From: a virus
Length of the DNA stretch: 57,363 bases
Virus record (IMG/VR): IMGVR_UViG_3300043466_002831
Span: 1-57,363 of that record
Reading direction: 5' to 3' (one strand)
Shown: positions 1-57,363 of the stretch, piece by piece
How positions within the stretch are numbered: position 1 is the stretch's first letter
Layout: each line of letters starts with the position of its first letter
The notes under the pieces: generated by a model
Database searches by the model: none
What the model saw: only the letters and a program-made list of their open reading frames with translations
What the model was told of the DNA's origin: nothing
Position numbers and translations under genes: made by a program

Positions 1-1
1 T

Positions 2-145
2 ATTATTTGGGATTTGGTTGCAAAACGAGAACCACAGATTACTTGGCAATACACCAAGAACAATACCTTGAAAAAAGAGAATTTCGACCAAACAGATGCC
101 TATTGCGCGGCACTTGGTATGATGAAACTCAAAGAAATTTGGTAA
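2..145 (+). CDS. RuvC-like Holliday-junction resolvase, C-terminal fragment
   Basis: The reading frame is open from the left edge to a TAA at 143-145, so only the last 47 residues are present. The tail reads ...DQTDAYCAALGMMKLKEIW, with an acidic pair (D..DA) followed by small residues. This is the usual C-terminal end of RuvC-fold resolvases, where the last Asp helps bind metal. It lies just before primase and gp46/47-like genes, which suits a role in recombination-dependent replication. The family call rests on this short tail and the context only; another RNase H-fold nuclease would look the same here. Confidence 0.5.
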   Translation: MIWDLVAKREPQITWQYTKNNTLKKENFDQTDAYCAALGMMKLKEIW

Positions 146-169
146 ATTAAAATATTATCATTATCTTTG
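138..169 (+). promoter_or_regulatory. Bacteroidetes-type promoter for the gene at 174
   Basis: TTTG at 138-141, a 20-nt spacer, then TATCTTTG at 162-169 match the Bacteroidetes -33/-7 consensus TTTG-N19-21-TAnnTTTG. Only 4 nt separate the -7 element from the ATG at 174, so the transcript would be leaderless. Confidence 0.8.
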
Positions 170-173
170 TCGT

Positions 174-539
174 ATGAGACATGTGATAAATGATGATGAA
201 TCCAAAGGAATTAAGAAAGCAATCAAAAAGTTTTCGGGTGGCGACATATCATTTACAAATGGAACTTTAAGGGGTTCATTTAAAATTACAAACTTCAGAA
301 AATATCCCATGCATCATGAAATTGATGTTGAGTTCAAAGGCGAACTTTTTGGTAAGATAAATGTTCTTGAAGGTAAAAGATGGCAGTCATCTGACATTTA
401 TGGTCAAAAAAACATTTCCAAAATAAAAATTAATAAATTAATCAAAAAACACCTTTTAACCGAGGTTAGAAGTCATGCAGTTTATTTTGGTATTGAAATT
501 AAATGGATTGACAATATAAAAAAAATAACATGGATATAA
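174..539 (+). CDS. Hypothetical protein, 121 aa
   Basis: I do not recognise this protein. It is basic and looks like a mixed alpha/beta fold, with no signal peptide, membrane segment or metal motif. The ATG at 174 lies 4 nt after a strong TAnnTTTG element, which favours leaderless translation; the next in-frame candidate is a GTG at 183. Its last codons overlap the ATG of the small membrane protein at 530, so the two are probably co-transcribed. Confidence 0.65.
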   Translation: MRHVINDDESKGIKKAIKKFSGGDISFTNGTLRGSFKITNFRKYPMHHEIDVEFKGELFGKINVLEGKRWQSSDIYGQKNISKIKINKLIKKHLLTEVRSHAVYFGIEIKWIDNIKKITWI

Positions 540-694
540 TTTTAATTATTTGGACACTAATGATGTCCTTAGCGGTAGTATTTGTAATCATTGAATACAT
601 TGTAGGTTCAAAATTGAAAGACGGTAATCGTTTCAAAAATTGGTGGAGAAAAAATGTTATTGGTTTTTGGAATAGTAATCACCCACGTGTGTAG
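530..694 (+). CDS. Small single-pass membrane protein, 54 aa
   Basis: The ATG at 530 overlaps the end of the previous gene by 10 nt. Residues 3-25 (DIILIIWTLMMSLAVVFVIIEYIVG) form one hydrophobic helix. A basic and aromatic tail (KNWWRKN...) follows and should stay in the cytoplasm. It ends with TAG at 692-694. Short proteins of this kind are common in large phages and often act at the host membrane, but nothing here shows the function. Confidence 0.6.
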   Translation: MDIILIIWTLMMSLAVVFVIIEYIVGSKLKDGNRFKNWWRKNVIGFWNSNHPRV

Positions 695-725
695 TTAAAA
701 CCAAAAAATTTACTATATTTAGTGT

Positions 726-1640
726 ATGTCAGATGAGGTAGAGGTTTTAGTGGAATTGTTAAGAGATGTGTTGGGTCATGAGAAACAACACTACGAGTCA
801 AAAGGTCAAATATCTTTTGACTGTCCTGTCTGTGCTGACGAGAAAGGACTTGACGGTGGAGATGGAAAAGGAAACCTTGAAATCAACTATTCAAAACACG
901 TATACAAGTGTTGGTCTTGTGGTGAGACATACGGTACTCAAGGACCATTAGGGAGATTATTTGATAAACACGCAACCAAAGCCCAAAAGAAAGTATACAA
1001 CCTCATCAAACCTGAGGAATTAAAACAACAAGATGCAAAGAAACCAAAGTTAAAATTACCTGAAGGTTACACGACCTTTGAAGATTCTAACGCAAGATTC
1101 ATTCCACATATCGAAGCTATGAATTACCTCAAGTCAAGAGGTATCACGGATGAAATAATCAAGAAATATAAGATAGGATATACCGTTAGTGGTGACTTCG
1201 CTTATCGAATCATCGTCCCATCATTCAACAAAGAAGGAACGTTAAATTACTTTGTTGCAAGGGCTTGGGTATCAAAGAAGATGAAGTATAAAAATCCATC
1301 AGTACCAAAAGATGAAATCATATTCAACGAAGGGTTGATTGATTGGTCAAAAGACGTTTATTTGGTTGAGGGGGCATTTGACGGATTCTTTCTAGAGAAC
1401 TCAATCGTGATGTTAGGTAAGAAGATGAGTAAGTTATTATTTGAAACCTTATACAACAATGCCAAAGGTAATGTGATTATATGTGTGGATGGTGATGCGT
1501 GGAAGGATGGATTAAAACTTTATCATGAATTAAATGGTGGAGTGTTGTATAATAAAATAAAAATCATTAAATTGCCGATGGATAAGGATATCTGTGATTT
1601 AAGAGGACAAATAAATGAATACTACTATGAGATTAAATGA
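726..1640 (+). CDS. DnaG-type DNA primase
   Basis: This 304-aa protein should make RNA primers on the lagging strand. Near residues 34-66 a CPVC...CWSCG pair forms a CHC2-type zinc ribbon for template recognition. The second half holds a TOPRIM core with VYLVEGAFDG (the conserved Glu) near residues 214-223 and VIICVDGDAWKDG (the DxD metal site) near 251-263. It is shorter than bacterial DnaG because the helicase-binding domain is absent, as in phage primases such as T4 gp61. A TATATTTA element ends 4 nt before the ATG and may give a leaderless transcript. The next gene starts inside its 3' end. Confidence 0.85.
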   Translation: MSDEVEVLVELLRDVLGHEKQHYESKGQISFDCPVCADEKGLDGGDGKGNLEINYSKHVYKCWSCGETYGTQGPLGRLFDKHATKAQKKVYNLIKPEELKQQDAKKPKLKLPEGYTTFEDSNARFIPHIEAMNYLKSRGITDEIIKKYKIGYTVSGDFAYRIIVPSFNKEGTLNYFVARAWVSKKMKYKNPSVPKDEIIFNEGLIDWSKDVYLVEGAFDGFFLENSIVMLGKKMSKLLFETLYNNAKGNVIICVDGDAWKDGLKLYHELNGGVLYNKIKIIKLPMDKDICDLRGQINEYYYEIK

Positions 1641-2469
1641 TGTTGCTAAAGAAATAAGAGAGATTATTTCACAAAAACAATCAGAACTTGGTTTGACGTT
1701 TGAAGAGGCAGACCACAAATATACAATGAACGGGAGAACTGATTACCCGTCAGTGTCCAAAGTATTGAAAAAATTCTACACAGAATTTGCAACAGAAGAA
1801 GTTTCTTATAAAGTTGCGAAAGGTGACCCAATTAAACAACAAGAGTTGATAGCTGAATGGGCAGCGGCTGGTGATTACTCTACCAATATGGGTAGTCGTG
1901 TTCACTTTGTTTTAGAGAGTGAGGTTATCAAAAAACACGGAAGTTATAAAGAGGTTAGACAACCTGAATTTGAATGTGACTTAACACAAATCATGAAGGG
2001 TGATAACATGATTGTTGCTGGTAAAAAATACCTTAACCTTATGGAAGAACGAGGGGCAGTATTACTTGATACTGAGATGGTTTTGGGTCATCCTGAACTT
2101 GGTTATACAGGTCAACCCGATAAAGTATGGTTGATGATGAACCGTGAGAAAACTGAGTTTGGTATTGTGATTACCGATTGGAAAACAAACAAACCAAAGA
2201 ACTTTACTGTAACAAATTTCACTAAGAAAATGTTACATCCATTCGACGATTATCATGACACTGCTTTGGGTCACTACTATGTCCAACTACCACTTTACGG
2301 TAAGTTATTATTGAAGATGTTGGAGGGTAGTAAGTATGGTAATATTAAACTTTATGGTTGTGTGATTTCCCATCTAAAAGAAGATTCATTATATGATGAA
2401 TACAAAGTTCCTCAAAACATTATTAATATTGTTATGGATATGGATGTCAATCAATATTTGACAAAATAA
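1615..2469 (+). CDS. PD-(D/E)XK nuclease (RecB/Cas4-like exonuclease fold)
   Basis: This 284-aa protein carries the order expected of the RecB-like nuclease fold: an N-terminal helical part, then GYTGQPDKV (the metal Asp) near residue 160, then VITDWKTNK (the D-x-K type motif) near residue 183. An aromatic YYVQLPLYGKLL helix follows, the usual motif after the catalytic core. Such enzymes trim DNA ends or nick DNA during phage recombination. It overlaps the primase by 26 nt; a second ATG at 1627 is an equally likely start. It lies within the replication and recombination run. Confidence 0.75.
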   Translation: MNTTMRLNDVAKEIREIISQKQSELGLTFEEADHKYTMNGRTDYPSVSKVLKKFYTEFATEEVSYKVAKGDPIKQQELIAEWAAAGDYSTNMGSRVHFVLESEVIKKHGSYKEVRQPEFECDLTQIMKGDNMIVAGKKYLNLMEERGAVLLDTEMVLGHPELGYTGQPDKVWLMMNREKTEFGIVITDWKTNKPKNFTVTNFTKKMLHPFDDYHDTALGHYYVQLPLYGKLLLKMLEGSKYGNIKLYGCVISHLKEDSLYDEYKVPQNIINIVMDMDVNQYLTK

Positions 2470-2501
2470 CCTTAATTGATTAAACTTATAAAAAAACAAA
2501 T

Positions 2502-2744
2502 ATGAGCGATTTAACACCAAAAGTTAATTTAAGAGATAGTGAAACTATCAAATGTGAGAAATGTGAAAGCATCTACTTCCGTGAGGTGATTTACATTAAG
2601 AAAGTATCTAAATTGTTGACAGGTTCTGCTGAAGATACCATCGTACCTTTCCCAATTTATAAATGTGATTCTTGTGGACACGTAAATAAAGGATTCAACC
2701 CTTTTGACGACGCAGAACAACCAAAGATTACATTGAATGATTAA
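2502..2744 (+). CDS. Small zinc-ribbon protein, 80 aa
   Basis: Two CxxC knuckles (CEKCES near residues 18-23 and CDSCGH near 54-59) are spaced like a zinc ribbon. The acidic C-terminal tail ends in ITLND. The leader (aaaaaaacaaatATG) is A-rich with no Shine-Dalgarno. It overlaps the ATG of the gp47-like nuclease by 8 nt, so it may be an accessory factor of that complex. The exact role is unknown. Confidence 0.65.
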   Translation: MSDLTPKVNLRDSETIKCEKCESIYFREVIYIKKVSKLLTGSAEDTIVPFPIYKCDSCGHVNKGFNPFDDAEQPKITLND

Positions 2745-3516
2745 TAGATTAGTTCACTTTTCTGACCTACACGTCAGATTATTTAAGGACCATGATTTAT
2801 ATCGTGGTATACTACAAACAGCATTAAAGGAGTGGGAAACATTACGACCAGACCGTATTGTTTTCACAGGAGATTTGGTTCACTCAAAAAATCAGATGAC
2901 ACCCGAATTAGTTGAATTCGTTGCTTGGGTTTTATCTGAATGTGCTAAAATTGCCAAAACTATAGTTATCATTGGGAACCACGACTTCCTTGAAAACAAC
3001 AACACAAGGTTGGACGCTCTCACTCCTATTATTGATTCATTGAAGAATGACCAAATTGTTTATCTTAAAAACCGTGGGGTTTATGAGGATGACAACATTA
3101 ACTGGTGTGTATATTCATTAATGGACCATAACATTCCACCTGACATTCAAAAGTCAGATAAGACAAACATTGGATTATTCCACGGACCTATCCAAGGTTT
3201 ATATACCGATATTGGATATAAGTTTGAAGATGGATTTGACGTAGATAAGTTTAATGGGTGTGACTTGGTATTGTGTGGAGATATTCACAAACGACAAGTG
3301 TTCGACATCCCTGGTAAAAAGAAAGCCTACATGATTGGTTCAACTATTCAACAAAACTTTGGTGAGAAGATTACCAAACACGGTTATGGTGTGTACGATG
3401 TTGAGAAAGATGAGTATGACTTTGTTGATTTACCAAATCCAAAACCATTTTTGGCGTTCCGTATTAACTCAATTGACGACCTTGTCAATGGAGCTGAAAA
3501 ATTAATGAACTACTAA
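2737..3516 (+). CDS. gp47/SbcD-like recombination exonuclease, metallophosphoesterase subunit
   Basis: This 259-aa calcineurin-type phosphoesterase has the motifs in order: SDLHV (residues 9-13), FTGDLVHS near 43-50, IIGNHDF near 80-86, a lone LFHGP near 151 and GDIHKRQ near 181. These residues hold the two metal ions in SbcD, Mre11 and T4 gp47. The partner ATPase is encoded at 5067-7445. Together they should resect double-strand ends for recombination-primed replication. It is compact, lacking the longer capping domain of bacterial SbcD, as in phages. Start and stop codons overlap both neighbours. Confidence 0.85.
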   Translation: MINRLVHFSDLHVRLFKDHDLYRGILQTALKEWETLRPDRIVFTGDLVHSKNQMTPELVEFVAWVLSECAKIAKTIVIIGNHDFLENNNTRLDALTPIIDSLKNDQIVYLKNRGVYEDDNINWCVYSLMDHNIPPDIQKSDKTNIGLFHGPIQGLYTDIGYKFEDGFDVDKFNGCDLVLCGDIHKRQVFDIPGKKKAYMIGSTIQQNFGEKITKHGYGVYDVEKDEYDFVDLPNPKPFLAFRINSIDDLVNGAEKLMNY

Positions 3517-4340
3517 TGGATATCACCTTCCAACTTGACTCAGGTCAGTATAAAGATTTGACACGATATTGTGAACTAAATAAGTTAGTTCCTGAAGATA
3601 TTGTGAAGAAATCTTATTTGGAAGGGTTTATGATTGAAAAGTATGGATTATTGGGAAAAACGGTTAATGAAGGTGAAAAACACTTAATAAAGGAGGTTAT
3701 TGTTGAAAAACGGGTGGAAATACCTGTTGAGGTTATCAAAGAAGTTGTTAAGGTAGAATACGTTGAGGTCCCTGTTGAAGTAATCAAGGAAGTAACTGTT
3801 GAAAAATTGGTTGAGGTCATCAAAGAGGTACCTGTTGATAAAGTGGTTATTAAGGAAATTATCAAAGAGGTTCCTGTCGAAAAAATTGTAACAATTTACG
3901 ACAACAGTAGTGAGAATGAACTGTTGTTAAAAATACAACAGTTGGAGCAAGAATTTTCCACTAAAACTACCGAAATAGGTACAATTAAACAAGAATTTTC
4001 CACTATAACGACAGAAAACGAAAATATTTTCCACTATAAAATGTCTAAGAAGGATGAAGAACTAGATGAACTTAGACGAACTTTAGATGAACATTTAGCC
4101 AAACCACCAGTCGAAAAGATAGTGGAAGTGGTCGTAGAGAAGGAGACAACGGACAATTCATCAAAGTCTAAACTTGACGCATTACAAAACACTTTAGCTA
4201 AAGTTAGACAAGAAACTTTGGAGAAAGACAAAAAAATAAAAGAATTGGAACAAACGATTCAAGAGATTCAAAAGTTCCAAGACAATAAACAAGCCGTCTA
4301 CTTAAAGGGGTCAAACCTGGACGATAAATTATACAAATAA
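3516..4340 (+). CDS. Coiled-coil protein with VEVPVEVIKEV-type repeats
   Basis: I do not recognise this 274-aa protein as a known family. Residues about 55-130 are a run of degenerate 10-12 residue units built on VEVPVEVIKEV and KEVPVEKIV. Heptad-like coiled coils (about residues 140-180 and 205-260) follow, with E, K and Q dominating. The ATG overlaps the stop of the gp47-like gene (TAATGG), so the two are translationally coupled. Its place between the two nuclease subunits suggests a scaffold or tether, but that is inferred from position only. Confidence 0.6.
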   Translation: MDITFQLDSGQYKDLTRYCELNKLVPEDIVKKSYLEGFMIEKYGLLGKTVNEGEKHLIKEVIVEKRVEIPVEVIKEVVKVEYVEVPVEVIKEVTVEKLVEVIKEVPVDKVVIKEIIKEVPVEKIVTIYDNSSENELLLKIQQLEQEFSTKTTEIGTIKQEFSTITTENENIFHYKMSKKDEELDELRRTLDEHLAKPPVEKIVEVVVEKETTDNSSKSKLDALQNTLAKVRQETLEKDKKIKELEQTIQEIQKFQDNKQAVYLKGSNLDDKLYK

Positions 4341-4348
4341 AAAGAAAT

Positions 4349-4522
4349 ATGATAACACAAGAAATTTTAGACACATTTATCTTCGATACAATCGGAGGGG
4401 AAAAATTTGGGGTTAACGACCCACTTACTCATGATGAGATAATCGGTTATTATCCAACAAAGGAAGAGGCCGAAGAAGCCTTTAAACAATATGTTGAAAA
4501 AGAAGGAATAATTTTCGAATAA
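4349..4522 (+). CDS. Small acidic hypothetical protein, 57 aa
   Basis: ATG at 4349 and TAA at 4520-4522 frame a 57-residue acidic protein (MITQEILDTFIFDTIGG..., ending EKEGIIFE). It is flanked closely on both sides by co-directional genes, 9 nt after one and 4 nt before the next. There is no recognisable domain. Confidence 0.55.
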   Translation: MITQEILDTFIFDTIGGEKFGVNDPLTHDEIIGYYPTKEEAEEAFKQYVEKEGIIFE

Positions 4523-4525
4523 GAT

Positions 4526-4879
4526 ATGGTACAACTATTATTATGGATGGTAATGGCTTACGGGTTAAGCAACATCTTAGTTTACGGTTCAATCTTCAAC
4601 GGACCAAGAAATTTCATTTTCAACCAAGCCGACCACGGGTTTAGAATTTTCACAGGATTTTTTAAATTCCTTAAAGGAATGTTATCTTGTATGATGTGTA
4701 CACCTGTTTGGGTTGGATTTTTCTTCGGAATTTTCTTATATTCACCTGTACACGAAATGCTCGAAGTTCACAAGTATTACTCATGGTTCTTTGATGGCAT
4801 GTTAGCTTCAGGAGCAGTATGGGCAATCAACGCAATTATCGAGTGGTTCGAAGTGAATCGACCATCACCTAATCATTAA
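4526..4879 (+). CDS. Membrane protein, DUF1360-like
   Basis: The 117-aa product has three likely membrane segments (about residues 2-24, 48-73 and 88-105). A conserved-looking CMMCTPVWVGFFFG motif occupies the second. The C-xx-C-xxxW-xG pattern in a short hydrophobic protein is typical of phage and bacterial DUF1360-like proteins of unknown function. The family name is from memory of that motif. The gene sits between the nuclease subunit genes in one transcription run. Confidence 0.6.
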   Translation: MVQLLLWMVMAYGLSNILVYGSIFNGPRNFIFNQADHGFRIFTGFFKFLKGMLSCMMCTPVWVGFFFGIFLYSPVHEMLEVHKYYSWFFDGMLASGAVWAINAIIEWFEVNRPSPNH

Positions 4880-4894
4880 TTAAAAACAAAACAA

Positions 4895-5065
4895 ATGGGA
4901 AAAAAAGACAAAGAACACCGTAAGAAAGTTCAAGCGAGAAATCAAAAATTAAAAGCGGCTGACAGTGCAATGCAAAAATTATTCCAAGAGTCAATGAAAA
5001 GACAACTTGCGGAATTAACAAAACAACGTGAGGCAGAAATGTCAGGAGACACACAAAACCAATAA
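4895..5065 (+). CDS. Small basic coiled-coil protein, 56 aa
   Basis: Begins MGKKDKEHRKKVQARNQK and continues as one charged helix with A, L, M and Q at core positions. It ends 1 nt before the ATG of the gp46-like ATPase. Its A/C-rich leader (aaaacaaaacaaATG) is typical of this genome. A helical accessory protein for the neighbouring nuclease is possible. No family is recognised. Confidence 0.55.
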   Translation: MGKKDKEHRKKVQARNQKLKAADSAMQKLFQESMKRQLAELTKQREAEMSGDTQNQ

Positions 5066-5066
5066 A

Positions 5067-7445
5067 ATGAAATGGGATTTATTCAATCCACAACCAGAAT
5101 TTAATTACAAAACAATGTCAACAAAGTTAGACGTAGAATCGTTGGAGAATCCTTATATTCAAGTGGTATGGGAAGACACACCAGAAAACTTCACACAAGA
5201 AAGAATTAAATCGGTTAAGCAATATTTTCAAAAGAAATATAACTCAACCAACATTAATGTCATCTCAAAGGTTAAGACCACAGAAGACACACAACAAACG
5301 ATTGATGTGTCAGTTAACATCATGGATAAGAACTACCAAAGAGAACTTATCAAGTCAATGTTGGAATCCAAAGGTCAAGAACAATATTACGAACAAGTAA
5401 TGGGAATTGATTCTGCGGTTGAGAATAGATTGACTGCCAACGATGTTGAAGTTACAGCATTTAAGAAATGGCACATCAAGAAGATTGAATTCAGTAACTT
5501 CTTATCTTATGGTGAGAACCAAGTTATTGACTTCGACCAATGTAATGGTATTACCGTGGTTGAATCAGACCCACCAAACTTTGGAGGTAAGACCGTATTA
5601 ACGGTAGACTTATTATTGTTCTTGTTCTTCAACACAACAACAAAGACACAGAAGGCCGAAGAAATCTTTAATCGATTTACCGATAAAAACACGGTAGTTG
5701 TTAAAGGTGACATTATCATTGACGGTGAGGAGTACATCATCGCCCGTAAGATTGAAAGAAAGAAATCTAAAGCTGGCGAATGGAATGTTAAAACTGAGTT
5801 AGAGTTCTTCAAGAAACTTGCTGACGGACAACTTCAAAACTTTACAGGTGAACAACGTAGAGAGACCGAGAACTTCATGAAAACATCTATCGGTAGTATG
5901 GATGACTTCTTGATGACAATCGTAACAACTGCGTCAAACCTTGAAGATTTATTGGAAGCAAAACCAACAGCCCGTGGTCAAGTATTAAGTAGATTCTTGG
6001 GTCTTGAGTTCTTGAAAAAGAAAGAAGAAACTGGTAAAGAAATCTATTCTGAGTTCTCAAAGGGGATGTTATCAAATGTATATAACACAGAGTCTTTGAA
6101 ACAAGACAATGATAGTTCATCGGAACAAATCCAAACACTTAAAACTCAGATTGAAGAGTCTGAAACAAAAGTTAAAGATGTTGACTTGAGATTACAGAAA
6201 GGTCAGGAGTACAAAGACAATTTATTGAAGTCAAAATATTCTGACATCGACCAAGAACTTATTGTCTTAAACCCACTTAAACTACAATCAGACATCACAG
6301 ACTTTGATGGTTCTTGCGAAAGACTTAGAGGTCAAATCAAAGAGGTTAAGATTGTTGAACCAAAAGAGTTTTATCATGAAGACAAACATGATGAGATTAA
6401 AGAAGGGATGAAAACCACAAACGGTGAACTTATCCTCGCTCAGAACAAAGTCGAAGAGATTGAACAATTGGTTAAAAAGTTTGGGGACGGTATTCAATGT
6501 GAACACTGTGGAATCAAATTGATGGAAGCGGCACTCACAAAGAAAAAGATTGATGAGTTGGGTGATTGGGAGAAAAAGGTTGACACCTTATCCAAAAAAT
6601 GGAAAGACCTTGATTACAAAGAGAAAACGTACACCCAACTTAAGAAAGACTTTGACGAATATGAAAAAAACAAACTTATCAAAGAGAAGTATGAAGTTCA
6701 ATTGGAGTCAGGTGAATTAAAACTTCAACAAGCAAAAGACAAACTTAAACGATACGAAGAGGTTCAAGATAAGATTAAGAAGAACAATGAGATTGATGCT
6801 CAGTTGGTGAAGGCTGGTTTACGTATTGATGAATTGATTAACGAGAAACGTAGTTATGAACGAATTCAAACCACAAACCACACTCAAATCGAAAACCTTC
6901 AAGCTCGTATTGAAAAGAACAATGGTTTCATCTTGAAAATTGCCGAGGAGTTTGAACGTGAAAAGATTTACAAGATGTATGTTGATGTGTTCGGTAAGAA
7001 TGGTATCACCAAAATGATTATGAGAACCATGATGCCGTTGATTAACTCTGAACTTCAACGATTACTTCAGGACTCATGTTACTTCAACTTGGAGATTCGT
7101 ATTAATGAAAAGAATGAAGTTGAATTCATGATGATTGATAACTCAACTGGTATTGAAAAACTGATGGTATCGGGTTCGGGTTATGAAAGAACCATCGCGG
7201 CTATGGCATTGAGAGCGGTACTATCAAAAGTATGTTCACTTCCAAAACCAAACATTATTGTATGGGATGAGGTCTTTGGAAAGATTTCAAACGATAACTT
7301 AGAAATGGTTGGGGAGTTCTTTACCAAGATGAAGGAATATTTTGAGAAGATATTTGTCATCACTCACAACCCGTTGGTGAATAACTGGTCAAACAACGTG
7401 GTCAAGATTACCAAGACCGACAATATTTCAAAAGTCTCACAGTAA
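5067..7445 (+). CDS. gp46/SbcC-like recombination exonuclease, SMC-type ATPase subunit
   Basis: This 792-aa ATPase pairs with the gp47-like subunit. The ABC head begins near residue 135 (WHIKKIEFSNFLSYGENQ). The P-loop near 166-174 reads DPPNFGGKT, not the usual GxxGxGKS/T. A long coiled coil carries a CEHCG zinc hook at about residues 478-482. The second half-head has SGSGYERTIAAMALR as the signature and NIIVWDEVFGK as Walker B near residue 729, then a VITHN switch. About 134 residues of unknown function precede the head, which is unusual. The start at 5067 is chosen because it lies 1 nt after the previous stop. Another ATG lies at 5115. Confidence 0.88.
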   Translation: MKWDLFNPQPEFNYKTMSTKLDVESLENPYIQVVWEDTPENFTQERIKSVKQYFQKKYNSTNINVISKVKTTEDTQQTIDVSVNIMDKNYQRELIKSMLESKGQEQYYEQVMGIDSAVENRLTANDVEVTAFKKWHIKKIEFSNFLSYGENQVIDFDQCNGITVVESDPPNFGGKTVLTVDLLLFLFFNTTTKTQKAEEIFNRFTDKNTVVVKGDIIIDGEEYIIARKIERKKSKAGEWNVKTELEFFKKLADGQLQNFTGEQRRETENFMKTSIGSMDDFLMTIVTTASNLEDLLEAKPTARGQVLSRFLGLEFLKKKEETGKEIYSEFSKGMLSNVYNTESLKQDNDSSSEQIQTLKTQIEESETKVKDVDLRLQKGQEYKDNLLKSKYSDIDQELIVLNPLKLQSDITDFDGSCERLRGQIKEVKIVEPKEFYHEDKHDEIKEGMKTTNGELILAQNKVEEIEQLVKKFGDGIQCEHCGIKLMEAALTKKKIDELGDWEKKVDTLSKKWKDLDYKEKTYTQLKKDFDEYEKNKLIKEKYEVQLESGELKLQQAKDKLKRYEEVQDKIKKNNEIDAQLVKAGLRIDELINEKRSYERIQTTNHTQIENLQARIEKNNGFILKIAEEFEREKIYKMYVDVFGKNGITKMIMRTMMPLINSELQRLLQDSCYFNLEIRINEKNEVEFMMIDNSTGIEKLMVSGSGYERTIAAMALRAVLSKVCSLPKPNIIVWDEVFGKISNDNLEMVGEFFTKMKEYFEKIFVITHNPLVNNWSNNVVKITKTDNISKVSQ

Positions 7446-7462
7446 TGTGGGGCTTTTTTTTT
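7432..7462 (+). terminator. Rho-independent terminator after the gp46-like gene
   Basis: AAGTCTCACA (7432-7441), loop GTAA, and TGTGGGGCTT (7446-7455) form a 10-bp stem with some G-U pairs, followed by an uninterrupted T run to 7462. The stop codon of the ATPase gene lies in the loop. Confidence 0.8.
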
Positions 7463-7491
7463 GACTTCATAATTTTTTTATCCTACCTTTA
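7460..7491 (+). promoter_or_regulatory. Bacteroidetes-type promoter for the gene at 7510
   Basis: TTTG at 7460-7463 and TACCTTTA at 7484-7491 are 20 nt apart. The -33 box overlaps the T run of the preceding terminator. Confidence 0.65.
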
Positions 7492-7509
7492 CTTGATTAA
7501 ACCTGTATA

Positions 7510-8037
7510 ATGAAAGAATTATGTTTTAACAAGAAGGGAGTGAATTATACACCCCTCCAATATTGGACAACTGATAAGGACACCAAAGTTGCTATTTATC
7601 AAGGTAGTCGTGGGGAGAACCCTGACCTTGATTTTATTGTCAAATACAAAGAGAAGGGTAAGAGACTACGTACACCTTCACATACTCATTGGATTGTTGA
7701 TTTGTTGGTTAAGGCTGAATACAATAAGAACTTATTGTCGTCGTATGTGAGCGACTTAATTAACGTGTATGATGGAACAACACCATTCAATAGTGTTGAG
7801 GAACGTGATAGATATGAGTTAACCCATATGAATGACATGGAGGATAAGTATTGGTTATTGAACGGACACGGATATTATAGTGTAAAGACATTAACCTCGT
7901 TGGTTGAGTTGTTCTCCAAGTGTGAGAAACAATCCACAGGTGCTTTTATGTTCAAGACACTACTTGAACTGGTGAAGGACTACTGTGATGGTAAAAAAGA
8001 TTTTTACCAAATTGTTGGGTATTCTAAGCGAGTTTAA
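7510..8037 (+). CDS. Hypothetical protein, 175 aa
   Basis: I do not recognise this soluble protein. It has an N-terminal beta-rich part (FNKKGVNYTPLQYWTT...) and a helical C-terminal half ending KKDFYQIVGYSKRV. There is no signal peptide, membrane helix or obvious catalytic motif. It has its own promoter after a strong terminator and precedes the acidic protein and sigma-factor genes. Confidence 0.65.
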   Translation: MKELCFNKKGVNYTPLQYWTTDKDTKVAIYQGSRGENPDLDFIVKYKEKGKRLRTPSHTHWIVDLLVKAEYNKNLLSSYVSDLINVYDGTTPFNSVEERDRYELTHMNDMEDKYWLLNGHGYYSVKTLTSLVELFSKCEKQSTGAFMFKTLLELVKDYCDGKKDFYQIVGYSKRV

Positions 8038-8048
8038 ATAAATAACCT

Positions 8049-8056
8049 TATCTTTG
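8049..8056 (+). promoter_or_regulatory. Candidate -7 element (TATCTTTG) for the gene at 8071
   Basis: A perfect TATCTTTG lies 14 nt before the ATG at 8071. No clear TTTG is at the expected -33 position, so this may be a weaker or activated promoter. It would serve the 8071 gene and the sigma factor downstream. Confidence 0.5.
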
Positions 8057-8070
8057 TCAAAACAAAATAT

Positions 8071-8586
8071 ATGAAGAAATACTTATTGACCATTTTCGGT
8101 AAATTTGAGGAGAAAGATTGTATAACAATTGCAAACAATCTACAACCGATTGTTGATTCTCAAAACCTAAAGTTTCAGTATCGTGATAATGTAATCATTT
8201 TACACTTTGGTTCTGAGTACTTACTTGATGATATCCATGAGTTCATTAAGATGACTGATGATGTTGAAGAAACGTTTGACATGTTTATCTTGTCTGAGTT
8301 TAATGACACCGTATCAGTTCACATGACTGATGGTATGGACGAACATTTATTCAATTTGGATGTAGAGACTGAGAACATCGACATGGTTAAAGTTACACCA
8401 AAAGGTAAGTTTGAGTATTATGATGATGACGACACTGATGACATTGCGTTGATGTTGTTGAATGAAATCAAGAAAAACTTAAATACTCCATCTTTGGACC
8501 AACTATTGGACAAGGTGGTGGAACACGGAGTTGATTCGCTTACTCCTTATGAAAAAGCAACATTAGATAACTATAGCCAGAAATAA
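8071..8586 (+). CDS. Acidic hypothetical protein, 171 aa
   Basis: A strongly acidic protein with a DDDDTDDIA stretch near residues 117-126 and no recognised domain. The N-terminal half could be an alpha/beta fold (MKKYLLTIFGKFEEKDCITIANNL). Its stop is 1 nt before the ATG of the sigma factor, so the two are made together. A partner or regulator of that sigma factor is an attractive guess, but unsupported. Confidence 0.6.
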   Translation: MKKYLLTIFGKFEEKDCITIANNLQPIVDSQNLKFQYRDNVIILHFGSEYLLDDIHEFIKMTDDVEETFDMFILSEFNDTVSVHMTDGMDEHLFNLDVETENIDMVKVTPKGKFEYYDDDDTDDIALMLLNEIKKNLNTPSLDQLLDKVVEHGVDSLTPYEKATLDNYSQK

Positions 8587-8587
8587 T

Positions 8588-9385
8588 ATGAAAGAAAAAT
8601 CATCAATTCCAATTAACCAAGAAGAGATTGCGGGATATCTCAAGGACATTCGTAGAATCCGAGTTATGACACCTGATAGGGAGAGAGAACTGGCAAAACA
8701 GATGTTATCTCCTGATGTGACAGAACGAGAGAAGAAAGAGATTCAACAGGAGTTGTTGGAAGGTAACCTTCGTTTTGTCATCACGGTGAGTAAACAATAC
8801 CAGAATCAAGGATTGGATTTATCTGACTTGATTGCTGAAGGGAACTATGGTCTTATGAAGGCTATCGAAAACTTTGATTGGACCAAAGGATTAAGATTCA
8901 TCTCTTATGCTGTATGGTGGGTTCGTCAATCAATCTTGCAATCGTTGAACGAGAATGCAAGAACCATTCGTCTCCCTGTTAATGTGGTTCAAGAATTGCA
9001 TCGAGCGAAGAAGGAGTTGGACTCAGCGGGAGTTGAATTACCTGAGAAATTTGCAACCTTACCTTATACCATTAACTTGGACAATCCATTAAATGAAGAA
9101 GGTGACACCCTATTGGATATCTTGAATAATCCAAATGCGGAATTAGCTGATGCTAATCTATCAACTGAGGACACCTTGAAGAAGAAACTCCTCGAAATGT
9201 TGGACGTGTTGGACAATCGTGAACGAGTAATCATTGAAGATTATTTTGGATTGACAGGTAATACCAGGACATTGGAAGATATTGGTGGTGACTTTTCATT
9301 AACCAAAGAAAGGGTTCGACAAATCAAGGAGAAGGCTCTACGAAAGTTAAGAAACGAAACGTCAAGTTTGTTTGATTATATGTAA
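8588..9385 (+). CDS. Phage-encoded sigma-70 factor, primary type
   Basis: This 265-aa protein should redirect host RNA polymerase. It has a region 1.2-like start (EIAGYLKDIRRIRVMTPDRERELA), then region 2 with GNLRFVITVSKQYQNQGLDLSDLIAEG and FISYAVWWVRQSILQSL (core binding and -10 recognition). A reduced region 3 follows, then region 4 with TLEDIGGDFSLTKERVRQIKEKALRKLR, the helix-turn-helix for the upstream element. Region 1.1 is missing, as in Bacteroidetes RpoD. Its place beside the gp46/47 genes mirrors the neighbourhood of T4 gene 55, the late sigma, so I infer a late-gene role. It is followed by a terminator. Confidence 0.9.
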   Translation: MKEKSSIPINQEEIAGYLKDIRRIRVMTPDRERELAKQMLSPDVTEREKKEIQQELLEGNLRFVITVSKQYQNQGLDLSDLIAEGNYGLMKAIENFDWTKGLRFISYAVWWVRQSILQSLNENARTIRLPVNVVQELHRAKKELDSAGVELPEKFATLPYTINLDNPLNEEGDTLLDILNNPNAELADANLSTEDTLKKKLLEMLDVLDNRERVIIEDYFGLTGNTRTLEDIGGDFSLTKERVRQIKEKALRKLRNETSSLFDYM

Positions 9386-9393
9386 AACTAAAT

Positions 9394-9424
9394 AAAGGGT
9401 GTATTTATAAGATACACCTTTTAT
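9394..9424 (+). terminator. Rho-independent terminator after the sigma gene
   Basis: GGTGTAT (9398-9404), a 7-nt loop and ATACACC (9412-9418) form the stem, with A residues before it and TTTTATATT after it. The stem and loop contain a TATTTATA motif (9402-9409). Confidence 0.75.
9402..9409 (+). promoter_or_regulatory. Candidate late-promoter motif TATTTATA inside a terminator
   Basis: TATTTATA lies in the terminator hairpin 43 nt upstream of the ATG at 9453, the first gene of the probable lysis group. See the finding on this motif. Confidence 0.4.
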
Positions 9425-9452
9425 ATTAAACTTAAAACAAAAACAAAAAAAT

Positions 9453-9734
9453 ATGAAAAAATTTGTAGAGAAAAACTTTGTGATTATCGTATTGGTAATT
9501 GCATTACTGTCCTTTTTTAAGGGATGTGGTGATGGTAGAGAACTTGCTAAAATTAGAAAAGAAGTTGAGGCAATCAAAGATTCGACTTATACTAAACAAG
9601 AATTAAACGTTGAACTTCAAATCATGGGATTGGAATCAGAAAAAAGAATGATTCAGGCAACCGACAGAAAATTGTTGGATGTTCAAAGACAAACTCAAAT
9701 TGAAGAAGAAATCAAAAAATTAAAATCTAAATAA
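9453..9734 (+). CDS. Membrane-anchored coiled-coil protein, 93 aa
   Basis: A single N-terminal membrane helix (residues about 8-25, FVIIVLVIALLSFFKGCG) is followed by a charged coiled coil to the end (EEEIKKLKSK). A cysteine follows the hydrophobic stretch (KGCGDG), but the context is not a clean lipobox. The leader is A/C rich. It stands first in a run with a polytopic membrane protein and an amidase, so a lysis or envelope role is likely but unproved. Confidence 0.6.
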   Translation: MKKFVEKNFVIIVLVIALLSFFKGCGDGRELAKIRKEVEAIKDSTYTKQELNVELQIMGLESEKRMIQATDRKLLDVQRQTQIEEEIKKLKSK

Positions 9735-9735
9735 T

Positions 9736-10434
9736 ATGAATTGGGTTCAAAGAAATTTTAGAAAGATAATCTATGTTGCTTTCTTGGTTCCAATCTTGGC
9801 AGTTGCTGGTGTGTCAATTTCACACGTAACAACTTGGTTTGGAATATCAAATCCATTCACTTGGGCGATTTACCTTTCAATCGGTGTTGAGATTGCTGCG
9901 TTGTCTGCAGTTGCGGCTATTTCAGCAAAGATGGGTAAAAAGGTTTATCTACCGTTTGGTATTGTAACATTACTTCAATTCATTGGAAATATCTTCTTCG
10001 CATATCAATATATTGATATTAACGGACAGTTGTTTAAGGATTGGGTTGAAATGGTTGACCCTGTTGTTAGTTATCTTGGTGTTGAATCAGGAGACCCTAT
10101 TGGACACAAAAGATTCTTGGCGTTATTTGCGGGAGGTATGTTACCAATAATTTCTCTGTCCTTTTTGCACATGTTAGTTAAGTTTGAGGAAGAGGGAAAA
10201 ACCGAAGCTCCTCAACCTGATATCGATATCGAAGCATTGAGTACCGAAGCAGGAAAGAAAGAAGCTGAAGTTGAAAAAGAAAAGTATGCTCCGACTCAAG
10301 AAGATTTACAAAGACTTGAGGACGAATTAAGACGAGTTAACGAACAAAAATTTGGTAACTTAACTGAGGAAACTTCTGACCCAATAAATGAAGACCAAGT
10401 AAGAAGGTTAAGTTATAGTAGACGAGATGCTTAA
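9736..10434 (+). CDS. Polytopic membrane protein of the lysis group, 232 aa
   Basis: Four hydrophobic segments are visible (about residues 10-32, 43-66, 74-93 and 132-152). A cytoplasmic, acidic, coiled-coil-prone tail follows (about 155-232). It directly precedes and overlaps the amidase gene by 8 nt. That position suggests a holin-like or amidase-controlling role, but it is larger than common holins and has no family match I can name. Confidence 0.6.
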   Translation: MNWVQRNFRKIIYVAFLVPILAVAGVSISHVTTWFGISNPFTWAIYLSIGVEIAALSAVAAISAKMGKKVYLPFGIVTLLQFIGNIFFAYQYIDINGQLFKDWVEMVDPVVSYLGVESGDPIGHKRFLALFAGGMLPIISLSFLHMLVKFEEEGKTEAPQPDIDIEALSTEAGKKEAEVEKEKYAPTQEDLQRLEDELRRVNEQKFGNLTEETSDPINEDQVRRLSYSRRDA

Positions 10435-11035
10435 TATTGAAAAATACGGAAATTTCAAAACAACGGGTAAACAAAAAAAGAAAAGACAAATAATTTTATG
10501 TCATACATCAAGGGAGGTTGAGGAATACTTGACCTCCCTTAAAGTTAGATACAATTCCAAGTATGACAAAATTCCCAACTATATAATCACCAAAGATGGG
10601 AGAATCCTTCAACTACTTCCTGATGAAGGACATTCAAATTTTTTTATGGAATCCAACATAAACCGCAATTCAATAATTGTGTGTTTGGAAAATTTGGGTT
10701 GGTTAGAAAAGAAACCTTTAACTAACTATCATATTAACTGGAAAGGAAGTATTTATAATCAAGAAGTTTACGAAAAAAAATGGAGGGATTTCTTTTTTTG
10801 GGAACCATATTCTGATGAACAAGTTAAATCTACCGCAGAATTGTGTATCCACTTAATAGAAATACTTAACATTAAAAAAAGATGTGTAGGTCACAACACA
10901 AGATTTGAAGGTGTTGAACATTTTGAAGGAATTGTCTCAAAGAGTAATTTCGACGGAAAGTACACTGACTTAAACCCATCTTTTAATTTCGAAAACTTTA
11001 CTAAATTAATAGACAATGGCGAATACACACAATGA
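10427..11035 (+). CDS. N-acetylmuramoyl-L-alanine amidase (amidase_2/PGRP fold), probable endolysin
   Basis: This 202-aa zinc amidase should cut the bond between N-acetylmuramic acid and the stem peptide of peptidoglycan. Seen in order: IILCHTSRE with His26 as first zinc ligand, IPNYIITKDGRILQLLP (the strand pattern of the fold) near residues 44-60, and CVGHNTRF with the second zinc His near 150. SKSNFDGKYTDLNPSF near 168-183 may supply the third ligand as Asp. There is no signal peptide, so it needs a holin-type partner to reach the wall. It overlaps genes on both sides. A second peptidoglycan hydrolase is at 55881. Confidence 0.75.
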   Translation: MLNIEKYGNFKTTGKQKKKRQIILCHTSREVEEYLTSLKVRYNSKYDKIPNYIITKDGRILQLLPDEGHSNFFMESNINRNSIIVCLENLGWLEKKPLTNYHINWKGSIYNQEVYEKKWRDFFFWEPYSDEQVKSTAELCIHLIEILNIKKRCVGHNTRFEGVEHFEGIVSKSNFDGKYTDLNPSFNFENFTKLIDNGEYTQ

Positions 11036-11603
11036 CCGATACGACGAGATTAAGTCGTTATTAAAGAAATCAAGAATGTTGCTTGAGCAAGATACTCAAG
11101 ACAATGTTGCTGCGAGTATTGAACAGAGAATTGACCAAGACCAAGATTATGAAACTGCGGTTAGTAATAGACAACCTGGTGATGATATTGAAGATGGTGA
11201 ACAATCTCCAAAAGATAAAACACAGAAGTATAGAATATCAGGTGGAATCTTAGCATTACATGGTAAGGAAAAGAATGATTTGGATATCACTAGTGATGAG
11301 AAAATTGCTTTCCAAGAAAGTATGGATGAGTTCGTCTCCGAGGTTTCCGATTTGGTTGATTTTGACACATTAAATGTTTACCAAAACAATGTTGATTGGT
11401 CTGGTAAAATCATCGACCAAGATATTGAATTTACATTCACTATTGGTGAAGATAGTGGAATCTACATTAATGGTGAAATGGTTAAAGTTGACGAAGATTT
11501 TTTAGAAATGATTAATAAATTACAACAGTTCTATCAGAAGTTCAAATCCAAATGGGGTAAAGTACTTGCAAGTAGAAAGAAAACAAAAGAATCACCAGAA
11601 TAA
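11016..11603 (+). CDS. Acidic hypothetical protein with (L)LEQ N-terminal motif, 195 aa
   Basis: I do not recognise a family. The N-terminus (DRYDEIKSLLKKSRMLLEQD) is an amphipathic helix ending in LLEQ. That pattern recurs in several proteins of this window and resembles T4 capsid-targeting peptides. The rest is acidic, with a beta-rich middle (VDWSGKIIDQDIEFTFTIG) and a basic tail. It overlaps the amidase gene by 20 nt. It may be a virion or internal protein; this is inference from the motif. Confidence 0.6.
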   Translation: MANTHNDRYDEIKSLLKKSRMLLEQDTQDNVAASIEQRIDQDQDYETAVSNRQPGDDIEDGEQSPKDKTQKYRISGGILALHGKEKNDLDITSDEKIAFQESMDEFVSEVSDLVDFDTLNVYQNNVDWSGKIIDQDIEFTFTIGEDSGIYINGEMVKVDEDFLEMINKLQQFYQKFKSKWGKVLASRKKTKESPE

Positions 11604-11604
11604 T

Positions 11605-11964
11605 ATGGAAACGGTTAAAATTTTTATAATGAAAAATTACAAAACAATTCTTGCAGGTTTGCTCGCGTTGTTTTTATTATATTGGTTCATTTTTATTCTT
11701 ACACCAAAGAATACCATGTTAAAAGAGGACCGAAAAAGAATTGAAAAACTTGACAAGGTTATTACAGAACTTAATAAAGAACAAGATAAGTTAGAGAATC
11801 AAATAACTGAAGTTAACAAAGAGATTGACCAAATCGAAACAAAAGTAACCAAAATAAAAAAGGATAAAACTAAAGTATCAAAAGAATATCATGAAGAAAT
11901 TAAGCGTGTTGATAACTATACTGAGCCTGAGCTCGATAGCTTTTTCACAAACAGGTACCAATAA
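11605..11964 (+). CDS. Spanin-like inner-membrane coiled-coil protein, 119 aa
   Basis: The start at 11605 is preferred because it follows the previous stop directly. One membrane helix (residues about 13-33) is followed by a periplasm-sized coiled coil (about 38-110, NKEQDKLENQITEVNKEID...). That is the architecture of an inner-membrane spanin, which links inner and outer membranes in the last step of lysis. The next gene begins inside it in another frame, as outer spanins often do. The lysis role is inferred from architecture and from the amidase upstream. Confidence 0.6.
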   Translation: METVKIFIMKNYKTILAGLLALFLLYWFIFILTPKNTMLKEDRKRIEKLDKVITELNKEQDKLENQITEVNKEIDQIETKVTKIKKDKTKVSKEYHEEIKRVDNYTEPELDSFFTNRYQ

Positions 11965-12304
11965 TGAACCCGTTAAATGTTTCCCAATACCAGTGGTGAA
12001 ACAGATAACAAAAGATTTGTTGAGTGGAGATTCTGCCAAAGCTCAATTAAAATTAACTGAGCAACAACTTGCGGAAACTGAAAAGATTGTCGAGAAGAAA
12101 GACAGTGTAATTTCAATTATGAAAGTTAAAGAGGAAAACTATAATTCAATTATTACCGCTCAAACTGAAAAATATTCTATTTTAGAGTCTCACACCAAAC
12201 AAGTTGAATCCGACTTTAAAAAATTGAAAGTTAAACATAAATTCACTTCAATATTGTCATACGGTGTTATGGCGACTTTGACGTTCTTTTTAATTACAAA
12301 ATAA
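11891..12304 (+). CDS. Exported coiled-coil protein nested in the spanin-like gene, 137 aa
   Basis: It starts 74 nt before the end of the preceding gene in a different frame. The N-terminus is a signal peptide (MKKLSVLITILSLSSIAFS) with predicted cleavage before Gln20. The middle is a coiled coil (about residues 45-115) and the C-terminus is hydrophobic (ILSYGVMATLTFFLITK), a possible membrane anchor. It lacks a lipobox, so it is not a standard outer-membrane spanin. A spanin partner with a C-terminal anchor is one reading. Confidence 0.6.
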   Translation: MKKLSVLITILSLSSIAFSQTGTNNEPVKCFPIPVVKQITKDLLSGDSAKAQLKLTEQQLAETEKIVEKKDSVISIMKVKEENYNSIITAQTEKYSILESHTKQVESDFKKLKVKHKFTSILSYGVMATLTFFLITK

Positions 12305-12549
12305 TGGCACTTACAGCTACAGATAAAAGAGAAATTGAGACTATGGTTCGTAAAGAGATTAGGTCTTTTATGGACAATAATACTCTTAAACAATTTGAGG
12401 ACAAATTGATGGATAGGATTTCAAAAGAGATTAAAAGGGGTAAACTTACTGGTGATGTGAAAGAACTCACTTTAAGAATGTTCCGTGAGTTTTATCAGTT
12501 CATGTGGATGAACCGTAGCTATTGGGAGCCAAGATTAAGAAACGCATAA
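12304..12549 (+). CDS. Small basic helical protein, 81 aa
   Basis: An 81-residue helical protein (ATDKREIETMVRKEIRSFMD..., ending FMWMNRSYWEPRLRNA) whose start overlaps the previous stop (ATAATGG). There is no membrane helix or metal motif. The compact operon position suggests a virion assembly or structural helper; no family is recognised. Confidence 0.6.
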   Translation: MALTATDKREIETMVRKEIRSFMDNNTLKQFEDKLMDRISKEIKRGKLTGDVKELTLRMFREFYQFMWMNRSYWEPRLRNA

Positions 12550-12550
12550 T

Positions 12551-13567
12551 ATGGGAAGTTCTGTTAACGTATTTAAAAACGCTATTGATAAGGCTTTTAC
12601 GGGCCAACCTAATGTAAAAATTAACGCTGCAACTATGGGAGATGCTTTAAAATATAAATCAGGTTTTACTGAAGAAAAAAATGAAGACGTGTCAAAAGAC
12701 AACCAAAAAGAAATGGTTGATGGTATTGTTGACATCGTCAAACAAGTCAAAGACATTAATAATAGAAAATTGATTGTTAAAGATATGATTAAGAAATTCA
12801 AAAAAGAAAACATTAAGACAGACCTCAATAAATTCATGAAAGATTGTGGAATCAAAGAATCGACAAAAAAAGAAACTAATGAAGTTATGGATGACGAATA
12901 TGAATATGAAACTTTCTTGGAAAAAACCAAAAGATTAAAAAAATCCGCAAAAGACCAATTCAATAAAGACCTTTTAGGTGACAAGGATTATATTGATTTT
13001 AAAAAGAATGCCGAGTTCAAAGATGAATCAGGTGTAACTCGTAGTCATGGTACTCCACATGCTATTAGTAGAGACCCATTCATTAAAAAGAAAAAATATA
13101 GTAGAGTAGGTAAAGAAGAAGCAACCGAAGCGACAGGTTCGGGTTCTTCAGGTGCATATTCAGGACCTGTATTTGGTGGTGACGATGCGTTTTGGGAGAG
13201 AAGTAGGTCTGAAACACCTAAGTTAAAAGAAAGTGATGTTGAAAAAGTTGAGGCTAAAGAAGCTACTACATCAGGTTCTGTTGGTGGTTATGAATCCCCT
13301 TCAATGTGGGCAAAATCTACTAAGAAGAAAGATTGGGGACCAAGTAGAAAAACTCAAATTCCTGGTGGTGGGTTTGTTAAAGTAAAAAAGAAATGTACGA
13401 AATTCCCATATTGTAATCAGGGTGATATCAATAACCTTAAGATTAGTAAAAACGAATCGGTTAAAGAAGCAATTGAAATGGTTGCTAAGAAAATGGGTAT
13501 AAGTCCTAAGGTTGTAATGACAATTTTGGAACATGAATACGAAAACGTAAATAAAAGAGTAAAATAA
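12551..13567 (+). CDS. Lysine-rich hypothetical protein, possible virion protein, 338 aa
   Basis: Lysine- and glutamate-rich, with low-complexity linkers (SGSGSSGAYSGPVFGG). A CTKFPYCNQGD segment near residue 280 may be a small metal or disulfide knuckle. A helical C-terminus follows (VKEAIEMVAKKMGISPKVVMTILEHEYE) that resembles a small helix-turn-helix. It is followed by a late-type motif and a second large charged protein. I infer a structural or internal virion protein. Confidence 0.55.
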   Translation: MGSSVNVFKNAIDKAFTGQPNVKINAATMGDALKYKSGFTEEKNEDVSKDNQKEMVDGIVDIVKQVKDINNRKLIVKDMIKKFKKENIKTDLNKFMKDCGIKESTKKETNEVMDDEYEYETFLEKTKRLKKSAKDQFNKDLLGDKDYIDFKKNAEFKDESGVTRSHGTPHAISRDPFIKKKKYSRVGKEEATEATGSGSSGAYSGPVFGGDDAFWERSRSETPKLKESDVEKVEAKEATTSGSVGGYESPSMWAKSTKKKDWGPSRKTQIPGGGFVKVKKKCTKFPYCNQGDINNLKISKNESVKEAIEMVAKKMGISPKVVMTILEHEYENVNKRVK

Positions 13568-13568
13568 G

Positions 13569-13577
13569 ATATTTATA
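13569..13577 (+). promoter_or_regulatory. Candidate late-promoter motif ATATTTATA
   Basis: Gene-facing ATATTTATA in the short gap before the ATG at 13591, with a 13-nt A-rich leader (ttaaaaacgtaaa). Confidence 0.5.
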
Positions 13578-13590
13578 TTAAAAACGTAAA

Positions 13591-15474
13591 ATGAAAAACT
13601 TTCAAGAAAGCATCGATAATTTAGTATCCAAAATCCTTAATGAGGAAATTGATGCTAAAGTTAAACAAATAATGGAGAACAAAGGTGAGTGGGAAGAGGA
13701 ACTTCATGGTGGTCAATCTAAGATTGATGTTGCAAGTCCTAAAGGTAAAATCACCGCTGCCGATTTTAAAAAATTAAGAGACGCTAAGTCTCACAAGAAA
13801 GAAGTTGAGGAGTATTTTTTAGATGATGACGATTCTGAAGAAGAGGAGGCTGAAGAACTTTCACAAAATGAACCAACTTATGTTGGTAGAGGATTGAGAG
13901 ATAATAAAATTATGTCTAAGTTAAAAAACGCTTTACACTCATATAATGATGAGGACGAGGAAGAATTGGATATTGAAACTGATTGGGCTCAATTAGAGGA
14001 AGATATGGATTTTGAAGACGAAGAGGACATGGAAACTGAATACGATAGTGATGATAGTGATTGGGAAGAAATTGATTTAGACGATGAAACTGATTGGTCT
14101 CAATTAGAAGAAAATGATATGTTTGGTTCATTTGATGATGAACACGGTTGGTTTGACAAAACTGATAGAAAACATTCAGGTGAGTTTGATTTTGATTACG
14201 ATGAGGAAGAATTTGAAGATTTCCCATCATTAATGTCGAAACATGGTAAAAACCAAAGTTGGTTTGGACCAAATGACGGTGAAACTTTTTTTAATAAATA
14301 CAAAGAAAAGTTTGGTGGTAAACCATTCAGAGTTAGAACTGCTAAGAAATTAGAAGAAGATGAAGCTACTGAAGGTAATGCTTTTAGTGGCGCCTTGGCT
14401 CAAGCTAGAAAATCAGGTAAAGATAGTTTTGAGGTTGACGGTAAAGAGTATAAAGTTAATGAATCTGAAGATAAGTGGATTCAAAAAACAGATATGAAAA
14501 AAGGAGCACTACACAAAAAATTAGGTATTCCTGAAGGAGAAAAAATCCCTAAATCAAAATTAAATTCAATTAAAAAAGACTTGATGGCTAAAGCTAAAGG
14601 TGATAAAAAATTGTCTGCAGCTGACTCTAAATTGTTAAAACAAGTTAATATGGCATTAACCTTAGGTGGTTTAAAAGAAAGTAAAAACTCTTTAAAGTTA
14701 ACTGAGAATGAGTTAATTGATATGATTGAGATGATTGTTTTACAAGAGCAAGAAAAAGTTAAAGATTCTGCAGAAAAAAACACATTTACGGTTAATAAAC
14801 CTCAAGGTTTAAAGAAAACTGAAAAAGCTCAAGGTGAAAGTAAAAAAGAGAATGATGACTACACTCAAGAGGTAGTTAAGAAAATGAAAGATTACATGAA
14901 AGATATGTTTTCAGGAGGAAATGGTTATGAAGAAAATCCTGATGATTTCCCTCAAAGTAATTATGACATGGAAAAAGAACATAATGAAATGAAATATCAT
15001 CCATCAGATGCGGTTGAAGAATATATTGAAGCGTTTGCATATCCTGGTATGACAAATCTTGTTTATGATGAGATTAAACCTGAAGATAAAAACATTGAAA
15101 AACAAATCAAAGGTGATTCACAGAATGGTAATGCAGTAACAGGTAAAGATGGTAAAGCACTTGGTAATGTTTCAAAAAGAAGTGAAAAAGTTGGTGAGAG
15201 ATTTAAGAAAAACTTTGATGAGAATTTATATGGCGCGGAACAACAAAAGGCTTCATATAAAAGACAATCACAACCAGTAGATGTTGCGGGTAATGGTAAA
15301 TCAAGTGGGACTTTAAAATCTAAACAACAAGGTGCTGACAAATCAAGTTCGATTAATAAGGCAACTAAAATACTTAACACATTAGAGTCAACTGAAGATA
15401 AAGCAACAAAGGTTATCAAAGAAGACCTTCAAAAAATGATGGGTTTAATTTCTTACAATAGAAAAACTCAATAA
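13591..15474 (+). CDS. Large acidic modular protein, probable virion protein, 627 aa
   Basis: The N-terminus (MKNFQESIDNLVSKILNEE) fits the capsid-targeting-like pattern. Residues about 70-215 are extremely acidic (DDDDSEEEEAEE...). Around 295-355 is a WIQKTDMKKGALHKKLGIPEGEKIP module. I know that module from other large marine phages, where it recurs in structural or internal proteins. A second LTENELIDMIEMIVLQEQ helix lies near 370. The C-terminal third is polar with coiled-coil character. It has its own late-type motif and ends just before a strong terminator. The exact role is unknown. Confidence 0.6.
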   Translation: MKNFQESIDNLVSKILNEEIDAKVKQIMENKGEWEEELHGGQSKIDVASPKGKITAADFKKLRDAKSHKKEVEEYFLDDDDSEEEEAEELSQNEPTYVGRGLRDNKIMSKLKNALHSYNDEDEEELDIETDWAQLEEDMDFEDEEDMETEYDSDDSDWEEIDLDDETDWSQLEENDMFGSFDDEHGWFDKTDRKHSGEFDFDYDEEEFEDFPSLMSKHGKNQSWFGPNDGETFFNKYKEKFGGKPFRVRTAKKLEEDEATEGNAFSGALAQARKSGKDSFEVDGKEYKVNESEDKWIQKTDMKKGALHKKLGIPEGEKIPKSKLNSIKKDLMAKAKGDKKLSAADSKLLKQVNMALTLGGLKESKNSLKLTENELIDMIEMIVLQEQEKVKDSAEKNTFTVNKPQGLKKTEKAQGESKKENDDYTQEVVKKMKDYMKDMFSGGNGYEENPDDFPQSNYDMEKEHNEMKYHPSDAVEEYIEAFAYPGMTNLVYDEIKPEDKNIEKQIKGDSQNGNAVTGKDGKALGNVSKRSEKVGERFKKNFDENLYGAEQQKASYKRQSQPVDVAGNGKSSGTLKSKQQGADKSSSINKATKILNTLESTEDKATKVIKEDLQKMMGLISYNRKTQ

Positions 15475-15503
15475 AAATTCACATTTATTAAACTTTTATT
15501 ATA

Positions 15504-15539
15504 TTCTCCATAGACTCATACTCTATGGAGAATTTTTTT
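15504..15539 (+). terminator. Strong terminator overlapping the next start codon
   Basis: TTCTCCATAGA (15504-15514), a 7-nt loop and TCTATGGAGAA (15522-15532) form a perfect 11-bp stem, followed by seven T residues. The ATG at 15525 lies in the 3' arm. Confidence 0.85.
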
Positions 15540-15545
15540 AATTGG

Positions 15546-15983
15546 ATGGCAAAGCCCTTACCTAAAGACGAAATCATAATTTGGTTTAATGTTCATAACA
15601 TGACTTATGAAAAAATTGAACTATATGGTGATGTCTTCAAATCATTAAATCAAATTATAGTTGATACATATCTTGGGGATGATATATCCGTAACTAAGAT
15701 AGTTTTATCAGATGAAGATAAAACATCTCATTTTGAATGGTGTTGGAAAAAAATGATAGATGATTTTAGACGTGAAAACATATTGATAAAATATGACGGG
15801 GAACACAAAGAATATTTTAAATCATTCTACATGGACACTTTCTACAATCAAAAAGAAGATAGTGTTAGACAATCAATCCCAAAATTCCTTAGAGAAATTT
15901 TTGATGTTGGTAACATGTATTCAAAATCTGATTTAGATTTACTAACTGAGTTATATAAATTAATTGAAAAAAATTCAGAATAA
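15546..15983 (+). CDS. Hypothetical protein, 145 aa (or 152 aa from 15525)
   Basis: No family is recognised. The frame opens with ATG at 15525, but that codon is inside the 3' arm of a terminator hairpin. The in-frame ATG at 15546 (MAKPLPKDEIIIWFN) is just after the T run, so I prefer it. The product is a soluble alpha/beta protein with an acidic, helical C-terminus (SDLDLLTELYKLIEKNSE). Transcripts reaching it must read through the hairpin or start inside it. Confidence 0.6.
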   Translation: MAKPLPKDEIIIWFNVHNMTYEKIELYGDVFKSLNQIIVDTYLGDDISVTKIVLSDEDKTSHFEWCWKKMIDDFRRENILIKYDGEHKEYFKSFYMDTFYNQKEDSVRQSIPKFLREIFDVGNMYSKSDLDLLTELYKLIEKNSE

Positions 15984-16059
15984 ATGTTGATTCTATTTAC
16001 ACCAGAGGGGAAAAACTTATAATTTGGATTATAAATAAACTATTAGAAACAAAAACAAA

Positions 16060-16242
16060 ATGGAAACATTAGAACAAATCAAGGTATTGACTGAGCTACT
16101 TTCAGTAGATACTACAAAATTTTTCGGAGGAAACAAAAGTGCAGGAACTAGAGCAAGAAAATCAGCACAAGAGTTGAAAGCATTACTTCAACAATTAAGA
16201 GGAGAAATTTTAGAGCACAATAAGTCAGACAAGAATGCATAA
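16060..16242 (+). CDS. Hc1-type histone H1-like DNA-binding protein, 60 aa
   Basis: The core GGNKSAGTRARKSAQELKALLQQLRGEI matches the small Hc1/histone-H1-like family that is common in Bacteroidetes, where the GNKAAGTRARK segment is the hallmark. These proteins bind and compact DNA. In a phage it may package or protect DNA, or modulate the host nucleoid. The leader is A/C rich (aaacaaaaacaaaATG). The following membrane-protein gene overlaps its end by 8 nt. Confidence 0.8.
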   Translation: METLEQIKVLTELLSVDTTKFFGGNKSAGTRARKSAQELKALLQQLRGEILEHNKSDKNA

Positions 16243-16423
16243 TATTGACACAATATATCTTTTTATATTTGTTTTTACAATATTAGTGACATTGTTGAAT
16301 GTCTTAAAATTTTTAAGAGCCCTGTTACAAAAAGAACCAAAACCCTTGGTTCTTAGTAACAGGGAACTTATCCTCTTAGGAGTATCAATTAGTTATTTAG
16401 TAACATATCTATCACAAACATGA
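16235..16423 (+). CDS. Small two-helix membrane protein, 62 aa
   Basis: Two hydrophobic segments (about residues 6-27 and 44-61) flank a basic loop (RALLQKEPKP). The coding sequence contains a long hairpin at 16320-16364. Overlapping starts and stops link it to the genes on both sides. The function is unknown; a holin-like two-helix protein is possible. Confidence 0.55.
   Translation: MHNIDTIYLFIFVFTILVTLLNVLKFLRALLQKEPKPLVLSNRELILLGVSISYLVTYLSQT
16320..16364 (+). repeat. Long stem-loop inside a coding region
   Basis: CCCTGTTAC (16320-16328) pairs with GTAACAGGG (16356-16364). Inside it, AGAACCAA (16333-16340) pairs with TTGGTTCT (16346-16353). This gives 17 bp of stem with one small internal loop and a 5-nt loop. 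No T run follows, so it is not a simple terminator. Confidence 0.7.
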
Positions 16424-16881
16424 GTTTTTATAAAGAAATAGTACCATTCGTTGAATACATCCATTCAATTAGAAAATTGGAATCATATTTAAGTTTTGAT
16501 ATGAAATTCCCAACAAAGTGGTCAATACCTAAAAGTATTGTGGATGAAGGTCAAGTTATAGGATTTGAAGTTGAAGACCCTAATATGAAGGGTATTACAT
16601 TTATTAGCCCAATTGGAGAAAAAGAAGTTTCCACAATAATCGTTAAGATTGGTAAAATTATTAAATTAAATAAAGAACGAGAATTGAAGGAACGATTGTT
16701 TAAACAAACTGTTGAACAGTTAAAACAAACTTTTGAAAAAACTGATTTAGATAAATTACAAAATCTGTATTTTGATTTTGATGTGGAGGATGAATTAGAT
16801 ACTGATTTAGAATCCGAAATAGATATAGACGATGAGCAAGACGGACAGGAGTCAACAGCTACTGAATTGGTTCAACAGTGA
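16420..16881 (+). CDS. Acidic hypothetical protein, 153 aa
   Basis: A soluble protein with a mixed N-terminal domain (about 1-90), a coiled-coil-like helix (KERELKERLFKQTVEQLKQ) and an extremely acidic C-terminus (DELDTDLESEIDIDDEQDG). The ATG overlaps the previous stop. The following gene starts 50 nt before its end in another frame. It may be a structural or assembly protein; no family is known to me. Confidence 0.6.
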   Translation: MSFYKEIVPFVEYIHSIRKLESYLSFDMKFPTKWSIPKSIVDEGQVIGFEVEDPNMKGITFISPIGEKEVSTIIVKIGKIIKLNKERELKERLFKQTVEQLKQTFEKTDLDKLQNLYFDFDVEDELDTDLESEIDIDDEQDGQESTATELVQQ

Positions 16882-17026
16882 AAAACTAAAGGACCAAAAA
16901 GAGCTTGATAAGGGCAAAGAAAAAATAATCAAAGAGATTAAAGGTCTTACTAAAGACGACCTTTTCCCTAAACCAAAAAAATTAAGTATATGGAAGAAAA
17001 TAAAGATAATACTCTTGGGACAATAG
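16832..17026 (+). CDS. Small basic protein overlapping its neighbours, 64 aa
   Basis: MSKTDRSQQLLNWFNSEK... is a short, lysine-rich, helical protein ending in an amphipathic IWKKIKIILLGQ. It overlaps the upstream gene by 50 nt and the downstream gene by 37 nt, both in other frames. Length, charge and the tight overlap support a real gene. The function is unknown. Confidence 0.5.
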   Translation: MSKTDRSQQLLNWFNSEKLKDQKELDKGKEKIIKEIKGLTKDDLFPKPKKLSIWKKIKIILLGQ

Positions 17027-17223
17027 AAAAGTTAGCATTGATTGCTGAATCAGTCCAAACGTTATTTAGTGGTAAGGGTACAATTATATTTGAATTACCT
17101 AAGGGTGAATATACTAGTGTGATTAATCACTTCAGAGAAGTGGATAGACACCACAAACAATTTTCAATGGATATATCAGGAACTGAGTTCCATTTTATCT
17201 TGGACGAGAAGGATAAGTCGTAA
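16990..17223 (+). CDS. Hypothetical protein, 77 aa
   Basis: A small alpha/beta protein (ALIAESVQTLFSGKGTIIFELPKGEY..., then [16 protein letters not shown]). It starts inside the previous gene and ends inside the 3' end of the convergent gene at 17195. It is not recognised. Confidence 0.55.
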   Translation: MEENKDNTLGTIEKLALIAESVQTLFSGKGTIIFELPKGEYTSVINHFREVDRHHKQFSMDISGTEFHFILDEKDKS

Positions 17224-17842
17224 ACTTTCTATAAAGAACTTTCTTATCGAATCCATTAGATTCCAACAAACTATACAAATACTTCCTTTGAGGTGACGAG
17301 TAATCTTTAATAAAGAGACAGTCACCTCTTTTTGTTTTAAAGAAGTGAGATGATAAACAATCAATAAATCTTGAAGATTCTTTTTCATTCTTCAATGAAA
17401 ATAATTTAATGTCCTCGTCTTTTTGTATAACAATTTTATTATTTAAAACCGAAACCATTTTTAATCCATCACCTTTAAGATAAGACTTGATTAAGTCTTT
17501 TGTGGTTATCTTTATCTTTTTCTGTACATCGTATATCAATTCTTCTTCTTTGTATGGTTTCATTTGTAGTATAGACATCCCATCATCTTCCAATTTAACT
17601 TTAATGTTTCTACCAAACTCATCAGTAATATATACAGGAGCGGATTGGTTAGTCCTCATCTCAATTAAACCCAATTCAAGTTTACATTCTTTGGCGTTTT
17701 CGATGGTAGTTTCAAAGATTACCTCATCAGATTCACCAATTAATTTGTTAAAAAACGATTTGGCACGAGATAAAGTAACAAACTTCTTTATTATTCGTTT
17801 TCTTTTTTTATTTTTGAATAAGACTACCAAATAGTTCTCCAT
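17195..17842 (-). CDS. Hypothetical protein, 215 aa
   Basis: I do not recognise it. It is lysine-rich and alpha/beta, with the N-terminus [21 protein letters not shown] and no membrane helix or cysteine motif. It is convergent with, and overlaps by 29 nt, the plus-strand gene at 16990. It is divergent from dnaJ, with just 2 nt between the two start codons, so each promoter must lie in the other's coding sequence. Confidence 0.65.
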
Positions 17843-17844
17843 AT

Positions 17845-18777
17845 ATGAATAATTATTACGAAACTTTGGGCGTAAGTAAAGACGCCACTCAAGATGAAAT
17901 CAAGAAGGCTTATAGAAAGCTAAGTAAACAATACCATCCCGATGTAAATCCTGAGGGTGGTGAAAAATTTAAAGAGATTTCAGTTGCGTATGATGTTGTT
18001 GGGGATGAAACTAAAAGAGCTCAGTATGATAATAAGTTAAACAATCCGTTTGCAGGTAATGGAGGTATGTCGTACGAGGATTTGTTTAATCAGATGTTTG
18101 GTAACCAAGGACAGAATCCATTTGGAGGTAGACAAAAAACCGCACCCGACAAAATAATTAAAGTTCGAATAAACCCAATCGAATCATATAACGGTATAGA
18201 CAAGAATATCCAATACGTTAAAGACAACCATTGTAATACTTGTAATGGTAGTGGGGGAGAACAACAAAACTGTAATACTTGTGGAGGTGCTGGATTCCAA
18301 ATAAAAACATTTGGGACTGGGTTCATGGTTCAACAGATTAGAACCGCATGTCAAACATGTGCAGGACGTGGATACACTTTAGTTCATAGATGTTATAGTT
18401 GTGACGGTAAAGGGGTTAAACCAACAACCCATGAAGTTAATGTTAAATTACCTGTTGGTGTTGATAATGGTCAATATTTAAAACTTGCTGGTCTTGGAGA
18501 CTTTAGAAACGGACAATATGGTGATTTGGTTATCCAAATAGAAATGGTGAACCAAGATGGGTTTGAAAAAATGAATAATGATTTGATTTATAATTTGTTC
18601 TTGAATTTACAAGAGATACAAGATGATAAGTTTATAATACCACATCCAAATGGAGAATTAACTATAAATGCACTACCTATTTTTGATTCATCTAAACCTT
18701 TAAGATTAAAGGGTAAGGGATTTAACGGTGGGGATATGTACGTTAAATTGAACGTTAAGTTTAATAAGGTTATTTAA
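17845..18777 (+). CDS. dnaJ: DnaJ (Hsp40) co-chaperone, type I
   Basis: This 310-aa protein should stimulate host DnaK and deliver substrates to it. Residues 1-63 are a J domain with the HPD triad at 31-33. A short G/F-rich stretch ([29 protein letters not shown]) follows. The zinc region has four CxxCxGxG-type motifs ([32 protein letters not shown]) between about residues 130 and 190. C-terminal beta domains end VKFNKVI. It is shorter than bacterial DnaJ (about 370 aa) because the second C-terminal domain is reduced. No GrpE or DnaK is in the window. Confidence 0.93.
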
Positions 18778-18913
18778 AATAACTAATAATGTCGTTAATT
18801 AGAGTATAAGTACCGTATACGGTCATCCCTAATACGTAGAATCCTAATACTATCGCTCCAATCTGAAATTTACCAGGACCTTTTTGTTTACATGTTTTAC
18901 AACCTTCTGCCAT
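18770..18913 (-). CDS. Small membrane protein with CxxC, 47 aa
   Basis: Read on the minus strand from ATG at 18913 to TAA at 18770-18772. It starts [16 protein letters not shown], with a CxxC pair, and continues as one membrane helix (about residues 18-36). It overlaps the dnaJ stop by 8 nt and is divergent from the gene at 18924. Confidence 0.55.
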
Positions 18914-18920
18914 ATTTATA
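18912..18920 (+). promoter_or_regulatory. Candidate late-promoter motif ATATTTATA before the gene at 18924
   Basis: ATATTTATA ends 3 nt before the ATG at 18924, like other TATTTATA sites here. It overlaps the minus-strand start codon at 18911-18913. Confidence 0.45.
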
Positions 18921-18923
18921 AGT

Positions 18924-19100
18924 ATGTTAATTGAACAAATTATTAAAAGAGTTCTTTATCAGTATCTTGACGAGAAAGAACAAGAGAAATATAAGAAACC
19001 TCGTAAGTATAGTAAATCATATTGTGAATCTACTTCATGTAAAGATATGGGATTCACTCAGAAAGCATCCTGTCGACCATACAAAAATTGTTACAAGTAA
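18924..19100 (+). CDS. Small Cys-rich protein with MGFTQKASC motif, 58 aa
   Basis: ATG at 18924 and TAA at 19098-19100. The N-terminal helix (LIEQIIKRVLYQYLDEKE) fits the capsid-targeting-like pattern. The C-terminal half, SYCESTSCKDMGFTQKASC, has five cysteines and the MGF(T/S)QKAS core, which I recognise from small proteins in many large marine phages. The function is unknown. It follows a TATTTATA motif by 3 nt, so I infer late, possibly leaderless expression. It is more convincing than the overlapping frame with a TTG start at 18931. Confidence 0.65.
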   Translation: MLIEQIIKRVLYQYLDEKEQEKYKKPRKYSKSYCESTSCKDMGFTQKASCRPYKNCYK

Positions 19101-19101
19101 A

Positions 19102-19132
19102 TTTGCCTTTTGATATTTTTTTCTTATTATTG
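19102..19132 (+). promoter_or_regulatory. Promoter for the DNA methyltransferase gene at 19147
   Basis: TTTG at 19102-19105, a 19-nt spacer, and TATTATTG at 19125-19132, one base off TAnnTTTG. The ATG follows 14 nt later. Confidence 0.55.
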
Positions 19133-19146
19133 TAAAAAGAAAAATT

Positions 19147-19986
19147 ATGCTATCATACATCGGAGGTAAAAGTAAAATTGGAAAGTGGATTGTCCCTTTC
19201 TATGATAAAGATATTGAGACTTATGTTGAAACATTCGGAGGGATGTTTTGGTGTTTCTTCAACATGGACTTGAAACAATTCCCAAATCTTAAGAAGGTCG
19301 TGTACAACGACTTTAACCCACTCAACTACAATCTATTCCAATGTGTTAAAAATCCTGAAAGATTGTTGAAATCAATTAACGCGATTCCGTGTCAACAATT
19401 TGGTGAGGAAATCACACCTGCAATATATAAAGAACAATTTATCAGGTTCCAAGCTGAAATATTTGGAGATGGTTTCAGCGTACAACCTTACGATTATGAT
19501 GTTGCTGCAAAGTATGCTTACGTTCTTACTCAGGTGTTTAGTGGAAGTAAACCTGAAACTAGTTCGTTTATTGATTTGAAAGGTAAATATAAATCAAAGT
19601 ACCTTACATTCAGAGATAAGTTATCTAAACCTGAGTGGGTTGAACATTTCAACAAAATAACTCACGTTGAGAATATGGACTTTGCAGATGTGATTGCTAA
19701 GTATGATTCACCAACTACATACATTTATCTAGACCCACCATATTGGAAAACTGAAAACTATTATAGTAATCATGATTTTGATAGAGATGACCATGAACGT
19801 TTGGCGAATGTGTTAGATGAAGTTAAAGGTAAGTTCAGTTTATCTTATTATGATTTTGATTTATTACATGAATGGTTTCCTGAGGATAGATACCGTTGGG
19901 AGATGAAAGAGTTTGCTAAAGCAGCGGCTGCGAAGAAAGGAACAAAACAAAATATGGGTGAAGAGTTGTTAATATTGAATTATTAA
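19147..19986 (+). CDS. DNA N6-adenine methyltransferase, Dam/D12 class
   Basis: This 279-aa enzyme should transfer a methyl group from S-adenosylmethionine to adenine in DNA. The N-terminal YIGGKSKIGKWIVPF is the FxGxK-type SAM-binding motif, and YVETFGGMF and VVYNDFNP are further SAM-pocket elements. TYIYLDPPYWKTENYY contains the catalytic DPPY near residue 197. The length is normal for Dam-type enzymes. No restriction partner is adjacent. It could mark phage DNA against host restriction or time gene expression. A second, unrelated methyltransferase is at 32517. Confidence 0.9.
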   Translation: MLSYIGGKSKIGKWIVPFYDKDIETYVETFGGMFWCFFNMDLKQFPNLKKVVYNDFNPLNYNLFQCVKNPERLLKSINAIPCQQFGEEITPAIYKEQFIRFQAEIFGDGFSVQPYDYDVAAKYAYVLTQVFSGSKPETSSFIDLKGKYKSKYLTFRDKLSKPEWVEHFNKITHVENMDFADVIAKYDSPTTYIYLDPPYWKTENYYSNHDFDRDDHERLANVLDEVKGKFSLSYYDFDLLHEWFPEDRYRWEMKEFAKAAAAKKGTKQNMGEELLILNY

Positions 19987-20006
19987 GTTATTTTTGTACC
20001 GTCAAT

Positions 20007-20015
20007 ATATTTATA
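20007..20015 (+). promoter_or_regulatory. Candidate late-promoter motif ATATTTATA
   Basis: Gene-facing motif 19 nt before the ATG at 20035, followed by an A-rich leader (ccaaaaagaaaaATG). Confidence 0.5.
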
Positions 20016-20034
20016 GTATAAACCAAAAAGAAAA

Positions 20035-21354
20035 ATGAAGTTCACGTCGATTTTAAAAAGAGTCATTTTAGAGCAGTCAAGATTTGAATTGTTGTCTGAC
20101 GCATTAACCAAACCATCAAAAGACAAAGAAGGTAATAAGGTTAAACCTAAAATGAGTAAAGAAGAGTTCAACCAATTAGTTCAGGCTGACCCAACAACAA
20201 GATTAAATAATGTTGATTTAACCGCTGCGGATTCTAAGGAACTTGAAAAGGTTAAAGCTGGTAAATACGTTCAGTGGTTGATTAAACAATACTTAATGCC
20301 AAAAACCGAAAGACAACCTGGTGAATCGGGATATGAACGTGAAGTTCAACAAGTGAAAGAAACTTTCATGGAGGATTTATATAAGGTTACAGATGACCTT
20401 GCAAAATTTGAAAAGTTTAAGGGTAAACTTCCTCAAGACATGAGAGATATTAACAAGTTAACTCCCGATGCATTATACGATGCAGTTAAGGACTTTGACT
20501 TGACTTTAGCAACAACTACAAAGGCTGAGAGACAATCAGCTCCTGTTCACCCTGGTGCTAAATTGGTATTCGACGGACCAACATGGAGAGTTATTGAAAT
20601 TGAAAACAAAGGACCTGTAGGTAAAGAAGCTGCTTGTTTCTACGGAGGGCACAATAGAGAAACAAGATGGTGTACATCAACACCTGGTACAGACCAATGG
20701 TTTAATCGTTATATTAAAGATGGTCCTTTATATGTTGTATATAATCCAAGTGATACACAAGTTGCACCTGAAACAGGATTACCTGTAAATAGATATCAGT
20801 TCCACTTCCCATCCAATCAGTTCATGGATAAGGATGACCGTCAACAAGATTTGGTTCAGTTATTGAACGGACCAATGAAAGAGTTGAAAAACTTCTTCAA
20901 ACCTGAATTTGCAAAAGGTTTAACAACTGGCGGTGAGAAATTAGTTATTGATAGTTTCAGTCATGGTGCGATTGGCAAGTTTATTGGATTATACGGATTG
21001 GATGATTTGATTGGTAATTTACCTGACACATTGAAAGAATTCCATATTCAAAACAGAGATAAGAATGGTTTAATCATCAACATCCCTGAAGAAATTGGAA
21101 GGTTCAAAGATTTGACTGGTATTATCTTGGACAACTGTATTGCAAGTGTTCCTGATTCAATCTGTACTTTACCTAAATTGAGATTCTTGGCATTGAACAA
21201 CAACGAAAAACTTACAAGTATTCCTGATTGTATTGCGGATTTACCAAGTTTATACTTCTTGAATCTTAAAGGTAGTAACAACGTACAAGTTCCTGAATCA
21301 ATCAAAGCTAAGGGTACTGAAATGGGACCAGGCATGTGGGACCTTCAAGACTAA
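20035..21354 (+). CDS. WCT-module protein with C-terminal leucine-rich repeats, 439 aa
   Basis: The N-terminus (MKFTSILKRVILEQ) matches the capsid-targeting-like pattern. A helical region (about 20-165) leads to the 'WCT' module near residues 190-260 (GGHNRETRWCTSTPG, WFNRYIKDGPLYVVYNP). Two other proteins here share this module (26469 and 38828). Residues about 325-425 are leucine-rich repeats (LPDTLKEFHI, IPEEIGRFKDLTGIILDN, VPDSICTLPKLRFLALNN, LPSLYFLNLKG). LRRs usually bind proteins, so a virion-delivered effector is one idea. Function unknown. Confidence 0.7.
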   Translation: MKFTSILKRVILEQSRFELLSDALTKPSKDKEGNKVKPKMSKEEFNQLVQADPTTRLNNVDLTAADSKELEKVKAGKYVQWLIKQYLMPKTERQPGESGYEREVQQVKETFMEDLYKVTDDLAKFEKFKGKLPQDMRDINKLTPDALYDAVKDFDLTLATTTKAERQSAPVHPGAKLVFDGPTWRVIEIENKGPVGKEAACFYGGHNRETRWCTSTPGTDQWFNRYIKDGPLYVVYNPSDTQVAPETGLPVNRYQFHFPSNQFMDKDDRQQDLVQLLNGPMKELKNFFKPEFAKGLTTGGEKLVIDSFSHGAIGKFIGLYGLDDLIGNLPDTLKEFHIQNRDKNGLIINIPEEIGRFKDLTGIILDNCIASVPDSICTLPKLRFLALNNNEKLTSIPDCIADLPSLYFLNLKGSNNVQVPESIKAKGTEMGPGMWDLQD

Positions 21355-21380
21355 TTGTTTAACTTTTAAAACTTACTTTA

Positions 21381-21668
21381 ATGAATGTTGATGTTGAAAT
21401 ATACATGAATGGATTTATCAAATTTTTCAAGAATAATCCTGATGACCTTTTTACGCTAATACCGAGAGGGAAAGAAGATGAGTTTTATGATAAGATTAGA
21501 GAGACTTCACTTAATAATATTAATAAAGGTGATGACGTTTCTTTAACTCAAAGACAAATTCTTGACATCTGTGTAGTCTTGAATGGTAAAGACCCAAATA
21601 GTCCCAAGAAGGAAAAATTGGAAAGTTTCATTATGGAAACAAAATTTGGAAACATTATCCTGAATTAA
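21381..21668 (+). CDS. Hypothetical protein, 95 aa
   Basis: Soluble helical protein (MNVDVEIYMNGFIKFFKNNPDDLFTLIPRGKEDEFYDKIRE...). It follows the LRR protein by 26 nt and precedes a terminator, so it is probably the last gene of that transcript. No family is recognised. Confidence 0.6.
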   Translation: MNVDVEIYMNGFIKFFKNNPDDLFTLIPRGKEDEFYDKIRETSLNNINKGDDVSLTQRQILDICVVLNGKDPNSPKKEKLESFIMETKFGNIILN

Positions 21669-21689
21669 ATTTATTCATTTAATAAAAAA

Positions 21690-21717
21690 GGTGGGGGACA
21701 TTTTGTCTCCCATTTTT
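21690..21717 (+). terminator. Rho-independent terminator
   Basis: TGGGGGACA (21692-21700), loop TTT and TGTCTCCCA (21704-21712) form a 9-bp stem with one G-U, then five T residues. Its 3' arm contains the -33 box of the next promoter. Confidence 0.8.
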
Positions 21718-21732
21718 ATTTTATTATATTTG
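21702..21732 (+). promoter_or_regulatory. Bacteroidetes-type promoter for the PcfJ-like gene
   Basis: TTTG at 21702-21705, a 19-nt spacer and TATATTTG at 21725-21732. The ATG at 21737 is only 4 nt downstream, which again implies a leaderless mRNA. The -33 box overlaps the terminator stem. Confidence 0.75.
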
Positions 21733-21736
21733 TAAT

Positions 21737-23389
21737 ATGAAAGAGGTGTTATTTAAAAAGGAGTATTCAAAGTATGAAACGGTTGAACACGAACCTTATA
21801 GTCCTTTCCCTTATTTTAGAAAAAAAATTAAAGACGAGATACTTGGTTTTGATGCTGAGGTTGGTCCTGTTCCTACTAAAAAACACCCATTATTTATTCA
21901 TAAAAAAACTAACGATACTGAAGAGGAGTTTGTTGCTCGATTTGCAGACCAAATGTGTTCTGTTCATATAATTAATAGTACGGTTGTTGTAGAACGAGAT
22001 GGTGATAAAGTTGCTATCAAATTGTTTTATAATTTTAAACACAGACGACCTGGTGTTGTTTGGTTTAAACAAAGTAAGAACGTTCAGTTTATTAGTGTGA
22101 ATACAAAAACGGGTGATGTATATGTTGGGGGGATTGATAATTACCATTTAAAGACAAAGTCGAGAAAACGAATAAGACGTAATTATTTTTTTGGTGAACC
22201 ATTAATGGTGTTGGCTTCATTAATTAGAAATCGGCTCAGGATTCATAATAAGGATGTTGAAATTTCTAATGATGCTATTTCTGCGTTCATCAACGCGATT
22301 GACCCAAATGAAGGTTTTGGGGACCTGACTTGGAACCAAAGGTTATTCAAATTTTATCTGACCAAGAGGGGAGTTAAATTCCCAAATAATTTCCATATAT
22401 ATACTAGTGCTTGGTTTGGGCCTGAGATTAAAAAATCTTTGAAGAAAAATGGTAATCGAATGGTAGACGCTATTATGGATTTAAATAAATTTTCAGGTAA
22501 GAAGATTAAAAAGGCACTACATACTTGTGATGATTTGAATCTTCGTATGTATGAATATGGACGTAATATGTTTGGGGATGATTGGATGAACCAAGATGAG
22601 GAGTTAATCTTGAAATGTTTAAATTCTGATATTTTGTATTACCCACCTCATGAAACCTTCTTGGAGTTTGTTACCACTGAAGAATTGAAACGTGTGTTTA
22701 AGTTATTCAAACAGGTTATTATTAATGGTACTTTGGATGGGTCAACATTCTTTGACCACATTAGATTCTACACTGATTTAAAATTGTATGAACCTAACGT
22801 TAAATGGATGGCGTCTGACGATAATAGAAGTGATTTCAGACACGAACACTTGGATTGGACGGATAAGCTCCAATCGTATCGACAAGGTACGTATTATCGA
22901 CAATATCCTGATTATACCTATACGGTGATATCGAAACCAATTACATTTGGTGATGGGGTGTATTACCCTGTCGTACTTGATAATAGTAATAACTATAACG
23001 AGGAGAGTGCGGTTCAATCCAATTGTGTTAAAACATATGTTGGCAAGGCTGGTTCCATTATTGTATCACTCCGTAAAGGTGGTGTTGACTCAGAAGAAAG
23101 GGCAACGATTGAATATAATATGACCAAAAGTTTAATGAATGAAAATGTCCATATTAATAGAGTCCAATCTTTGGGTAGGTTTAATAAGGGATTACCTGAA
23201 AATTGGAATGAGGTTCTATTGAAATTGGATGAACGTATGTTATATTATATAAATGAAAAAGAATTCGATACGGTTAAGATTAAAAAGGTTCTCAAGTCTG
23301 GTTTGGAACTTGAATCTTCTTCTAATTGGAACACTACTGGCCGCTTGGTTTGGGATACAAAAGAAATTAATGACTATAATCTATGGTAA
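21737..23389 (+). CDS. PcfJ-like domain protein, 550 aa
   Basis: A long helical protein. Its C-terminal quarter, near residues 420-500, has the PcfJ-family pattern: SNCVKTYVGKAGSIIVSLRKG, a short gap, then ERATIEYN and a VQSLGRFN segment. PcfJ-like proteins occur on phages and conjugative elements; their biochemical role is not settled. The conserved Cys followed by Tyr and an IVSLR strand recall the WCT modules elsewhere in the window, and distant kinship is possible. It overlaps the next gene by 7 nt. Confidence 0.65.
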   Translation: MKEVLFKKEYSKYETVEHEPYSPFPYFRKKIKDEILGFDAEVGPVPTKKHPLFIHKKTNDTEEEFVARFADQMCSVHIINSTVVVERDGDKVAIKLFYNFKHRRPGVVWFKQSKNVQFISVNTKTGDVYVGGIDNYHLKTKSRKRIRRNYFFGEPLMVLASLIRNRLRIHNKDVEISNDAISAFINAIDPNEGFGDLTWNQRLFKFYLTKRGVKFPNNFHIYTSAWFGPEIKKSLKKNGNRMVDAIMDLNKFSGKKIKKALHTCDDLNLRMYEYGRNMFGDDWMNQDEELILKCLNSDILYYPPHETFLEFVTTEELKRVFKLFKQVIINGTLDGSTFFDHIRFYTDLKLYEPNVKWMASDDNRSDFRHEHLDWTDKLQSYRQGTYYRQYPDYTYTVISKPITFGDGVYYPVVLDNSNNYNEESAVQSNCVKTYVGKAGSIIVSLRKGGVDSEERATIEYNMTKSLMNENVHINRVQSLGRFNKGLPENWNEVLLKLDERMLYYINEKEFDTVKIKKVLKSGLELESSSNWNTTGRLVWDTKEINDYNLW

Positions 23390-23718
23390 GTAAACCTGAA
23401 TATATAATAGGTATTGAAGATGGGAAACCATTTTCAACTTTGGAACTTGATGTTCCTGACGATTTTCAAAAGTTCTTGGATGGTCGTACATTCACCACAG
23501 TTTATAGTGATAATTGGATGGAGTTCAAGACAGGTGAATTTAAAACAAGAAGTAAAATATATTTAACCAAACAATCATTTTATTTATATTTATTTAAAAG
23601 TGCTATGGATGATAAAAGTTTGGCTATTTATTATCGAGAAGAACAATTAAACGAATTAAAATTATTTATAGGACAATTATTAAAAACATATAAGAATGGA
23701 ACAACTAACAGCAAATGA
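23383..23718 (+). CDS. Hypothetical protein, 111 aa
   Basis: Mixed alpha/beta soluble protein (VSKPEYIIGIEDGKPFSTLELDVPDDF..., ending LLKTYKNGTTNSK). It overlaps the PcfJ-like gene by 7 nt and the thioredoxin gene by 23 nt. No family is recognised. Confidence 0.6.
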   Translation: MVSKPEYIIGIEDGKPFSTLELDVPDDFQKFLDGRTFTTVYSDNWMEFKTGEFKTRSKIYLTKQSFYLYLFKSAMDDKSLAIYYREEQLNELKLFIGQLLKTYKNGTTNSK

Positions 23719-24016
23719 ATTAAGAAAAAAAATTAGCAACGGAGAAAACTTCGTATTGGACTTATATGCCACTTGGTGTGGACCGTGTAAGGTAATGTTA
23801 AACAACTTAGGTAAAGTAAACGAATCGTTGATTAGTGAATCAACTGACAGACCTAAATATAATATTTATAAATTCGATGTCGATAGCGACATGGATTACA
23901 TGAGAGAGTTGGGTATTAGAAGCGTACCGACAATAAAAATTTTCAAGGAAGGTTCTGAAGTATATTCAAGAGCGGGTGTTATGTCACCAGCAGAAGTCCT
24001 TGGATTACTTAACTAA
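23696..24016 (+). CDS. Thioredoxin
   Basis: This 106-aa thiol oxidoreductase has the WCGPCK active site at about residues 27-32, the conserved FDVDSD strand and the cis-proline loop RSVPTIKIFKEG. It should reduce disulfides in the cytoplasm. In phages such proteins typically support ribonucleotide reductase or serve as a polymerase processivity factor; neither partner is in the window. It overlaps the gene before it and is followed 5 nt later by a glutaredoxin. Confidence 0.92.
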   Translation: MEQLTANELRKKISNGENFVLDLYATWCGPCKVMLNNLGKVNESLISESTDRPKYNIYKFDVDSDMDYMRELGIRSVPTIKIFKEGSEVYSRAGVMSPAEVLGLLN

Positions 24017-24021
24017 TTAAT

Positions 24022-24321
24022 ATGAAAGATTTAAATGTAATAGTGTATACAATGAAGGGATGTCCTTTTTGTACAGACTTCAAAGAAATGTTAACTAATG
24101 AAGGAATTGAATTCTTTGATAGAGATATTGACGATTACGATGAGGAATATCAGTTGTTTACTGAAGTCACCGATAACGATATGATTCCTGCGTTATTAAT
24201 TATTGAAACTGATAATGAAAAACATGAATCTTTCTTATATGCGCCTGAAAGAAATTATGATGAGTTGAGAGAGGCTCTCTCAATCATCCAAGAACACAGA
24301 AAAAAAGTTGGTCTGATTTAA
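24022..24321 (+). CDS. Glutaredoxin
   Basis: A 99-aa thioredoxin-fold protein with the CPFC active site at residues 14-17 (YTMKGCPFCTDF) and a cis-proline segment MIPALLI. It should use glutathione or a similar thiol, or thioredoxin, as the electron source. The pairing with thioredoxin suggests supply of reducing power for ribonucleotide reduction. It is convergent with, and overlaps by 4 nt, the minus-strand gene at 24318. Confidence 0.88.
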   Translation: MKDLNVIVYTMKGCPFCTDFKEMLTNEGIEFFDRDIDDYDEEYQLFTEVTDNDMIPALLIIETDNEKHESFLYAPERNYDELREALSIIQEHRKKVGLI

Positions 24322-25079
24322 AAAATTACAAAATCTTTAACTTTCTGTTTAAGAAAGTCATAATCCTCAAGTGGGTTGGTAACTTCAATAGACCAATCCA
24401 CTTTTTTTATGTCTTTATCTAATGAGGACATGTCAAAGTCAAATACATCTAATATGGCAGACCTTAAAGTCTCATCTTCTTTTTGATTTGCGTTTTTAAC
24501 TGAGAATGATACATCGCCATATTCATCTTTGGTTGTTGACATTGTAAATGTCAGAGTTGAAAATGGGTAATTGTATGGTATGTTGTAGAAAATATGTTTC
24601 CCATAATAATACATCAACCGTCCCTGTTTCAAAGAATAACCATGAGGAAACTCAGAACAAAAAATTAAATTATTATCTTCTGAGATTTGTTTTAAGTGGA
24701 AGTTATAATCGTATGAGTTGGTATTATCTAACAAAAATTCTTCACATTGTGTTTTATGGTATGAACAATTGGTCGAATTGTTATGGTAAGAGAAGGTTAA
24801 ACTTTCTGATGGTCTTAACTTTGAATCGTACTCAATCAAATCTATCGTATGAGATAACTTTAAATCACCCATTAATTCTTCAAATTTTGTTATGAATTCG
24901 TCCTTTATTTTTGCAATGTCTAAAGGTTCTTTGTATGTGGTTTTACCTTTGATTACATAAAAGTTTAAACAGTCGGCGACTTGGATAATACTTTCCTCGT
25001 CTTTTGGAATTTGATTTAATATGAAATCTGCAAATAAATTAACTATTGATAGTTTGCTTGTTGGTGATTTTAATATCAT
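24318..25079 (-). CDS. Hypothetical protein, 253 aa
   Basis: Not recognised with confidence. The N-terminal segment (IVNLFADFILNQIPKDEESIIQVADCLNFYVIKGKTTYKEPLDI) is conserved-looking and recalls phage proteins of unknown function. A beta-rich middle with aromatic patches (MYYYGKHIFYNIPYNYP) follows. There is no export signal. It is transcribed opposite to the thioredoxin cluster, probably after the gene at 25142-26143. Confidence 0.6.
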   Translation of the reverse strand: MILKSPTSKLSIVNLFADFILNQIPKDEESIIQVADCLNFYVIKGKTTYKEPLDIAKIKDEFITKFEELMGDLKLSHTIDLIEYDSKLRPSESLTFSYHNNSTNCSYHKTQCEEFLLDNTNSYDYNFHLKQISEDNNLIFCSEFPHGYSLKQGRLMYYYGKHIFYNIPYNYPFSTLTFTMSTTKDEYGDVSFSVKNANQKEDETLRSAILDVFDFDMSSLDKDIKKVDWSIEVTNPLEDYDFLKQKVKDFVIF

Positions 25080-25141
25080 TGGTATTTCTTTTGAAATTTA
25101 TTCTTGTTTAAGTATAAACAATTAAATTCACAAAAAGAATA

Positions 25142-26143
25142 TTAAATGTAATCGTTAAAGTATATATTGATATTTTTATCTACCTCTCTTGAGTCGGCGT
25201 AATCCGATGGGTAAACACTCAAACATTCGTCATCCTCGGTTAATACATCTATGTAACTCCCCCAATATTCGAGAGTACTATTATAACCCCACCCTTTGCT
25301 CCTATTCAAGTAATCTAATATATTACTTTCAAAGTTATGTATTGGGACTTGGAAGATTTCAACTTGGGTTTCCTTTTTATACTGGTGTGGTCTACTTGAC
25401 CATTTCCCATTTGGCATGTCAAAATATTTTTCTAATTCACCTGTAACCTCTTTATATAATTTGTCTTCGTATGCGTTATTATATGAAGTCTCGTAGATAT
25501 AATACAATTCATTTTTCAAATCAGATAACTCATCATTCATGATTTCCTTCATTGTTTCTTCATCATCAACAACTTCATCTATATTATCATTATTGATGGT
25601 TGAGTAATCAGTTCCTTGAGTTTCGGCAATTGATTGAAGTAATTCTGTTTGAGGTTCAATTTGAGAACCATTAAGTGTATCTACAATGTATTCTTTTAAT
25701 CTTGTTAAGTTGGCTTTGGTTAATTCTTGAATTACATCTCTATAGACATTATCTGTAAGGTCATAACCATTCCATCCGTCCAAATCATTATCACCATTAA
25801 GAATGGATTCCACGGTACCACGAGATAAATCATTACGTCTATTATCACAAAACAATTTGGATAAATTACCACCTTTGTCGTTAGTTGTCAAATAAGGTTT
25901 ACCGTCAATCATATCAACATCGTGTAAATATTCTTCGGTAATTAATCTATAAAATTCAGGCTTGTCTATTGAATATAAGAATAATAGATATTCATTTTGA
26001 TGTTCATCTAAAATATCTAATTTATCGAAAAATCCTCGTCTATGGGCATATTTGAAAAACACATTAAGTTCATCATTAAAGTATTTCATCCATTCGGATT
26101 CATTACCATTATTATAATCATCTATTAGGTCTTCAATTTCCAT
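25142..26143 (-). CDS. Acidic hypothetical protein, 333 aa
   Basis: The start at 26143 (MEIEDLIDDYNNGNESEW) is chosen because a TATTTATA motif lies 4 nt upstream of it; the longer frame from 26170 would include that motif. The protein is acidic throughout, with an Asp/Glu-rich middle (IDEVVDDEETMKEIMNDE) and an aromatic C-terminal domain (GWGYNSTLEYWGSYIDVL). No family is recognised. A terminator on this strand lies just upstream and isolates it from the small gene at 26211. Confidence 0.6.
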   Translation of the reverse strand: MEIEDLIDDYNNGNESEWMKYFNDELNVFFKYAHRRGFFDKLDILDEHQNEYLLFLYSIDKPEFYRLITEEYLHDVDMIDGKPYLTTNDKGGNLSKLFCDNRRNDLSRGTVESILNGDNDLDGWNGYDLTDNVYRDVIQELTKANLTRLKEYIVDTLNGSQIEPQTELLQSIAETQGTDYSTINNDNIDEVVDDEETMKEIMNDELSDLKNELYYIYETSYNNAYEDKLYKEVTGELEKYFDMPNGKWSSRPHQYKKETQVEIFQVPIHNFESNILDYLNRSKGWGYNSTLEYWGSYIDVLTEDDECLSVYPSDYADSREVDKNINIYFNDYI

Positions 26144-26147
26144 ATAA

Positions 26148-26155
26148 TATAAATA
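26148..26155 (-). promoter_or_regulatory. Candidate late-promoter motif TATTTATA (minus strand)
   Basis: TATTTATA on the minus strand, 4 nt before the ATG at 26143, facing the gene. Confidence 0.5.
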
Positions 26156-26156
26156 C

Positions 26157-26183
26157 GAAAAAAGGGACAATTTTCATTGTCCC
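26157..26183 (-). terminator. Rho-independent terminator on the minus strand
   Basis: On the minus strand GGGACAAT, tetraloop GAAA and ATTGTCCC form an 8-bp stem (26164-26183) followed by six T residues (26158-26163). It ends the small gene at 26211-26372. Confidence 0.85.
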
Positions 26184-26210
26184 CTCCTTAATTTCTTTAA
26201 ACTTAGTTAA

Positions 26211-26372
26211 TTACTTACTAGTTTTGTTTACGTTGTAGTACTTTTCAACCGTTTTTTTGATAGCTGCTTTGACACTTTCGTTAGTTTGTTGTCTCTGAGC
26301 CGCAGCCTGTTGAACCTGTTGAGGTGAAGGCTGTTGTGATTGGTTTCCATTATTTTTGCATCCGCATCCCAT
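26211..26372 (-). CDS. Small Gln-rich protein beginning MGCGCK, 53 aa
   Basis: Minus-strand ATG at 26372, stop at 26211-26213. It starts MGCGCKNNGNQSQQ with a CxC pair, has a Gln-rich linker and ends in a basic helix (VKAAIKKTVEKYYNVNK). A strong terminator follows. The function is unknown; the CxC could bind metal. Confidence 0.6.
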   Translation of the reverse strand: MGCGCKNNGNQSQQPSPQQVQQAAAQRQQTNESVKAAIKKTVEKYYNVNKTSK

Positions 26373-26395
26373 GGTATTGTATTTTAGTTAGTTTA

Positions 26396-26425
26396 TTTGT
26401 TTCCTGATAATAAATACTATCTTTG
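26396..26425 (+). promoter_or_regulatory. Bacteroidetes-type promoter for the gene at 26469
   Basis: TTTG at 26396-26399, an 18-nt spacer and TATCTTTG at 26418-26425. The start codon is 43 nt downstream, past a second TATTTATC motif. Confidence 0.65.
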
Positions 26426-26447
26426 TGGAAATATAAGACTAAAAGAA

Positions 26448-26455
26448 TATTTATC
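26448..26455 (+). promoter_or_regulatory. Candidate late-promoter motif TATTTATC
   Basis: A near match to TATTTATA, 13 nt upstream of the ATG at 26469. The gene would thus have both a host-type and a late-type promoter. Confidence 0.35.
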
Positions 26456-26468
26456 AATTAAAGATACG

Positions 26469-28226
26469 ATGGATTTTTTAAAATTAATACAAGAAGGTAG
26501 AATTGACGATTTCAAAGCCAAGTACTCACAAAAGTTTGGTGAGGAGAATATAAAGAAGATATTAAAGTCAGTCCCACAGAAATATTTGGACTGGGTTGGT
26601 AAACATATGGATGGGGTTAACTTTGACGAGAACCTTTCAAAGATTGAAACTGCTCTTAATGCGTTCCAAAAGATTTCAAGCAACCTTCCAATCACTGACC
26701 TATATCAATATAAGAGTATCGGTCAATTATTTTCAGCCTTAACCGATTACCAAACAAGACAAAGACGAATTGTTAAGAAAGTTGAGGGAGGTAATGTTGT
26801 ATATGATGACGGTAGATTTTTTGTTGTTAATCCATTAACTTATGATACGTCTTGTTATTATGGTAAGGGTACTAAGTGGTGTACTGCAGCATCTACTGAC
26901 CATCAGTTCAAAAGGTATAATGAAGATGGTAAGTTGTTTTATATATTAGACCGACAAGCACCATCTGACAATAAGTTCTATAAAGTTGCATTACTTCAAA
27001 AATTTGATGGGGATAAAACATATTATGATGCATTGGATGCTACGGTTAATAGTGGGTGGATTATCGGAACAAACAAATTGAATGAAATATTAAGTTCTGT
27101 TGACGACTATCTTAATTCAGAATATCCTGAACAAGTTAAGATTTTTAAGGATAAAGAGTTGGCTCGTAAAGAAAGAGACCGATTGGAAAGAGCAAGACAA
27201 GCTCAAATATTAAGACAACGAGAAGAGGAAGCTCAAGAAAGACGTATTGATAATGAATGGGCTTTGGGTCCTAATTGTCCTGATGAAGGTTTAAGGGCTC
27301 ATGCCTTATTGGAGTTTTTATCTGATAATGGAGATGCTGAGATATTAACCAACTTGGACCGAGGTGAGATTGCCAGAATCGAAACTGAGATTGACCAACT
27401 TCAAGCAGAATTTGATAATGATGATGAAGTAAGAAATGATTTGTTGGCGGAGATTGGTGAACTTGAAGATGAGTTGGAAGAATTGGACCAAAAGATTGAT
27501 GTTTACAATATCATCCCAACAGGTTCTTATTATGATACAGATGAATTTGAAGTGATTGGAGTTCCTGACTTGGAAGACCGTAGATATGCAGTTGGAAACG
27601 AACGTGAAATGCAATCAAGTGCTGAGGAATATGTAGAACAATTGATTGATGATGTAGGTTATGAGGGATTCAATTCTAATTTCGTGAGACAACACCTTGA
27701 TTATGATGCAGTTATTGCATATGCCGAAGATTTATTTAATCAAGATGTTTATCAAAATCCTGAGATTTACATCGAAGAATCGGAAAGGGAATTGTCAAGA
27801 AAACAAGAAGAAGACGTTAAAGTTAGGGAAGATAAAATCCAAAGATTGAGTGAGTACATTTCAAGATTGGAAAGTGACATGGATGGTGAAGATGATGAAG
27901 AAATCCAAGAAAAAATTGATGAACTACAAGAATCGATTGATGAGATGGAACAAGAGATTGAAGAAATTAAGGAGGACCCAGAAGGTGACTTCCCTGATGA
28001 ATTAATTGAAGAAATTATCTCAGATAGAGTTCGAGAAGCAAACAATGATATAGAAGGGTTTATGAATGAGTGGGGATTGGAATGGAATGAATATGTAGAT
28101 AAAGATGCATTCATTAAAGCGGTTATTGATGAAGATGGTTACGGTCACACATTAAACGGATATGATGGAAGTGCCGATGAAGTTACTATTCAAGATGAGT
28201 TATTTTATGTTATGAGAATTGATTAA
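26469..28226 (+). CDS. WCT-module protein with long acidic coiled coil, 585 aa
   Basis: The start at 26469 is used because a longer frame from 26397 would include the promoter. Residues 1-15 (MDFLKLIQEGRIDDF) fit the targeting-like pattern. A helical domain to about 115 precedes the WCT module near 125-175 (YGKGTKWCTAAS, FKRYNEDGKLFYILDRQ). Its spacing matches the 38828 protein closely (Trp at about 137 and 138). From about 225 onward it is highly charged, with coiled coils (IQRLSEYISRLESDMDGED...) and an acidic C-terminus. Function unknown; perhaps an injected or internal virion protein. Confidence 0.65.
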   Translation: MDFLKLIQEGRIDDFKAKYSQKFGEENIKKILKSVPQKYLDWVGKHMDGVNFDENLSKIETALNAFQKISSNLPITDLYQYKSIGQLFSALTDYQTRQRRIVKKVEGGNVVYDDGRFFVVNPLTYDTSCYYGKGTKWCTAASTDHQFKRYNEDGKLFYILDRQAPSDNKFYKVALLQKFDGDKTYYDALDATVNSGWIIGTNKLNEILSSVDDYLNSEYPEQVKIFKDKELARKERDRLERARQAQILRQREEEAQERRIDNEWALGPNCPDEGLRAHALLEFLSDNGDAEILTNLDRGEIARIETEIDQLQAEFDNDDEVRNDLLAEIGELEDELEELDQKIDVYNIIPTGSYYDTDEFEVIGVPDLEDRRYAVGNEREMQSSAEEYVEQLIDDVGYEGFNSNFVRQHLDYDAVIAYAEDLFNQDVYQNPEIYIEESERELSRKQEEDVKVREDKIQRLSEYISRLESDMDGEDDEEIQEKIDELQESIDEMEQEIEEIKEDPEGDFPDELIEEIISDRVREANNDIEGFMNEWGLEWNEYVDKDAFIKAVIDEDGYGHTLNGYDGSADEVTIQDELFYVMRID

Positions 28227-28252
28227 GATTTTTATTTGGTTATAATTGTTAT

Positions 28253-29032
28253 ATGGGGAGAAGAAAGAAAATGGCGTTTAAGCTAAATCCAGAGTGGATG
28301 TTAAAAGAACCTTTGGACTTTGAATATAACAAATATACTTTATTGGATTACATTCAAAAATGCGAGAAAAACTTAGAGAACTTTGAAATCTACCCAGACT
28401 TTGTTGAAATATCATTACACTTAGCCAACGTCCAATCTTTATTCAAAGAGAATACAATATTATTGACAGACAAGAAATTCCAATCTTGTGACGATGAAAT
28501 CCTGTTAAAAGATTTATACCCAAAGAAACCAAGAGAACTTTCCAAAGAAGAGGAAGGTGAATTGGACAAGACCTTAAAATACTCCAACCACAAATTGTAC
28601 GATGCTTTCAACACCGCCAAATCAATTTGGAACATGGTGTTTGATAGTGTTGAAATCTCAATTAAAAAGAACCGAGAGAACTTGGCTTCAGGGCGTGGTT
28701 ATGTTTTCTATTATAGAAAATTCAATAACAACATCTATGTTTGGGAATACCAAATCAAGAAAAGAAGAGGTGGTGTGGATTCAAACAAAACGATTCTTAC
28801 CAAGATTTATCAGAGTGAACCTGATGACACAACCCTACTTACAATTATCGAAAACCATTCAACATTTAATAAATTAAAGAATTATATATCATTACCTGTC
28901 TTTGAAATGACGTGCAACCAAGATTTCCCAATGGAACAAACCGTGGTACCAATTATGAAAAGAAAAATAATGTCATATATTTTTCAAATTGTTAATATGG
29001 CTAAGATAAAAAACTTTGACTCTGAAATTTAA
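28253..29032 (+). CDS. Hypothetical protein, 259 aa
   Basis: I do not recognise this soluble, lysine-rich protein (MGRRKKMAFKLNPEWMLKEP...). Its C-terminal half is alpha/beta (GRGYVFYYRKFNNNIYVWEYQIKKRRGG). A weak TATAATTG element lies 3 nt before the ATG. It has no signal peptide or metal motif. Confidence 0.6.
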   Translation: MGRRKKMAFKLNPEWMLKEPLDFEYNKYTLLDYIQKCEKNLENFEIYPDFVEISLHLANVQSLFKENTILLTDKKFQSCDDEILLKDLYPKKPRELSKEEEGELDKTLKYSNHKLYDAFNTAKSIWNMVFDSVEISIKKNRENLASGRGYVFYYRKFNNNIYVWEYQIKKRRGGVDSNKTILTKIYQSEPDDTTLLTIIENHSTFNKLKNYISLPVFEMTCNQDFPMEQTVVPIMKRKIMSYIFQIVNMAKIKNFDSEI

Positions 29033-29046
29033 TTTTCCTATATTTG
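29015..29046 (+). promoter_or_regulatory. Bacteroidetes-type promoter before a GTG start
   Basis: TTTG at 29015-29018, a 20-nt spacer and TATATTTG at 29039-29046, inside the end of the previous gene. The GTG at 29051 is 4 nt downstream. Confidence 0.75.
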
Positions 29047-29050
29047 TGTC

Positions 29051-29236
29051 GTGGGATTCAATAAACGACTTATTAATTACGACAGAAGCTTGTCGGCACT
29101 TGAGAACAATAAACTGAAAGAGTATTACGGTAAGAGTGATGCTCTTTTTTTTATGGACCAAAAAAGTCGTGAGATATTTAAACTTCATGAGGAAGGTAAA
29201 ACTGATAAAGAAATTTTGGAACTAATAATAAGATAA
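29051..29236 (+). CDS. Small hypothetical protein with GTG start, 61 aa
   Basis: GTG at 29051 follows a perfect TATATTTG by 4 nt, so the mRNA is probably leaderless. The product is helical and charged (FNKRLINYDRSLSALENNKLKEYYG..., ending EEGKTDKEILELIIR). The last part resembles a short helix-turn-helix. Its stop overlaps the next ATG. Confidence 0.55.
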   Translation: MGFNKRLINYDRSLSALENNKLKEYYGKSDALFFMDQKSREIFKLHEEGKTDKEILELIIR

Positions 29237-29424
29237 TGGAAGATAAAATAACTAAAACCTTGATGTCTAAATTGAGACAACCCATTCACATAAACTACAT
29301 CGCATCTCACATTCTTCGAGTTCCCGAAAGTGAGGCAAGAACCATCCTCGACAAACTCATGGAAGATGGTATTATTGAAGAATCAAAATATGCAAACGAT
29401 TATTATGTGGTCAAAGCAGTGTAA
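29236..29424 (+). CDS. Small winged-helix-like protein, 62 aa
   Basis: The pattern of three helices then a hairpin (HINYIASHILRVPESEARTILDKLMEDGIIEESKYANDYYVV) is that of a winged helix-turn-helix DNA-binding domain. It precedes glutamine synthetase by 11 nt, so it could regulate that gene, or early genes generally. Call based on pattern only. Confidence 0.55.
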   Translation: MEDKITKTLMSKLRQPIHINYIASHILRVPESEARTILDKLMEDGIIEESKYANDYYVVKAV

Positions 29425-29435
29425 ATAATTTCAGT

Positions 29436-30644
29436 ATGAAAAGAAAAGTAGAATACGTGTGGCTCGACGGATATAAACCTGAGCCGAACTTAAGAAGTAA
29501 AGTTAGAATATTGGATTTCAAATATGAAAACCTTATTTTATTGACCGATATTCCTGAATGGGGTTTTGATGGCTCATCAACTATGCAAGCAGAAGGATAC
29601 TCATCAGATTGTTTCCTTAAACCTGTTAAGTTGTATTCTAACAACTCAGACAGAATTTATGTTCTGTGTGAGGTAATGGGTAGTAATGGGAAACCACACC
29701 AAACAAATGACAGAGCTAAATTAGGTAAAGAAGACAATGATTTTTGGGTTGGATTTGAACAAGAATATTTTATTCGCTCAGCTCATAATAAAGAAATCCT
29801 TGGATTTAATAGAGGAGGTGCGATTGACCCACAAGGAAAATATTATTGTGGTGTTGGTGGACAAATGGTTGGAAGAAGTTTGACTGAAGAACATTTGGAT
29901 ATGTGTTTGGCATACCATATTGGTATTGAAGGTACCAATGCTGAAGTTGCTTTAGGTCAGTGGGAGTATCAAGTATTTTCTAAAGGTAAGTTAACCGCTT
30001 CTGACGATTTATGGATGTCTCGTTATTTCCTTTACAAAATTGCTGAGAAACATGGATTACAAATTGAATTTCACCCTAAACCTATGGTATTCGGTGATTG
30101 GAATGGCTCAGGACTTCACACAAACTTCTCAAACAATAGAATGAGAGAACAGGGCGGAGAAGAATACTTCAAATCAATTTTCAAAGTATTTGGCTCAAGA
30201 ACTAAAGAACATATCGATAACTATGGTTCAGACAATCACTTGAGATTGACTGGTAAACATGAGACTCAGGCAATTGACAAATTTAGTTGGGGTATTTCAG
30301 ACAGAGGTGCATCAATCAGAGTTCCAAGAAGTGTTGGTGAAACATGGAAAGGTTATTTAGAGGACAGACGACCATCATCAAACGCCAATCCTTATAAAAT
30401 CTTAAATGTGATTTGTGAATCTTTATCTTTAGCTGAAGAGTTGGACGAAACACTTCATATTATGTATGATGATGATGTTGACACAACCAAACTTAGTGAG
30501 AAATTTGGTGCAATGTCTAATGAGGATTTATTGGACCAATATCGCAAAGATGCTGAAACTGAATTTGACAACATGGTTGACTTAATGGAATCAAAGGCGA
30601 ATATTCCTTCAGAGGAAATAAAATTTAATGTAAATCAAAATTAA
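29436..30644 (+). CDS. Glutamine synthetase, type II (GSII)
   Basis: This 402-aa enzyme should make glutamine from glutamate, ammonia and ATP. GSII signatures are all visible: WGFDGSSTMQA near residue 43, VGFEQEYF near 106 (metal Glu residues), GVGGQMVGR, GTNAEVALGQWEYQV near 170, FGDWNGSGLHTNFS near 220, DNHLRLTGKHET near 266, SWGISDRGASIRVPR near 285 and YLEDRRPSSNANPY near 305. The catalytic residues appear intact. It is longer than many GSII proteins by an acidic C-terminal tail (about 345-402). GSII is typical of eukaryotes and some bacteria including Bacteroidetes. It is a rare auxiliary metabolic gene for a phage. Confidence 0.95.
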   Translation: MKRKVEYVWLDGYKPEPNLRSKVRILDFKYENLILLTDIPEWGFDGSSTMQAEGYSSDCFLKPVKLYSNNSDRIYVLCEVMGSNGKPHQTNDRAKLGKEDNDFWVGFEQEYFIRSAHNKEILGFNRGGAIDPQGKYYCGVGGQMVGRSLTEEHLDMCLAYHIGIEGTNAEVALGQWEYQVFSKGKLTASDDLWMSRYFLYKIAEKHGLQIEFHPKPMVFGDWNGSGLHTNFSNNRMREQGGEEYFKSIFKVFGSRTKEHIDNYGSDNHLRLTGKHETQAIDKFSWGISDRGASIRVPRSVGETWKGYLEDRRPSSNANPYKILNVICESLSLAEELDETLHIMYDDDVDTTKLSEKFGAMSNEDLLDQYRKDAETEFDNMVDLMESKANIPSEEIKFNVNQN

Positions 30645-30645
30645 T

Positions 30646-30828
30646 ATGAAAAGTACAGTAGTAGAGTTAATACTCACAGGTTGTGTTGGAATGTGGTTAG
30701 GTGCAATGATGATGTATCTAATGATTATTCGACCACTTCATCAAGAAAACGAAGATTTAAAAGAGGTTATTCATCAACAACCAAAGATTGGTTTTTACGA
30801 AGAATTAAAACAAGAAGACTATGAGTGA
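30646..30828 (+). CDS. Small single-pass membrane protein, 60 aa
   Basis: One membrane helix (about residues 6-28, VELILTGCVGMWLGAMMMYLMII) is followed by a charged cytoplasmic or periplasmic tail. It is 1 nt after the glutamine synthetase stop and overlaps the next gene by 8 nt. The function is unknown. Confidence 0.6.
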   Translation: MKSTVVELILTGCVGMWLGAMMMYLMIIRPLHQENEDLKEVIHQQPKIGFYEELKQEDYE

Positions 30829-31099
30829 ACAAGTAAACAATATGCCTGGACATAGAAATCCACCACTACCACCTGAAAGAGAACAAGTGAACCACCCCCA
30901 ACATTACGGTGGACAAGATAATCCATATGAAGCAATTAAAGTAATTGAAGCTTGGGACTTGGATTTCCATCTTGGGAATACCGTTAAGTATGTATCAAGA
31001 GCGGGAAAAAAAGGTACAGATAAAGAACTCCAAGACCTTAACAAGGCTCTTTGGTATTTGAAAAGAAAGATTGAAATTTTAGAAAAAAATGGAAAATAA
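30821..31099 (+). CDS. DUF3310 phage protein, 92 aa
   Basis: The core VNHPQHYGGQDNPYEAIKVIEAW...LGNTVKYVSRAGKK...DLNKALWYLKRKIE is the signature of DUF3310. This is a short helical family very common in phages near nucleotide-metabolism genes. Its exact activity is not established; a nucleotide-related role is often proposed. A proline-rich N-terminal extension (PGHRNPPLPPERE) precedes the domain. Confidence 0.85.
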   Translation: MSEQVNNMPGHRNPPLPPEREQVNHPQHYGGQDNPYEAIKVIEAWDLDFHLGNTVKYVSRAGKKGTDKELQDLNKALWYLKRKIEILEKNGK

Positions 31100-31787
31100 T
31101 AATACTCAATTTGATTGGGGTAAAAAAAATGAGTTGCGTATTGATGACGCAGTTAACATGAAATTAGTGTTAGAGAAAGAGATATTTGAAGATAATATCT
31201 ATGAGAGATGTTTTGAGGTTGAGGAAAATGATGTCGTTGTAGATTTAGGTGCATCATTAGGACCTTTCACTTATAGTATTTTACCAAAAAATCCAAAACA
31301 ATGTTATGTTGTTGAACCTTTATCATATCATATTGATATTCTTTATAAAAATGTTGGTAGAGATAATGTTAAAATTATTCAAGGAGCCATTACAGATAAA
31401 AAGAAATTTGAAATTAGTTCAGACGATATAATTGAAAGTGTTCCGACATTTACATTTAAGGAATTTTTAGAAGAGAATGGTATTGAAAAAATTGACTTTT
31501 TAAAATGTGATTGTGAAGGTGGGGAGTATGAAGTATTCCAACTAGATAATGTTGAATTTTTAAAGACAATTCCAAAGATTGTGACTGAATTTCACATGGC
31601 AAATGATGAGAATTTACATCAATGTAAATTCAGATGGTTTAGGGATAATATTTTAACTAAATTTGATAATGTACAAGTTTATTCTATCGATGGAGTTAAT
31701 ATAAAATGGGATTTGTGGAACGAACATTTTATTCAATATTATACTGAAGTGTTAATTTACATTGACAATAGAAAAAATATACAATAA
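31089..31787 (+). CDS. FkbM-family SAM-dependent methyltransferase, 232 aa
   Basis: The Rossmann motif VVVDLGASLGPFTYSI (about residues 49-64), CYVVEPLSYHIDILYKNV, and the FkbM hallmark IDFLKCDCEGGEYEVF (about 137-152) are visible. FkbM enzymes usually O-methylate sugars or small molecules. In a phage it may alter surface glycans, together with the RmlB-like enzyme at 43848. It overlaps the DUF3310 gene by 11 nt. Confidence 0.82.
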   Translation: MENNNTQFDWGKKNELRIDDAVNMKLVLEKEIFEDNIYERCFEVEENDVVVDLGASLGPFTYSILPKNPKQCYVVEPLSYHIDILYKNVGRDNVKIIQGAITDKKKFEISSDDIIESVPTFTFKEFLEENGIEKIDFLKCDCEGGEYEVFQLDNVEFLKTIPKIVTEFHMANDENLHQCKFRWFRDNILTKFDNVQVYSIDGVNIKWDLWNEHFIQYYTEVLIYIDNRKNIQ

Positions 31788-31796
31788 GAACAAACT

Positions 31797-31886
31797 ATGA
31801 AAAAAATATATTGGTTTTTTTGGTGGGTGTGGAATTATCCTGAAATAGTTTGGATGAAAATTAAATCAAAATTTAAAAGTAACTAA
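31797..31886 (+). CDS. Tryptophan-rich micro-protein, 29 aa
   Basis: ATG at 31797, TAA at 31884-31886. The product is MKKIYWFFWWVWNYPEIVW followed by a basic tail (MKIKSKFKSN), with five Trp residues. It is flanked closely by genes on both sides. It may be a membrane-active peptide. Too short to be certain. Confidence 0.4.
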   Translation: MKKIYWFFWWVWNYPEIVWMKIKSKFKSN

Positions 31887-31888
31887 AC

Positions 31889-32074
31889 ATGGATAGAAGA
31901 GAAAGACAATTAGAAGAAAGACTTCGTCATTTGGAGATTGAAGTCAAAATGGAACGTGAGTGGAATCAAATTCCCGAATCATTAAAACCAACATCAAAAG
32001 GTCGATGGGACCAAATGGCAGGAGAACTTAAAGCTCAAGAAAGTAGAAGATTGGGTTGGCCTAAAAATTATTAA
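31889..32074 (+). CDS. Small charged helical protein, 61 aa
   Basis: Arg- and Glu-rich coiled-coil start (MDRRERQLEERLRHLEIEVKMERE), then a polar tail ending RRLGWPKNY. It is located 2 nt after the micro-protein and 3 nt before the P-loop protein. The function is unknown. Confidence 0.55.
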   Translation: MDRRERQLEERLRHLEIEVKMEREWNQIPESLKPTSKGRWDQMAGELKAQESRRLGWPKNY

Positions 32075-32077
32075 ATT

Positions 32078-32515
32078 ATGAAAACAAAAGTGTACTCAGC
32101 ATTCCCTGGTGTAGGGAAAACAACTTACTTTAACACCACAGATAGAAACGTATTGGATAGTGATAGTTCAAAGTTCGATAAGAAACTTTTTCCTGACAAT
32201 TACATCCAACATATTGAAAGAAATATTCAAGACCCAAAGGTTGATAAGATTTTGGTATCATCACATAAAGATGTGAGAGATGCCCTATTGAAGAGAGGAA
32301 TCCCATTCGTATTGGTATATCCTAATAGAGATATTAAAGATGAATATATCCAACGATATAAAGATAGAGGGAACAACGATGCGTTTGTTGACTTATTGGA
32401 AAAAAATTGGGATACTTGGATGGACGAGATGGATGGAATGGAAGCTCCAAAAGGTCAAACATTATATAAAGTTAAATTAGGTCCAGGTCAGTACCTAACT
32501 GACGTAATCGATTAA
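32078..32515 (+). CDS. P-loop kinase-like protein, 145 aa
   Basis: The N-terminus holds a Walker A motif (FPGVGKTTYF, about residues 9-18), then NVLDSDSSKF (a kinase-like acidic site), ILVSSHKDVRDALL and FVLVYPNRDIKDEYIQRYKDRG (arginine-rich lid). This fits a small nucleotide- or polynucleotide-kinase-like P-loop fold seen in many phages. The substrate is not evident. It is 1 nt before the methyltransferase gene. Confidence 0.7.
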   Translation: MKTKVYSAFPGVGKTTYFNTTDRNVLDSDSSKFDKKLFPDNYIQHIERNIQDPKVDKILVSSHKDVRDALLKRGIPFVLVYPNRDIKDEYIQRYKDRGNNDAFVDLLEKNWDTWMDEMDGMEAPKGQTLYKVKLGPGQYLTDVID

Positions 32516-32516
32516 G

Positions 32517-33368
32517 ATGATAGAAACAGGAAAAATATTAAACGGAGATTGTATTGAGGTGATGAAGACATTACCTGAGGGTTGTGTTGATTTGGTTGTA
32601 ACGTCTCCACCATACAACGTAGGGATTGACTATGATAGTCATAATGACCGTATGAGTATGGAAGATTATTGGGAGTTTACCCGACAGTGGTTAACCGAAG
32701 CGTACAATCGATTAAAAGACGATGGTCGTATTGCGGTAAACATTCCATACGAAGTAAACGTACAGGACAGAGGTGGACGAGTATTGTTCATGTCAGAGTT
32801 TTGGACCATCATGAAACAAGTTGGATTTAAGTTCTATGGACTTGTTGACCTTGATGAAAATTCGCCACACAGAAGTAAGACCACGGCTTGGGGTTCATGG
32901 ATGAGTCCGTCAAGTCCTTACATCTACAACCCAAAGGAATGTGTTATCTTGGCTTACAAGAAAGACCGTATCAAGAAAATTAAGGGTGAACCTCAATGGA
33001 AAGCGGATATGGTTGACATGGAACAGGAGGATGGTACCGTAAAAACCAAAGCAGTATATCAGGATGAAGATAAGAAAGAATTTATGTCTTTGGTTTATGG
33101 TCAGTGGGAATACTTTGCGGACACCAAACAACAAACTAAGGCAACCTTTTCAATGGATATCCCAATGAAAGCGATTAAGATTCTTACCTATAAGAACGAT
33201 GTCGTTCTTGACCCTTTTGCTGGTAGCGGAACTAGTTTGGTTGCAGCTGAGATTAGTGGAAGACGATGGATTGGAATTGAATTGAGTGAAAACTACAGTA
33301 AAGTTGCGAAAGAACGAGTTCAACATTTTGTCGACCAAAATAAACAAATGGAAATGGAATTTAAATAA
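32517..33368 (+). CDS. DNA methyltransferase, beta-class (TSPPY), 283 aa
   Basis: ILNGDCIEVMKTLPEGCVDLVVTSPPYN (catalytic TSPPY near residue 31) comes first and the SAM-binding DPFAGSGTSLVAAEISGRRWIGIEL comes near residue 235. That order is the beta class, which makes N6-adenine or N4-cytosine methylation. The target sequence cannot be read from this. No restriction endonuclease is next to it. It ends just before a terminator. Confidence 0.92.
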   Translation: MIETGKILNGDCIEVMKTLPEGCVDLVVTSPPYNVGIDYDSHNDRMSMEDYWEFTRQWLTEAYNRLKDDGRIAVNIPYEVNVQDRGGRVLFMSEFWTIMKQVGFKFYGLVDLDENSPHRSKTTAWGSWMSPSSPYIYNPKECVILAYKKDRIKKIKGEPQWKADMVDMEQEDGTVKTKAVYQDEDKKEFMSLVYGQWEYFADTKQQTKATFSMDIPMKAIKILTYKNDVVLDPFAGSGTSLVAAEISGRRWIGIELSENYSKVAKERVQHFVDQNKQMEMEFK

Positions 33369-33392
33369 AAGGGTTTAACAACCCTTTTTTTT
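33367..33392 (+). terminator. Rho-independent terminator
   Basis: AAAAGGGTT / AACCCTTTT stem (GGGTT 33371-33375, AACCC 33380-33384) with a 4-nt loop and eight T residues to 33392. Confidence 0.8.
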
Positions 33393-33401
33393 GTTTTATG
33401 G

Positions 33402-33410
33402 ATATTTATT
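33402..33410 (+). promoter_or_regulatory. Candidate late-promoter motif ATATTTATT
   Basis: Gene-facing motif just after a terminator, 15 nt before the ATG at 33426. Confidence 0.45.
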
Positions 33411-33425
33411 AATAAATCATTTTTA

Positions 33426-34469
33426 ATGGCGTCAATAATAATAACCGAAAAACAACTTGAGTTGATTGTGAAAGAACAAAAATCACAAGGAACTGAATTA
33501 CTTCAAGAAGCGGAGTGGTATAATACTGTTGGAGATATTTTAGGTATTGTTGACCCTACACCTACAATTGATATCATTAATGGAATATCTTATTTTTCAC
33601 AAGGAGACCATCTTTTTGGTTTATTAAGTTTAATATCTGCAATACCATATGCTGGTGATGCGGTTGGAAAAACTATTATGGGTTCCTTAAAAATTGGTGG
33701 TGGAGCAACTAAAGGATTATCTGCGGCTATGAAATTAGCTAAAGCAGGTAAAACTGCCGAAGCTAGTGTTGCTTTGGCTAAATTGGCAGAAAAACCTGGT
33801 ATGGTTGGTAGATTTTTACAAGGAGCTAAATCATGGGCACCAAAGGCTGCCTCATATGTTGAAAAAATGCCTGGAGGACTATTGAAAGGTTTTAAGAATA
33901 CAATATTGGATTATTTGAAATTACTTGAAAACGCTGGTGCAAAGAGTCTTAAGTTCCAAAAAAATGTTGGGAACCTCTCAAAATATATTGGACTTGCAGC
34001 AAAACCTGCAGAAAATATCAAAGCCTTACAATCTATGTTAAAGAATGAAAAGATAATGACAGGTTTAACTAAAAAAGGACCAATGGCTAAAATCTTTCTT
34101 GGTGGAGCACCAAGACTATTCGGTAACAGAGAAATGAGAATACTAATGAGAAGAACTAAATTTTGGTTAGGTTTCTTAGATTATATTAATGTTGGAAATT
34201 TTGTGGGACCTGAAGAACTATCTAAAAAAATGGGACAAGCAAATATTCAAAATAAAATGGCGGAATATGCAAGAACACCTCAAGGTATAAGAAATGCTGA
34301 GGCGGATTTTGGTAACGCTCAATATCAAGGTGATACACCATCACAATCAAGTTCAGGTAGTTCAAGTATGGATATGCCAAGTTCATCATCACAATCAGAC
34401 CCGATTCAAGGATTCATGTCCGATATATTTGGAGGACAATTAAAAAATGCAGCTATGTTGGCAATATAA
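33426..34469 (+). CDS. Hydrophobic-domain protein, candidate injected virion protein, 347 aa
   Basis: The N-terminus (IIITEKQLELIVKEQ) carries the (I/L/V)xEQ pattern. Residues about 40-80 (DPTPTIDIINGISYFSQGD, LISAIPYAGDAVGKT) look like the hydrophobic helical 'pre-toxin' type segment of polymorphic toxins. The middle is Ala/Gly/Lys-rich and helical, and the C-terminus has a Ser-rich linker (SQSSSGSSSMDMPSSSSQSD). No nuclease or other toxin motif follows. I infer a virion-associated protein that may interact with membranes. Confidence 0.55.
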   Translation: MASIIITEKQLELIVKEQKSQGTELLQEAEWYNTVGDILGIVDPTPTIDIINGISYFSQGDHLFGLLSLISAIPYAGDAVGKTIMGSLKIGGGATKGLSAAMKLAKAGKTAEASVALAKLAEKPGMVGRFLQGAKSWAPKAASYVEKMPGGLLKGFKNTILDYLKLLENAGAKSLKFQKNVGNLSKYIGLAAKPAENIKALQSMLKNEKIMTGLTKKGPMAKIFLGGAPRLFGNREMRILMRRTKFWLGFLDYINVGNFVGPEELSKKMGQANIQNKMAEYARTPQGIRNAEADFGNAQYQGDTPSQSSSGSSSMDMPSSSSQSDPIQGFMSDIFGGQLKNAAMLAI

Positions 34470-34479
34470 TTATATTATT

Positions 34480-34851
34480 ATGAAAGAAGAAATTATTATA
34501 AAATTAGTACAAATTCAAACACAATTTAGATTTGTGCATTGGCAAACTACTTATGATGCCAAACATAGGGCGTATGGTAAAGTTTACGATAAGATGGGAG
34601 ACTTAATAGACGATTTTGTTGAGGCTATGATGGGTAAATATGGAAGACCTGTGTTCGATAGCGAATTCGGAATAATGTTCCAAGATTTAGAGTCAATGAA
34701 ATTACAGAACTTCATTGATGGTACTTGTGAATTTTTAATTTCACTAACAGAGCAATTGAATCCCACTATGGATACTGATTTATTAAATTTACGAGATGAA
34801 ATGTTACTTTTAATAAATAAATTAAAATACTTATTAACACTAAAATACTAA
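34480..34851 (+). CDS. DUF5856/ferritin-like four-helix protein, 123 aa
   Basis: The pattern FVHWQTTYDAKHRAYGKVYDKMGDLIDDFVEAMMGKYGR (about residues 16-52) is that of a phage family I know as DUF5856, with a Dps/ferritin-like helical bundle. The His residues and acidic positions resemble the HWxxxxxxxH feature of Dps. Metal binding is possible but unproved. The start at 34480 is preferred over an upstream one that overlaps the previous gene. Its stop overlaps the next ATG. Confidence 0.65.
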   Translation: MKEEIIIKLVQIQTQFRFVHWQTTYDAKHRAYGKVYDKMGDLIDDFVEAMMGKYGRPVFDSEFGIMFQDLESMKLQNFIDGTCEFLISLTEQLNPTMDTDLLNLRDEMLLLINKLKYLLTLKY

Positions 34852-35216
34852 TGGCGAAGAAAATTATAAAATTAACCGAATCAGATTTAACAAGAATCGT
34901 TAAACGAGTTATTGCCGAACAAGAAGAAGGTGATTATAAAAGGGGTATTCAATGTTTCCTTAATAAAAGAGGGATTAAAGATGACTCAGGTCAATCATTA
35001 AAAATTGATGGTAGTATTGGTAATTATCCAAATTCTAAAAGTGCTCAGGCAATACATAGTTATCAATCCAAAATTGGTGTATATCCTGCTGACGGAGTTT
35101 GGGGAGAAGATACAATGAGAAAGATGCCAAATAAGGATAAAGAAATGTTCAAACAATGTGTTTCTGATTACGGTGATATCTTTGATAAAGGTGCTCACTG
35201 GCTTGGACTCGATTAA
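34851..35216 (+). CDS. Peptidoglycan-binding domain protein with targeting-like N-terminus, 121 aa
   Basis: Residues 1-24 (KLTESDLTRIVKRVIAEQEE) form the clearest example of the (I/V)xEQ amphipathic motif. From about 28 on, the sequence (IQCFLNKRG..., DGSIGNYPNSKSAQAIHSYQSKIGVYPADGVWGEDTM) matches a PG_binding_1-type three-helix repeat. I infer a virion-packaged cell-wall-binding protein. It is coupled to the flanking genes by 1-2 nt spacing. Confidence 0.7.
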   Translation: MAKKIIKLTESDLTRIVKRVIAEQEEGDYKRGIQCFLNKRGIKDDSGQSLKIDGSIGNYPNSKSAQAIHSYQSKIGVYPADGVWGEDTMRKMPNKDKEMFKQCVSDYGDIFDKGAHWLGLD

Positions 35217-35218
35217 GG

Positions 35219-36616
35219 ATGAAAAAAATACTCAAAGAGACAGGATTAAGAGATATTAATGCCTTGGCTAAAAGATACCCAAAGGCGGAAATATACTTCC
35301 ACCAAGATTTGGATGGAGTGACGACTGCAATCGCGATGAAAAGGTACCTTGAAGACAATGGTATTGATGTAGTAGGTGCTCACATAATCCAATACGGTGA
35401 CAAAGAATTCTCAGTTAAAAAGAACGATGCACAGGGAGACGTGATGCCAGTTCTTGTGGACTTTGCTCACGGTAAGCCAATGTTCGTAATTCATACTGAC
35501 CACCACGACAAACAAGTTGGTGTGGAAAAAGGAACTTCAAAACAATTTAGAGGTGCACGTTCAAATGTCGAAACTATTTCTCAAGTAGTTTCTCCAAAAG
35601 ATTTATTCCCATCTTCAGATATCTTATTAATCAATACTGTTGATTCTGCCGATTATGCTAAACATGACATTACACCTGATGAGGTGGTTAATTACATTTA
35701 TCGTTTAGATAAAGACAAACCACTCCAAAAAAACAAAATGTTATTAGGTTTGGTTATTAACAAGTTATTGTTGGCGTTTAAAAACAAACCAGGGTTTTTA
35801 GAATCTTTAGTGATGGATTCAGAACCTTCTTTAATGTCTATCTTAAATAATATTAAAGATTGGATGAAAAGAACAAACGCGGCAACTCCTGAAGAAATGC
35901 AGAAAAACGCTGAGGGATATAAAGAAAGTATGAAGAATTATCCAAGAGTCAGTGATAGTATCATTTTCCAATATGGTGGTGGTAGTATGTTCAAACCTGG
36001 TTCTTATGATAGATATACACCATTTAGAAACAATCCTGATGCCGATTTTCTTATCATGGCTTGGCCAATGGGATTAGTTCAAGCATCTTGTAACCCATTC
36101 AAAAAAGAAAGAGAGTTAAAAGGTGTTAACTTGGGTGAAATAGCTCAAGAAGTTGTGGGTAAATGGGAAGACCAATTAAAACAAAGAACAATTCCTTTAT
36201 CAACTATTAAATGGGTAAGTGAAACCTCTGTTGGTCCTGAAAGTATTGGGTTCACATTCAAAGATTTCGAAGCGTTGTATGGGGATAAGTTTACAACTAT
36301 GGAAGGTGGTGAAAAAGTATTGAACCACATTCACGATATGATGGAAACACCATTCAAAGATTTAACTGAAGAACACAAAGAGATGTTAGATAAAATTGGG
36401 ATTAACGCTTGGGATTTAATTCAATCAAATTCAGGTGGACACAAATGTATCACAAACATTTCAGGTTTAAATTATTTAGGTAGAGGTAAAAGACCACCTC
36501 AAGGACAATACAGATATGATTCTGAAAAAGATGACTCACCTTCAGTTAAGTTTACGAAGATGATTGCAAATGAGTTTGAAAAGAAACTTAAAGAAAAGAT
36601 TGCCGAATCAAAATAA
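35219..36616 (+). CDS. DHH-family phosphoesterase-like protein, 465 aa
   Basis: EIYFHQDLDGVTTAIAMKRYL (about residues 22-42) and VIHTDHHDKQVG (about 91-102) are the HxDxDG-type and DHH motifs of RecJ/NrnA-type phosphoesterases. LLINTVDSADYAKH near 140 supplies a further Asp. Family members degrade short nucleic acids or cyclic dinucleotides. Here the first motif reads HQDLDG. The C-terminal half is not assigned. Its end overlaps the minus-strand gene by 9 nt. The substrate could be DNA ends, nanoRNA or a signalling dinucleotide. Confidence 0.75.
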   Translation: MKKILKETGLRDINALAKRYPKAEIYFHQDLDGVTTAIAMKRYLEDNGIDVVGAHIIQYGDKEFSVKKNDAQGDVMPVLVDFAHGKPMFVIHTDHHDKQVGVEKGTSKQFRGARSNVETISQVVSPKDLFPSSDILLINTVDSADYAKHDITPDEVVNYIYRLDKDKPLQKNKMLLGLVINKLLLAFKNKPGFLESLVMDSEPSLMSILNNIKDWMKRTNAATPEEMQKNAEGYKESMKNYPRVSDSIIFQYGGGSMFKPGSYDRYTPFRNNPDADFLIMAWPMGLVQASCNPFKKERELKGVNLGEIAQEVVGKWEDQLKQRTIPLSTIKWVSETSVGPESIGFTFKDFEALYGDKFTTMEGGEKVLNHIHDMMETPFKDLTEEHKEMLDKIGINAWDLIQSNSGGHKCITNISGLNYLGRGKRPPQGQYRYDSEKDDSPSVKFTKMIANEFEKKLKEKIAESK

Positions 36617-36955
36617 GTACTCAATAGTATCACCAGCTTCGATACCTAAATAATCACAGGTACCACCTTCAAGTTCCAATACTATATTTCCATTTCCACC
36701 GTAACTAGGACATTCATTTCCACGACATGGAGGACAGTCGTGATGAATATTTACAATTACATTATTTCTAATGATTATGATATCCAATGGGATGATACAG
36801 TTTTTCATCCAAAAAGATTGTTTATCACCACCCATCAAAAATAGTAAACCATCAAAAGTAGAATCAAACCTTTTACCCATCATTCCGATTGCTTTTGATT
36901 TTCGGTCTATTAAAGTTTTAACATTAAATATATTGTCGTTGATTCTAACTTGCAT
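36608..36955 (-). CDS. DUF192 protein, 115 aa
   Basis: The segments AIGMMGKRF, FLMGGDKQSFWMKNCIIPLDIIII, VNIHHDCPPCRG and NIVLELEGGTCDYLGIEAGDTI reproduce the DUF192 pattern, a small beta-rich fold with a WMKN core. Bacterial members are mostly exported, but this one lacks a signal peptide. Its role in a phage is unknown. A minus-strand TATTTATA lies 3 nt before the ATG at 36955. Confidence 0.85.
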   Translation of the reverse strand: MQVRINDNIFNVKTLIDRKSKAIGMMGKRFDSTFDGLLFLMGGDKQSFWMKNCIIPLDIIIIRNNVIVNIHHDCPPCRGNECPSYGGNGNIVLELEGGTCDYLGIEAGDTIEYLF

Positions 36956-36958
36956 ATC

Positions 36959-36966
36959 TATAAATA
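36959..36966 (-). promoter_or_regulatory. Candidate late-promoter motif TATTTATA (minus strand)
   Basis: TATTTATA facing the DUF192 gene, 3 nt before its ATG. Confidence 0.5.
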
Positions 36967-37013
36967 CAAATAATAGTGGAATATGACTTATTTTAAACTT
37001 TTTTATAAAAAAA

Positions 37014-37045
37014 TTTGACTTTTATTAAGTAATGTAGTACTTTTG
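37014..37045 (+). promoter_or_regulatory. Promoter 1 of the RNA locus
   Basis: TTTG at 37014-37017, exactly 20 nt, TACTTTTG at 37038-37045. Confidence 0.65.
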
Positions 37046-37114
37046 TAAGTGTTGGAGATATTTATAGTTTCAGTCAGAAATGACGGACATCCCCAAAAAG
37101 TTTCATAATATATA

Positions 37115-37146
37115 TTTGACAAGATGAGAATTTTGTTTTAACTTTG
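37115..37146 (+). promoter_or_regulatory. Promoter 2 of the RNA locus
   Basis: TTTG at 37115-37118, exactly 20 nt, TAACTTTG at 37139-37146. Confidence 0.7.
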
Positions 37147-37178
37147 TGAAACAATTGAGATGAGAGTCTCAAAAAAAA

Positions 37179-37232
37179 ATGTCCCACAGGCATTTGATTA
37201 TTCGAAAAAATAGTTTTATCTTTGTGGGACAT
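37179..37232 (+). repeat. 10-bp perfect inverted repeat enclosing promoter 3
   Basis: ATGTCCCACA (37179-37188) and TGTGGGACAT (37223-37232) bracket the -33 and -7 elements. The right arm begins within the -7 box and covers the transcription start. It could be an operator or a DNA/RNA hairpin. Confidence 0.7.
37193..37224 (+). promoter_or_regulatory. Promoter 3, for the tRNA
   Basis: TTTG at 37193-37196, exactly 20 nt, TATCTTTG at 37217-37224, a perfect consensus. It is 39 nt upstream of the tRNA. Confidence 0.8.
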
Positions 37233-37242
37233 TACTTTGAAA

Positions 37243-37253
37243 GTTCTTTAACA
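37243..37253 (+). promoter_or_regulatory. boxA-like antitermination sequence before the tRNA
   Basis: GTTCTTTAACA resembles the boxA of bacterial rRNA leaders (core CTCTTTAACA in E. coli), which recruits Nus factors. It lies between promoter 3 and the tRNA. Confidence 0.5.
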
Positions 37254-37263
37254 TAAAATATAT

Positions 37264-37337
37264 CGCGAGGTAGTAGCAGTGGTCAGCTCGTCAGGCTCAT
37301 AACCTGAAGGTCGGAGGTTCGAATCCTTCTCTCGCTA
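37264..37337 (+). tRNA. Initiator-type tRNA-Met (CAT)
   Basis: A 74-nt tRNA without encoded CCA. The acceptor strand CGCGAGG pairs with TCTCGCT except at position 1, where C faces T; an unpaired 1:72 position marks initiator tRNAs. The anticodon arm TCAGG-CTCATAA-CCTGA has anticodon CAT. The T arm GGAGG-TTCGAAT-CCTTC is normal. The anticodon stem has two of the three G:C pairs typical of initiators. The D stem is weak, with only about three pairs (AGC/GCT) in shifted register. It has a host-type promoter and a boxA-like leader, and it stands just upstream of the giant RNA. Confidence 0.85.
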
Positions 37338-37363
37338 CTAAACAAAAAAAAGTTTACAAAAGA

Positions 37364-37395
37364 TTTGGAAAATCGAAAAAGTATACTTATCTTTG
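37364..37395 (+). promoter_or_regulatory. Promoter of the giant structured RNA
   Basis: TTTG at 37364-37367, exactly 20 nt, TATCTTTG at 37388-37395. Transcription should start near 37400. Confidence 0.8.
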
Positions 37396-37413
37396 TAAAA
37401 CAATTAAGAAAAC

Positions 37414-37423
37414 GTTCTTTGAA
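37414..37423 (+). promoter_or_regulatory. boxA-like sequence in the giant RNA leader
   Basis: GTTCTTTGAA, about 15 nt after the predicted start. It resembles boxA and could suppress Rho-dependent termination across the long untranslated RNA. Confidence 0.45.
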
Positions 37424-38334
37424 TTAAAGATATTATCCGTTCAGGAAACACAAAAGTGTCGGTGATATTATCCACCGAGTAAATGGCAGAAAGTCCGCAG
37501 CTTGAGTGTAACTGATAAAGATATTGGGCGGTCTATAGTCCATAAAATAAACCATGAAAGTGGTATAAAGTGAATCATTTGGTTAAGTGGTTTGCGGCTT
37601 TCGAAAGAGAGCTCGAGTAGACAAGCGAGATATCGTTAGACCTTGAGTACCGAGGGTGACACTGTAGGGAAACTGGTTTGATGACCAAGCGATGTGGGTC
37701 GTTTGGTTGAGATGGGAACATCAATAAGAATAACTCGTAGAATTATTACAAGACATACGGTCATCCAACCGTACAATTGTGTGATTCATTACAAGAGTGG
37801 GTTTAAAACCGAAAGGTAAGAGGTCGTACAGGTGGTGCTGTTGTCTCCTTCTTAATTTCTCTACCAAGAGAGTTAGGATGAAACAAACTTGAAGTATGAA
37901 GATAGGGATATCTTAGGGAGTAGTTAAGTATCGTGTCGTTCAAAAGATGACATGGCTTGGTCGGCGAACCGCTACTTTCATCATCCACAACCGCAAACTT
38001 TGTTAATTAAGGTTTAACAACTAAAAGATACAAGGAAAAGCGTTCGCCAGTCGTGATTGACAGGTCACTACATAGTCATGAGATGTTCATGGCCGTAAAG
38101 GGTCCCAAGCCCAATACGATTGTTGTGAAAGTTCTCTAAGTCCGCAAGACCGAATCAGGGTGGCAACCTTGAAGAGCAACGAGTAAAAACAGAGTAGATT
38201 ACGACTTAAGGATTGGTTAATCTAATTGACCGTGACTGAGAATTACTATTCAAAAGATAGTGGAAATCGGAGGAAAAAATAATCTCCTGTAAAGATTCTC
38301 ATACGAAGGTGTATTCTCAACCTGAAGCCAAGAA

Positions 38335-38362
38335 CCCCGACAAGAAATTGTTGGGGTTTTTT
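38335..38362 (+). terminator. Terminator of the giant RNA
   Basis: CCCCGACAA (38335-38343), GAAA tetraloop and TTGTTGGGG (38348-38356), a 9-bp stem (one G-T pair) followed by six T residues. Confidence 0.9.
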
Positions 38363-38391
38363 GTTTTATATCATTTTTTGTATTATCTTTG
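38360..38391 (+). promoter_or_regulatory. Promoter of smpB
   Basis: TTTG at 38360-38363, exactly 20 nt, TATCTTTG at 38384-38391. It overlaps the T run of the giant-RNA terminator. The smpB ATG is 5 nt downstream. Confidence 0.8.
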
Positions 38392-38396
38392 TTCCC

Positions 38397-38822
38397 ATGA
38401 AAGAGGGAGTCAACATAGTGAACAGAAGAGCGAAGCACGAATACGAGTTCTTGGACACGTATCAAGCGGGTATGGTCTTGACTGGTGTTGAGGTTAAATT
38501 CATTCGTGATGGTAAGTTATCTTTTGTTGATTCTTATTGTATGTTCCATGATGGTGAGTTGTTTATGAAAAATGTATCCATCTCTGGTATTGGTACAGAC
38601 AATATCAAAAGAGACCGTAAGTTGTTACTCAGGAAACGTGAATTGGTTAAACTTCAAAAGAGTTTGGACAAAGGTTTGAGTATTATCCCTTACCGTATTT
38701 ACCAAAAGAAAAACACCCTCAAGGTTGATATCGTTCTTGCTCGTGGTAAAAAATTACATGACAAGAGACAGACCTTGAAGGAAAAGGATATTCAAAAAGA
38801 AATAAGTAGAACATTAAAATAA
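38397..38822 (+). CDS. smpB: SsrA-binding protein SmpB
   Basis: This 141-aa protein matches SmpB along its length: NRRAKHEYEFLDTYQAGMVLTGVEVKFIRDGKLSFVDSY, then RKLLLRKRELVKLQKSL, then IYQKKNTLKVDIVLARGKKLHDKRQTLKEKD. SmpB binds tmRNA and guides it into stalled ribosomes; its basic tail (KKLHDKRQ...) reads the empty mRNA channel. The start at 38397 is chosen because it follows the promoter; a longer frame would include it. No tmRNA gene is visible, so it probably works with host tmRNA, or binds the giant RNA beside it. The latter is only a hypothesis. Confidence 0.93.
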   Translation: MKEGVNIVNRRAKHEYEFLDTYQAGMVLTGVEVKFIRDGKLSFVDSYCMFHDGELFMKNVSISGIGTDNIKRDRKLLLRKRELVKLQKSLDKGLSIIPYRIYQKKNTLKVDIVLARGKKLHDKRQTLKEKDIQKEISRTLK

Positions 38823-38827
38823 AAATT

Positions 38828-39703
38828 ATGTCAAAAGTAGACGAACTAAGAACAAAATTCCCTCAAGTAACTAACGGAACATTCATCAAAATGGTTCAGT
38901 TTGATTTTACAGGTACTCATAAATATTTGGAGTATATGTTAAAAAATTGGGCATACGAACGCACTCAACGTGGTATGAATTATACTCTTAATCGACTTAT
39001 GGAGGAGGTCAAAAAATTTGATGAGTTACTACCATATCATACAAATAAAGACATTTATTCTGAGGACTTTAATCATTATCGTAAATTGATTCAAATGAAC
39101 GAGAAGGCTCAAACTGTGAAAGATGACAAAACATTTGTTAAATCAGAACATGTTGACGTACTTTACGAAGATGATAATGTCATTATGGTTTCACCTAAGA
39201 CTCATAGAGGTTCTTTGAAATATGGTGCTGGTACCACATGGTGTACTGCTTCTAAGAGTAATGCTGATACGTTCAAGAGATATTCCAAAAACGGATGTTT
39301 GGTTTATCTGGTGGATAAGACAGAATCAACGAAAAAGAATTATCAAAAAATTGCGTTTTATAATAACACTGGAAAAAGTTTATCAGGTGAAATTGAAATC
39401 TACACTCAAAATGATAACCAGACTAGTGAGACGAGTTTAGTTAATAATGGTTGGAAACCTGAGAAATTAGCTGAGTTGATGTTAAGATATCGTGCTTATC
39501 ATGTAGATAAGGAAGCAGTCAAAAGAGCAAAGAGTAAAGTTGAATCTCTTATTGACGCTATGAAGAACCTTGACCTTGACGAACTTTATACAAATTTAAA
39601 ATATCTTGAAAACCGAGGTGAGAATGAGTTCAAAGATGTTAAAAATGTTGTAAACGCTTTTGTTAGTACGGTTGAAAAAAGTTTGGAGAAATACAAAGTT
39701 TGA
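38828..39703 (+). CDS. WCT-module protein, 291 aa
   Basis: An N-terminal helical domain (residues 1-115) leads to the WCT module near 125-180 (YGAGTTWCTASK, FKRYSKNGCLVYLVDK, YQKIAFYN). The spacing before the Trp (about 138) equals that in the 26469 protein, so the two share the whole N-terminal half. The C-terminal helix is lysine-rich. It follows smpB by 5 nt and is likely co-transcribed. The biochemical function is unknown. Confidence 0.65.
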   Translation: MSKVDELRTKFPQVTNGTFIKMVQFDFTGTHKYLEYMLKNWAYERTQRGMNYTLNRLMEEVKKFDELLPYHTNKDIYSEDFNHYRKLIQMNEKAQTVKDDKTFVKSEHVDVLYEDDNVIMVSPKTHRGSLKYGAGTTWCTASKSNADTFKRYSKNGCLVYLVDKTESTKKNYQKIAFYNNTGKSLSGEIEIYTQNDNQTSETSLVNNGWKPEKLAELMLRYRAYHVDKEAVKRAKSKVESLIDAMKNLDLDELYTNLKYLENRGENEFKDVKNVVNAFVSTVEKSLEKYKV

Positions 39704-39734
39704 TTTGGTAGTTACGAATTAATCACTATCTTTG
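39704..39734 (+). promoter_or_regulatory. Bacteroidetes-type promoter for the gene at 39754
   Basis: TTTG at 39704-39707, 19 nt, TATCTTTG at 39727-39734. Confidence 0.8.
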
Positions 39735-39753
39735 TAATCTAAATCGAAGGGAT

Positions 39754-40035
39754 ATGAACACAGCATCGCACAACATCAAGATTCAACACGAAACATTCGG
39801 AGTATTGTTAGACGAGACATTCGTCAACCCAACTCAGTTCAAATTATTTTTGAAAATGGTTCACGGTTGTATTGAATTGAAGAATGATTTAACATTCTTC
39901 AATGGTGTGGAGTTCTTTGTTCATATCCCATACAAACACTTGGTGAATTCAATCATCACAACTAACGTAGATTTATACACCTTGGCGGACCACTTGGTTG
40001 CCAAATCAAAAATGGAGGCAGTAGAGACAAAATGA
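39754..40035 (+). CDS. Hypothetical protein, 93 aa
   Basis: Soluble small alpha/beta protein (NIKIQHETFGVLLDETFVNPTQFKLFLKMVHGC...). It has a clear promoter and overlaps the next gene by 4 nt (ATGA-type). No family is recognised. Confidence 0.6.
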   Translation: MNTASHNIKIQHETFGVLLDETFVNPTQFKLFLKMVHGCIELKNDLTFFNGVEFFVHIPYKHLVNSIITTNVDLYTLADHLVAKSKMEAVETK

Positions 40036-40346
40036 TAACAATTAAAGATATTAAGAAATGGGCTAAACCACATCCCGCTACTGTATTCCGTAGCGGTAAT
40101 GGTAAACAATCCCGATTTGGTAATGGAAAAGTTGAGTTTTCAATTGTTGGTGGGGACATTGGATTGTATGGTGATTTTGAAAGTACCTTTGAGGTTGCAA
40201 TCTTTGACATGGAGTCGAGGAACTTTATTACTCGATTTTTTTATCCTGAAACTAGTGATGATGTAATTTCTTACATGAGTTCAGATGAGGTTGAAAACCT
40301 TGTAAACTCTGTGATTAAACGAGAAGACCTGAGTATTGAGGTATAG
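40032..40346 (+). CDS. Hypothetical protein, 104 aa
   Basis: A beta-rich small protein (GKVEFSIVGGDIGLYGDFESTFEVAIFD..., ending VIKREDLSIEV). It is translationally coupled to the preceding gene and followed by a structured 3' region with a terminator. It is not recognised. Confidence 0.6.
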   Translation: MITIKDIKKWAKPHPATVFRSGNGKQSRFGNGKVEFSIVGGDIGLYGDFESTFEVAIFDMESRNFITRFFYPETSDDVISYMSSDEVENLVNSVIKREDLSIEV

Positions 40347-40348
40347 TT

Positions 40349-40402
40349 TCCTTGTTTAGAAAAACAAGGTGGTGGAAGTCTGACACATCCTGTCGGTCCC
40401 AG
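40349..40402 (+). other. Structured 3' untranslated region with two hairpins
   Basis: CCTTGTTT/AAACAAGG and CTGACA/TGTCGG hairpins precede the terminator. They may stabilise the mRNA end or form a small RNA. Confidence 0.4.
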
Positions 40403-40403
40403 A

Positions 40404-40430
40404 AAGAGAGGCTTCGGTCTCTCTTTTTTT
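40404..40430 (+). terminator. UUCG-loop terminator
   Basis: AGAGAGGC (40405-40412), TTCG loop, GTCTCTCT (40417-40424) and a T run to 40430. It lies between convergent genes. Confidence 0.9.
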
Positions 40431-40935
40431 ATTGTTGTGCGTCGAAGTGTATCATAAACTCTGTTTGTTTGTATACTTCGTATTTTACATCATCTTGAAT
40501 TGAATCTATTAGTTCATCCCATTCACCAATTTCACCTAAACCTACTTCTTCATAGGCGTCTTCAAGAGTAACATGCTCATCATCCTCACCCCAAACTAAT
40601 CGACTATCTCCCCAACTATAATTAACCCATACATGAAATGGGAAGTCACCTTCTTCATCCGTTTGAATAATATCAATTGAATGGATTATAATGTGAACAT
40701 AATCACCATTATCGGAACTCAACATTACTTTAAATCCTGGACTTGACATTAAACCTAATTTGGAAAAAGTTCTCTGAACAAAATCTGCGGTACCAACTAC
40801 TCCCAAGTTTGACAACAAATCATTTTGAAATTCTTCGGGGCTATAGCTAATATATCTTGAAACTTGTAATAAGCTTTCAGTTTGATTTGGGTAATCAATT
40901 TTGTTAAGATATTTTAGATAAGATTTAAAGTTCAT
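40429..40935 (-). CDS. Acidic hypothetical protein, 168 aa
   Basis: The start at 40935 (MNFKSYLKYLNKIDYPNQ) lies 9 nt after a minus-strand TATTTATA; a longer frame to 40971 would overlap that motif. It has an amphipathic N-terminal helix, then an acidic alpha/beta body (FPFHVWVNYSWGDSRLVWGEDDEHVTLEDAYEE). No family is recognised. It ends at the convergent terminator. Confidence 0.6.
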   Translation of the reverse strand: MNFKSYLKYLNKIDYPNQTESLLQVSRYISYSPEEFQNDLLSNLGVVGTADFVQRTFSKLGLMSSPGFKVMLSSDNGDYVHIIIHSIDIIQTDEEGDFPFHVWVNYSWGDSRLVWGEDDEHVTLEDAYEEVGLGEIGEWDELIDSIQDDVKYEVYKQTEFMIHFDAQQ

Positions 40936-40936
40936 A

Positions 40937-41722
40937 TTATAATCTATAAATATCAAATGATTGACTATCATCCCAATGAATGATTAGGTTATTATTCGCA
41001 ATCAATAATCTTGGTTCATCTTCGTAGGTGATACAATACATTTCATTTATGTCAACAAAACTTCTTAATTCGGATTCGTCTCCCTGATAAAATAATGTAA
41101 GATAGTTGTCACCACGTAAACGGTCAAAATCGTATTCAGACATTGCAGGTTCTTTTGTACCTGATTCTAATTCACAAGCACTTTTAATCTCTTCACTCCA
41201 AGTACATATATAATAATGTTCGAAGTGGAATCTATCGGTTTCAACTTCTCCTGTACCAGAACATTCATCGCATCTTATATCACCATCACCGCCACATTGG
41301 TCACAATATACATCACCGTTACCTTGACAGTCATTACATGGTTCATCCTCTGATTCATAACCAGTTCCATCACATGTCGGACATTCTACTCTACCGTTAA
41401 AATCACAATTATCGCAACTTACTGTGGCAGAACCTTCACATGCAGGGCATTCCTCATCTGCGTAATTACCACTGGTTGTGAATAGTGATGCGAATGAGAG
41501 ATTATTAATTATTTTATCTCCTAATGCGAAACTACCTGTATCTTTAAGTGAGTAAATGTAGAAAACCATTTTGATGATATTTTCAGGACCTAAATTACGG
41601 AAGTAGTCCGCTTGATTACTATATACTACTGAAAACGCGTCATATACATCTTGAGGGTCTCTTAGGTCTTCAGGTAATAACTCTGAAACATTTTTGGCTA
41701 ATCTTTTTAATTTATCGTTCAT
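40937..41722 (-). CDS. DnaJ-type zinc-finger protein without a J domain, 261 aa
   Basis: Between about residues 90 and 170 there are six CxxC units (CPAC, CDNC, CPTC, CNDC, CDQC, CDEC), most followed by xGxG. These resemble an expanded DnaJ cysteine-rich domain. The flanks (1-85 and 175-261) show no J domain or peptide-binding fold. DnaJ-type zinc domains bind unfolded protein or act as thiol oxidoreductases. The phage also encodes a full DnaJ at 17845. Stop and start overlap the neighbouring minus-strand genes. Confidence 0.75.
   Translation of the reverse strand: MNDKLKRLAKNVSELLPEDLRDPQDVYDAFSVVYSNQADYFRNLGPENIIKMVFYIYSLKDTGSFALGDKIINNLSFASLFTTSGNYADEECPACEGSATVSCDNCDFNGRVECPTCDGTGYESEDEPCNDCQGNGDVYCDQCGGDGDIRCDECSGTGEVETDRFHFEHYYICTWSEEIKSACELESGTKEPAMSEYDFDRLRGDNYLTLFYQGDESELRSFVDINEMYCITYEDEPRLLIANNNLIIHWDDSQSFDIYRL
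40945..40952 (-). promoter_or_regulatory. Candidate late-promoter motif TATTTATA (minus strand)
   Basis: Faces the gene ending at 40429, 9 nt before its ATG, within the end of the upstream gene. Confidence 0.4.
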
Positions 41723-42129
41723 TATCTTGGGAATGTGATATAAGTTGCTAATGTAAAATTGTGGGTGTCCTCATATTTGTAATCAACTCTGATTACCATT
41801 GGGTCTGAAACAATATTATCTGAAGTACCACTAACAATTTTACCTTCTTGAGTTGGGGTATATTGTGAAAGTGCTGAAGTAAACTTATCACACATAATTT
41901 TTAAGTCACGGGTAAAGTAATATACGTCATCCCCATCAAGTCTCCCGTCGTATTCAAAATCCACTTGAATAACAACCCTTTCAAGAATCCACTCACCAGT
42001 TTCAAGTTGGTCTTGCTCAAAATCAATGTCTATGGCACTAACTACAAACTTTTTCTGTTCAAGCTCCATCTTGTATAGATATTTTAATTTATCTTCAAGA
42101 CGTTTTAATTTCTCCTTATCTAACTCCAT
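41722..42129 (-). CDS. Hypothetical protein, 135 aa
   Basis: The start at 42129 (MELDKEKLKRLEDKLKYLYK) lies 3 nt after a minus-strand TATTTATA. The much longer frame to 42453 is an artefact overlapping the gene at 42194. An N-terminal helix is followed by a beta-rich domain (ERVVIQVDFEYDGRLDGDDVYYFTR..., FTLATYITFPR). It is the first gene of a three-gene minus-strand run. It is not recognised. Confidence 0.6.
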   Translation of the reverse strand: MELDKEKLKRLEDKLKYLYKMELEQKKFVVSAIDIDFEQDQLETGEWILERVVIQVDFEYDGRLDGDDVYYFTRDLKIMCDKFTSALSQYTPTQEGKIVSGTSDNIVSDPMVIRVDYKYEDTHNFTLATYITFPR

Positions 42130-42132
42130 AAC

Positions 42133-42140
42133 TATAAATA
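42133..42140 (-). promoter_or_regulatory. Candidate late-promoter motif TATTTATA (minus strand)
   Basis: 3 nt before the ATG at 42129, facing the gene. Confidence 0.5.
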
Positions 42141-42166
42141 GGTTTATTTTATAAAAATGAACTATT

Positions 42167-42175
42167 ATATTTATA
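42167..42175 (+). promoter_or_regulatory. Candidate late-promoter motif ATATTTATA
   Basis: 18 nt before the ATG at 42194, divergent from the minus-strand copy at 42133. Confidence 0.45.
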
Positions 42176-42193
42176 ATGTAAAGAAATAACAAT

Positions 42194-42370
42194 ATGGGAC
42201 AATACTTAATCATCACCGAAGAAGAAATTAACAACCACCCAAATGATTTTGAATTGGGTAAACTTGTTAGAATGAAATATATCAAATCAAAGGAAAACAA
42301 AGAATGCCCGATATGTGGGGCAGAAAAAAAATGCACTCCTGAAGAAGAAAATTGTAAAAAAGATTTGTAA
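42194..42370 (+). CDS. Small zinc-knuckle protein, 58 aa
   Basis: ATG at 42194, TAA at 42368-42370. MGQYLIITEEEINNHPND... is followed by KECPICGAEKKCTPEEENC, four cysteines that could bind one zinc. A late-type motif is upstream and an A-rich leader precedes the ATG. The function is unknown. Confidence 0.55.
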   Translation: MGQYLIITEEEINNHPNDFELGKLVRMKYIKSKENKECPICGAEKKCTPEEENCKKDL

Positions 42371-42394
42371 TATTCGATTATAGTTGTATCTTTG
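42364..42394 (+). promoter_or_regulatory. Bacteroidetes-type promoter for the gene at 42416
   Basis: TTTG at 42364-42367, 19 nt, TATCTTTG at 42387-42394. Confidence 0.8.
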
Positions 42395-42415
42395 TATTCA
42401 CAAAACGATAAAGAT

Positions 42416-42892
42416 ATGACAAACACAACCACCAACACCAGCACAATCATCAAAGTAACAGAAGGAACAATGTCAGGAGACGTATTCTACGGCTCATTCA
42501 ATACCCAAATCAAGGGTAAAACTACCTCTGTAATGGTTTCTAACCACATCAAAGACCTTAATAAAGAATATGAATTCCGTATCGCAGGAAAATGTCAGGC
42601 GGGGTTCATTAATATCCACGACAAGAAAGGAACTGCTCATTCTGTAATCGCAGGTTACAAGAAAAACACTTTGGTAAACATCCAAGTTAAGGTGACTTAC
42701 GACAACGGAGTTGAATATTGGCACAATGTTTTCACTACTAAAGGAAACAAGTGGCACGGAATCGATAAAGCTTTCTTGGATGTATTGACCGTTGGTGATA
42801 TGAGAAGTTCATTCCCTGATATGTGTGACATGAACATCTGGGACCGAATGGGAGCGAAGACTTGGGCGGACAAAGCTTTCACCCAAAACTAA
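42416..42892 (+). CDS. Hypothetical protein, 158 aa
   Basis: The start at 42416 (MTNTTTNTSTIIKVTEG) is used because the longer frame from 42392 would begin inside the -7 element. It looks beta-rich, then helical at the C-terminus (MCDMNIWDRMGAKTWADKAFTQN). No family is recognised. A terminator follows. Confidence 0.6.
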   Translation: MTNTTTNTSTIIKVTEGTMSGDVFYGSFNTQIKGKTTSVMVSNHIKDLNKEYEFRIAGKCQAGFINIHDKKGTAHSVIAGYKKNTLVNIQVKVTYDNGVEYWHNVFTTKGNKWHGIDKAFLDVLTVGDMRSSFPDMCDMNIWDRMGAKTWADKAFTQN

Positions 42893-42902
42893 AAAACAAT
42901 CC

Positions 42903-42931
42903 AAACCCCTTGATAATACGAGGGGTTTTTT
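42903..42931 (+). terminator. Rho-independent terminator
   Basis: AAACCCCT (42903-42910), a 10-nt loop and AGGGGTTT (42921-42928), with T residues to 42931. Confidence 0.8.
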
Positions 42932-42973
42932 ATACCTTTAAAAATATAAGTCGAACCATTTAAAAAAAAAACT

Positions 42974-43303
42974 ATGGAAAATCTAAAAGAAAAAATCGGA
43001 CAAGTAATGAAGCAAGTTTCATTCTACACAGTAATCACCATCAGCCTTATCGTTGGTTTCTCAATCGGATACTACTATGATTTTGTGAAACAAAGTTATA
43101 AGAAAGAACCTAAGTTCACATCGGTTAGAAAATCGGATATCAAGTTGGCGATTGACGAGAACAACAACTTGTTAATCATCAAAGAGAGTGACGGGTCTTA
43201 TACGGTTTATCAAGACTCAGTTGGATATACAATCTTTGGTCTATATGCCAAGAACATTTGGGGTCAAGCTTCCGCTCCATCAACTCCTAAAACTGAGAAA
43301 TAA
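42974..43303 (+). CDS. Membrane-anchored protein, 109 aa
   Basis: One signal-anchor helix (about residues 17-34, FYTVITISLIVGFSIGYYY) is followed by a periplasm-facing beta-rich domain (SDIKLAIDENNNLLIIKESDGSYTVYQDS). It overlaps the lytic transglycosylase start by one base. It may assist that enzyme. Confidence 0.6.
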   Translation: MENLKEKIGQVMKQVSFYTVITISLIVGFSIGYYYDFVKQSYKKEPKFTSVRKSDIKLAIDENNNLLIIKESDGSYTVYQDSVGYTIFGLYAKNIWGQASAPSTPKTEK

Positions 43304-43845
43304 TGTTGAAGAGAGGACTTAAATTCCTGTATGTCTTGTGTCTCATGGCGGTCATAATGGCTACCATGAGTCTCACAAACAAGTATGTTCGCCAGGACGA
43401 ATATAGTTTAAGTGAATTAGGTGGGAAACCAAACTCACCATTCTGTTTACAGATGTACACCTCAATTGAGAAATACAGTGAGATGTACAAGGTACCTAAG
43501 TATATTGCGTACAACGTGGCATACCTTGAAACACGTTATCAGGGACCATTCCATTGGAATTATGACCACAGGAAAGTGTCTTCAGCAGGAGCTCAGGGAC
43601 CAATGCAAATCATTACAAGATGGGCTCACAGTTATGCTGAAAGAAGAGTTAGTGAAAAAGAGTTACGTAATAACATTGACTTAAATGTTAAGGTTAGTAT
43701 GAAGATGTTGAGAACAAGATATGATATGACTCGTGATTGGATGTTGGCTTGTGGTGGGTACAACACTGGTTCACCTGTTAGAAACTCATATGCAGTGTTT
43801 GCAGCGTCAAACAAGAATTATAAAAATAATTGGATTAAATATTAA
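43303..43845 (+). CDS. Membrane-anchored lytic transglycosylase (SLT fold), 180 aa
   Basis: An N-terminal anchor (about residues 7-24) precedes an SLT/goose-lysozyme-like domain. YLETRY near residue 72 carries the catalytic Glu, SSAGAQGPMQII near 92-104 is the SLT signature, and a closing CGGYNTGSPVRNSY follows. It should cleave the glycan strands of peptidoglycan, giving anhydro products. The anchor and lack of other lysis genes suggest local wall remodelling more than cell bursting. Confidence 0.82.
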   Translation: MLKRGLKFLYVLCLMAVIMATMSLTNKYVRQDEYSLSELGGKPNSPFCLQMYTSIEKYSEMYKVPKYIAYNVAYLETRYQGPFHWNYDHRKVSSAGAQGPMQIITRWAHSYAERRVSEKELRNNIDLNVKVSMKMLRTRYDMTRDWMLACGGYNTGSPVRNSYAVFAASNKNYKNNWIKY

Positions 43846-43847
43846 GT

Positions 43848-44750
43848 ATGAAGGTAGTCGTTACGGGAGCCTATGGATTCATAGGTTCCCATTTTGTGAA
43901 TAAGTTGAAGGAGTTACATCCTGAGTGTGAGATAACGATAATTGATAAGTTAACCTACGCAGCGAATAAAGATAACATTAAGTGTGATGTTAAGTTCATC
44001 CAAGAGGATATTTGGGAGATTCAATATCTACCTGATTCTGATTATATTGTTCACTTCGCAGCTGAGACCCACGTAGATAATTCAATTAAAGACGGTAGAC
44101 CTTTCATGAGAACAAATGTGGAGGGAACATTCAACTTGGTTGAGTTGGCTAAGAACCTTAAGAAACTTAAGAAGTTCATTCACGTTTCAACTGATGAGGT
44201 TTATGGTGACCGTTTGATTAATGGTAAATTGGTTTTGGCAACAGAAGAATCTAACCTACATGGAAGTTCTTATTATTCGTCATCCAAGATTGGTTCAGAC
44301 ATGATTGTTGAAGCGGCGGGAAGAACATTTGGGTTACCTTACATCATTACCAGGACTTGTAATAACTTCGGTGAAAACCAACACCCTGAGAAGATGTTAC
44401 CTAAAATTATCCAATGTGTTAATAACGGAGATACGATACCTGTTTATGGTGATGGAGAACAAGTTAGGGAATGGATTCATGCCGATGATAATTCATTAGC
44501 AATTTACAATTTGTTAATGTCGGATATCAAAAATGAAGTATTTAATATAGGGAGTGGTTATAGAATTACAAACAACCAACTTATCGCGAAGGTTGGAGAA
44601 GTGATTGGAAACACACCCAAATACGAATATGTGACGGATAGATTGGGGCACGACAGGATGTACGGATTACACTGTGAGAAGTACATTGAAAAATTCGGAC
44701 CAATTACAACCATCACATTAGAAGCCTGGTTAAAAAAAATGTTGTCATAA
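43848..44750 (+). CDS. RmlB-like NAD-dependent sugar-nucleotide dehydratase
   Basis: This 300-aa short-chain dehydrogenase-like enzyme has the NAD-binding VVVTGAYGFIGSH (residues 3-15), HFAAETHVDNS near 68, the catalytic STDEVYGD near 115, the YYSSSK (YxxxK) pair near 143 and REWIHADD near 205. These match dTDP-glucose 4,6-dehydratases. It could feed deoxysugar synthesis for glycan or DNA decoration. No partner Rml genes are in the window. It starts 2 nt after the transglycosylase gene. Confidence 0.85.
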   Translation: MKVVVTGAYGFIGSHFVNKLKELHPECEITIIDKLTYAANKDNIKCDVKFIQEDIWEIQYLPDSDYIVHFAAETHVDNSIKDGRPFMRTNVEGTFNLVELAKNLKKLKKFIHVSTDEVYGDRLINGKLVLATEESNLHGSSYYSSSKIGSDMIVEAAGRTFGLPYIITRTCNNFGENQHPEKMLPKIIQCVNNGDTIPVYGDGEQVREWIHADDNSLAIYNLLMSDIKNEVFNIGSGYRITNNQLIAKVGEVIGNTPKYEYVTDRLGHDRMYGLHCEKYIEKFGPITTITLEAWLKKMLS

Positions 44751-44762
44751 CCGAAAAAATGT

Positions 44763-44793
44763 TTTGGAGGTTCCAATAATTGTCTTATCTTTG
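44763..44793 (+). promoter_or_regulatory. Bacteroidetes-type promoter for the gene at 44817
   Basis: TTTG at 44763-44766, 19 nt, TATCTTTG at 44786-44793. Confidence 0.8.
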
Positions 44794-44816
44794 TATCAAC
44801 AAAAACACTAAGACAT

Positions 44817-45554
44817 ATGACAACTATCTCCACCACCCAAAAAGTTCAAAATTACAAAGGTCAAAACTCTTTCATCCTTAAGATGAAGGACGCAGTATCT
44901 AAATACGGTTCATTAACTATGGCACAATCAAACGCAGTAGAGAAAATCCTCAACGCTCCTGTTGAAGCAAAACAAGTCGAGTTGACTGAAGACATGAAGA
45001 AAATCCAAGCCTACAAAGGTGAGAACAACTTTGTGAAAGAAATTCAATCTAAACTTGAGAAGTATGGTAAGTTGACTGACAAACAAGTGTCAGCAGCGGT
45101 TGCTCAAATCGTAAAAGAGGAGAACAAAGAGAAGACTATCAGTATGAACTGGCCAACCGAAGGTGAATCAATCATCTTGGCTCGTAAAATCGGTCAACAA
45201 TTGAAAGAGACCTACGGTTTAGAGTTTAACCCTGTGTTGATTGACATCACTCGTTTGTTGGGTGTTAGTCCAAAAGCGGTTAAGTTCGCAGGTAAAATGA
45301 CCGTAAAACGTGGTAACATCTGTATGTGTTGCGGACGTGAGTTGACCGATGAGTTCTCTATGTTGACTAAAATGGGTAAGACATGTTCTAAACACATGAA
45401 GGTGGAGTACATCAAGAACAAGTCTGAGGTTGAACGTTTCCGTAACGATTACTTGAAACGAGTTGAGGAAATTGGAGAGATGGAGTTTTGGGTTCCAAAA
45501 TCCCAAATCAAAAAATGGAATGGTATGACCGAAATGATGGTCCAATCCATCTAA
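44817..45554 (+). CDS. Protein with duplicated YKG(Q/E)N domain and DUF6011-like zinc finger, 245 aa
   Basis: Two copies of a roughly 35-residue helical unit are seen: YKGQNSFILKMKDAVSKYG near residue 13 and YKGENNFVKEIQSKLEKYG near 65. A zinc-binding segment CMCCGRELTDEFSMLTKMGKTCSKH follows near residues 163-187, of the kind called DUF6011 in phage and plasmid proteins. A nucleic-acid-binding role is plausible. It has its own promoter and terminator. Confidence 0.7.
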   Translation: MTTISTTQKVQNYKGQNSFILKMKDAVSKYGSLTMAQSNAVEKILNAPVEAKQVELTEDMKKIQAYKGENNFVKEIQSKLEKYGKLTDKQVSAAVAQIVKEENKEKTISMNWPTEGESIILARKIGQQLKETYGLEFNPVLIDITRLLGVSPKAVKFAGKMTVKRGNICMCCGRELTDEFSMLTKMGKTCSKHMKVEYIKNKSEVERFRNDYLKRVEEIGEMEFWVPKSQIKKWNGMTEMMVQSI

Positions 45555-45557
45555 AAA

Positions 45558-45597
45558 AAAAGAAATCCCTGACCTTGAAAGTTGGGGATTCTTTTCT
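45558..45597 (+). terminator. Probable terminator
   Basis: AATCCC (45564-45569) with GGGATT (45585-45590) around a 15-nt interior, A residues before and CTTTTCTT after. The stem is shorter than most here. Confidence 0.5.
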
Positions 45598-45609
45598 TAT
45601 TATTTCATC

Positions 45610-45813
45610 ATGAGCTATATTATAATCAAGATGGTGAAAGACATTACCAAAGAGAAAGAATTACCTGTCGTTATTTTAGACAGCGAAGATGATGTGTTAG
45701 AATTCAACACTAAAGAAGAAGCTGAAGAAATGAGACTTCGATTTGAAGTTAACTCTGATTCAGGGTACAAATATAGAGTTAAAAAAATAGGTGAACACCA
45801 TGATGACCATTAA
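45610..45813 (+). CDS. Small acidic protein, 67 aa
   Basis: MSYIIIKMVKDITKEKELPVVILDSEDDVLEFNTKEEAEEMR..., a small alpha/beta fold, ending KKIGEHHDDH. It overlaps the next gene by 14 nt. It is not recognised. Confidence 0.55.
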   Translation: MSYIIIKMVKDITKEKELPVVILDSEDDVLEFNTKEEAEEMRLRFEVNSDSGYKYRVKKIGEHHDDH

Positions 45814-46138
45814 CAAAAAAGAACAAGAATTAATTGATGAAGTAATCCAAAACTTCGACTTCTATAAGTGCCAACTAATGATGGAATATATGGGTTGGTT
45901 ATGGTTGAGAAATGACGGGTTTAGAATCCCAACGAAACACGATTTAATCGAAGCTGCTAAAGATAGAATTGAATCTGCTATTAAAGGGATTAAAGAAGCG
46001 GGTAGAATGACTGTAAATGAGTCCTACGGGTCATCAAGTGGTGGTTTGAAGGCGACAGTATTTAAGAACCGTTACAATCAAATAACATTCATTAAATTGG
46101 AATTTATATTGACTGAATGGGATGCAGGGGATGATTAA
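45800..46138 (+). CDS. Hypothetical protein, 112 aa
   Basis: ATG codons at 45800 and 45803 are both possible; a GTG lies at 45791. The product is helical at the N-terminus (KKEQELIDEVIQNFDFYK) and beta-rich at the C-terminus (GLKATVFKNRYNQITFIKLEFIL). It is not recognised. Confidence 0.55.
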   Translation: MMTINKKEQELIDEVIQNFDFYKCQLMMEYMGWLWLRNDGFRIPTKHDLIEAAKDRIESAIKGIKEAGRMTVNESYGSSSGGLKATVFKNRYNQITFIKLEFILTEWDAGDD

Positions 46139-46139
46139 A

Positions 46140-46170
46140 TTTGACTTTTGAATAAAAACACTTATAATAT
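46140..46170 (+). promoter_or_regulatory. Possible promoter for the gene at 46191
   Basis: TTTG at 46140-46143, 19 nt, TATAATAT at 46163-46170, a weak match to TAnnTTTG. Confidence 0.35.
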
Positions 46171-46190
46171 ACAAACAACAAAACAAGATT

Positions 46191-46631
46191 ATGAAAGTAA
46201 AACAAGCATTAAAGTACAAGAAGAAATTAGCTTCAAAGATGAACCAAGAGTTCGGTAAAGTTCAAATGTATAATTCTGTTGAGGAAGGTTCAACACGAGT
46301 TTATGATGTTAAAGAATCAATGAAAAATTGGTTGACCATGAGTGAAGAATTGGTTGAATTAAAAACCAAATTACACTTGGCAAATGCACCTGTATACGGT
46401 AAAATTTTCCGTATGTCTGAGTTGAAATCTCAATTGTCGAATCTAAAATCATTGGATTGTGTTGAGGGTAAATACTCTGACCGTTATGGTAGAATGAGTG
46501 GAGATTCTCCAATCGTCAAAACCGCACAAATTGGTATCTTGGAAAGAGACCAAATGGTTTCAATTATTGAAGAAGAAATCGAAAGAATCCAAGAAGAATT
46601 GGATGAGCATAACGCTACCACATCCATCTAA
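46191..46631 (+). CDS. Coiled-coil protein, 146 aa
   Basis: A mostly helical protein (MKVKQALKYKKKLASKMNQEFGKVQ..., ending IEEEIERIQEELDEHNATTSI). The overall layout vaguely recalls DIP1984-like proteins, but I cannot support that. The leader is A/C rich. A 200-nt gene-free stretch follows. Confidence 0.55.
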   Translation: MKVKQALKYKKKLASKMNQEFGKVQMYNSVEEGSTRVYDVKESMKNWLTMSEELVELKTKLHLANAPVYGKIFRMSELKSQLSNLKSLDCVEGKYSDRYGRMSGDSPIVKTAQIGILERDQMVSIIEEEIERIQEELDEHNATTSI

Positions 46632-46637
46632 GATATT

Positions 46638-46812
46638 GGGTTAAGTTGAGAGAGGGAAGGTAATACGTCACGTACAAAACATATCTGGAAACTTTGATAC
46701 ATGAACTGATAAGAATTCAAATCTCAGTCTTCAAAGCGTCAAACTTGTTAAACCCTCAAATGTTAAAATTCTTTTAGACATTTTATCTAACTTTTTTCAC
46801 TTAACCCTTTTT
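46638..46812 (+). ncRNA. Candidate structured RNA or 3' element, about 175 nt
   Basis: GGGTTAAGT (46638-46646) pairs with ACTTAACCC (46799-46807), and the helix continues past one mismatch (GAGAGAG with CTTTTTT, including G-U pairs). Inside, CTTTGA/TCAAAG encloses ACTGA/TCAGT. Five T residues follow the closing arm, like an intrinsic terminator. No reading frame fits. No promoter is clear just upstream, so it could be processed from the 3' end of the previous mRNA. Confidence 0.5.
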
Positions 46813-46816
46813 ATTG

Positions 46817-46824
46817 TATTTATT
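46817..46824 (+). promoter_or_regulatory. Candidate late-promoter motif TATTTATT
   Basis: 4 nt before the ATG at 46829, just after the T run of the structured RNA. Confidence 0.4.
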
Positions 46825-46828
46825 AATA

Positions 46829-47233
46829 ATGAAAGCATGTTTCAAAGATATTAATAAATTTTTCACCACAGAACAAATCGAAGTTACGAAAGAGTTTGTA
46901 AAGTTCTTACATTCTCAATTACCTCTTACAGATGATGTCTACATTACATTCACAGGTAATAGAGATATTAAGATGACCACAGGGGTTAGAATGCCAGGAC
47001 ATAAGATATATGTATTGGCGAACAAAAGATTGTTGATTGATATTTTTAGAACCGTTGCACACGAGTGGGTTCATGAATTCCAACATCAAAAGATGGGACT
47101 TAAAGATACCGATAAGATACAGAACATCGGTGGTCCTGAAGAAAACATGGCAAATACTTTATCGGGAATTTTCGTTAAACAATTCGATAAAGAAAATCCC
47201 CAATATAGTAGTGTAATTTACGAACAGGATTAG
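46829..47233 (+). CDS. HExxH zinc metallopeptidase-like protein, 134 aa
   Basis: The motif TVAHEWVHEFQHQKMG (about residues 72-87) is a zinc-binding HExxH with a further His, and PEENMANTLSGIF supplies a downstream Glu as third ligand. There is no signal peptide, so it should act in the cytoplasm or in the virion. The ATG at 46829 is preferred to the longer TTG-started frame because a TATTTATT motif lies 4 nt before it. Its end overlaps the minus-strand lipoprotein gene. Confidence 0.7.
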   Translation: MKACFKDINKFFTTEQIEVTKEFVKFLHSQLPLTDDVYITFTGNRDIKMTTGVRMPGHKIYVLANKRLLIDIFRTVAHEWVHEFQHQKMGLKDTDKIQNIGGPEENMANTLSGIFVKQFDKENPQYSSVIYEQD

Positions 47234-47484
47234 TAGGTAGATTTACGAATTGTAAACTCTACAGTATCTCCAACCTCCTGAGGTTTAATAACCTTCGTCC
47301 ACAAATTATTTTCTTTTAAATGTATTCTCCAATAAGGAGTTGTCTGTAATGAATGGTCCTGACCAATCCCATGATATTCGACAGAGTCTACAACAAGTTT
47401 CATTTTTGTTTCAAGGACATCAGGTTTCATAGTACAAGACGAAATTAAACCTAAGACCAATAATAAATTAATACTCTTCTTCAT
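47230..47484 (-). CDS. Small lipoprotein, 84 aa
   Basis: Signal peptide MKKSINLLLVLGLISSC with the lipobox ISSC (Cys17), so it should be lipid-modified in the envelope. The mature part is a small beta-rich domain (VVDSVEYHGIGQDHSLQTTPYWRIHLKENN). It overlaps the upstream minus-strand gene by 17 nt. A superinfection-exclusion role is common for small phage lipoproteins, but this is only a suggestion. Confidence 0.7.
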   Translation of the reverse strand: MKKSINLLLVLGLISSCTMKPDVLETKMKLVVDSVEYHGIGQDHSLQTTPYWRIHLKENNLWTKVIKPQEVGDTVEFTIRKSTY

Positions 47485-47674
47485 AACTTTCTAATTTTTC
47501 AGTTACAAAGGTACGCATTTCTCTCATTTTTTCCAAAAGTTCTTTTCTTAATTTGTGAAAATCCTCATCTTCGATTTCTTCGAATGAGCTGTAATGTTCA
47601 AAACAGTATTCCATACCTTCATTATCAATTCGGTATCTAACCATTTCCCAATTTTCGTATTCTTCTTCTGTCAT
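47468..47674 (-). CDS. Acidic helical protein, 68 aa
   Basis: The start at 47674 (MTEEEYENWEMVRYR) follows a perfect minus-strand promoter; a longer frame to 47692 would begin inside it. It is very acidic and helical (SSFEEIEDEDFHKLRKELLEKMREM). It is co-transcribed with the lipoprotein. Confidence 0.6.
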   Translation of the reverse strand: MTEEEYENWEMVRYRIDNEGMEYCFEHYSSFEEIEDEDFHKLRKELLEKMREMRTFVTEKLESYEEEY

Positions 47675-47689
47675 AATATTCAATTTGTA

Positions 47690-47721
47690 CAAAGGTAAAT
47701 AAAAAAATATGTTAATCCAAA
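47690..47721 (-). promoter_or_regulatory. Bacteroidetes-type promoter, minus strand
   Basis: On the minus strand TTTG (47718-47721), exactly 20 nt, TACCTTTG (47690-47697). It drives the acidic protein and lipoprotein genes. Confidence 0.8.
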
Positions 47722-48167
47722 GAAGAATATAATCTTATCTTATCTTTTGCATTACCGATTAACCAAGGTTCGACATTTGGAATCTTATTGAGGAAATCCA
47801 ATTCATATTTATAACACCTTAGCTCTTCTTCATGTGGAGGAAGTTTTACTTTATTTCTTAAATAGAATAAATGTTTGGATTCATGAATGATGATTGCAGC
47901 AATATTATTTATTGAACCGTACAACATATCCCTCTGAGTAATTAGAATCGTGGAGGAGTCCTCAATAGTTGAAAACCCACCATTCCAATAAGATATGTGG
48001 TCACAAACTTCTATCAACAGTTCGTACTTATCTGAATCGGTATTTCTTATTAGTGCGACGGCACTATCAACTCTTAATTTCCACCCATCTCCGACATCAT
48101 CAATCTTAACTTGTGAGTAAATTGGGGTGAATAACACAACGAATAATAACAAAAAAAATAGTCTCAT
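47712..48167 (-). CDS. Secreted HExxH zinc protease-like protein, 151 aa
   Basis: Signal peptide MRLFFLLLFVVLFTPIYS with cleavage before Gln19. AAIIIHESKHLFYL (about residues 90-103) gives an HExxH zinc site, and PHEEELRCYKYELDFL carries downstream Glu residues as a possible third ligand. It should act in the periplasm or outside. A minus-strand TATTTATA is 8 nt before the ATG. The substrate is unknown. Confidence 0.7.
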   Translation of the reverse strand: MRLFFLLLFVVLFTPIYSQVKIDDVGDGWKLRVDSAVALIRNTDSDKYELLIEVCDHISYWNGGFSTIEDSSTILITQRDMLYGSINNIAAIIIHESKHLFYLRNKVKLPPHEEELRCYKYELDFLNKIPNVEPWLIGNAKDKIRLYSSLD

Positions 48168-48175
48168 AATTTAAT

Positions 48176-48183
48176 TATAAATA
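48176..48183 (-). promoter_or_regulatory. Candidate late-promoter motif TATTTATA (minus strand)
   Basis: 8 nt before the ATG at 48167, facing the secreted protease gene. It is divergent from the copy at 48214. Confidence 0.45.
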
Positions 48184-48213
48184 GTAAAAATAAGGTCGAA
48201 TGATAAACCAATA

Positions 48214-48222
48214 ATATTTATA
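48214..48222 (+). promoter_or_regulatory. Candidate late-promoter motif ATATTTATA
   Basis: 34 nt before the ATG at 48257, with an A/C-rich leader. Confidence 0.45.
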
Positions 48223-48256
48223 GTCAATACTAAAATAAAAATAAACCAAAAACAAA

Positions 48257-50176
48257 ATGCTAATGAAAAAAATTCTCCTTTCCCTAACGTTCTCGTTATT
48301 AACCATTTTTGGTTTTGGGCAAACCACAACTTGTCCAATACCATCGACCGCAGGTGTTTACATTAACTTGGACACCTCGTACTTAGCAGGTACCGTTGCT
48401 CAAGGTTTTACCAATGTAGATTTATGTTTCTACAACAATACCTCGACAAAGATTACCGCTTTCCAATTTAGAGTTTTCTACGATAACTCGGCTTTTTCAG
48501 GTATCGATACCATAACTTCACTGAATACTTCATTCGCTCAAAACTTGAAATATTCTGTTGCTCAGGCATCTGGTTCGGCAACAATCACTTTCACTTATAC
48601 AGGTAGTTTATCAACATTTGAATTACCGTCAGGTCCGATTGTTAGATTAAAACTAGACCATGTATCAAACTTCGCATCACTTACTTCAATTGCGAATATG
48701 ACATTTGGAACAGTATCTACATATCCTGCAGTTGCAGCTAAACAAGATGGTACAGATAATACATTAACTCTACAAAACTACGGTGGTGTAATTGCTCCTC
48801 AAACAATGTCATTCAAAGGTACTTTTACCAACGTGACAGGTTCAGGGGCTAAAAACCTTACAGTTGCTTTGGAGAAGAAACTTAAACCAAGTGGTTCGTG
48901 GGTTCAAGTTACCAGTCAACTTACAAACACACAAGGTAAGTTTAATTTTGCAAACGTGGCAATAGATACTACAGGTTATTTTGTAAGAATTAAAGTACAA
49001 GGTGATACTATGGGTGTAGGTAACGTAATATCCACAGCAGATGCTCAAAAAGTACAGGACTATGTATTAGGTACACAAACACCAACAGGTTTTGATTACT
49101 ATGCTGCTGATGTTAATGGTGACAATAACTTAACTATCTCGGATGCTTGGGGTACATTTGGTAGAATCTCAGGTAGATTCTCTGTATGGCCTAACAACGT
49201 AAAAGATGTTAAGTTCTTTACAGTATCACAATACGGAACTATCAACGGTTCATCCACTAACTATACTTCATCAATTGCAGGTGTAACCAACTTCACTTAT
49301 GATATCATCGCAGGTCAACCTGACTCAGTTACTTACTATGTTTTAGTACCAGGTGATGCTAATGGAACAGGTTATAACATGGCACGTATGACACCAATCG
49401 AAGTGTTAATCGCACCTCAACCAGGTGTTGAACATCAAATCTATAATGTGATTGATAGTAGAGTTGAATATGATTTCCCAACAACAACTATCGAAGTTAA
49501 CGTACCAAGGTTATCAGTACAAGAAGGTAACTTGGTTAATGTACCTGTTAAAGTTTTAACTAACGGTACTGAGTTAGGTTCATTACAGTTCGGATTAAAA
49601 TACAACGATACATTACTTGAGTTCAAAGGTGTTGAAACAAAATCAGCAACTTCAAGTTGGGTATCATACTTGAACACAAACGACAACCAAATTGATTGGG
49701 GTGGATTCGATGTGAACAACCACACCAAACCACTTGTTGATGGTGCTGAGGTTGTGACTTTACAATTCGTTGCAAAAAAACCACAAGCGGAATGGACAGT
49801 TAGTCCTTTATGGACAACAAACAAATTCGCAGGAAACAACCAATGTAAAGATTTGGAAATCACACCAACAAACGGAATCGTTCAAGTATATAAGATGGCT
49901 TTCGGTGGTGATTTAACAGGTAATGATGAGATTACAGTTTCACCAAATCCAACAGATGATTTCACAACAATTACATTTAAAGTTAAAGAATACGGTCCTG
50001 TTAAACTTTCAGTTAAAGATTTAATGGGTAGAGAATATGAAGTTGTTTTGGATGGTTCAGTTCCAAAAGGAGAATATTCTTACATGGTTGATTTAGGTAA
50101 CTTATCACCAGGAGTTTACGTGGCAATGTTAAGAAGAGTTGACACAAACATCGCAACAAAAATAGTTGTACAATAA
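48257..50176 (+). CDS. Secreted cohesin/dockerin-like protein with T9SS type A sorting domain, 639 aa
   Basis: Signal peptide (MKKILLSLTFSLL...FGFG, cleaved before Gln). A cohesin-like beta sandwich (about 25-175) is followed by a carboxypeptidase-regulatory-like domain (about 178-250) and a dockerin-like unit with a Ca loop, AADVNGDNNLTISDAWG (about 275-300). A second cohesin-like domain lies at about 410-545 (IEVNVPRLSVQEGNLVNVPVKV). The C-terminal T9SS sorting domain starts at about 562 (SPNPTDDFTTITF, then VKDLMGRE, LGNLSPGVYVAML, KIVVQ). It should be exported by the host T9SS to the cell surface. An alternative ATG is at 48263. Confidence 0.85.
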   Translation: MLMKKILLSLTFSLLTIFGFGQTTTCPIPSTAGVYINLDTSYLAGTVAQGFTNVDLCFYNNTSTKITAFQFRVFYDNSAFSGIDTITSLNTSFAQNLKYSVAQASGSATITFTYTGSLSTFELPSGPIVRLKLDHVSNFASLTSIANMTFGTVSTYPAVAAKQDGTDNTLTLQNYGGVIAPQTMSFKGTFTNVTGSGAKNLTVALEKKLKPSGSWVQVTSQLTNTQGKFNFANVAIDTTGYFVRIKVQGDTMGVGNVISTADAQKVQDYVLGTQTPTGFDYYAADVNGDNNLTISDAWGTFGRISGRFSVWPNNVKDVKFFTVSQYGTINGSSTNYTSSIAGVTNFTYDIIAGQPDSVTYYVLVPGDANGTGYNMARMTPIEVLIAPQPGVEHQIYNVIDSRVEYDFPTTTIEVNVPRLSVQEGNLVNVPVKVLTNGTELGSLQFGLKYNDTLLEFKGVETKSATSSWVSYLNTNDNQIDWGGFDVNNHTKPLVDGAEVVTLQFVAKKPQAEWTVSPLWTTNKFAGNNQCKDLEITPTNGIVQVYKMAFGGDLTGNDEITVSPNPTDDFTTITFKVKEYGPVKLSVKDLMGREYEVVLDGSVPKGEYSYMVDLGNLSPGVYVAMLRRVDTNIATKIVVQ

Positions 50177-50183
50177 TTATAAT

Positions 50184-50203
50184 GAGGTCACTTCGGTGAC
50201 CTC
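50184..50203 (+). terminator. UUCG hairpin after the T9SS protein gene
   Basis: GAGGTCAC (50184-50191), TTCG, GTGACCTC (50196-50203), a perfect 8-bp stem. Only a weak T content follows, so it may be an mRNA-stabilising hairpin or a partial terminator. Confidence 0.6.
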
Positions 50204-50242
50204 TTAGCCAAAATAATAAACCAAAACAAAAACAAAACAAAA

Positions 50243-50575
50243 ATGAGTGAAGAAACACAAGAAACAAACGACGGAACTTGGTCTGGCCTTAAAAAGACCC
50301 TAATCGGAACAATATCAACAGCGGTTTTAGCTGGTGGTACTTGGTTTACAACAACACTTTTCGGTGGTGAAAGTTCTGATGACAAAGAAGAACCTAAAAC
50401 TGAACAAGCTGCACCTGCATCACAACCTGTTATCAACTTGAATGTACAACAAAATCAAGAAAACAAACAAAAGGTTGAGAATGGTGGAACTCATGTTATT
50501 GAACGAGTAGTTGAAAAACCTGCAGCTTCACAACCAGCACAAGCACAACCTAAAAAGGAAGAAGAAAGTTGGTAA
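50243..50575 (+). CDS. Membrane protein with long disordered tail, 110 aa
   Basis: One membrane helix (about residues 19-41, LIGTISTAVLAGGTWFTTTLF) is followed by a Pro-, Ala-, Gln- and Glu-rich tail (ASQPVINLNVQQNQ..., PKKEEESW). The leader is strikingly A/C rich (aaaacaaaaacaaaacaaaaATG). It ends overlapping the CsgG-like gene by one base, so it is probably part of that module. Confidence 0.6.
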   Translation: MSEETQETNDGTWSGLKKTLIGTISTAVLAGGTWFTTTLFGGESSDDKEEPKTEQAAPASQPVINLNVQQNQENKQKVENGGTHVIERVVEKPAASQPAQAQPKKEEESW

Positions 50576-51291
50576 TGAGAAAGTTGTTATTGATTACACT
50601 ACCATTATTTTTGTTCTCTTGTAAAGTAAGTGGACAAATTGGTACGGTAAAAACTGAAGAGTATCAAGCAGATTTCGAAAAGAAACAATCTATGGCGGTC
50701 GTGTCGGATTACACCGACACAATCGTTATTCCTATTCAAGTTCTTAAAATTGGTATCAACGAGGAACTTTATGAAATGTACCCTGAACTTAAAGATAAAA
50801 GAGTTGGGTTAGGGGTTGCAAACATTGTGTTAGAGTACTTGGAGTCAACAGATAGATTTAAGTTCACTGAAGACCGAGAAGAAATTAAACAAAAGATGAT
50901 TGCACAAGACAAAGCATCTGATAAAGGTATTTCGAGTAATAAAATTGAAGTTAAGGGTAACGTTATCTTAGCTAAGTATTTTGTTTACATCGAGGTATAT
51001 GACTTTTCAGTTTCTGAAGACGAAGTGGTTAAAGCGGTTGACGGAGCTAAGGCGACACAGACAACTCGTTTGGGATTACAAGTTAGATTTGTTGATGCTG
51101 AAACAGGTGAGATTATCACAGGTAGTGGTTTAGGTGAGTCCTCAACTGTTAAGACATCTTCAATTTTGTCTGATGTGGAAGACATTAAGTTTAATCAATC
51201 AACAATAGGTATTTCGACCAAAAAGGCTCTCGAAACGGCATCGTCAAGAGTTGTGTCAAAATTAATAAAAAAGGGTGTCTTTAAATCTTAA
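50575..51291 (+). CDS. CsgG-like outer-membrane lipoprotein, 238 aa
   Basis: Lipoprotein signal MRKLLLITLPLFLFSC (lipobox LFSC, Cys16). The body matches the CsgG family: VGLGVANIVLEYLESTDRFKFTEDREEIKQ, KYFVYIEVYDFSVSEDE, and LGLQVRFVDAETGEIITGSGLGESS, with a C-terminal helix ALETASSRVVSKLIKKG. CsgG forms a ring-shaped pore in the outer membrane that exports curli subunits. No CsgA-like subunit is obvious, but the next exported protein has an N/Q/G-rich region. Known CsgG-like proteins also occur on mobile elements. The start at 50575 is chosen for coupling to the upstream stop. Confidence 0.75.
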   Translation: MRKLLLITLPLFLFSCKVSGQIGTVKTEEYQADFEKKQSMAVVSDYTDTIVIPIQVLKIGINEELYEMYPELKDKRVGLGVANIVLEYLESTDRFKFTEDREEIKQKMIAQDKASDKGISSNKIEVKGNVILAKYFVYIEVYDFSVSEDEVVKAVDGAKATQTTRLGLQVRFVDAETGEIITGSGLGESSTVKTSSILSDVEDIKFNQSTIGISTKKALETASSRVVSKLIKKGVFKS

Positions 51292-51297
51292 AAACAA

Positions 51298-51645
51298 ATG
51301 AATTTAAAAAAATTATTAATGGGTGAAACAGGTTACACAAAGGTAGACGATAAGAATCGTTTCTACTACATGTTACAACAAATGCAATCAAATCGTTGGA
51401 GAATTACCGCAATCGTATTGGGGTTATTTTTCTTCATTATCTTGGGTATCAACTCAGCGGTGTTCTTTGGAATTGAAATCAAAGAAGATTGGAAAGAGAT
51501 GTTACTTATCCTTTTAGGTGCGTTCGTTGGTAACTTAAACAAAGTGGTTGATTACTGGTTCAATTCAGAAGACCGTGATAAAATGTTAATCCAAAAAGTT
51601 GACGAAGAAGACGGTAATGTTATGTCTGACGTGACAGAAATCTAA
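51298..51645 (+). CDS. Two-helix membrane protein, holin-like, 115 aa
   Basis: Two membrane segments (about residues 36-57 and 69-86, ITAIVLGLFFFIILGINSAVFF and MLLILLGAFVGNLNKVVDYWF) are followed by an acidic C-terminus. The size and the LGAFVGNLNKVVDYWF pattern recall holin-like proteins of tailed phages. It lies between the CsgG-like and barrel-like genes. Confidence 0.6.
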   Translation: MNLKKLLMGETGYTKVDDKNRFYYMLQQMQSNRWRITAIVLGLFFFIILGINSAVFFGIEIKEDWKEMLLILLGAFVGNLNKVVDYWFNSEDRDKMLIQKVDEEDGNVMSDVTEI

Positions 51646-51646
51646 T

Positions 51647-53131
51647 ATGAATATTAAGAAAATTTTATTTACTTTAAGTTTTCTGTTCAACACGATAATG
51701 GTTTTAGGACAGGGGTTCTCGTATACATTTACGGACCCCTGTACCTTTAAACAGAAACAAATTTATATCGACAATCCATCGGGTAATGTGTTACTTACCT
51801 ATAATGGTTCGATACAGAGTTTTACCGCAGCTGAATTACAATCAGGGGCGATGGAACAGTGGGTTAATCAAGTTAATTCACAAAATCCCAACGGACCATG
51901 TAGTGGTGTTGGTTTAGCCCAAAATACAAATATGAATGTGTTAATAACTCAAAATAATATTGCGGTATTGACTAATGTGATGTCAGCATTAACCGACATA
52001 AGTTCAATTGGGGGAGCGAGTGTTGGTGGAATTGTCGAGGCGAAAGAAAAATCAGCATCAGAGGACAACAAAAAAAAGAACAACAACTCATCGAATAATA
52101 ATAATACGACATCAAATAGTAATCCTACCACTAATGGTCAGGGTAGTCAAACCATTAACAATCAAAAACAAGGAAATGGGCAAACTAACGAGGGAAATAA
52201 TGGTAGCTCTGGAGGAACTCAGACAAATCAACCAAACCAAACAGGCGGAAACACTAATCCAAATGGTGGAGGACAAACTCAAGGAAGTGGAGAAACGTCA
52301 CAGACATCAGGAGGAAACACAGGAAATCCGAATACAACAACTCAAGGAGGAGGTCAACAGACTGGGTCGACTGTAGGAGGGAACGGTTCAAATCCTCAGG
52401 GTAATGGTCAGAATAGTAATACACAAACTCCTGACGAAACACAACAAAATCAAAGTACAGATAATGCGAGAAGTACATCAAGTGCAAAAGAGAAAGTTGC
52501 TAATGCAAAACAAGGAGGGATTGTATTGAATGGTGATATAGTTGTAATTAATAGTGCGACACAAGGAGAACCACAACAATTTAGAATGAATATGAGTGTT
52601 GTTAAAAGTAATACCAACAACACAGTTGTTAAAGGTGCGTTACTTAACTATACAACCAGTATTAACAACTCAAGTTTAACTTTATTCATGGGTAGGAAAG
52701 TTAAAAGTTTTACAGGGATTGTTGCTAATTCATCAATGTTAAACTTTGAGAGAGATTTGTTCAATACTACTTCTTTAATGACTTCATACAAGTATAAATC
52801 AATTACATCAACACTTGGGGTTAATTTTACTACGGGTAAATTGGGTGAATCAAGATTCCAAAGTTTATCTGCACTTGGTGGTGGAGTTGGAACATTCAAA
52901 GTAAGTAAGAAGATAACCAATACAACCATGATGGTTGTGGTTTATTCACCTTTCGTTTATTACTACGAAGGTTTATGGTATAAGTCAGGTTGGTTAATGG
53001 TTCCATTCACAGCATTTGATTATAGATTAACAAAGAAATTTAAACTTAACTTGAGCTTCAGTGGGGTTCAACAAATAAAAAGTACCACAATAAATTACCA
53101 AGTATTACTTGGGGCAAAGGCATTATTATAA
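51647..53131 (+). CDS. Exported protein with N/Q/G/T-rich linker and C-terminal beta-barrel-like domain, 494 aa
   Basis: Signal peptide (MNIKKILFTLSFLFNTIMVLG, cleaved before Gln). An N-terminal domain (about 24-130, FSYTFTDPCTFKQKQIYIDNP) has Cys residues. About 150 residues of Asn, Gln, Gly, Thr and Ser (about 140-285) follow. The C-terminal domain (about 290-494) is made of alternating-hydrophobic strands (SSLTLFMGRKVKSF..., FVYYYEGLWYKSGW..., YQVLLGAKALL), like a small outer-membrane barrel. Next to CsgG it may form an export or surface assembly. The linker is also unusual in base composition (rich in ACA, CAA and GGA). Confidence 0.65.
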   Translation: MNIKKILFTLSFLFNTIMVLGQGFSYTFTDPCTFKQKQIYIDNPSGNVLLTYNGSIQSFTAAELQSGAMEQWVNQVNSQNPNGPCSGVGLAQNTNMNVLITQNNIAVLTNVMSALTDISSIGGASVGGIVEAKEKSASEDNKKKNNNSSNNNNTTSNSNPTTNGQGSQTINNQKQGNGQTNEGNNGSSGGTQTNQPNQTGGNTNPNGGGQTQGSGETSQTSGGNTGNPNTTTQGGGQQTGSTVGGNGSNPQGNGQNSNTQTPDETQQNQSTDNARSTSSAKEKVANAKQGGIVLNGDIVVINSATQGEPQQFRMNMSVVKSNTNNTVVKGALLNYTTSINNSSLTLFMGRKVKSFTGIVANSSMLNFERDLFNTTSLMTSYKYKSITSTLGVNFTTGKLGESRFQSLSALGGGVGTFKVSKKITNTTMMVVVYSPFVYYYEGLWYKSGWLMVPFTAFDYRLTKKFKLNLSFSGVQQIKSTTINYQVLLGAKALL

Positions 53132-53132
53132 C

Positions 53133-53720
53133 ATGAAAAAACTATTACTAACATTAGGATTTATTTTACCATTATTCGTTTACGGGCAAAAAACATTAAG
53201 AGATTCAATTTATGTCAAGACTGACATGTTTGAGTTGGTGTATTCAGAGAAATTACAACAACCTAAATTTATTAGATACACGGTTCAATGTCCAAATGGA
53301 ACCGCACCAAGAAAGGGTATGGACTTTTACGTTTGTGATTCAATCCTAACCTCAGATGACAAGGACTATGCAAACAATCCATATGATAAAGGACATTTGG
53401 CACCTGCAGCTGATTTTAACTGTACAAGTGAAATGTTATTTAAGACCTTCACATACCTTAATTGTTCCCTACAACAAGAGAACCTTAACAGAACCACTTG
53501 GAGATTGTTAGAGGTAAGAGAAAGGGATTTATCAAAGACACAGAAAGTTGTTGTTGAGATTAGATGTGTGTATTCACCAAAGTCAATTGTGTTACCAACA
53601 GGTGCAACAATACCTGATGCATACTACAAGACAATCAAATACGGTAAAACTACTGAAGTGTATTACTTCAAGAACGAGAAACCATTAACAACAGATTATA
53701 CCAAATACAAAATAAAATGA
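53133..53720 (+). CDS. Secreted DNA/RNA non-specific endonuclease (NUC, beta-beta-alpha-Me)
   Basis: Signal peptide MKKLLLTLGFILPLFVYG, cleaved before Gln19. The active-site segment YDKGHLAPAADF near residues 89-100 corresponds to the DRGH motif, with Lys for Arg and the catalytic His kept. FTYLNCSLQQENLNRTTW near 110 supplies the metal-binding Asn and the conserved N-x-Q/LN-x-x-W. The family (Serratia nuclease, NucA) cuts DNA and RNA outside the cytoplasm. The start at 53133 removes an N-terminal run before the signal. It overlaps the next gene by 4 nt. Confidence 0.85.
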   Translation: MKKLLLTLGFILPLFVYGQKTLRDSIYVKTDMFELVYSEKLQQPKFIRYTVQCPNGTAPRKGMDFYVCDSILTSDDKDYANNPYDKGHLAPAADFNCTSEMLFKTFTYLNCSLQQENLNRTTWRLLEVRERDLSKTQKVVVEIRCVYSPKSIVLPTGATIPDAYYKTIKYGKTTEVYYFKNEKPLTTDYTKYKIK

Positions 53721-54166
53721 GAAAACTATTATTAATTCCCGTGATGTTCTTAGCGTCTTTAACTTACGCTCAGAACTGTTATTCAGTTAAACATGTTGAG
53801 AGTCGTGCTAATATTGAAGGTATTAGTCCAAAGAGATTCACACTTGGTGTTAAACAGATTACTGAAGAAGTAATATCAGAGAAGTATTCTATCTGTGAGG
53901 ATGGGGATAGTGTTTCTGTTATTGTTGAAAGTATTGAAGCTCCAACAACAGGGATTGCAATTGGTCCATTTGAAATGAAAAGAAAGGTAACAATTGTAAC
54001 TACCAAAATAATTATTAATGGTAAGGAATATGTCGGAGTAGGTGAGAGTAAGATTGATGTTAAGTCAACTTTTATTGAACTACAAGATGAGAACATACCA
54101 TTTGAAAAATCATCATTCTCCGCAGCATTAAAGAAATCTTTAATGGATGGTGTTAATAAAATATGA
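53717..54166 (+). CDS. Secreted hypothetical protein, 149 aa
   Basis: Signal peptide MRKLLLIPVMFLASLTYA, cleaved before Gln19, then a beta-rich domain (SVSVIVESIEAPTTGIAIGPF..., IVTTKIIINGKEYVGVGES) and a helical C-terminus. It overlaps the genes on both sides by 4 nt. The function is unknown; it may be part of the exported assembly. Confidence 0.65.
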   Translation: MRKLLLIPVMFLASLTYAQNCYSVKHVESRANIEGISPKRFTLGVKQITEEVISEKYSICEDGDSVSVIVESIEAPTTGIAIGPFEMKRKVTIVTTKIIINGKEYVGVGESKIDVKSTFIELQDENIPFEKSSFSAALKKSLMDGVNKI

Positions 54167-55839
54167 GGAAATATGTAACCATATTATTTTTAATTTTTAC
54201 CAATATTCTTTTTGGTCAAACATTTACGTATTCTGGTTACATCTATAATGCAGGAGGAGGAGCGGCACCTAATGTTCCCGTTAAGTTATATAAAAGAACC
54301 ACACCAAATTTGGTTGGGTTCACGTCACAAACAAACTATAACGGACATTCATATTATCGTTCAACAGGTAGTGCGACTTGGACTTCAGCAAAAACAACTT
54401 GTGAATCCATGAATGGTCACTTGGCAACAGTGTCTAATATCAGTGAGAATAATTTCTTATTCAACACATGGCCATCAGGTTGGATTGGGTATTATCAAGA
54501 TAAGGTTGCGGGATACACATATTCTGAACCTGCTGGTGGTTATCGTTGGACTGAGGTACAAGTTACCGATGGATTATCTGCAGACTATGACGTTTCTTCA
54601 TATTCTTCAGGAACGGTTTTGACCGACATTAAATCTTCAATTAACTCCACACTATATAATACACCAACTTATTCAAGTACAGGTGGTAAGTATCTAACAT
54701 TTAATGGGACTAACCAATACGCAATAACGAATAATTTGGCTTCTAAGTTTTCAAGTACTTCAATATCTGTAGTTGCTTGGATTTACCCAACAGGGAATGG
54801 TGTAATTGCATCTGAATTAGGTGTAGCAAGTCCTTCTTCAGGTTGGCATGAATCAATTATGGAAATTACTGGTTCAAACACATTAAGAGTTGGATTTTGG
54901 AACGGTGCGGGGATTACTCAATTAAGTACTTCAATTACTTTAAACACTTGGAATTTAGTATGCGTCACATACGATGGTACAACAATGAGAGGTTATTTAA
55001 ATAACGTAAACTTTGGTAGTACCAACTTTACTCGTCAAGCGGCGTTTTTACATAGTGGTACAGGACAACAACATTTTGCCTTTGGTTTACAAGATGCTAC
55101 TAACATGGGACATGGTGGTTATGGTGCGTTTAGATTGGGAGACATCCAATTCTTTAATAGAGCAATTACTGTTGATGAAATTGATAGAACATTTAATCTA
55201 TACAATTATAGATATAGGTCTAACCAATATGTTAATTGGAATCCTGGAGAACCTAACAATTCGGGGACTGAAGATTATACTCAGTTTGTAAGTGGAGGTA
55301 AATGGAATGACTTGGCAAACACATCACTACCATACGTGATAGAGTTTGATTATGTTGTCGGTTTCACTGCATGGGTATTACACCAAACAGTTTATACTAA
55401 TTCATTAGGGTATTATTCTTTTTCTCAATCAACAAATCCATCAACTGAATGGTATATTCAAATTGACATACCAACACCAACAACGACTATTAGTAATAAT
55501 GATGCGATTTCCGCCAACAATAAAGTAATAAGTAGAACATTTAACTCATTGGATTATTATCGATATGATGTTAATAATGATGGGAATATTAATATAACGG
55601 ATGTATACCGAATTTATATGAGAATTAGCGGTAGATTCTCAACTTGGGGAGGGTCTTTACCTAACACAAGATTATTTACTTCAAGCCAATATAATACAAT
55701 TAACACCTCAACTTCGGATTTAAGAAGTACATTACCTGGTACTACTTCAATCACAATTACTAGCCCAACGAGTGGTGCTAGTTCAAGTTATTATTTGATT
55801 AATACAGGATATTCAAATGGTTCAGTAGTTAGTTACTGA
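54163..55839 (+). CDS. Secreted C-type lectin with inserted LamG domain and dockerin-like C-terminus, 558 aa
   Basis: Signal peptide MRKYVTILFLIFTNILFG, cleaved before Gln19. A short carboxypeptidase-regulatory-like segment (20-55) leads to the first half of a C-type lectin fold (about 62-130, SATWTSAKTTCESMNGHLATVSN). A LamG/concanavalin-like domain (about 165-345, KYLTFNGTNQYAI..., LNTWNLVCVTYDGTTMRGYLN) interrupts it. The second lectin half follows (about 352-392, YVNWNPGEPNNSGTEDY, GKWNDLANTSLPYVIEFD). Near 455-510 is a dockerin-like unit (YDVNNDGNINITDVYRIYMRISGRF) like that in the 48257 protein. A surface-adhesion or receptor role is likely. Confidence 0.78.
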   Translation: MRKYVTILFLIFTNILFGQTFTYSGYIYNAGGGAAPNVPVKLYKRTTPNLVGFTSQTNYNGHSYYRSTGSATWTSAKTTCESMNGHLATVSNISENNFLFNTWPSGWIGYYQDKVAGYTYSEPAGGYRWTEVQVTDGLSADYDVSSYSSGTVLTDIKSSINSTLYNTPTYSSTGGKYLTFNGTNQYAITNNLASKFSSTSISVVAWIYPTGNGVIASELGVASPSSGWHESIMEITGSNTLRVGFWNGAGITQLSTSITLNTWNLVCVTYDGTTMRGYLNNVNFGSTNFTRQAAFLHSGTGQQHFAFGLQDATNMGHGGYGAFRLGDIQFFNRAITVDEIDRTFNLYNYRYRSNQYVNWNPGEPNNSGTEDYTQFVSGGKWNDLANTSLPYVIEFDYVVGFTAWVLHQTVYTNSLGYYSFSQSTNPSTEWYIQIDIPTPTTTISNNDAISANNKVISRTFNSLDYYRYDVNNDGNINITDVYRIYMRISGRFSTWGGSLPNTRLFTSSQYNTINTSTSDLRSTLPGTTSITITSPTSGASSSYYLINTGYSNGSVVSY

Positions 55840-55841
55840 AC

Positions 55842-55849
55842 TATTTATA
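55842..55849 (+). promoter_or_regulatory. Candidate late-promoter motif TATTTATA
   Basis: 31 nt before the ATG at 55881, with an A-rich leader. Confidence 0.45.
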
Positions 55850-55880
55850 TATAAAATAAACTAAATAAAAATTAAAAAAA

Positions 55881-56711
55881 ATGTTATTAAAAAAAGGTTC
55901 AAAAAGTGATGACGTAAAGAAATTACAAGAAAAATTAGGATTGGCGGCTGATGGTATTTTCGGTGCTGGTACTGAAACTAAAGTTAAAGAATGGCAAGCA
56001 GCAAATGGTTTAACTGCAGATGGTATTGTAGGTGACGGTACTTGGTCCAAAATGTTTGGTGGAGTTGCTCCATCAGTTATTAAAGAAGATGTAGTAATTG
56101 CGAAAGCGGGACCATTAAACATAGACAAGTTGAAAGGTCACATTCCTGATGCGGTAATTGCTCAGATTCCTGAAACTGCGGCAAAGTTCAACATTACAAA
56201 CAATTTAAGGTTAGCTCACTTCTTATCACAATGTGGTCACGAGTCAGGTGGTTTTAAAGCTGTGTCTGAAAACTTAAACTATTCTGCTGATGGATTGAAA
56301 AAAATCTTCCCTAAATATTTCCCTGGTAATCTTGCTGAGTCATACGCAAGAAACCCTGAGAAAATTGCTTCCAAAGTATATGGTGGTAGAATGGGTAATG
56401 GTGATGAAACAACAAAAGAAGGTTTCAAATTTAGAGGTAGAGGTTACATCCAATTGACAGGTAAGGCAAACTACACAAACTTCGCTAAGTTCATTGGTGA
56501 AGATACTGTTGCTAATCCTGATTTGGTTGCTACAAAATACCCATTGGCTTCTGCAGCATTCTTCTTCGATTCAAATAAGTTATGGGCTATTTGTGATAAA
56601 GGTGCTGATGACGCTACCGTAACTGCGGTTACAAAAAGAGTGAACGGTGGAACTATCGGGTTACCTGATAGAATCAAACACTTCAAAGAGTATTACAACT
56701 TACTTAAATAA
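55881..56711 (+). CDS. GH19 chitinase/lysozyme-type endolysin with peptidoglycan-binding domain, 276 aa
   Basis: Residues 1-63 are a PG_binding_1 repeat pair (LLKKGSKSDDVKKLQEKLGLAADGIFGAGTE, ADGIVGDGTWSKMF). From about 80 on is a GH19 catalytic domain: RLAHFLSQCGHESGGFKAVSENLNY carries the catalytic Glu near 122, then YGGRMGNGDETTKEGFKFRGRGYIQLTGKANY. Such enzymes cut the glycan chain of peptidoglycan. There is no signal peptide. It is one of two soluble wall hydrolases in the window. Confidence 0.92.
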   Translation: MLLKKGSKSDDVKKLQEKLGLAADGIFGAGTETKVKEWQAANGLTADGIVGDGTWSKMFGGVAPSVIKEDVVIAKAGPLNIDKLKGHIPDAVIAQIPETAAKFNITNNLRLAHFLSQCGHESGGFKAVSENLNYSADGLKKIFPKYFPGNLAESYARNPEKIASKVYGGRMGNGDETTKEGFKFRGRGYIQLTGKANYTNFAKFIGEDTVANPDLVATKYPLASAAFFFDSNKLWAICDKGADDATVTAVTKRVNGGTIGLPDRIKHFKEYYNLLK

Positions 56712-56713
56712 TG

Positions 56714-56740
56714 AAATGGGAGTCACTGACTCCCATTTTT
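56714..56740 (+). terminator. Bidirectional-looking terminator
   Basis: AAATGGGAGTC (56714-56724), loop ACT and GACTCCCATTT (56728-56738), then T residues. It serves the endolysin gene and overlaps the end of the convergent HNH gene. Confidence 0.8.
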
Positions 56741-57097
56741 GTTTTCAAAATAAAAAACAACTTCAACATCATTTACGGTAATTAATCCAAAATCTCTAGC
56801 CAAATTAAAGTTGGGTGTATCTCTTTCTAATCTATTTATTGAGGTTTTAACGACCTTTCTAAAGTCTTCTAATCTGAATGTGCTCTTCCACTTATTACAT
56901 CTACCACAAGAAGGGAGAAGGTTATATATTTCATTTGTACCTCTCTCCCTTTTGTAATGTTCCAACTGACTATCGGTATGATTTCTAAATAAAGGTTCTA
57001 TGTGGTCGATTTGCATTTGTTTTATTGTGATTTCATTTCCACAATAAGCACAATGTCCTCCACACTTATTATAAACCTCTTCTCTATTAATTTTCAT
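56723..57097 (-). CDS. HNH endonuclease, 124 aa
   Basis: CAYCGNEI and CGRCNKWK (zinc knuckles) bracket the HNH core QIDHIEPLFRN...NLLPSC, with DH as the catalytic pair and NLLPSC carrying the Asn. It may be a free-standing homing endonuclease, a restriction-type nuclease or a packaging-related HNH protein. It overlaps the upstream minus-strand gene by 11 nt. Confidence 0.85.
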   Translation of the reverse strand: MKINREEVYNKCGGHCAYCGNEITIKQMQIDHIEPLFRNHTDSQLEHYKRERGTNEIYNLLPSCGRCNKWKSTFRLEDFRKVVKTSINRLERDTPNFNLARDFGLITVNDVEVVFYFENKNGSQ

Positions 57098-57308
57098 ACC
57101 AATTTTCGTTGGGGTTATTGTGTGCTATAACCACAAATGACATCCCACTACCAGGGTCTTTACTTGAGAATGAGTAAAACCCGTTACAGTATTTTTTTGG
57201 GTCTTTAGTTGCTAAACAGATATCACCATTTTTACCTGGTTGTTTTTTATAGATATATCTATAACCCTCATAATCTATGTGGTCTAATACTATTGTACCG
57301 TCATTCAT
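57087..57308 (-). CDS. Hypothetical protein, 73 aa
   Basis: Small beta-rich protein (MNDGTIVLDHIDYEGYRYIYKK..., SFVVIAHNNPNENWYEN). It is coupled to the HNH gene by an 11-nt overlap. It is not recognised. Confidence 0.55.
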   Translation of the reverse strand: MNDGTIVLDHIDYEGYRYIYKKQPGKNGDICLATKDPKKYCNGFYSFSSKDPGSGMSFVVIAHNNPNENWYEN

Positions 57309-57320
57309 TTGTTCTATTTT

Positions 57321-57363
57321 TTAATTTTCTTCATCATCTTCTTCGGGATTGAATTGGGTAAAA
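57321..57363 (-). CDS. C-terminal fragment of a gene running off the right edge
   Basis: On the minus strand a frame enters at the edge and ends ...TQFNPEEDDEEN-TAA (stop at 57321-57323), a typical acidic tail 12 nt before the next ATG. It is too short for a family call. Confidence 0.4.
   Translation of the reverse strand, partial: FTQFNPEEDDEEN

Follow-up and report, generated by a model that had tools for sequence, protein, structure and literature searches.

A gene-free stretch of a phage genome is nearly certainly a GOLLD RNA, a new member of a known family, and RNAs of this family are, as far as gene order can tell, genomically coupled to phage tmRNA or smpB and less often to both. The stretch lies at 37400-38362 of the window, by which we mean the whole 57,363-nt piece of DNA analysed, which belongs to a virus record of 137752 bases (G000). 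The GOLLD identity, the anatomy of the unit and its coupling to tmRNA or smpB form a package that we consider probable, with the role of the RNA put conditionally throughout. The features of the locus are these:

37217-37224, + strand: TAnnTTTG promoter box before the tRNA, TATCTTTG
37243-37251, + strand: boxA in the tRNA leader, GTTCTTTAA
37264-37338, + strand: tRNA-Met(CAT), initiator-like
37388-37395, + strand: TAnnTTTG promoter box of GOLLD, TATCTTTG
37414-37422, + strand: boxA in the GOLLD leader, GTTCTTTGA, exact motif
37531-37914, + strand: GOLLD 5' domain, helices with compensatory changes, outside the Rfam model
37916-38323, + strand: GOLLD 3' domain, Rfam RF02032, covariance match of 327 bits
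37975-38040, + strand: variable linker of the 3' domain, 66 nt, without a tRNA
38138-38151, + strand: hairpin with loop CGCAA and self-complementary GC, by position taken as L21a
About 38238-38301, + strand: three-way junction of the GOLLD consensus, from the Rfam consensus structure
38330-38361, + strand: intrinsic terminator with a GAAA loop
38384-38391, + strand: TAnnTTTG promoter box of smpB, near the start codon
38397-38822, + strand: smpB, SmpB protein of 141 aa, Pfam PF01668, E 6.6e-45, 153 bits

The identity of the RNA is set by the covariance-model search, in which the Rfam GOLLD model matched the + strand from model position 1 to 416 (E 5.6e-93), at 327 bits against a gathering score of 150 bits. 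The sequence-only reading had named GOLLD and ROOL as candidate classes, had allowed for a new class, and had proposed a test with both Rfam models; when the test was run, GOLLD proved correct, and ROOL (RF03087) gave no match in the window at gathering score or at E up to 5. Among the Rfam covariance models of other large RNA families, none reached its gathering score in the window. ROOL is likewise a giant cage-forming phage RNA (a cage at the window locus is presumed from its GOLLD class), and size and setting, but nothing else, would speak for ROOL or a novel giant class; with the GOLLD model matched end to end and the ROOL model unmatched, we reject this alternative as having a negligible probability. 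The same early reading had described the stretch as gene-free structured RNA, and its longest wholly contained open reading frame is indeed 61 aa or less. The unit, ordered promoter, boxA, GOLLD and terminator, measures 910 nt from boxA to the end of the model and about 960 nt from promoter to terminator, above the ~800 nt that marks GOLLD, and its phage location and tRNA-Met neighbour fit the class. GOLLD RNAs are also recognized by a level that rises during lysis. Relatives in the uncultured huge phages LR745206.1 and LR756502.1 match the model with 287 and 275 bits. By blastn against an annotated phage collection, the window GOLLD matched two uncultured huge phages alone, with smpB 67-88 kb off, and GOLLD next to smpB was not found in that collection.

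Several lines of evidence indicate that the RNA has both domains of the class. At least 117 IMG/VR stretches with a GOLLD signature were collected by a pattern scan that favours GOLLDs resembling that of the window; once the window and LR745206.1 were added, the 3' domain was complete in 101, and reduction at 95% identity left 64 non-redundant loci (among the matches listed, as are all counts over these loci below). The Rfam model covers the 3' domain alone, so called here for 37916-38323, and the 5' part was therefore taken from an alignment of 49 homologues, with L014, L022, L074 and L087 dropped beforehand. RNAalifold placed 111 pairs in this alignment, of which 107 were kept; four pairs touching boxA were left out because the sequences had been selected on that motif. 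Over these 107 pairs, 96.1% of cells are paired and both partners change in 83 pairs; 500 shuffles never scored as high, and slid partners pair in 37-42%. The local helices claimed from the single sequence are substantiated by covarying helices at 37531-37914, and the covariation check among homologues gave a strong result under both the shuffle and the slide control. Because the 5' helices covary and the 3' model is matched, the window RNA has both GOLLD domains; at the level of sequence, the GOLLD RNA at 37414-38323 is complete with its two domains. Within the 3' domain, the three-way junction drawn earlier at 38238-38300 belongs to the Rfam GOLLD consensus structure. The linker varies from 45 to 91 nt across the 64 loci, with no clear difference in length according to the presence of smpB. 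The loop at 38138-38151 may correspond, by position, to L21a of the published cage, the self-complementary loop (GC or CG) through which the two halves of the cage are joined (PMC12286853). It carries GC in the window and in 45 of the 64 loci, while 12 have the loop GTCGA, with CG one base later, and 7 another loop or a gap.

GOLLD appears to be transcribed in the manner of rRNA. The claim that the RNA has its own perfect promoter stands for the TAnnTTTG box TATCTTTG at 37388-37395, which we take to be the Bacteroidota -7 promoter element, and falls for a sigma-70 type promoter, since 7 such sites in 1.9 kb against 5.3 expected are not above chance. TAnnTTTG boxes are common in the AT-rich window (88 found versus 80.6 expected), so the weight rests on the position of the box. 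Likewise, the boxA motif occurs 4 times against 3.2 expected in the window and therefore counts only by position and conservation. On both grounds, the boxA-like leader suggested earlier is borne out. Measured from a fixed point in the 3' domain, the exact motif lies 760-1150 nt upstream in 50 of 59 non-redundant loci, compared with 2.2% of 1286 background windows of equal length; moving the limit to 700 nt raises the count to 54 of the 59 leaders. The misses comprise one-base variants in L020, L059 and L081 and no motif in L058 and L063. In 15 of the 54 boxA loci, the distance from the start of the promoter box to boxA is 34-36 nt, and boxA is the stronger of the two signals. A search of 8 kb at the GOLLD of Oceanobacillus profundus, which follows tRNA-Asn and tRNA-Pro, turned up no exact boxA. 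The predicted GAAA-loop terminator was recovered as an intrinsic terminator at 38330-38361.

The form GTTCTTT[AG]A is presumably the boxA of Bacteroidota rRNA. An rRNA-type boxA site binds NusB/S10 and blocks Rho termination. The GOLLD leader resembles that of an rRNA operon (boxA, rrnTAC) in that the promoter, which serves a long untranslated structured RNA, is soon followed by this motif; it differs in that the GOLLD unit contains no rRNA, and an antitermination role for its boxA is putative. According to PMC10250234, boxA is both required and sufficient to recruit the rRNA antitermination complex.

The host is probably a member of the Bacteroidota: the promoter type of the phage and a sorting domain for the T9SS are both taken as markers of that phylum. 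The sorting domain forms the tail of a phage gene at 48257-50176 that also has a cohesin domain. Elsewhere in the window the phage encodes a sigma-70 factor (8588-9385), a glutamine synthetase (29436-30644) and DnaJ (17845-18777). Proteins at 38828-39703, 20035-21354 and 26439-28226, the first directly following smpB, share a WCT(A/S) motif and weakly match phrog_28193, a family without an assigned function, and two of them also match phrog_17056.

The tRNA upstream of GOLLD is initiator-like, as had been read from the sequence. By eye, tRNA-Met(CAT) lacks a 1-72 pair and has A11:U24 in the D stem, which we take to be initiator features; it departs from the type in having A:U rather than G:C at 29:41. 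Of the 54 non-redundant loci whose flanks were long enough, 20 lack a nearby tRNA, 13 have several and 21 have exactly one, and the lone tRNA is Met-CAT in 18 of the 21. Most of these lone tRNAs look like initiators by the same features, the D stem and the missing 1-72 pair, again judged by eye. Some GOLLD loci are large tRNA arrays; in the window phage, the other tRNAs found by ARAGORN are grouped in an array about 95 kb from GOLLD, which spans 132.6-137.5 kb of the record. In the huge phage LR756502.1 (L003), a tRNA-like gene at 6838-6911 starts 10 nt past the GOLLD 3' end, and Met-CAT lies ~5-100 nt past the GOLLD end in a number of other loci. According to the cryo-EM work, its env-38 GOLLD lies downstream of a Met-tRNA, and GOLLD is known near tRNA islands (PMC12286853).

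The SmpB gene reported right after GOLLD was confirmed by its Pfam match, which spans residues 7-141 of an intact protein with the GKK..DKR tail kept. Seen from the GOLLD side, 17 of 119 records carry smpB (among the matches listed), and these include a second copy of the window phage. By an adjacency list compiled by hand, smpB stands directly downstream of GOLLD on the same strand within 1.7 kb in 10 of these 17, where 0.19 would be expected at random placement; it lies ~4-7 kb upstream in 3 and far off in 4. Seen from the SmpB side, 14 of 16 close relatives of the window SmpB carry GOLLD. The RNA is found at 30 of the best 80 of 561 SmpB relatives, a set that includes the window-phage copy (L155), near-identical contigs and most of the 16 close relatives. 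It is always upstream on the same strand, with a gap of 73-1659 nt, narrowing to 73-104 nt in 18 of the 30. A whole-contig search of 45 of the 50 GOLLD-less smpB loci yielded one GOLLD, 54 kb from smpB, and no ROOL was found beside smpB in those 45 records by a search that was unmatched in its controls too.

An operon is not favoured as the basis of this link. A TAnnTTTG box lies just before the smpB start in 13 of 13 distinct close GOLLD-smpB loci (L155 being the window-phage copy), and the smpB mRNA is likely leaderless or nearly so. The spacer of the 13 loci holds a terminator-like hairpin with a T-run, supported by fold energy in 9 and read by eye in 4. Since smpB has its own promoter box, co-transcription does not account for the link. 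Across 102 ORFs downstream of GOLLD in non-redundant loci, with the window left out and the smpB of L081 running off its locus, no Pfam family dominates (SmpB 2, RNaseH_like 5, Band_7 3). One of the 102 ORFs is a TROVE-domain (Ro-like RNA-binding) gene.

The earlier remark on smpB as an unusual neighbour paid off: smpB, and elsewhere tmRNA, recur beside GOLLD. In covariance searches, records holding both GOLLD and smpB yielded a tmRNA above the gathering score in 18 of 40 cases, and two sets of other GOLLD records yielded one in 20 of 50 and 24 of 50. In the GOLLD-side set, 116 of the 119 records were searched (L100, L116 and L119 were left out) and 55 have a tmRNA (among the matches listed), with L020 just below threshold. 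Within 2.5 kb of GOLLD, whose ends were set at fixed offsets from the pattern site, lie 47 of 56 tmRNAs, against 7.4 expected and a maximum of 18 in 20,000 simulations with redundancy kept; on contigs above 50 kb the count is 20 of 28 against 1.3 expected. The remaining 9 of the 56 lie 3-174 kb away. The near tmRNAs fall mainly downstream on the opposite strand (37); on the strand of GOLLD itself, 9 lie upstream (57-439 nt) and 1 downstream. The records are partly redundant, for example seven sharing one geometry of 135-136 nt. Reduced to the 64 non-redundant loci, a tmRNA within 2.5 kb is present in 19, an adjacent smpB in 5 and the two together in 3, and 33 of the 47 non-redundant loci with adequate flanks have neither.

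A converse scan started from the tmRNA side. It used a tmRNA 5'-end motif derived from GOLLD-side tmRNAs, did not require GOLLD itself, and covered 111 of 116 stretches, leaving out L099, L101, L105, L108 and L111, which belong to the GOLLD set with a near tmRNA. GOLLD was present in 47 of the 111 tmRNA loci, always convergent with the tmRNA, and in 21 of the 32 loci whose flanks reach 1.5 kb or more upstream and 2.5 kb or more downstream. No smpB was found in the locus DNA of these 111 loci, nor in a repeat at E 1e-3 that did recover two positive controls; tmRNA and smpB are thus mostly alternative neighbours of GOLLD, and the trio of GOLLD, tmRNA and smpB is limited to some of the smpB phages (18 of 40). 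Of 25 loci given to ARAGORN, 19 have a tmRNA called at the Rfam position, including 7 of the permuted type. In the 137.7-kb record of the window phage, which may be incomplete, the search for tmRNA returned only sub-threshold tRNA-like matches. Some tmRNAs beside GOLLD or in the same record (loci L246, L249, L258, L239 and L240) encode long predicted tags, such as GNVLNKMETLGLLRESEVTVA and AKLSAVGLIRSEEVVTA, that end in VA or TA and not AA. The tmRNA with AKLSAVGLIRSEEVVTA was called as permuted, and another tmRNA type encodes ANVDYSTEYYAVAA. Proteins that receive such unusual tags may be destined for something other than the customary proteolysis. The tmRNA and SmpB of huge phages, as described in PMC7162821, belong to the same gene families; here they are coupled to GOLLD, and the window phage has smpB only.

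The GOLLD cage is described in PMC12286853 as a hollow self-assembly of 14 subunits, a molecule of unknown function whose pull-downs bound ribosomes and for which cargo such as tRNAs or ribosomes was suggested. A Lactobacillus brevis prophage could produce phage without its GOLLD (PMC7567579). The window RNA resembles the family (RF02032) in the whole 3' model, the covarying 5' domain, the variable linker, the phage setting and the tRNA-Met neighbour, and differs in having smpB directly downstream and an rRNA-type boxA leader. Searchable literature yielded no GOLLD-smpB link, the one co-mention of SmpB concerning host genes. Outside the founding Weinberg 2009 description, which the searchable literature did not include, no GOLLD-boxA link was found, nor any GOLLD-tmRNA coupling (including the available parts of PMC6582537 and PMC5643018).

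One way to read the coupling is that the cages built by GOLLD contribute directly to ribosome rescue by the phage, together with phage SmpB or tmRNA and an initiator tRNA, a reading that we hold only tentatively and consider somewhat unlikely. Host NusB/S10 and partners would load at boxA and allow Rho-resistant, chaperoned, rRNA-like transcription of GOLLD, which would then assemble and serve the ribosome-rescue and translation-takeover functions of the phage. In these, tRNA-fMet, SmpB and tmRNA would release and restart host ribosomes, and the cage might capture ribosomal particles or tRNA/tmRNA-SmpB late in infection. The cage may accordingly act on ribosomes or rescue factors, and ribosomal or rescue cargo would be the best fit to the genomic coupling. 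Proximity of GOLLD to smpB or tmRNA does not prove interaction, and we are cautious about both the package and the rescue reading because the tmRNA side lacks smpB and the tmRNA motif came from GOLLD neighbours.

Two other readings keep real weight. Phages may gather stable-RNA genes in one exchangeable region where smpB rides along with no tie to rescue, which is quite plausible if short of probable. Such a region would agree with the published position of GOLLD near tRNA islands (PMC12286853), the several loci that are large tRNA arrays, the tmRNA-side loci without smpB, and the swapping of GOLLD types beside nearly the same smpB. However, no tRNA lies within ~2.5 kb in 22 of 30 examined tmRNA-near loci (of the 47) and Met stands alone in 4; the tRNA array of the window phage is remote from GOLLD, which has one initiator-like tRNA and smpB at its side; and smpB is protein-coding, with order and strand constant in the 30 GOLLD-smpB loci. 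Alternatively, and in our view unlikely, the cage would shelter tRNA-like RNAs of the phage (tRNA-fMet, tmRNA, linker tRNAs) from host nucleases, the rescue link being secondary. The frequency of tRNA-Met and tmRNA as neighbours agrees with such sheltering, as does a linker that lies within the cage and sometimes bears a tRNA (PMC12286853). This leaves smpB unexplained, and because linkers are short, and tRNA-free in the window, the cargo would have to enter from outside.

Common descent from one ancestor in which GOLLD already stood beside smpB (or tmRNA), with no selection to keep them close, is a still less probable account of the coupling. Many sampled loci are closely related, the well-supported branches of the SmpB tree are compatible with one origin of the linkage and force no more, and the smpB-adjacent label is more clustered on the GOLLD tree than in 500 shuffles. 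Against this, GOLLD-linked rows fall in three places of the SmpB tree as drawn, and well-supported branches of the GOLLD tree force at least 6 changes of the label. In L157, an SmpB 96% identical to that of the window accompanies a GOLLD from another branch; on these sequences, GOLLD lineages have been exchanged beside nearly the same smpB. Moreover, tmRNA occurs in two main geometries, and the GOLLD-smpB pair occurs in two gene backgrounds with little else in common, joined among the 25 largest shared-protein groups only by smpB and by a single family whose members share a motif at the N terminus. A motif MKNLFNxISQEEKNRILEMH begins different proteins in L167, L209, L215 and L218, and the window ORF at 34851 begins comparably with IKLTESDLTRIVKRVIAEQ; the shared motif is possibly a virion-targeting or cleaved leader.

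The RNA class itself is known; what is new is its recurrent coupling to tmRNA or smpB, seen from both sides, and its boxA leader. Together they are the first concrete genomic pointer found to what the GOLLD cage may act on, and they make the question of GOLLD function specific and testable by pull-down and deletion. If the rescue reading is true, the cages would enclose or sort ribosomal particles or rescue complexes, and the phage would thereby control which ribosomes translate late in infection.
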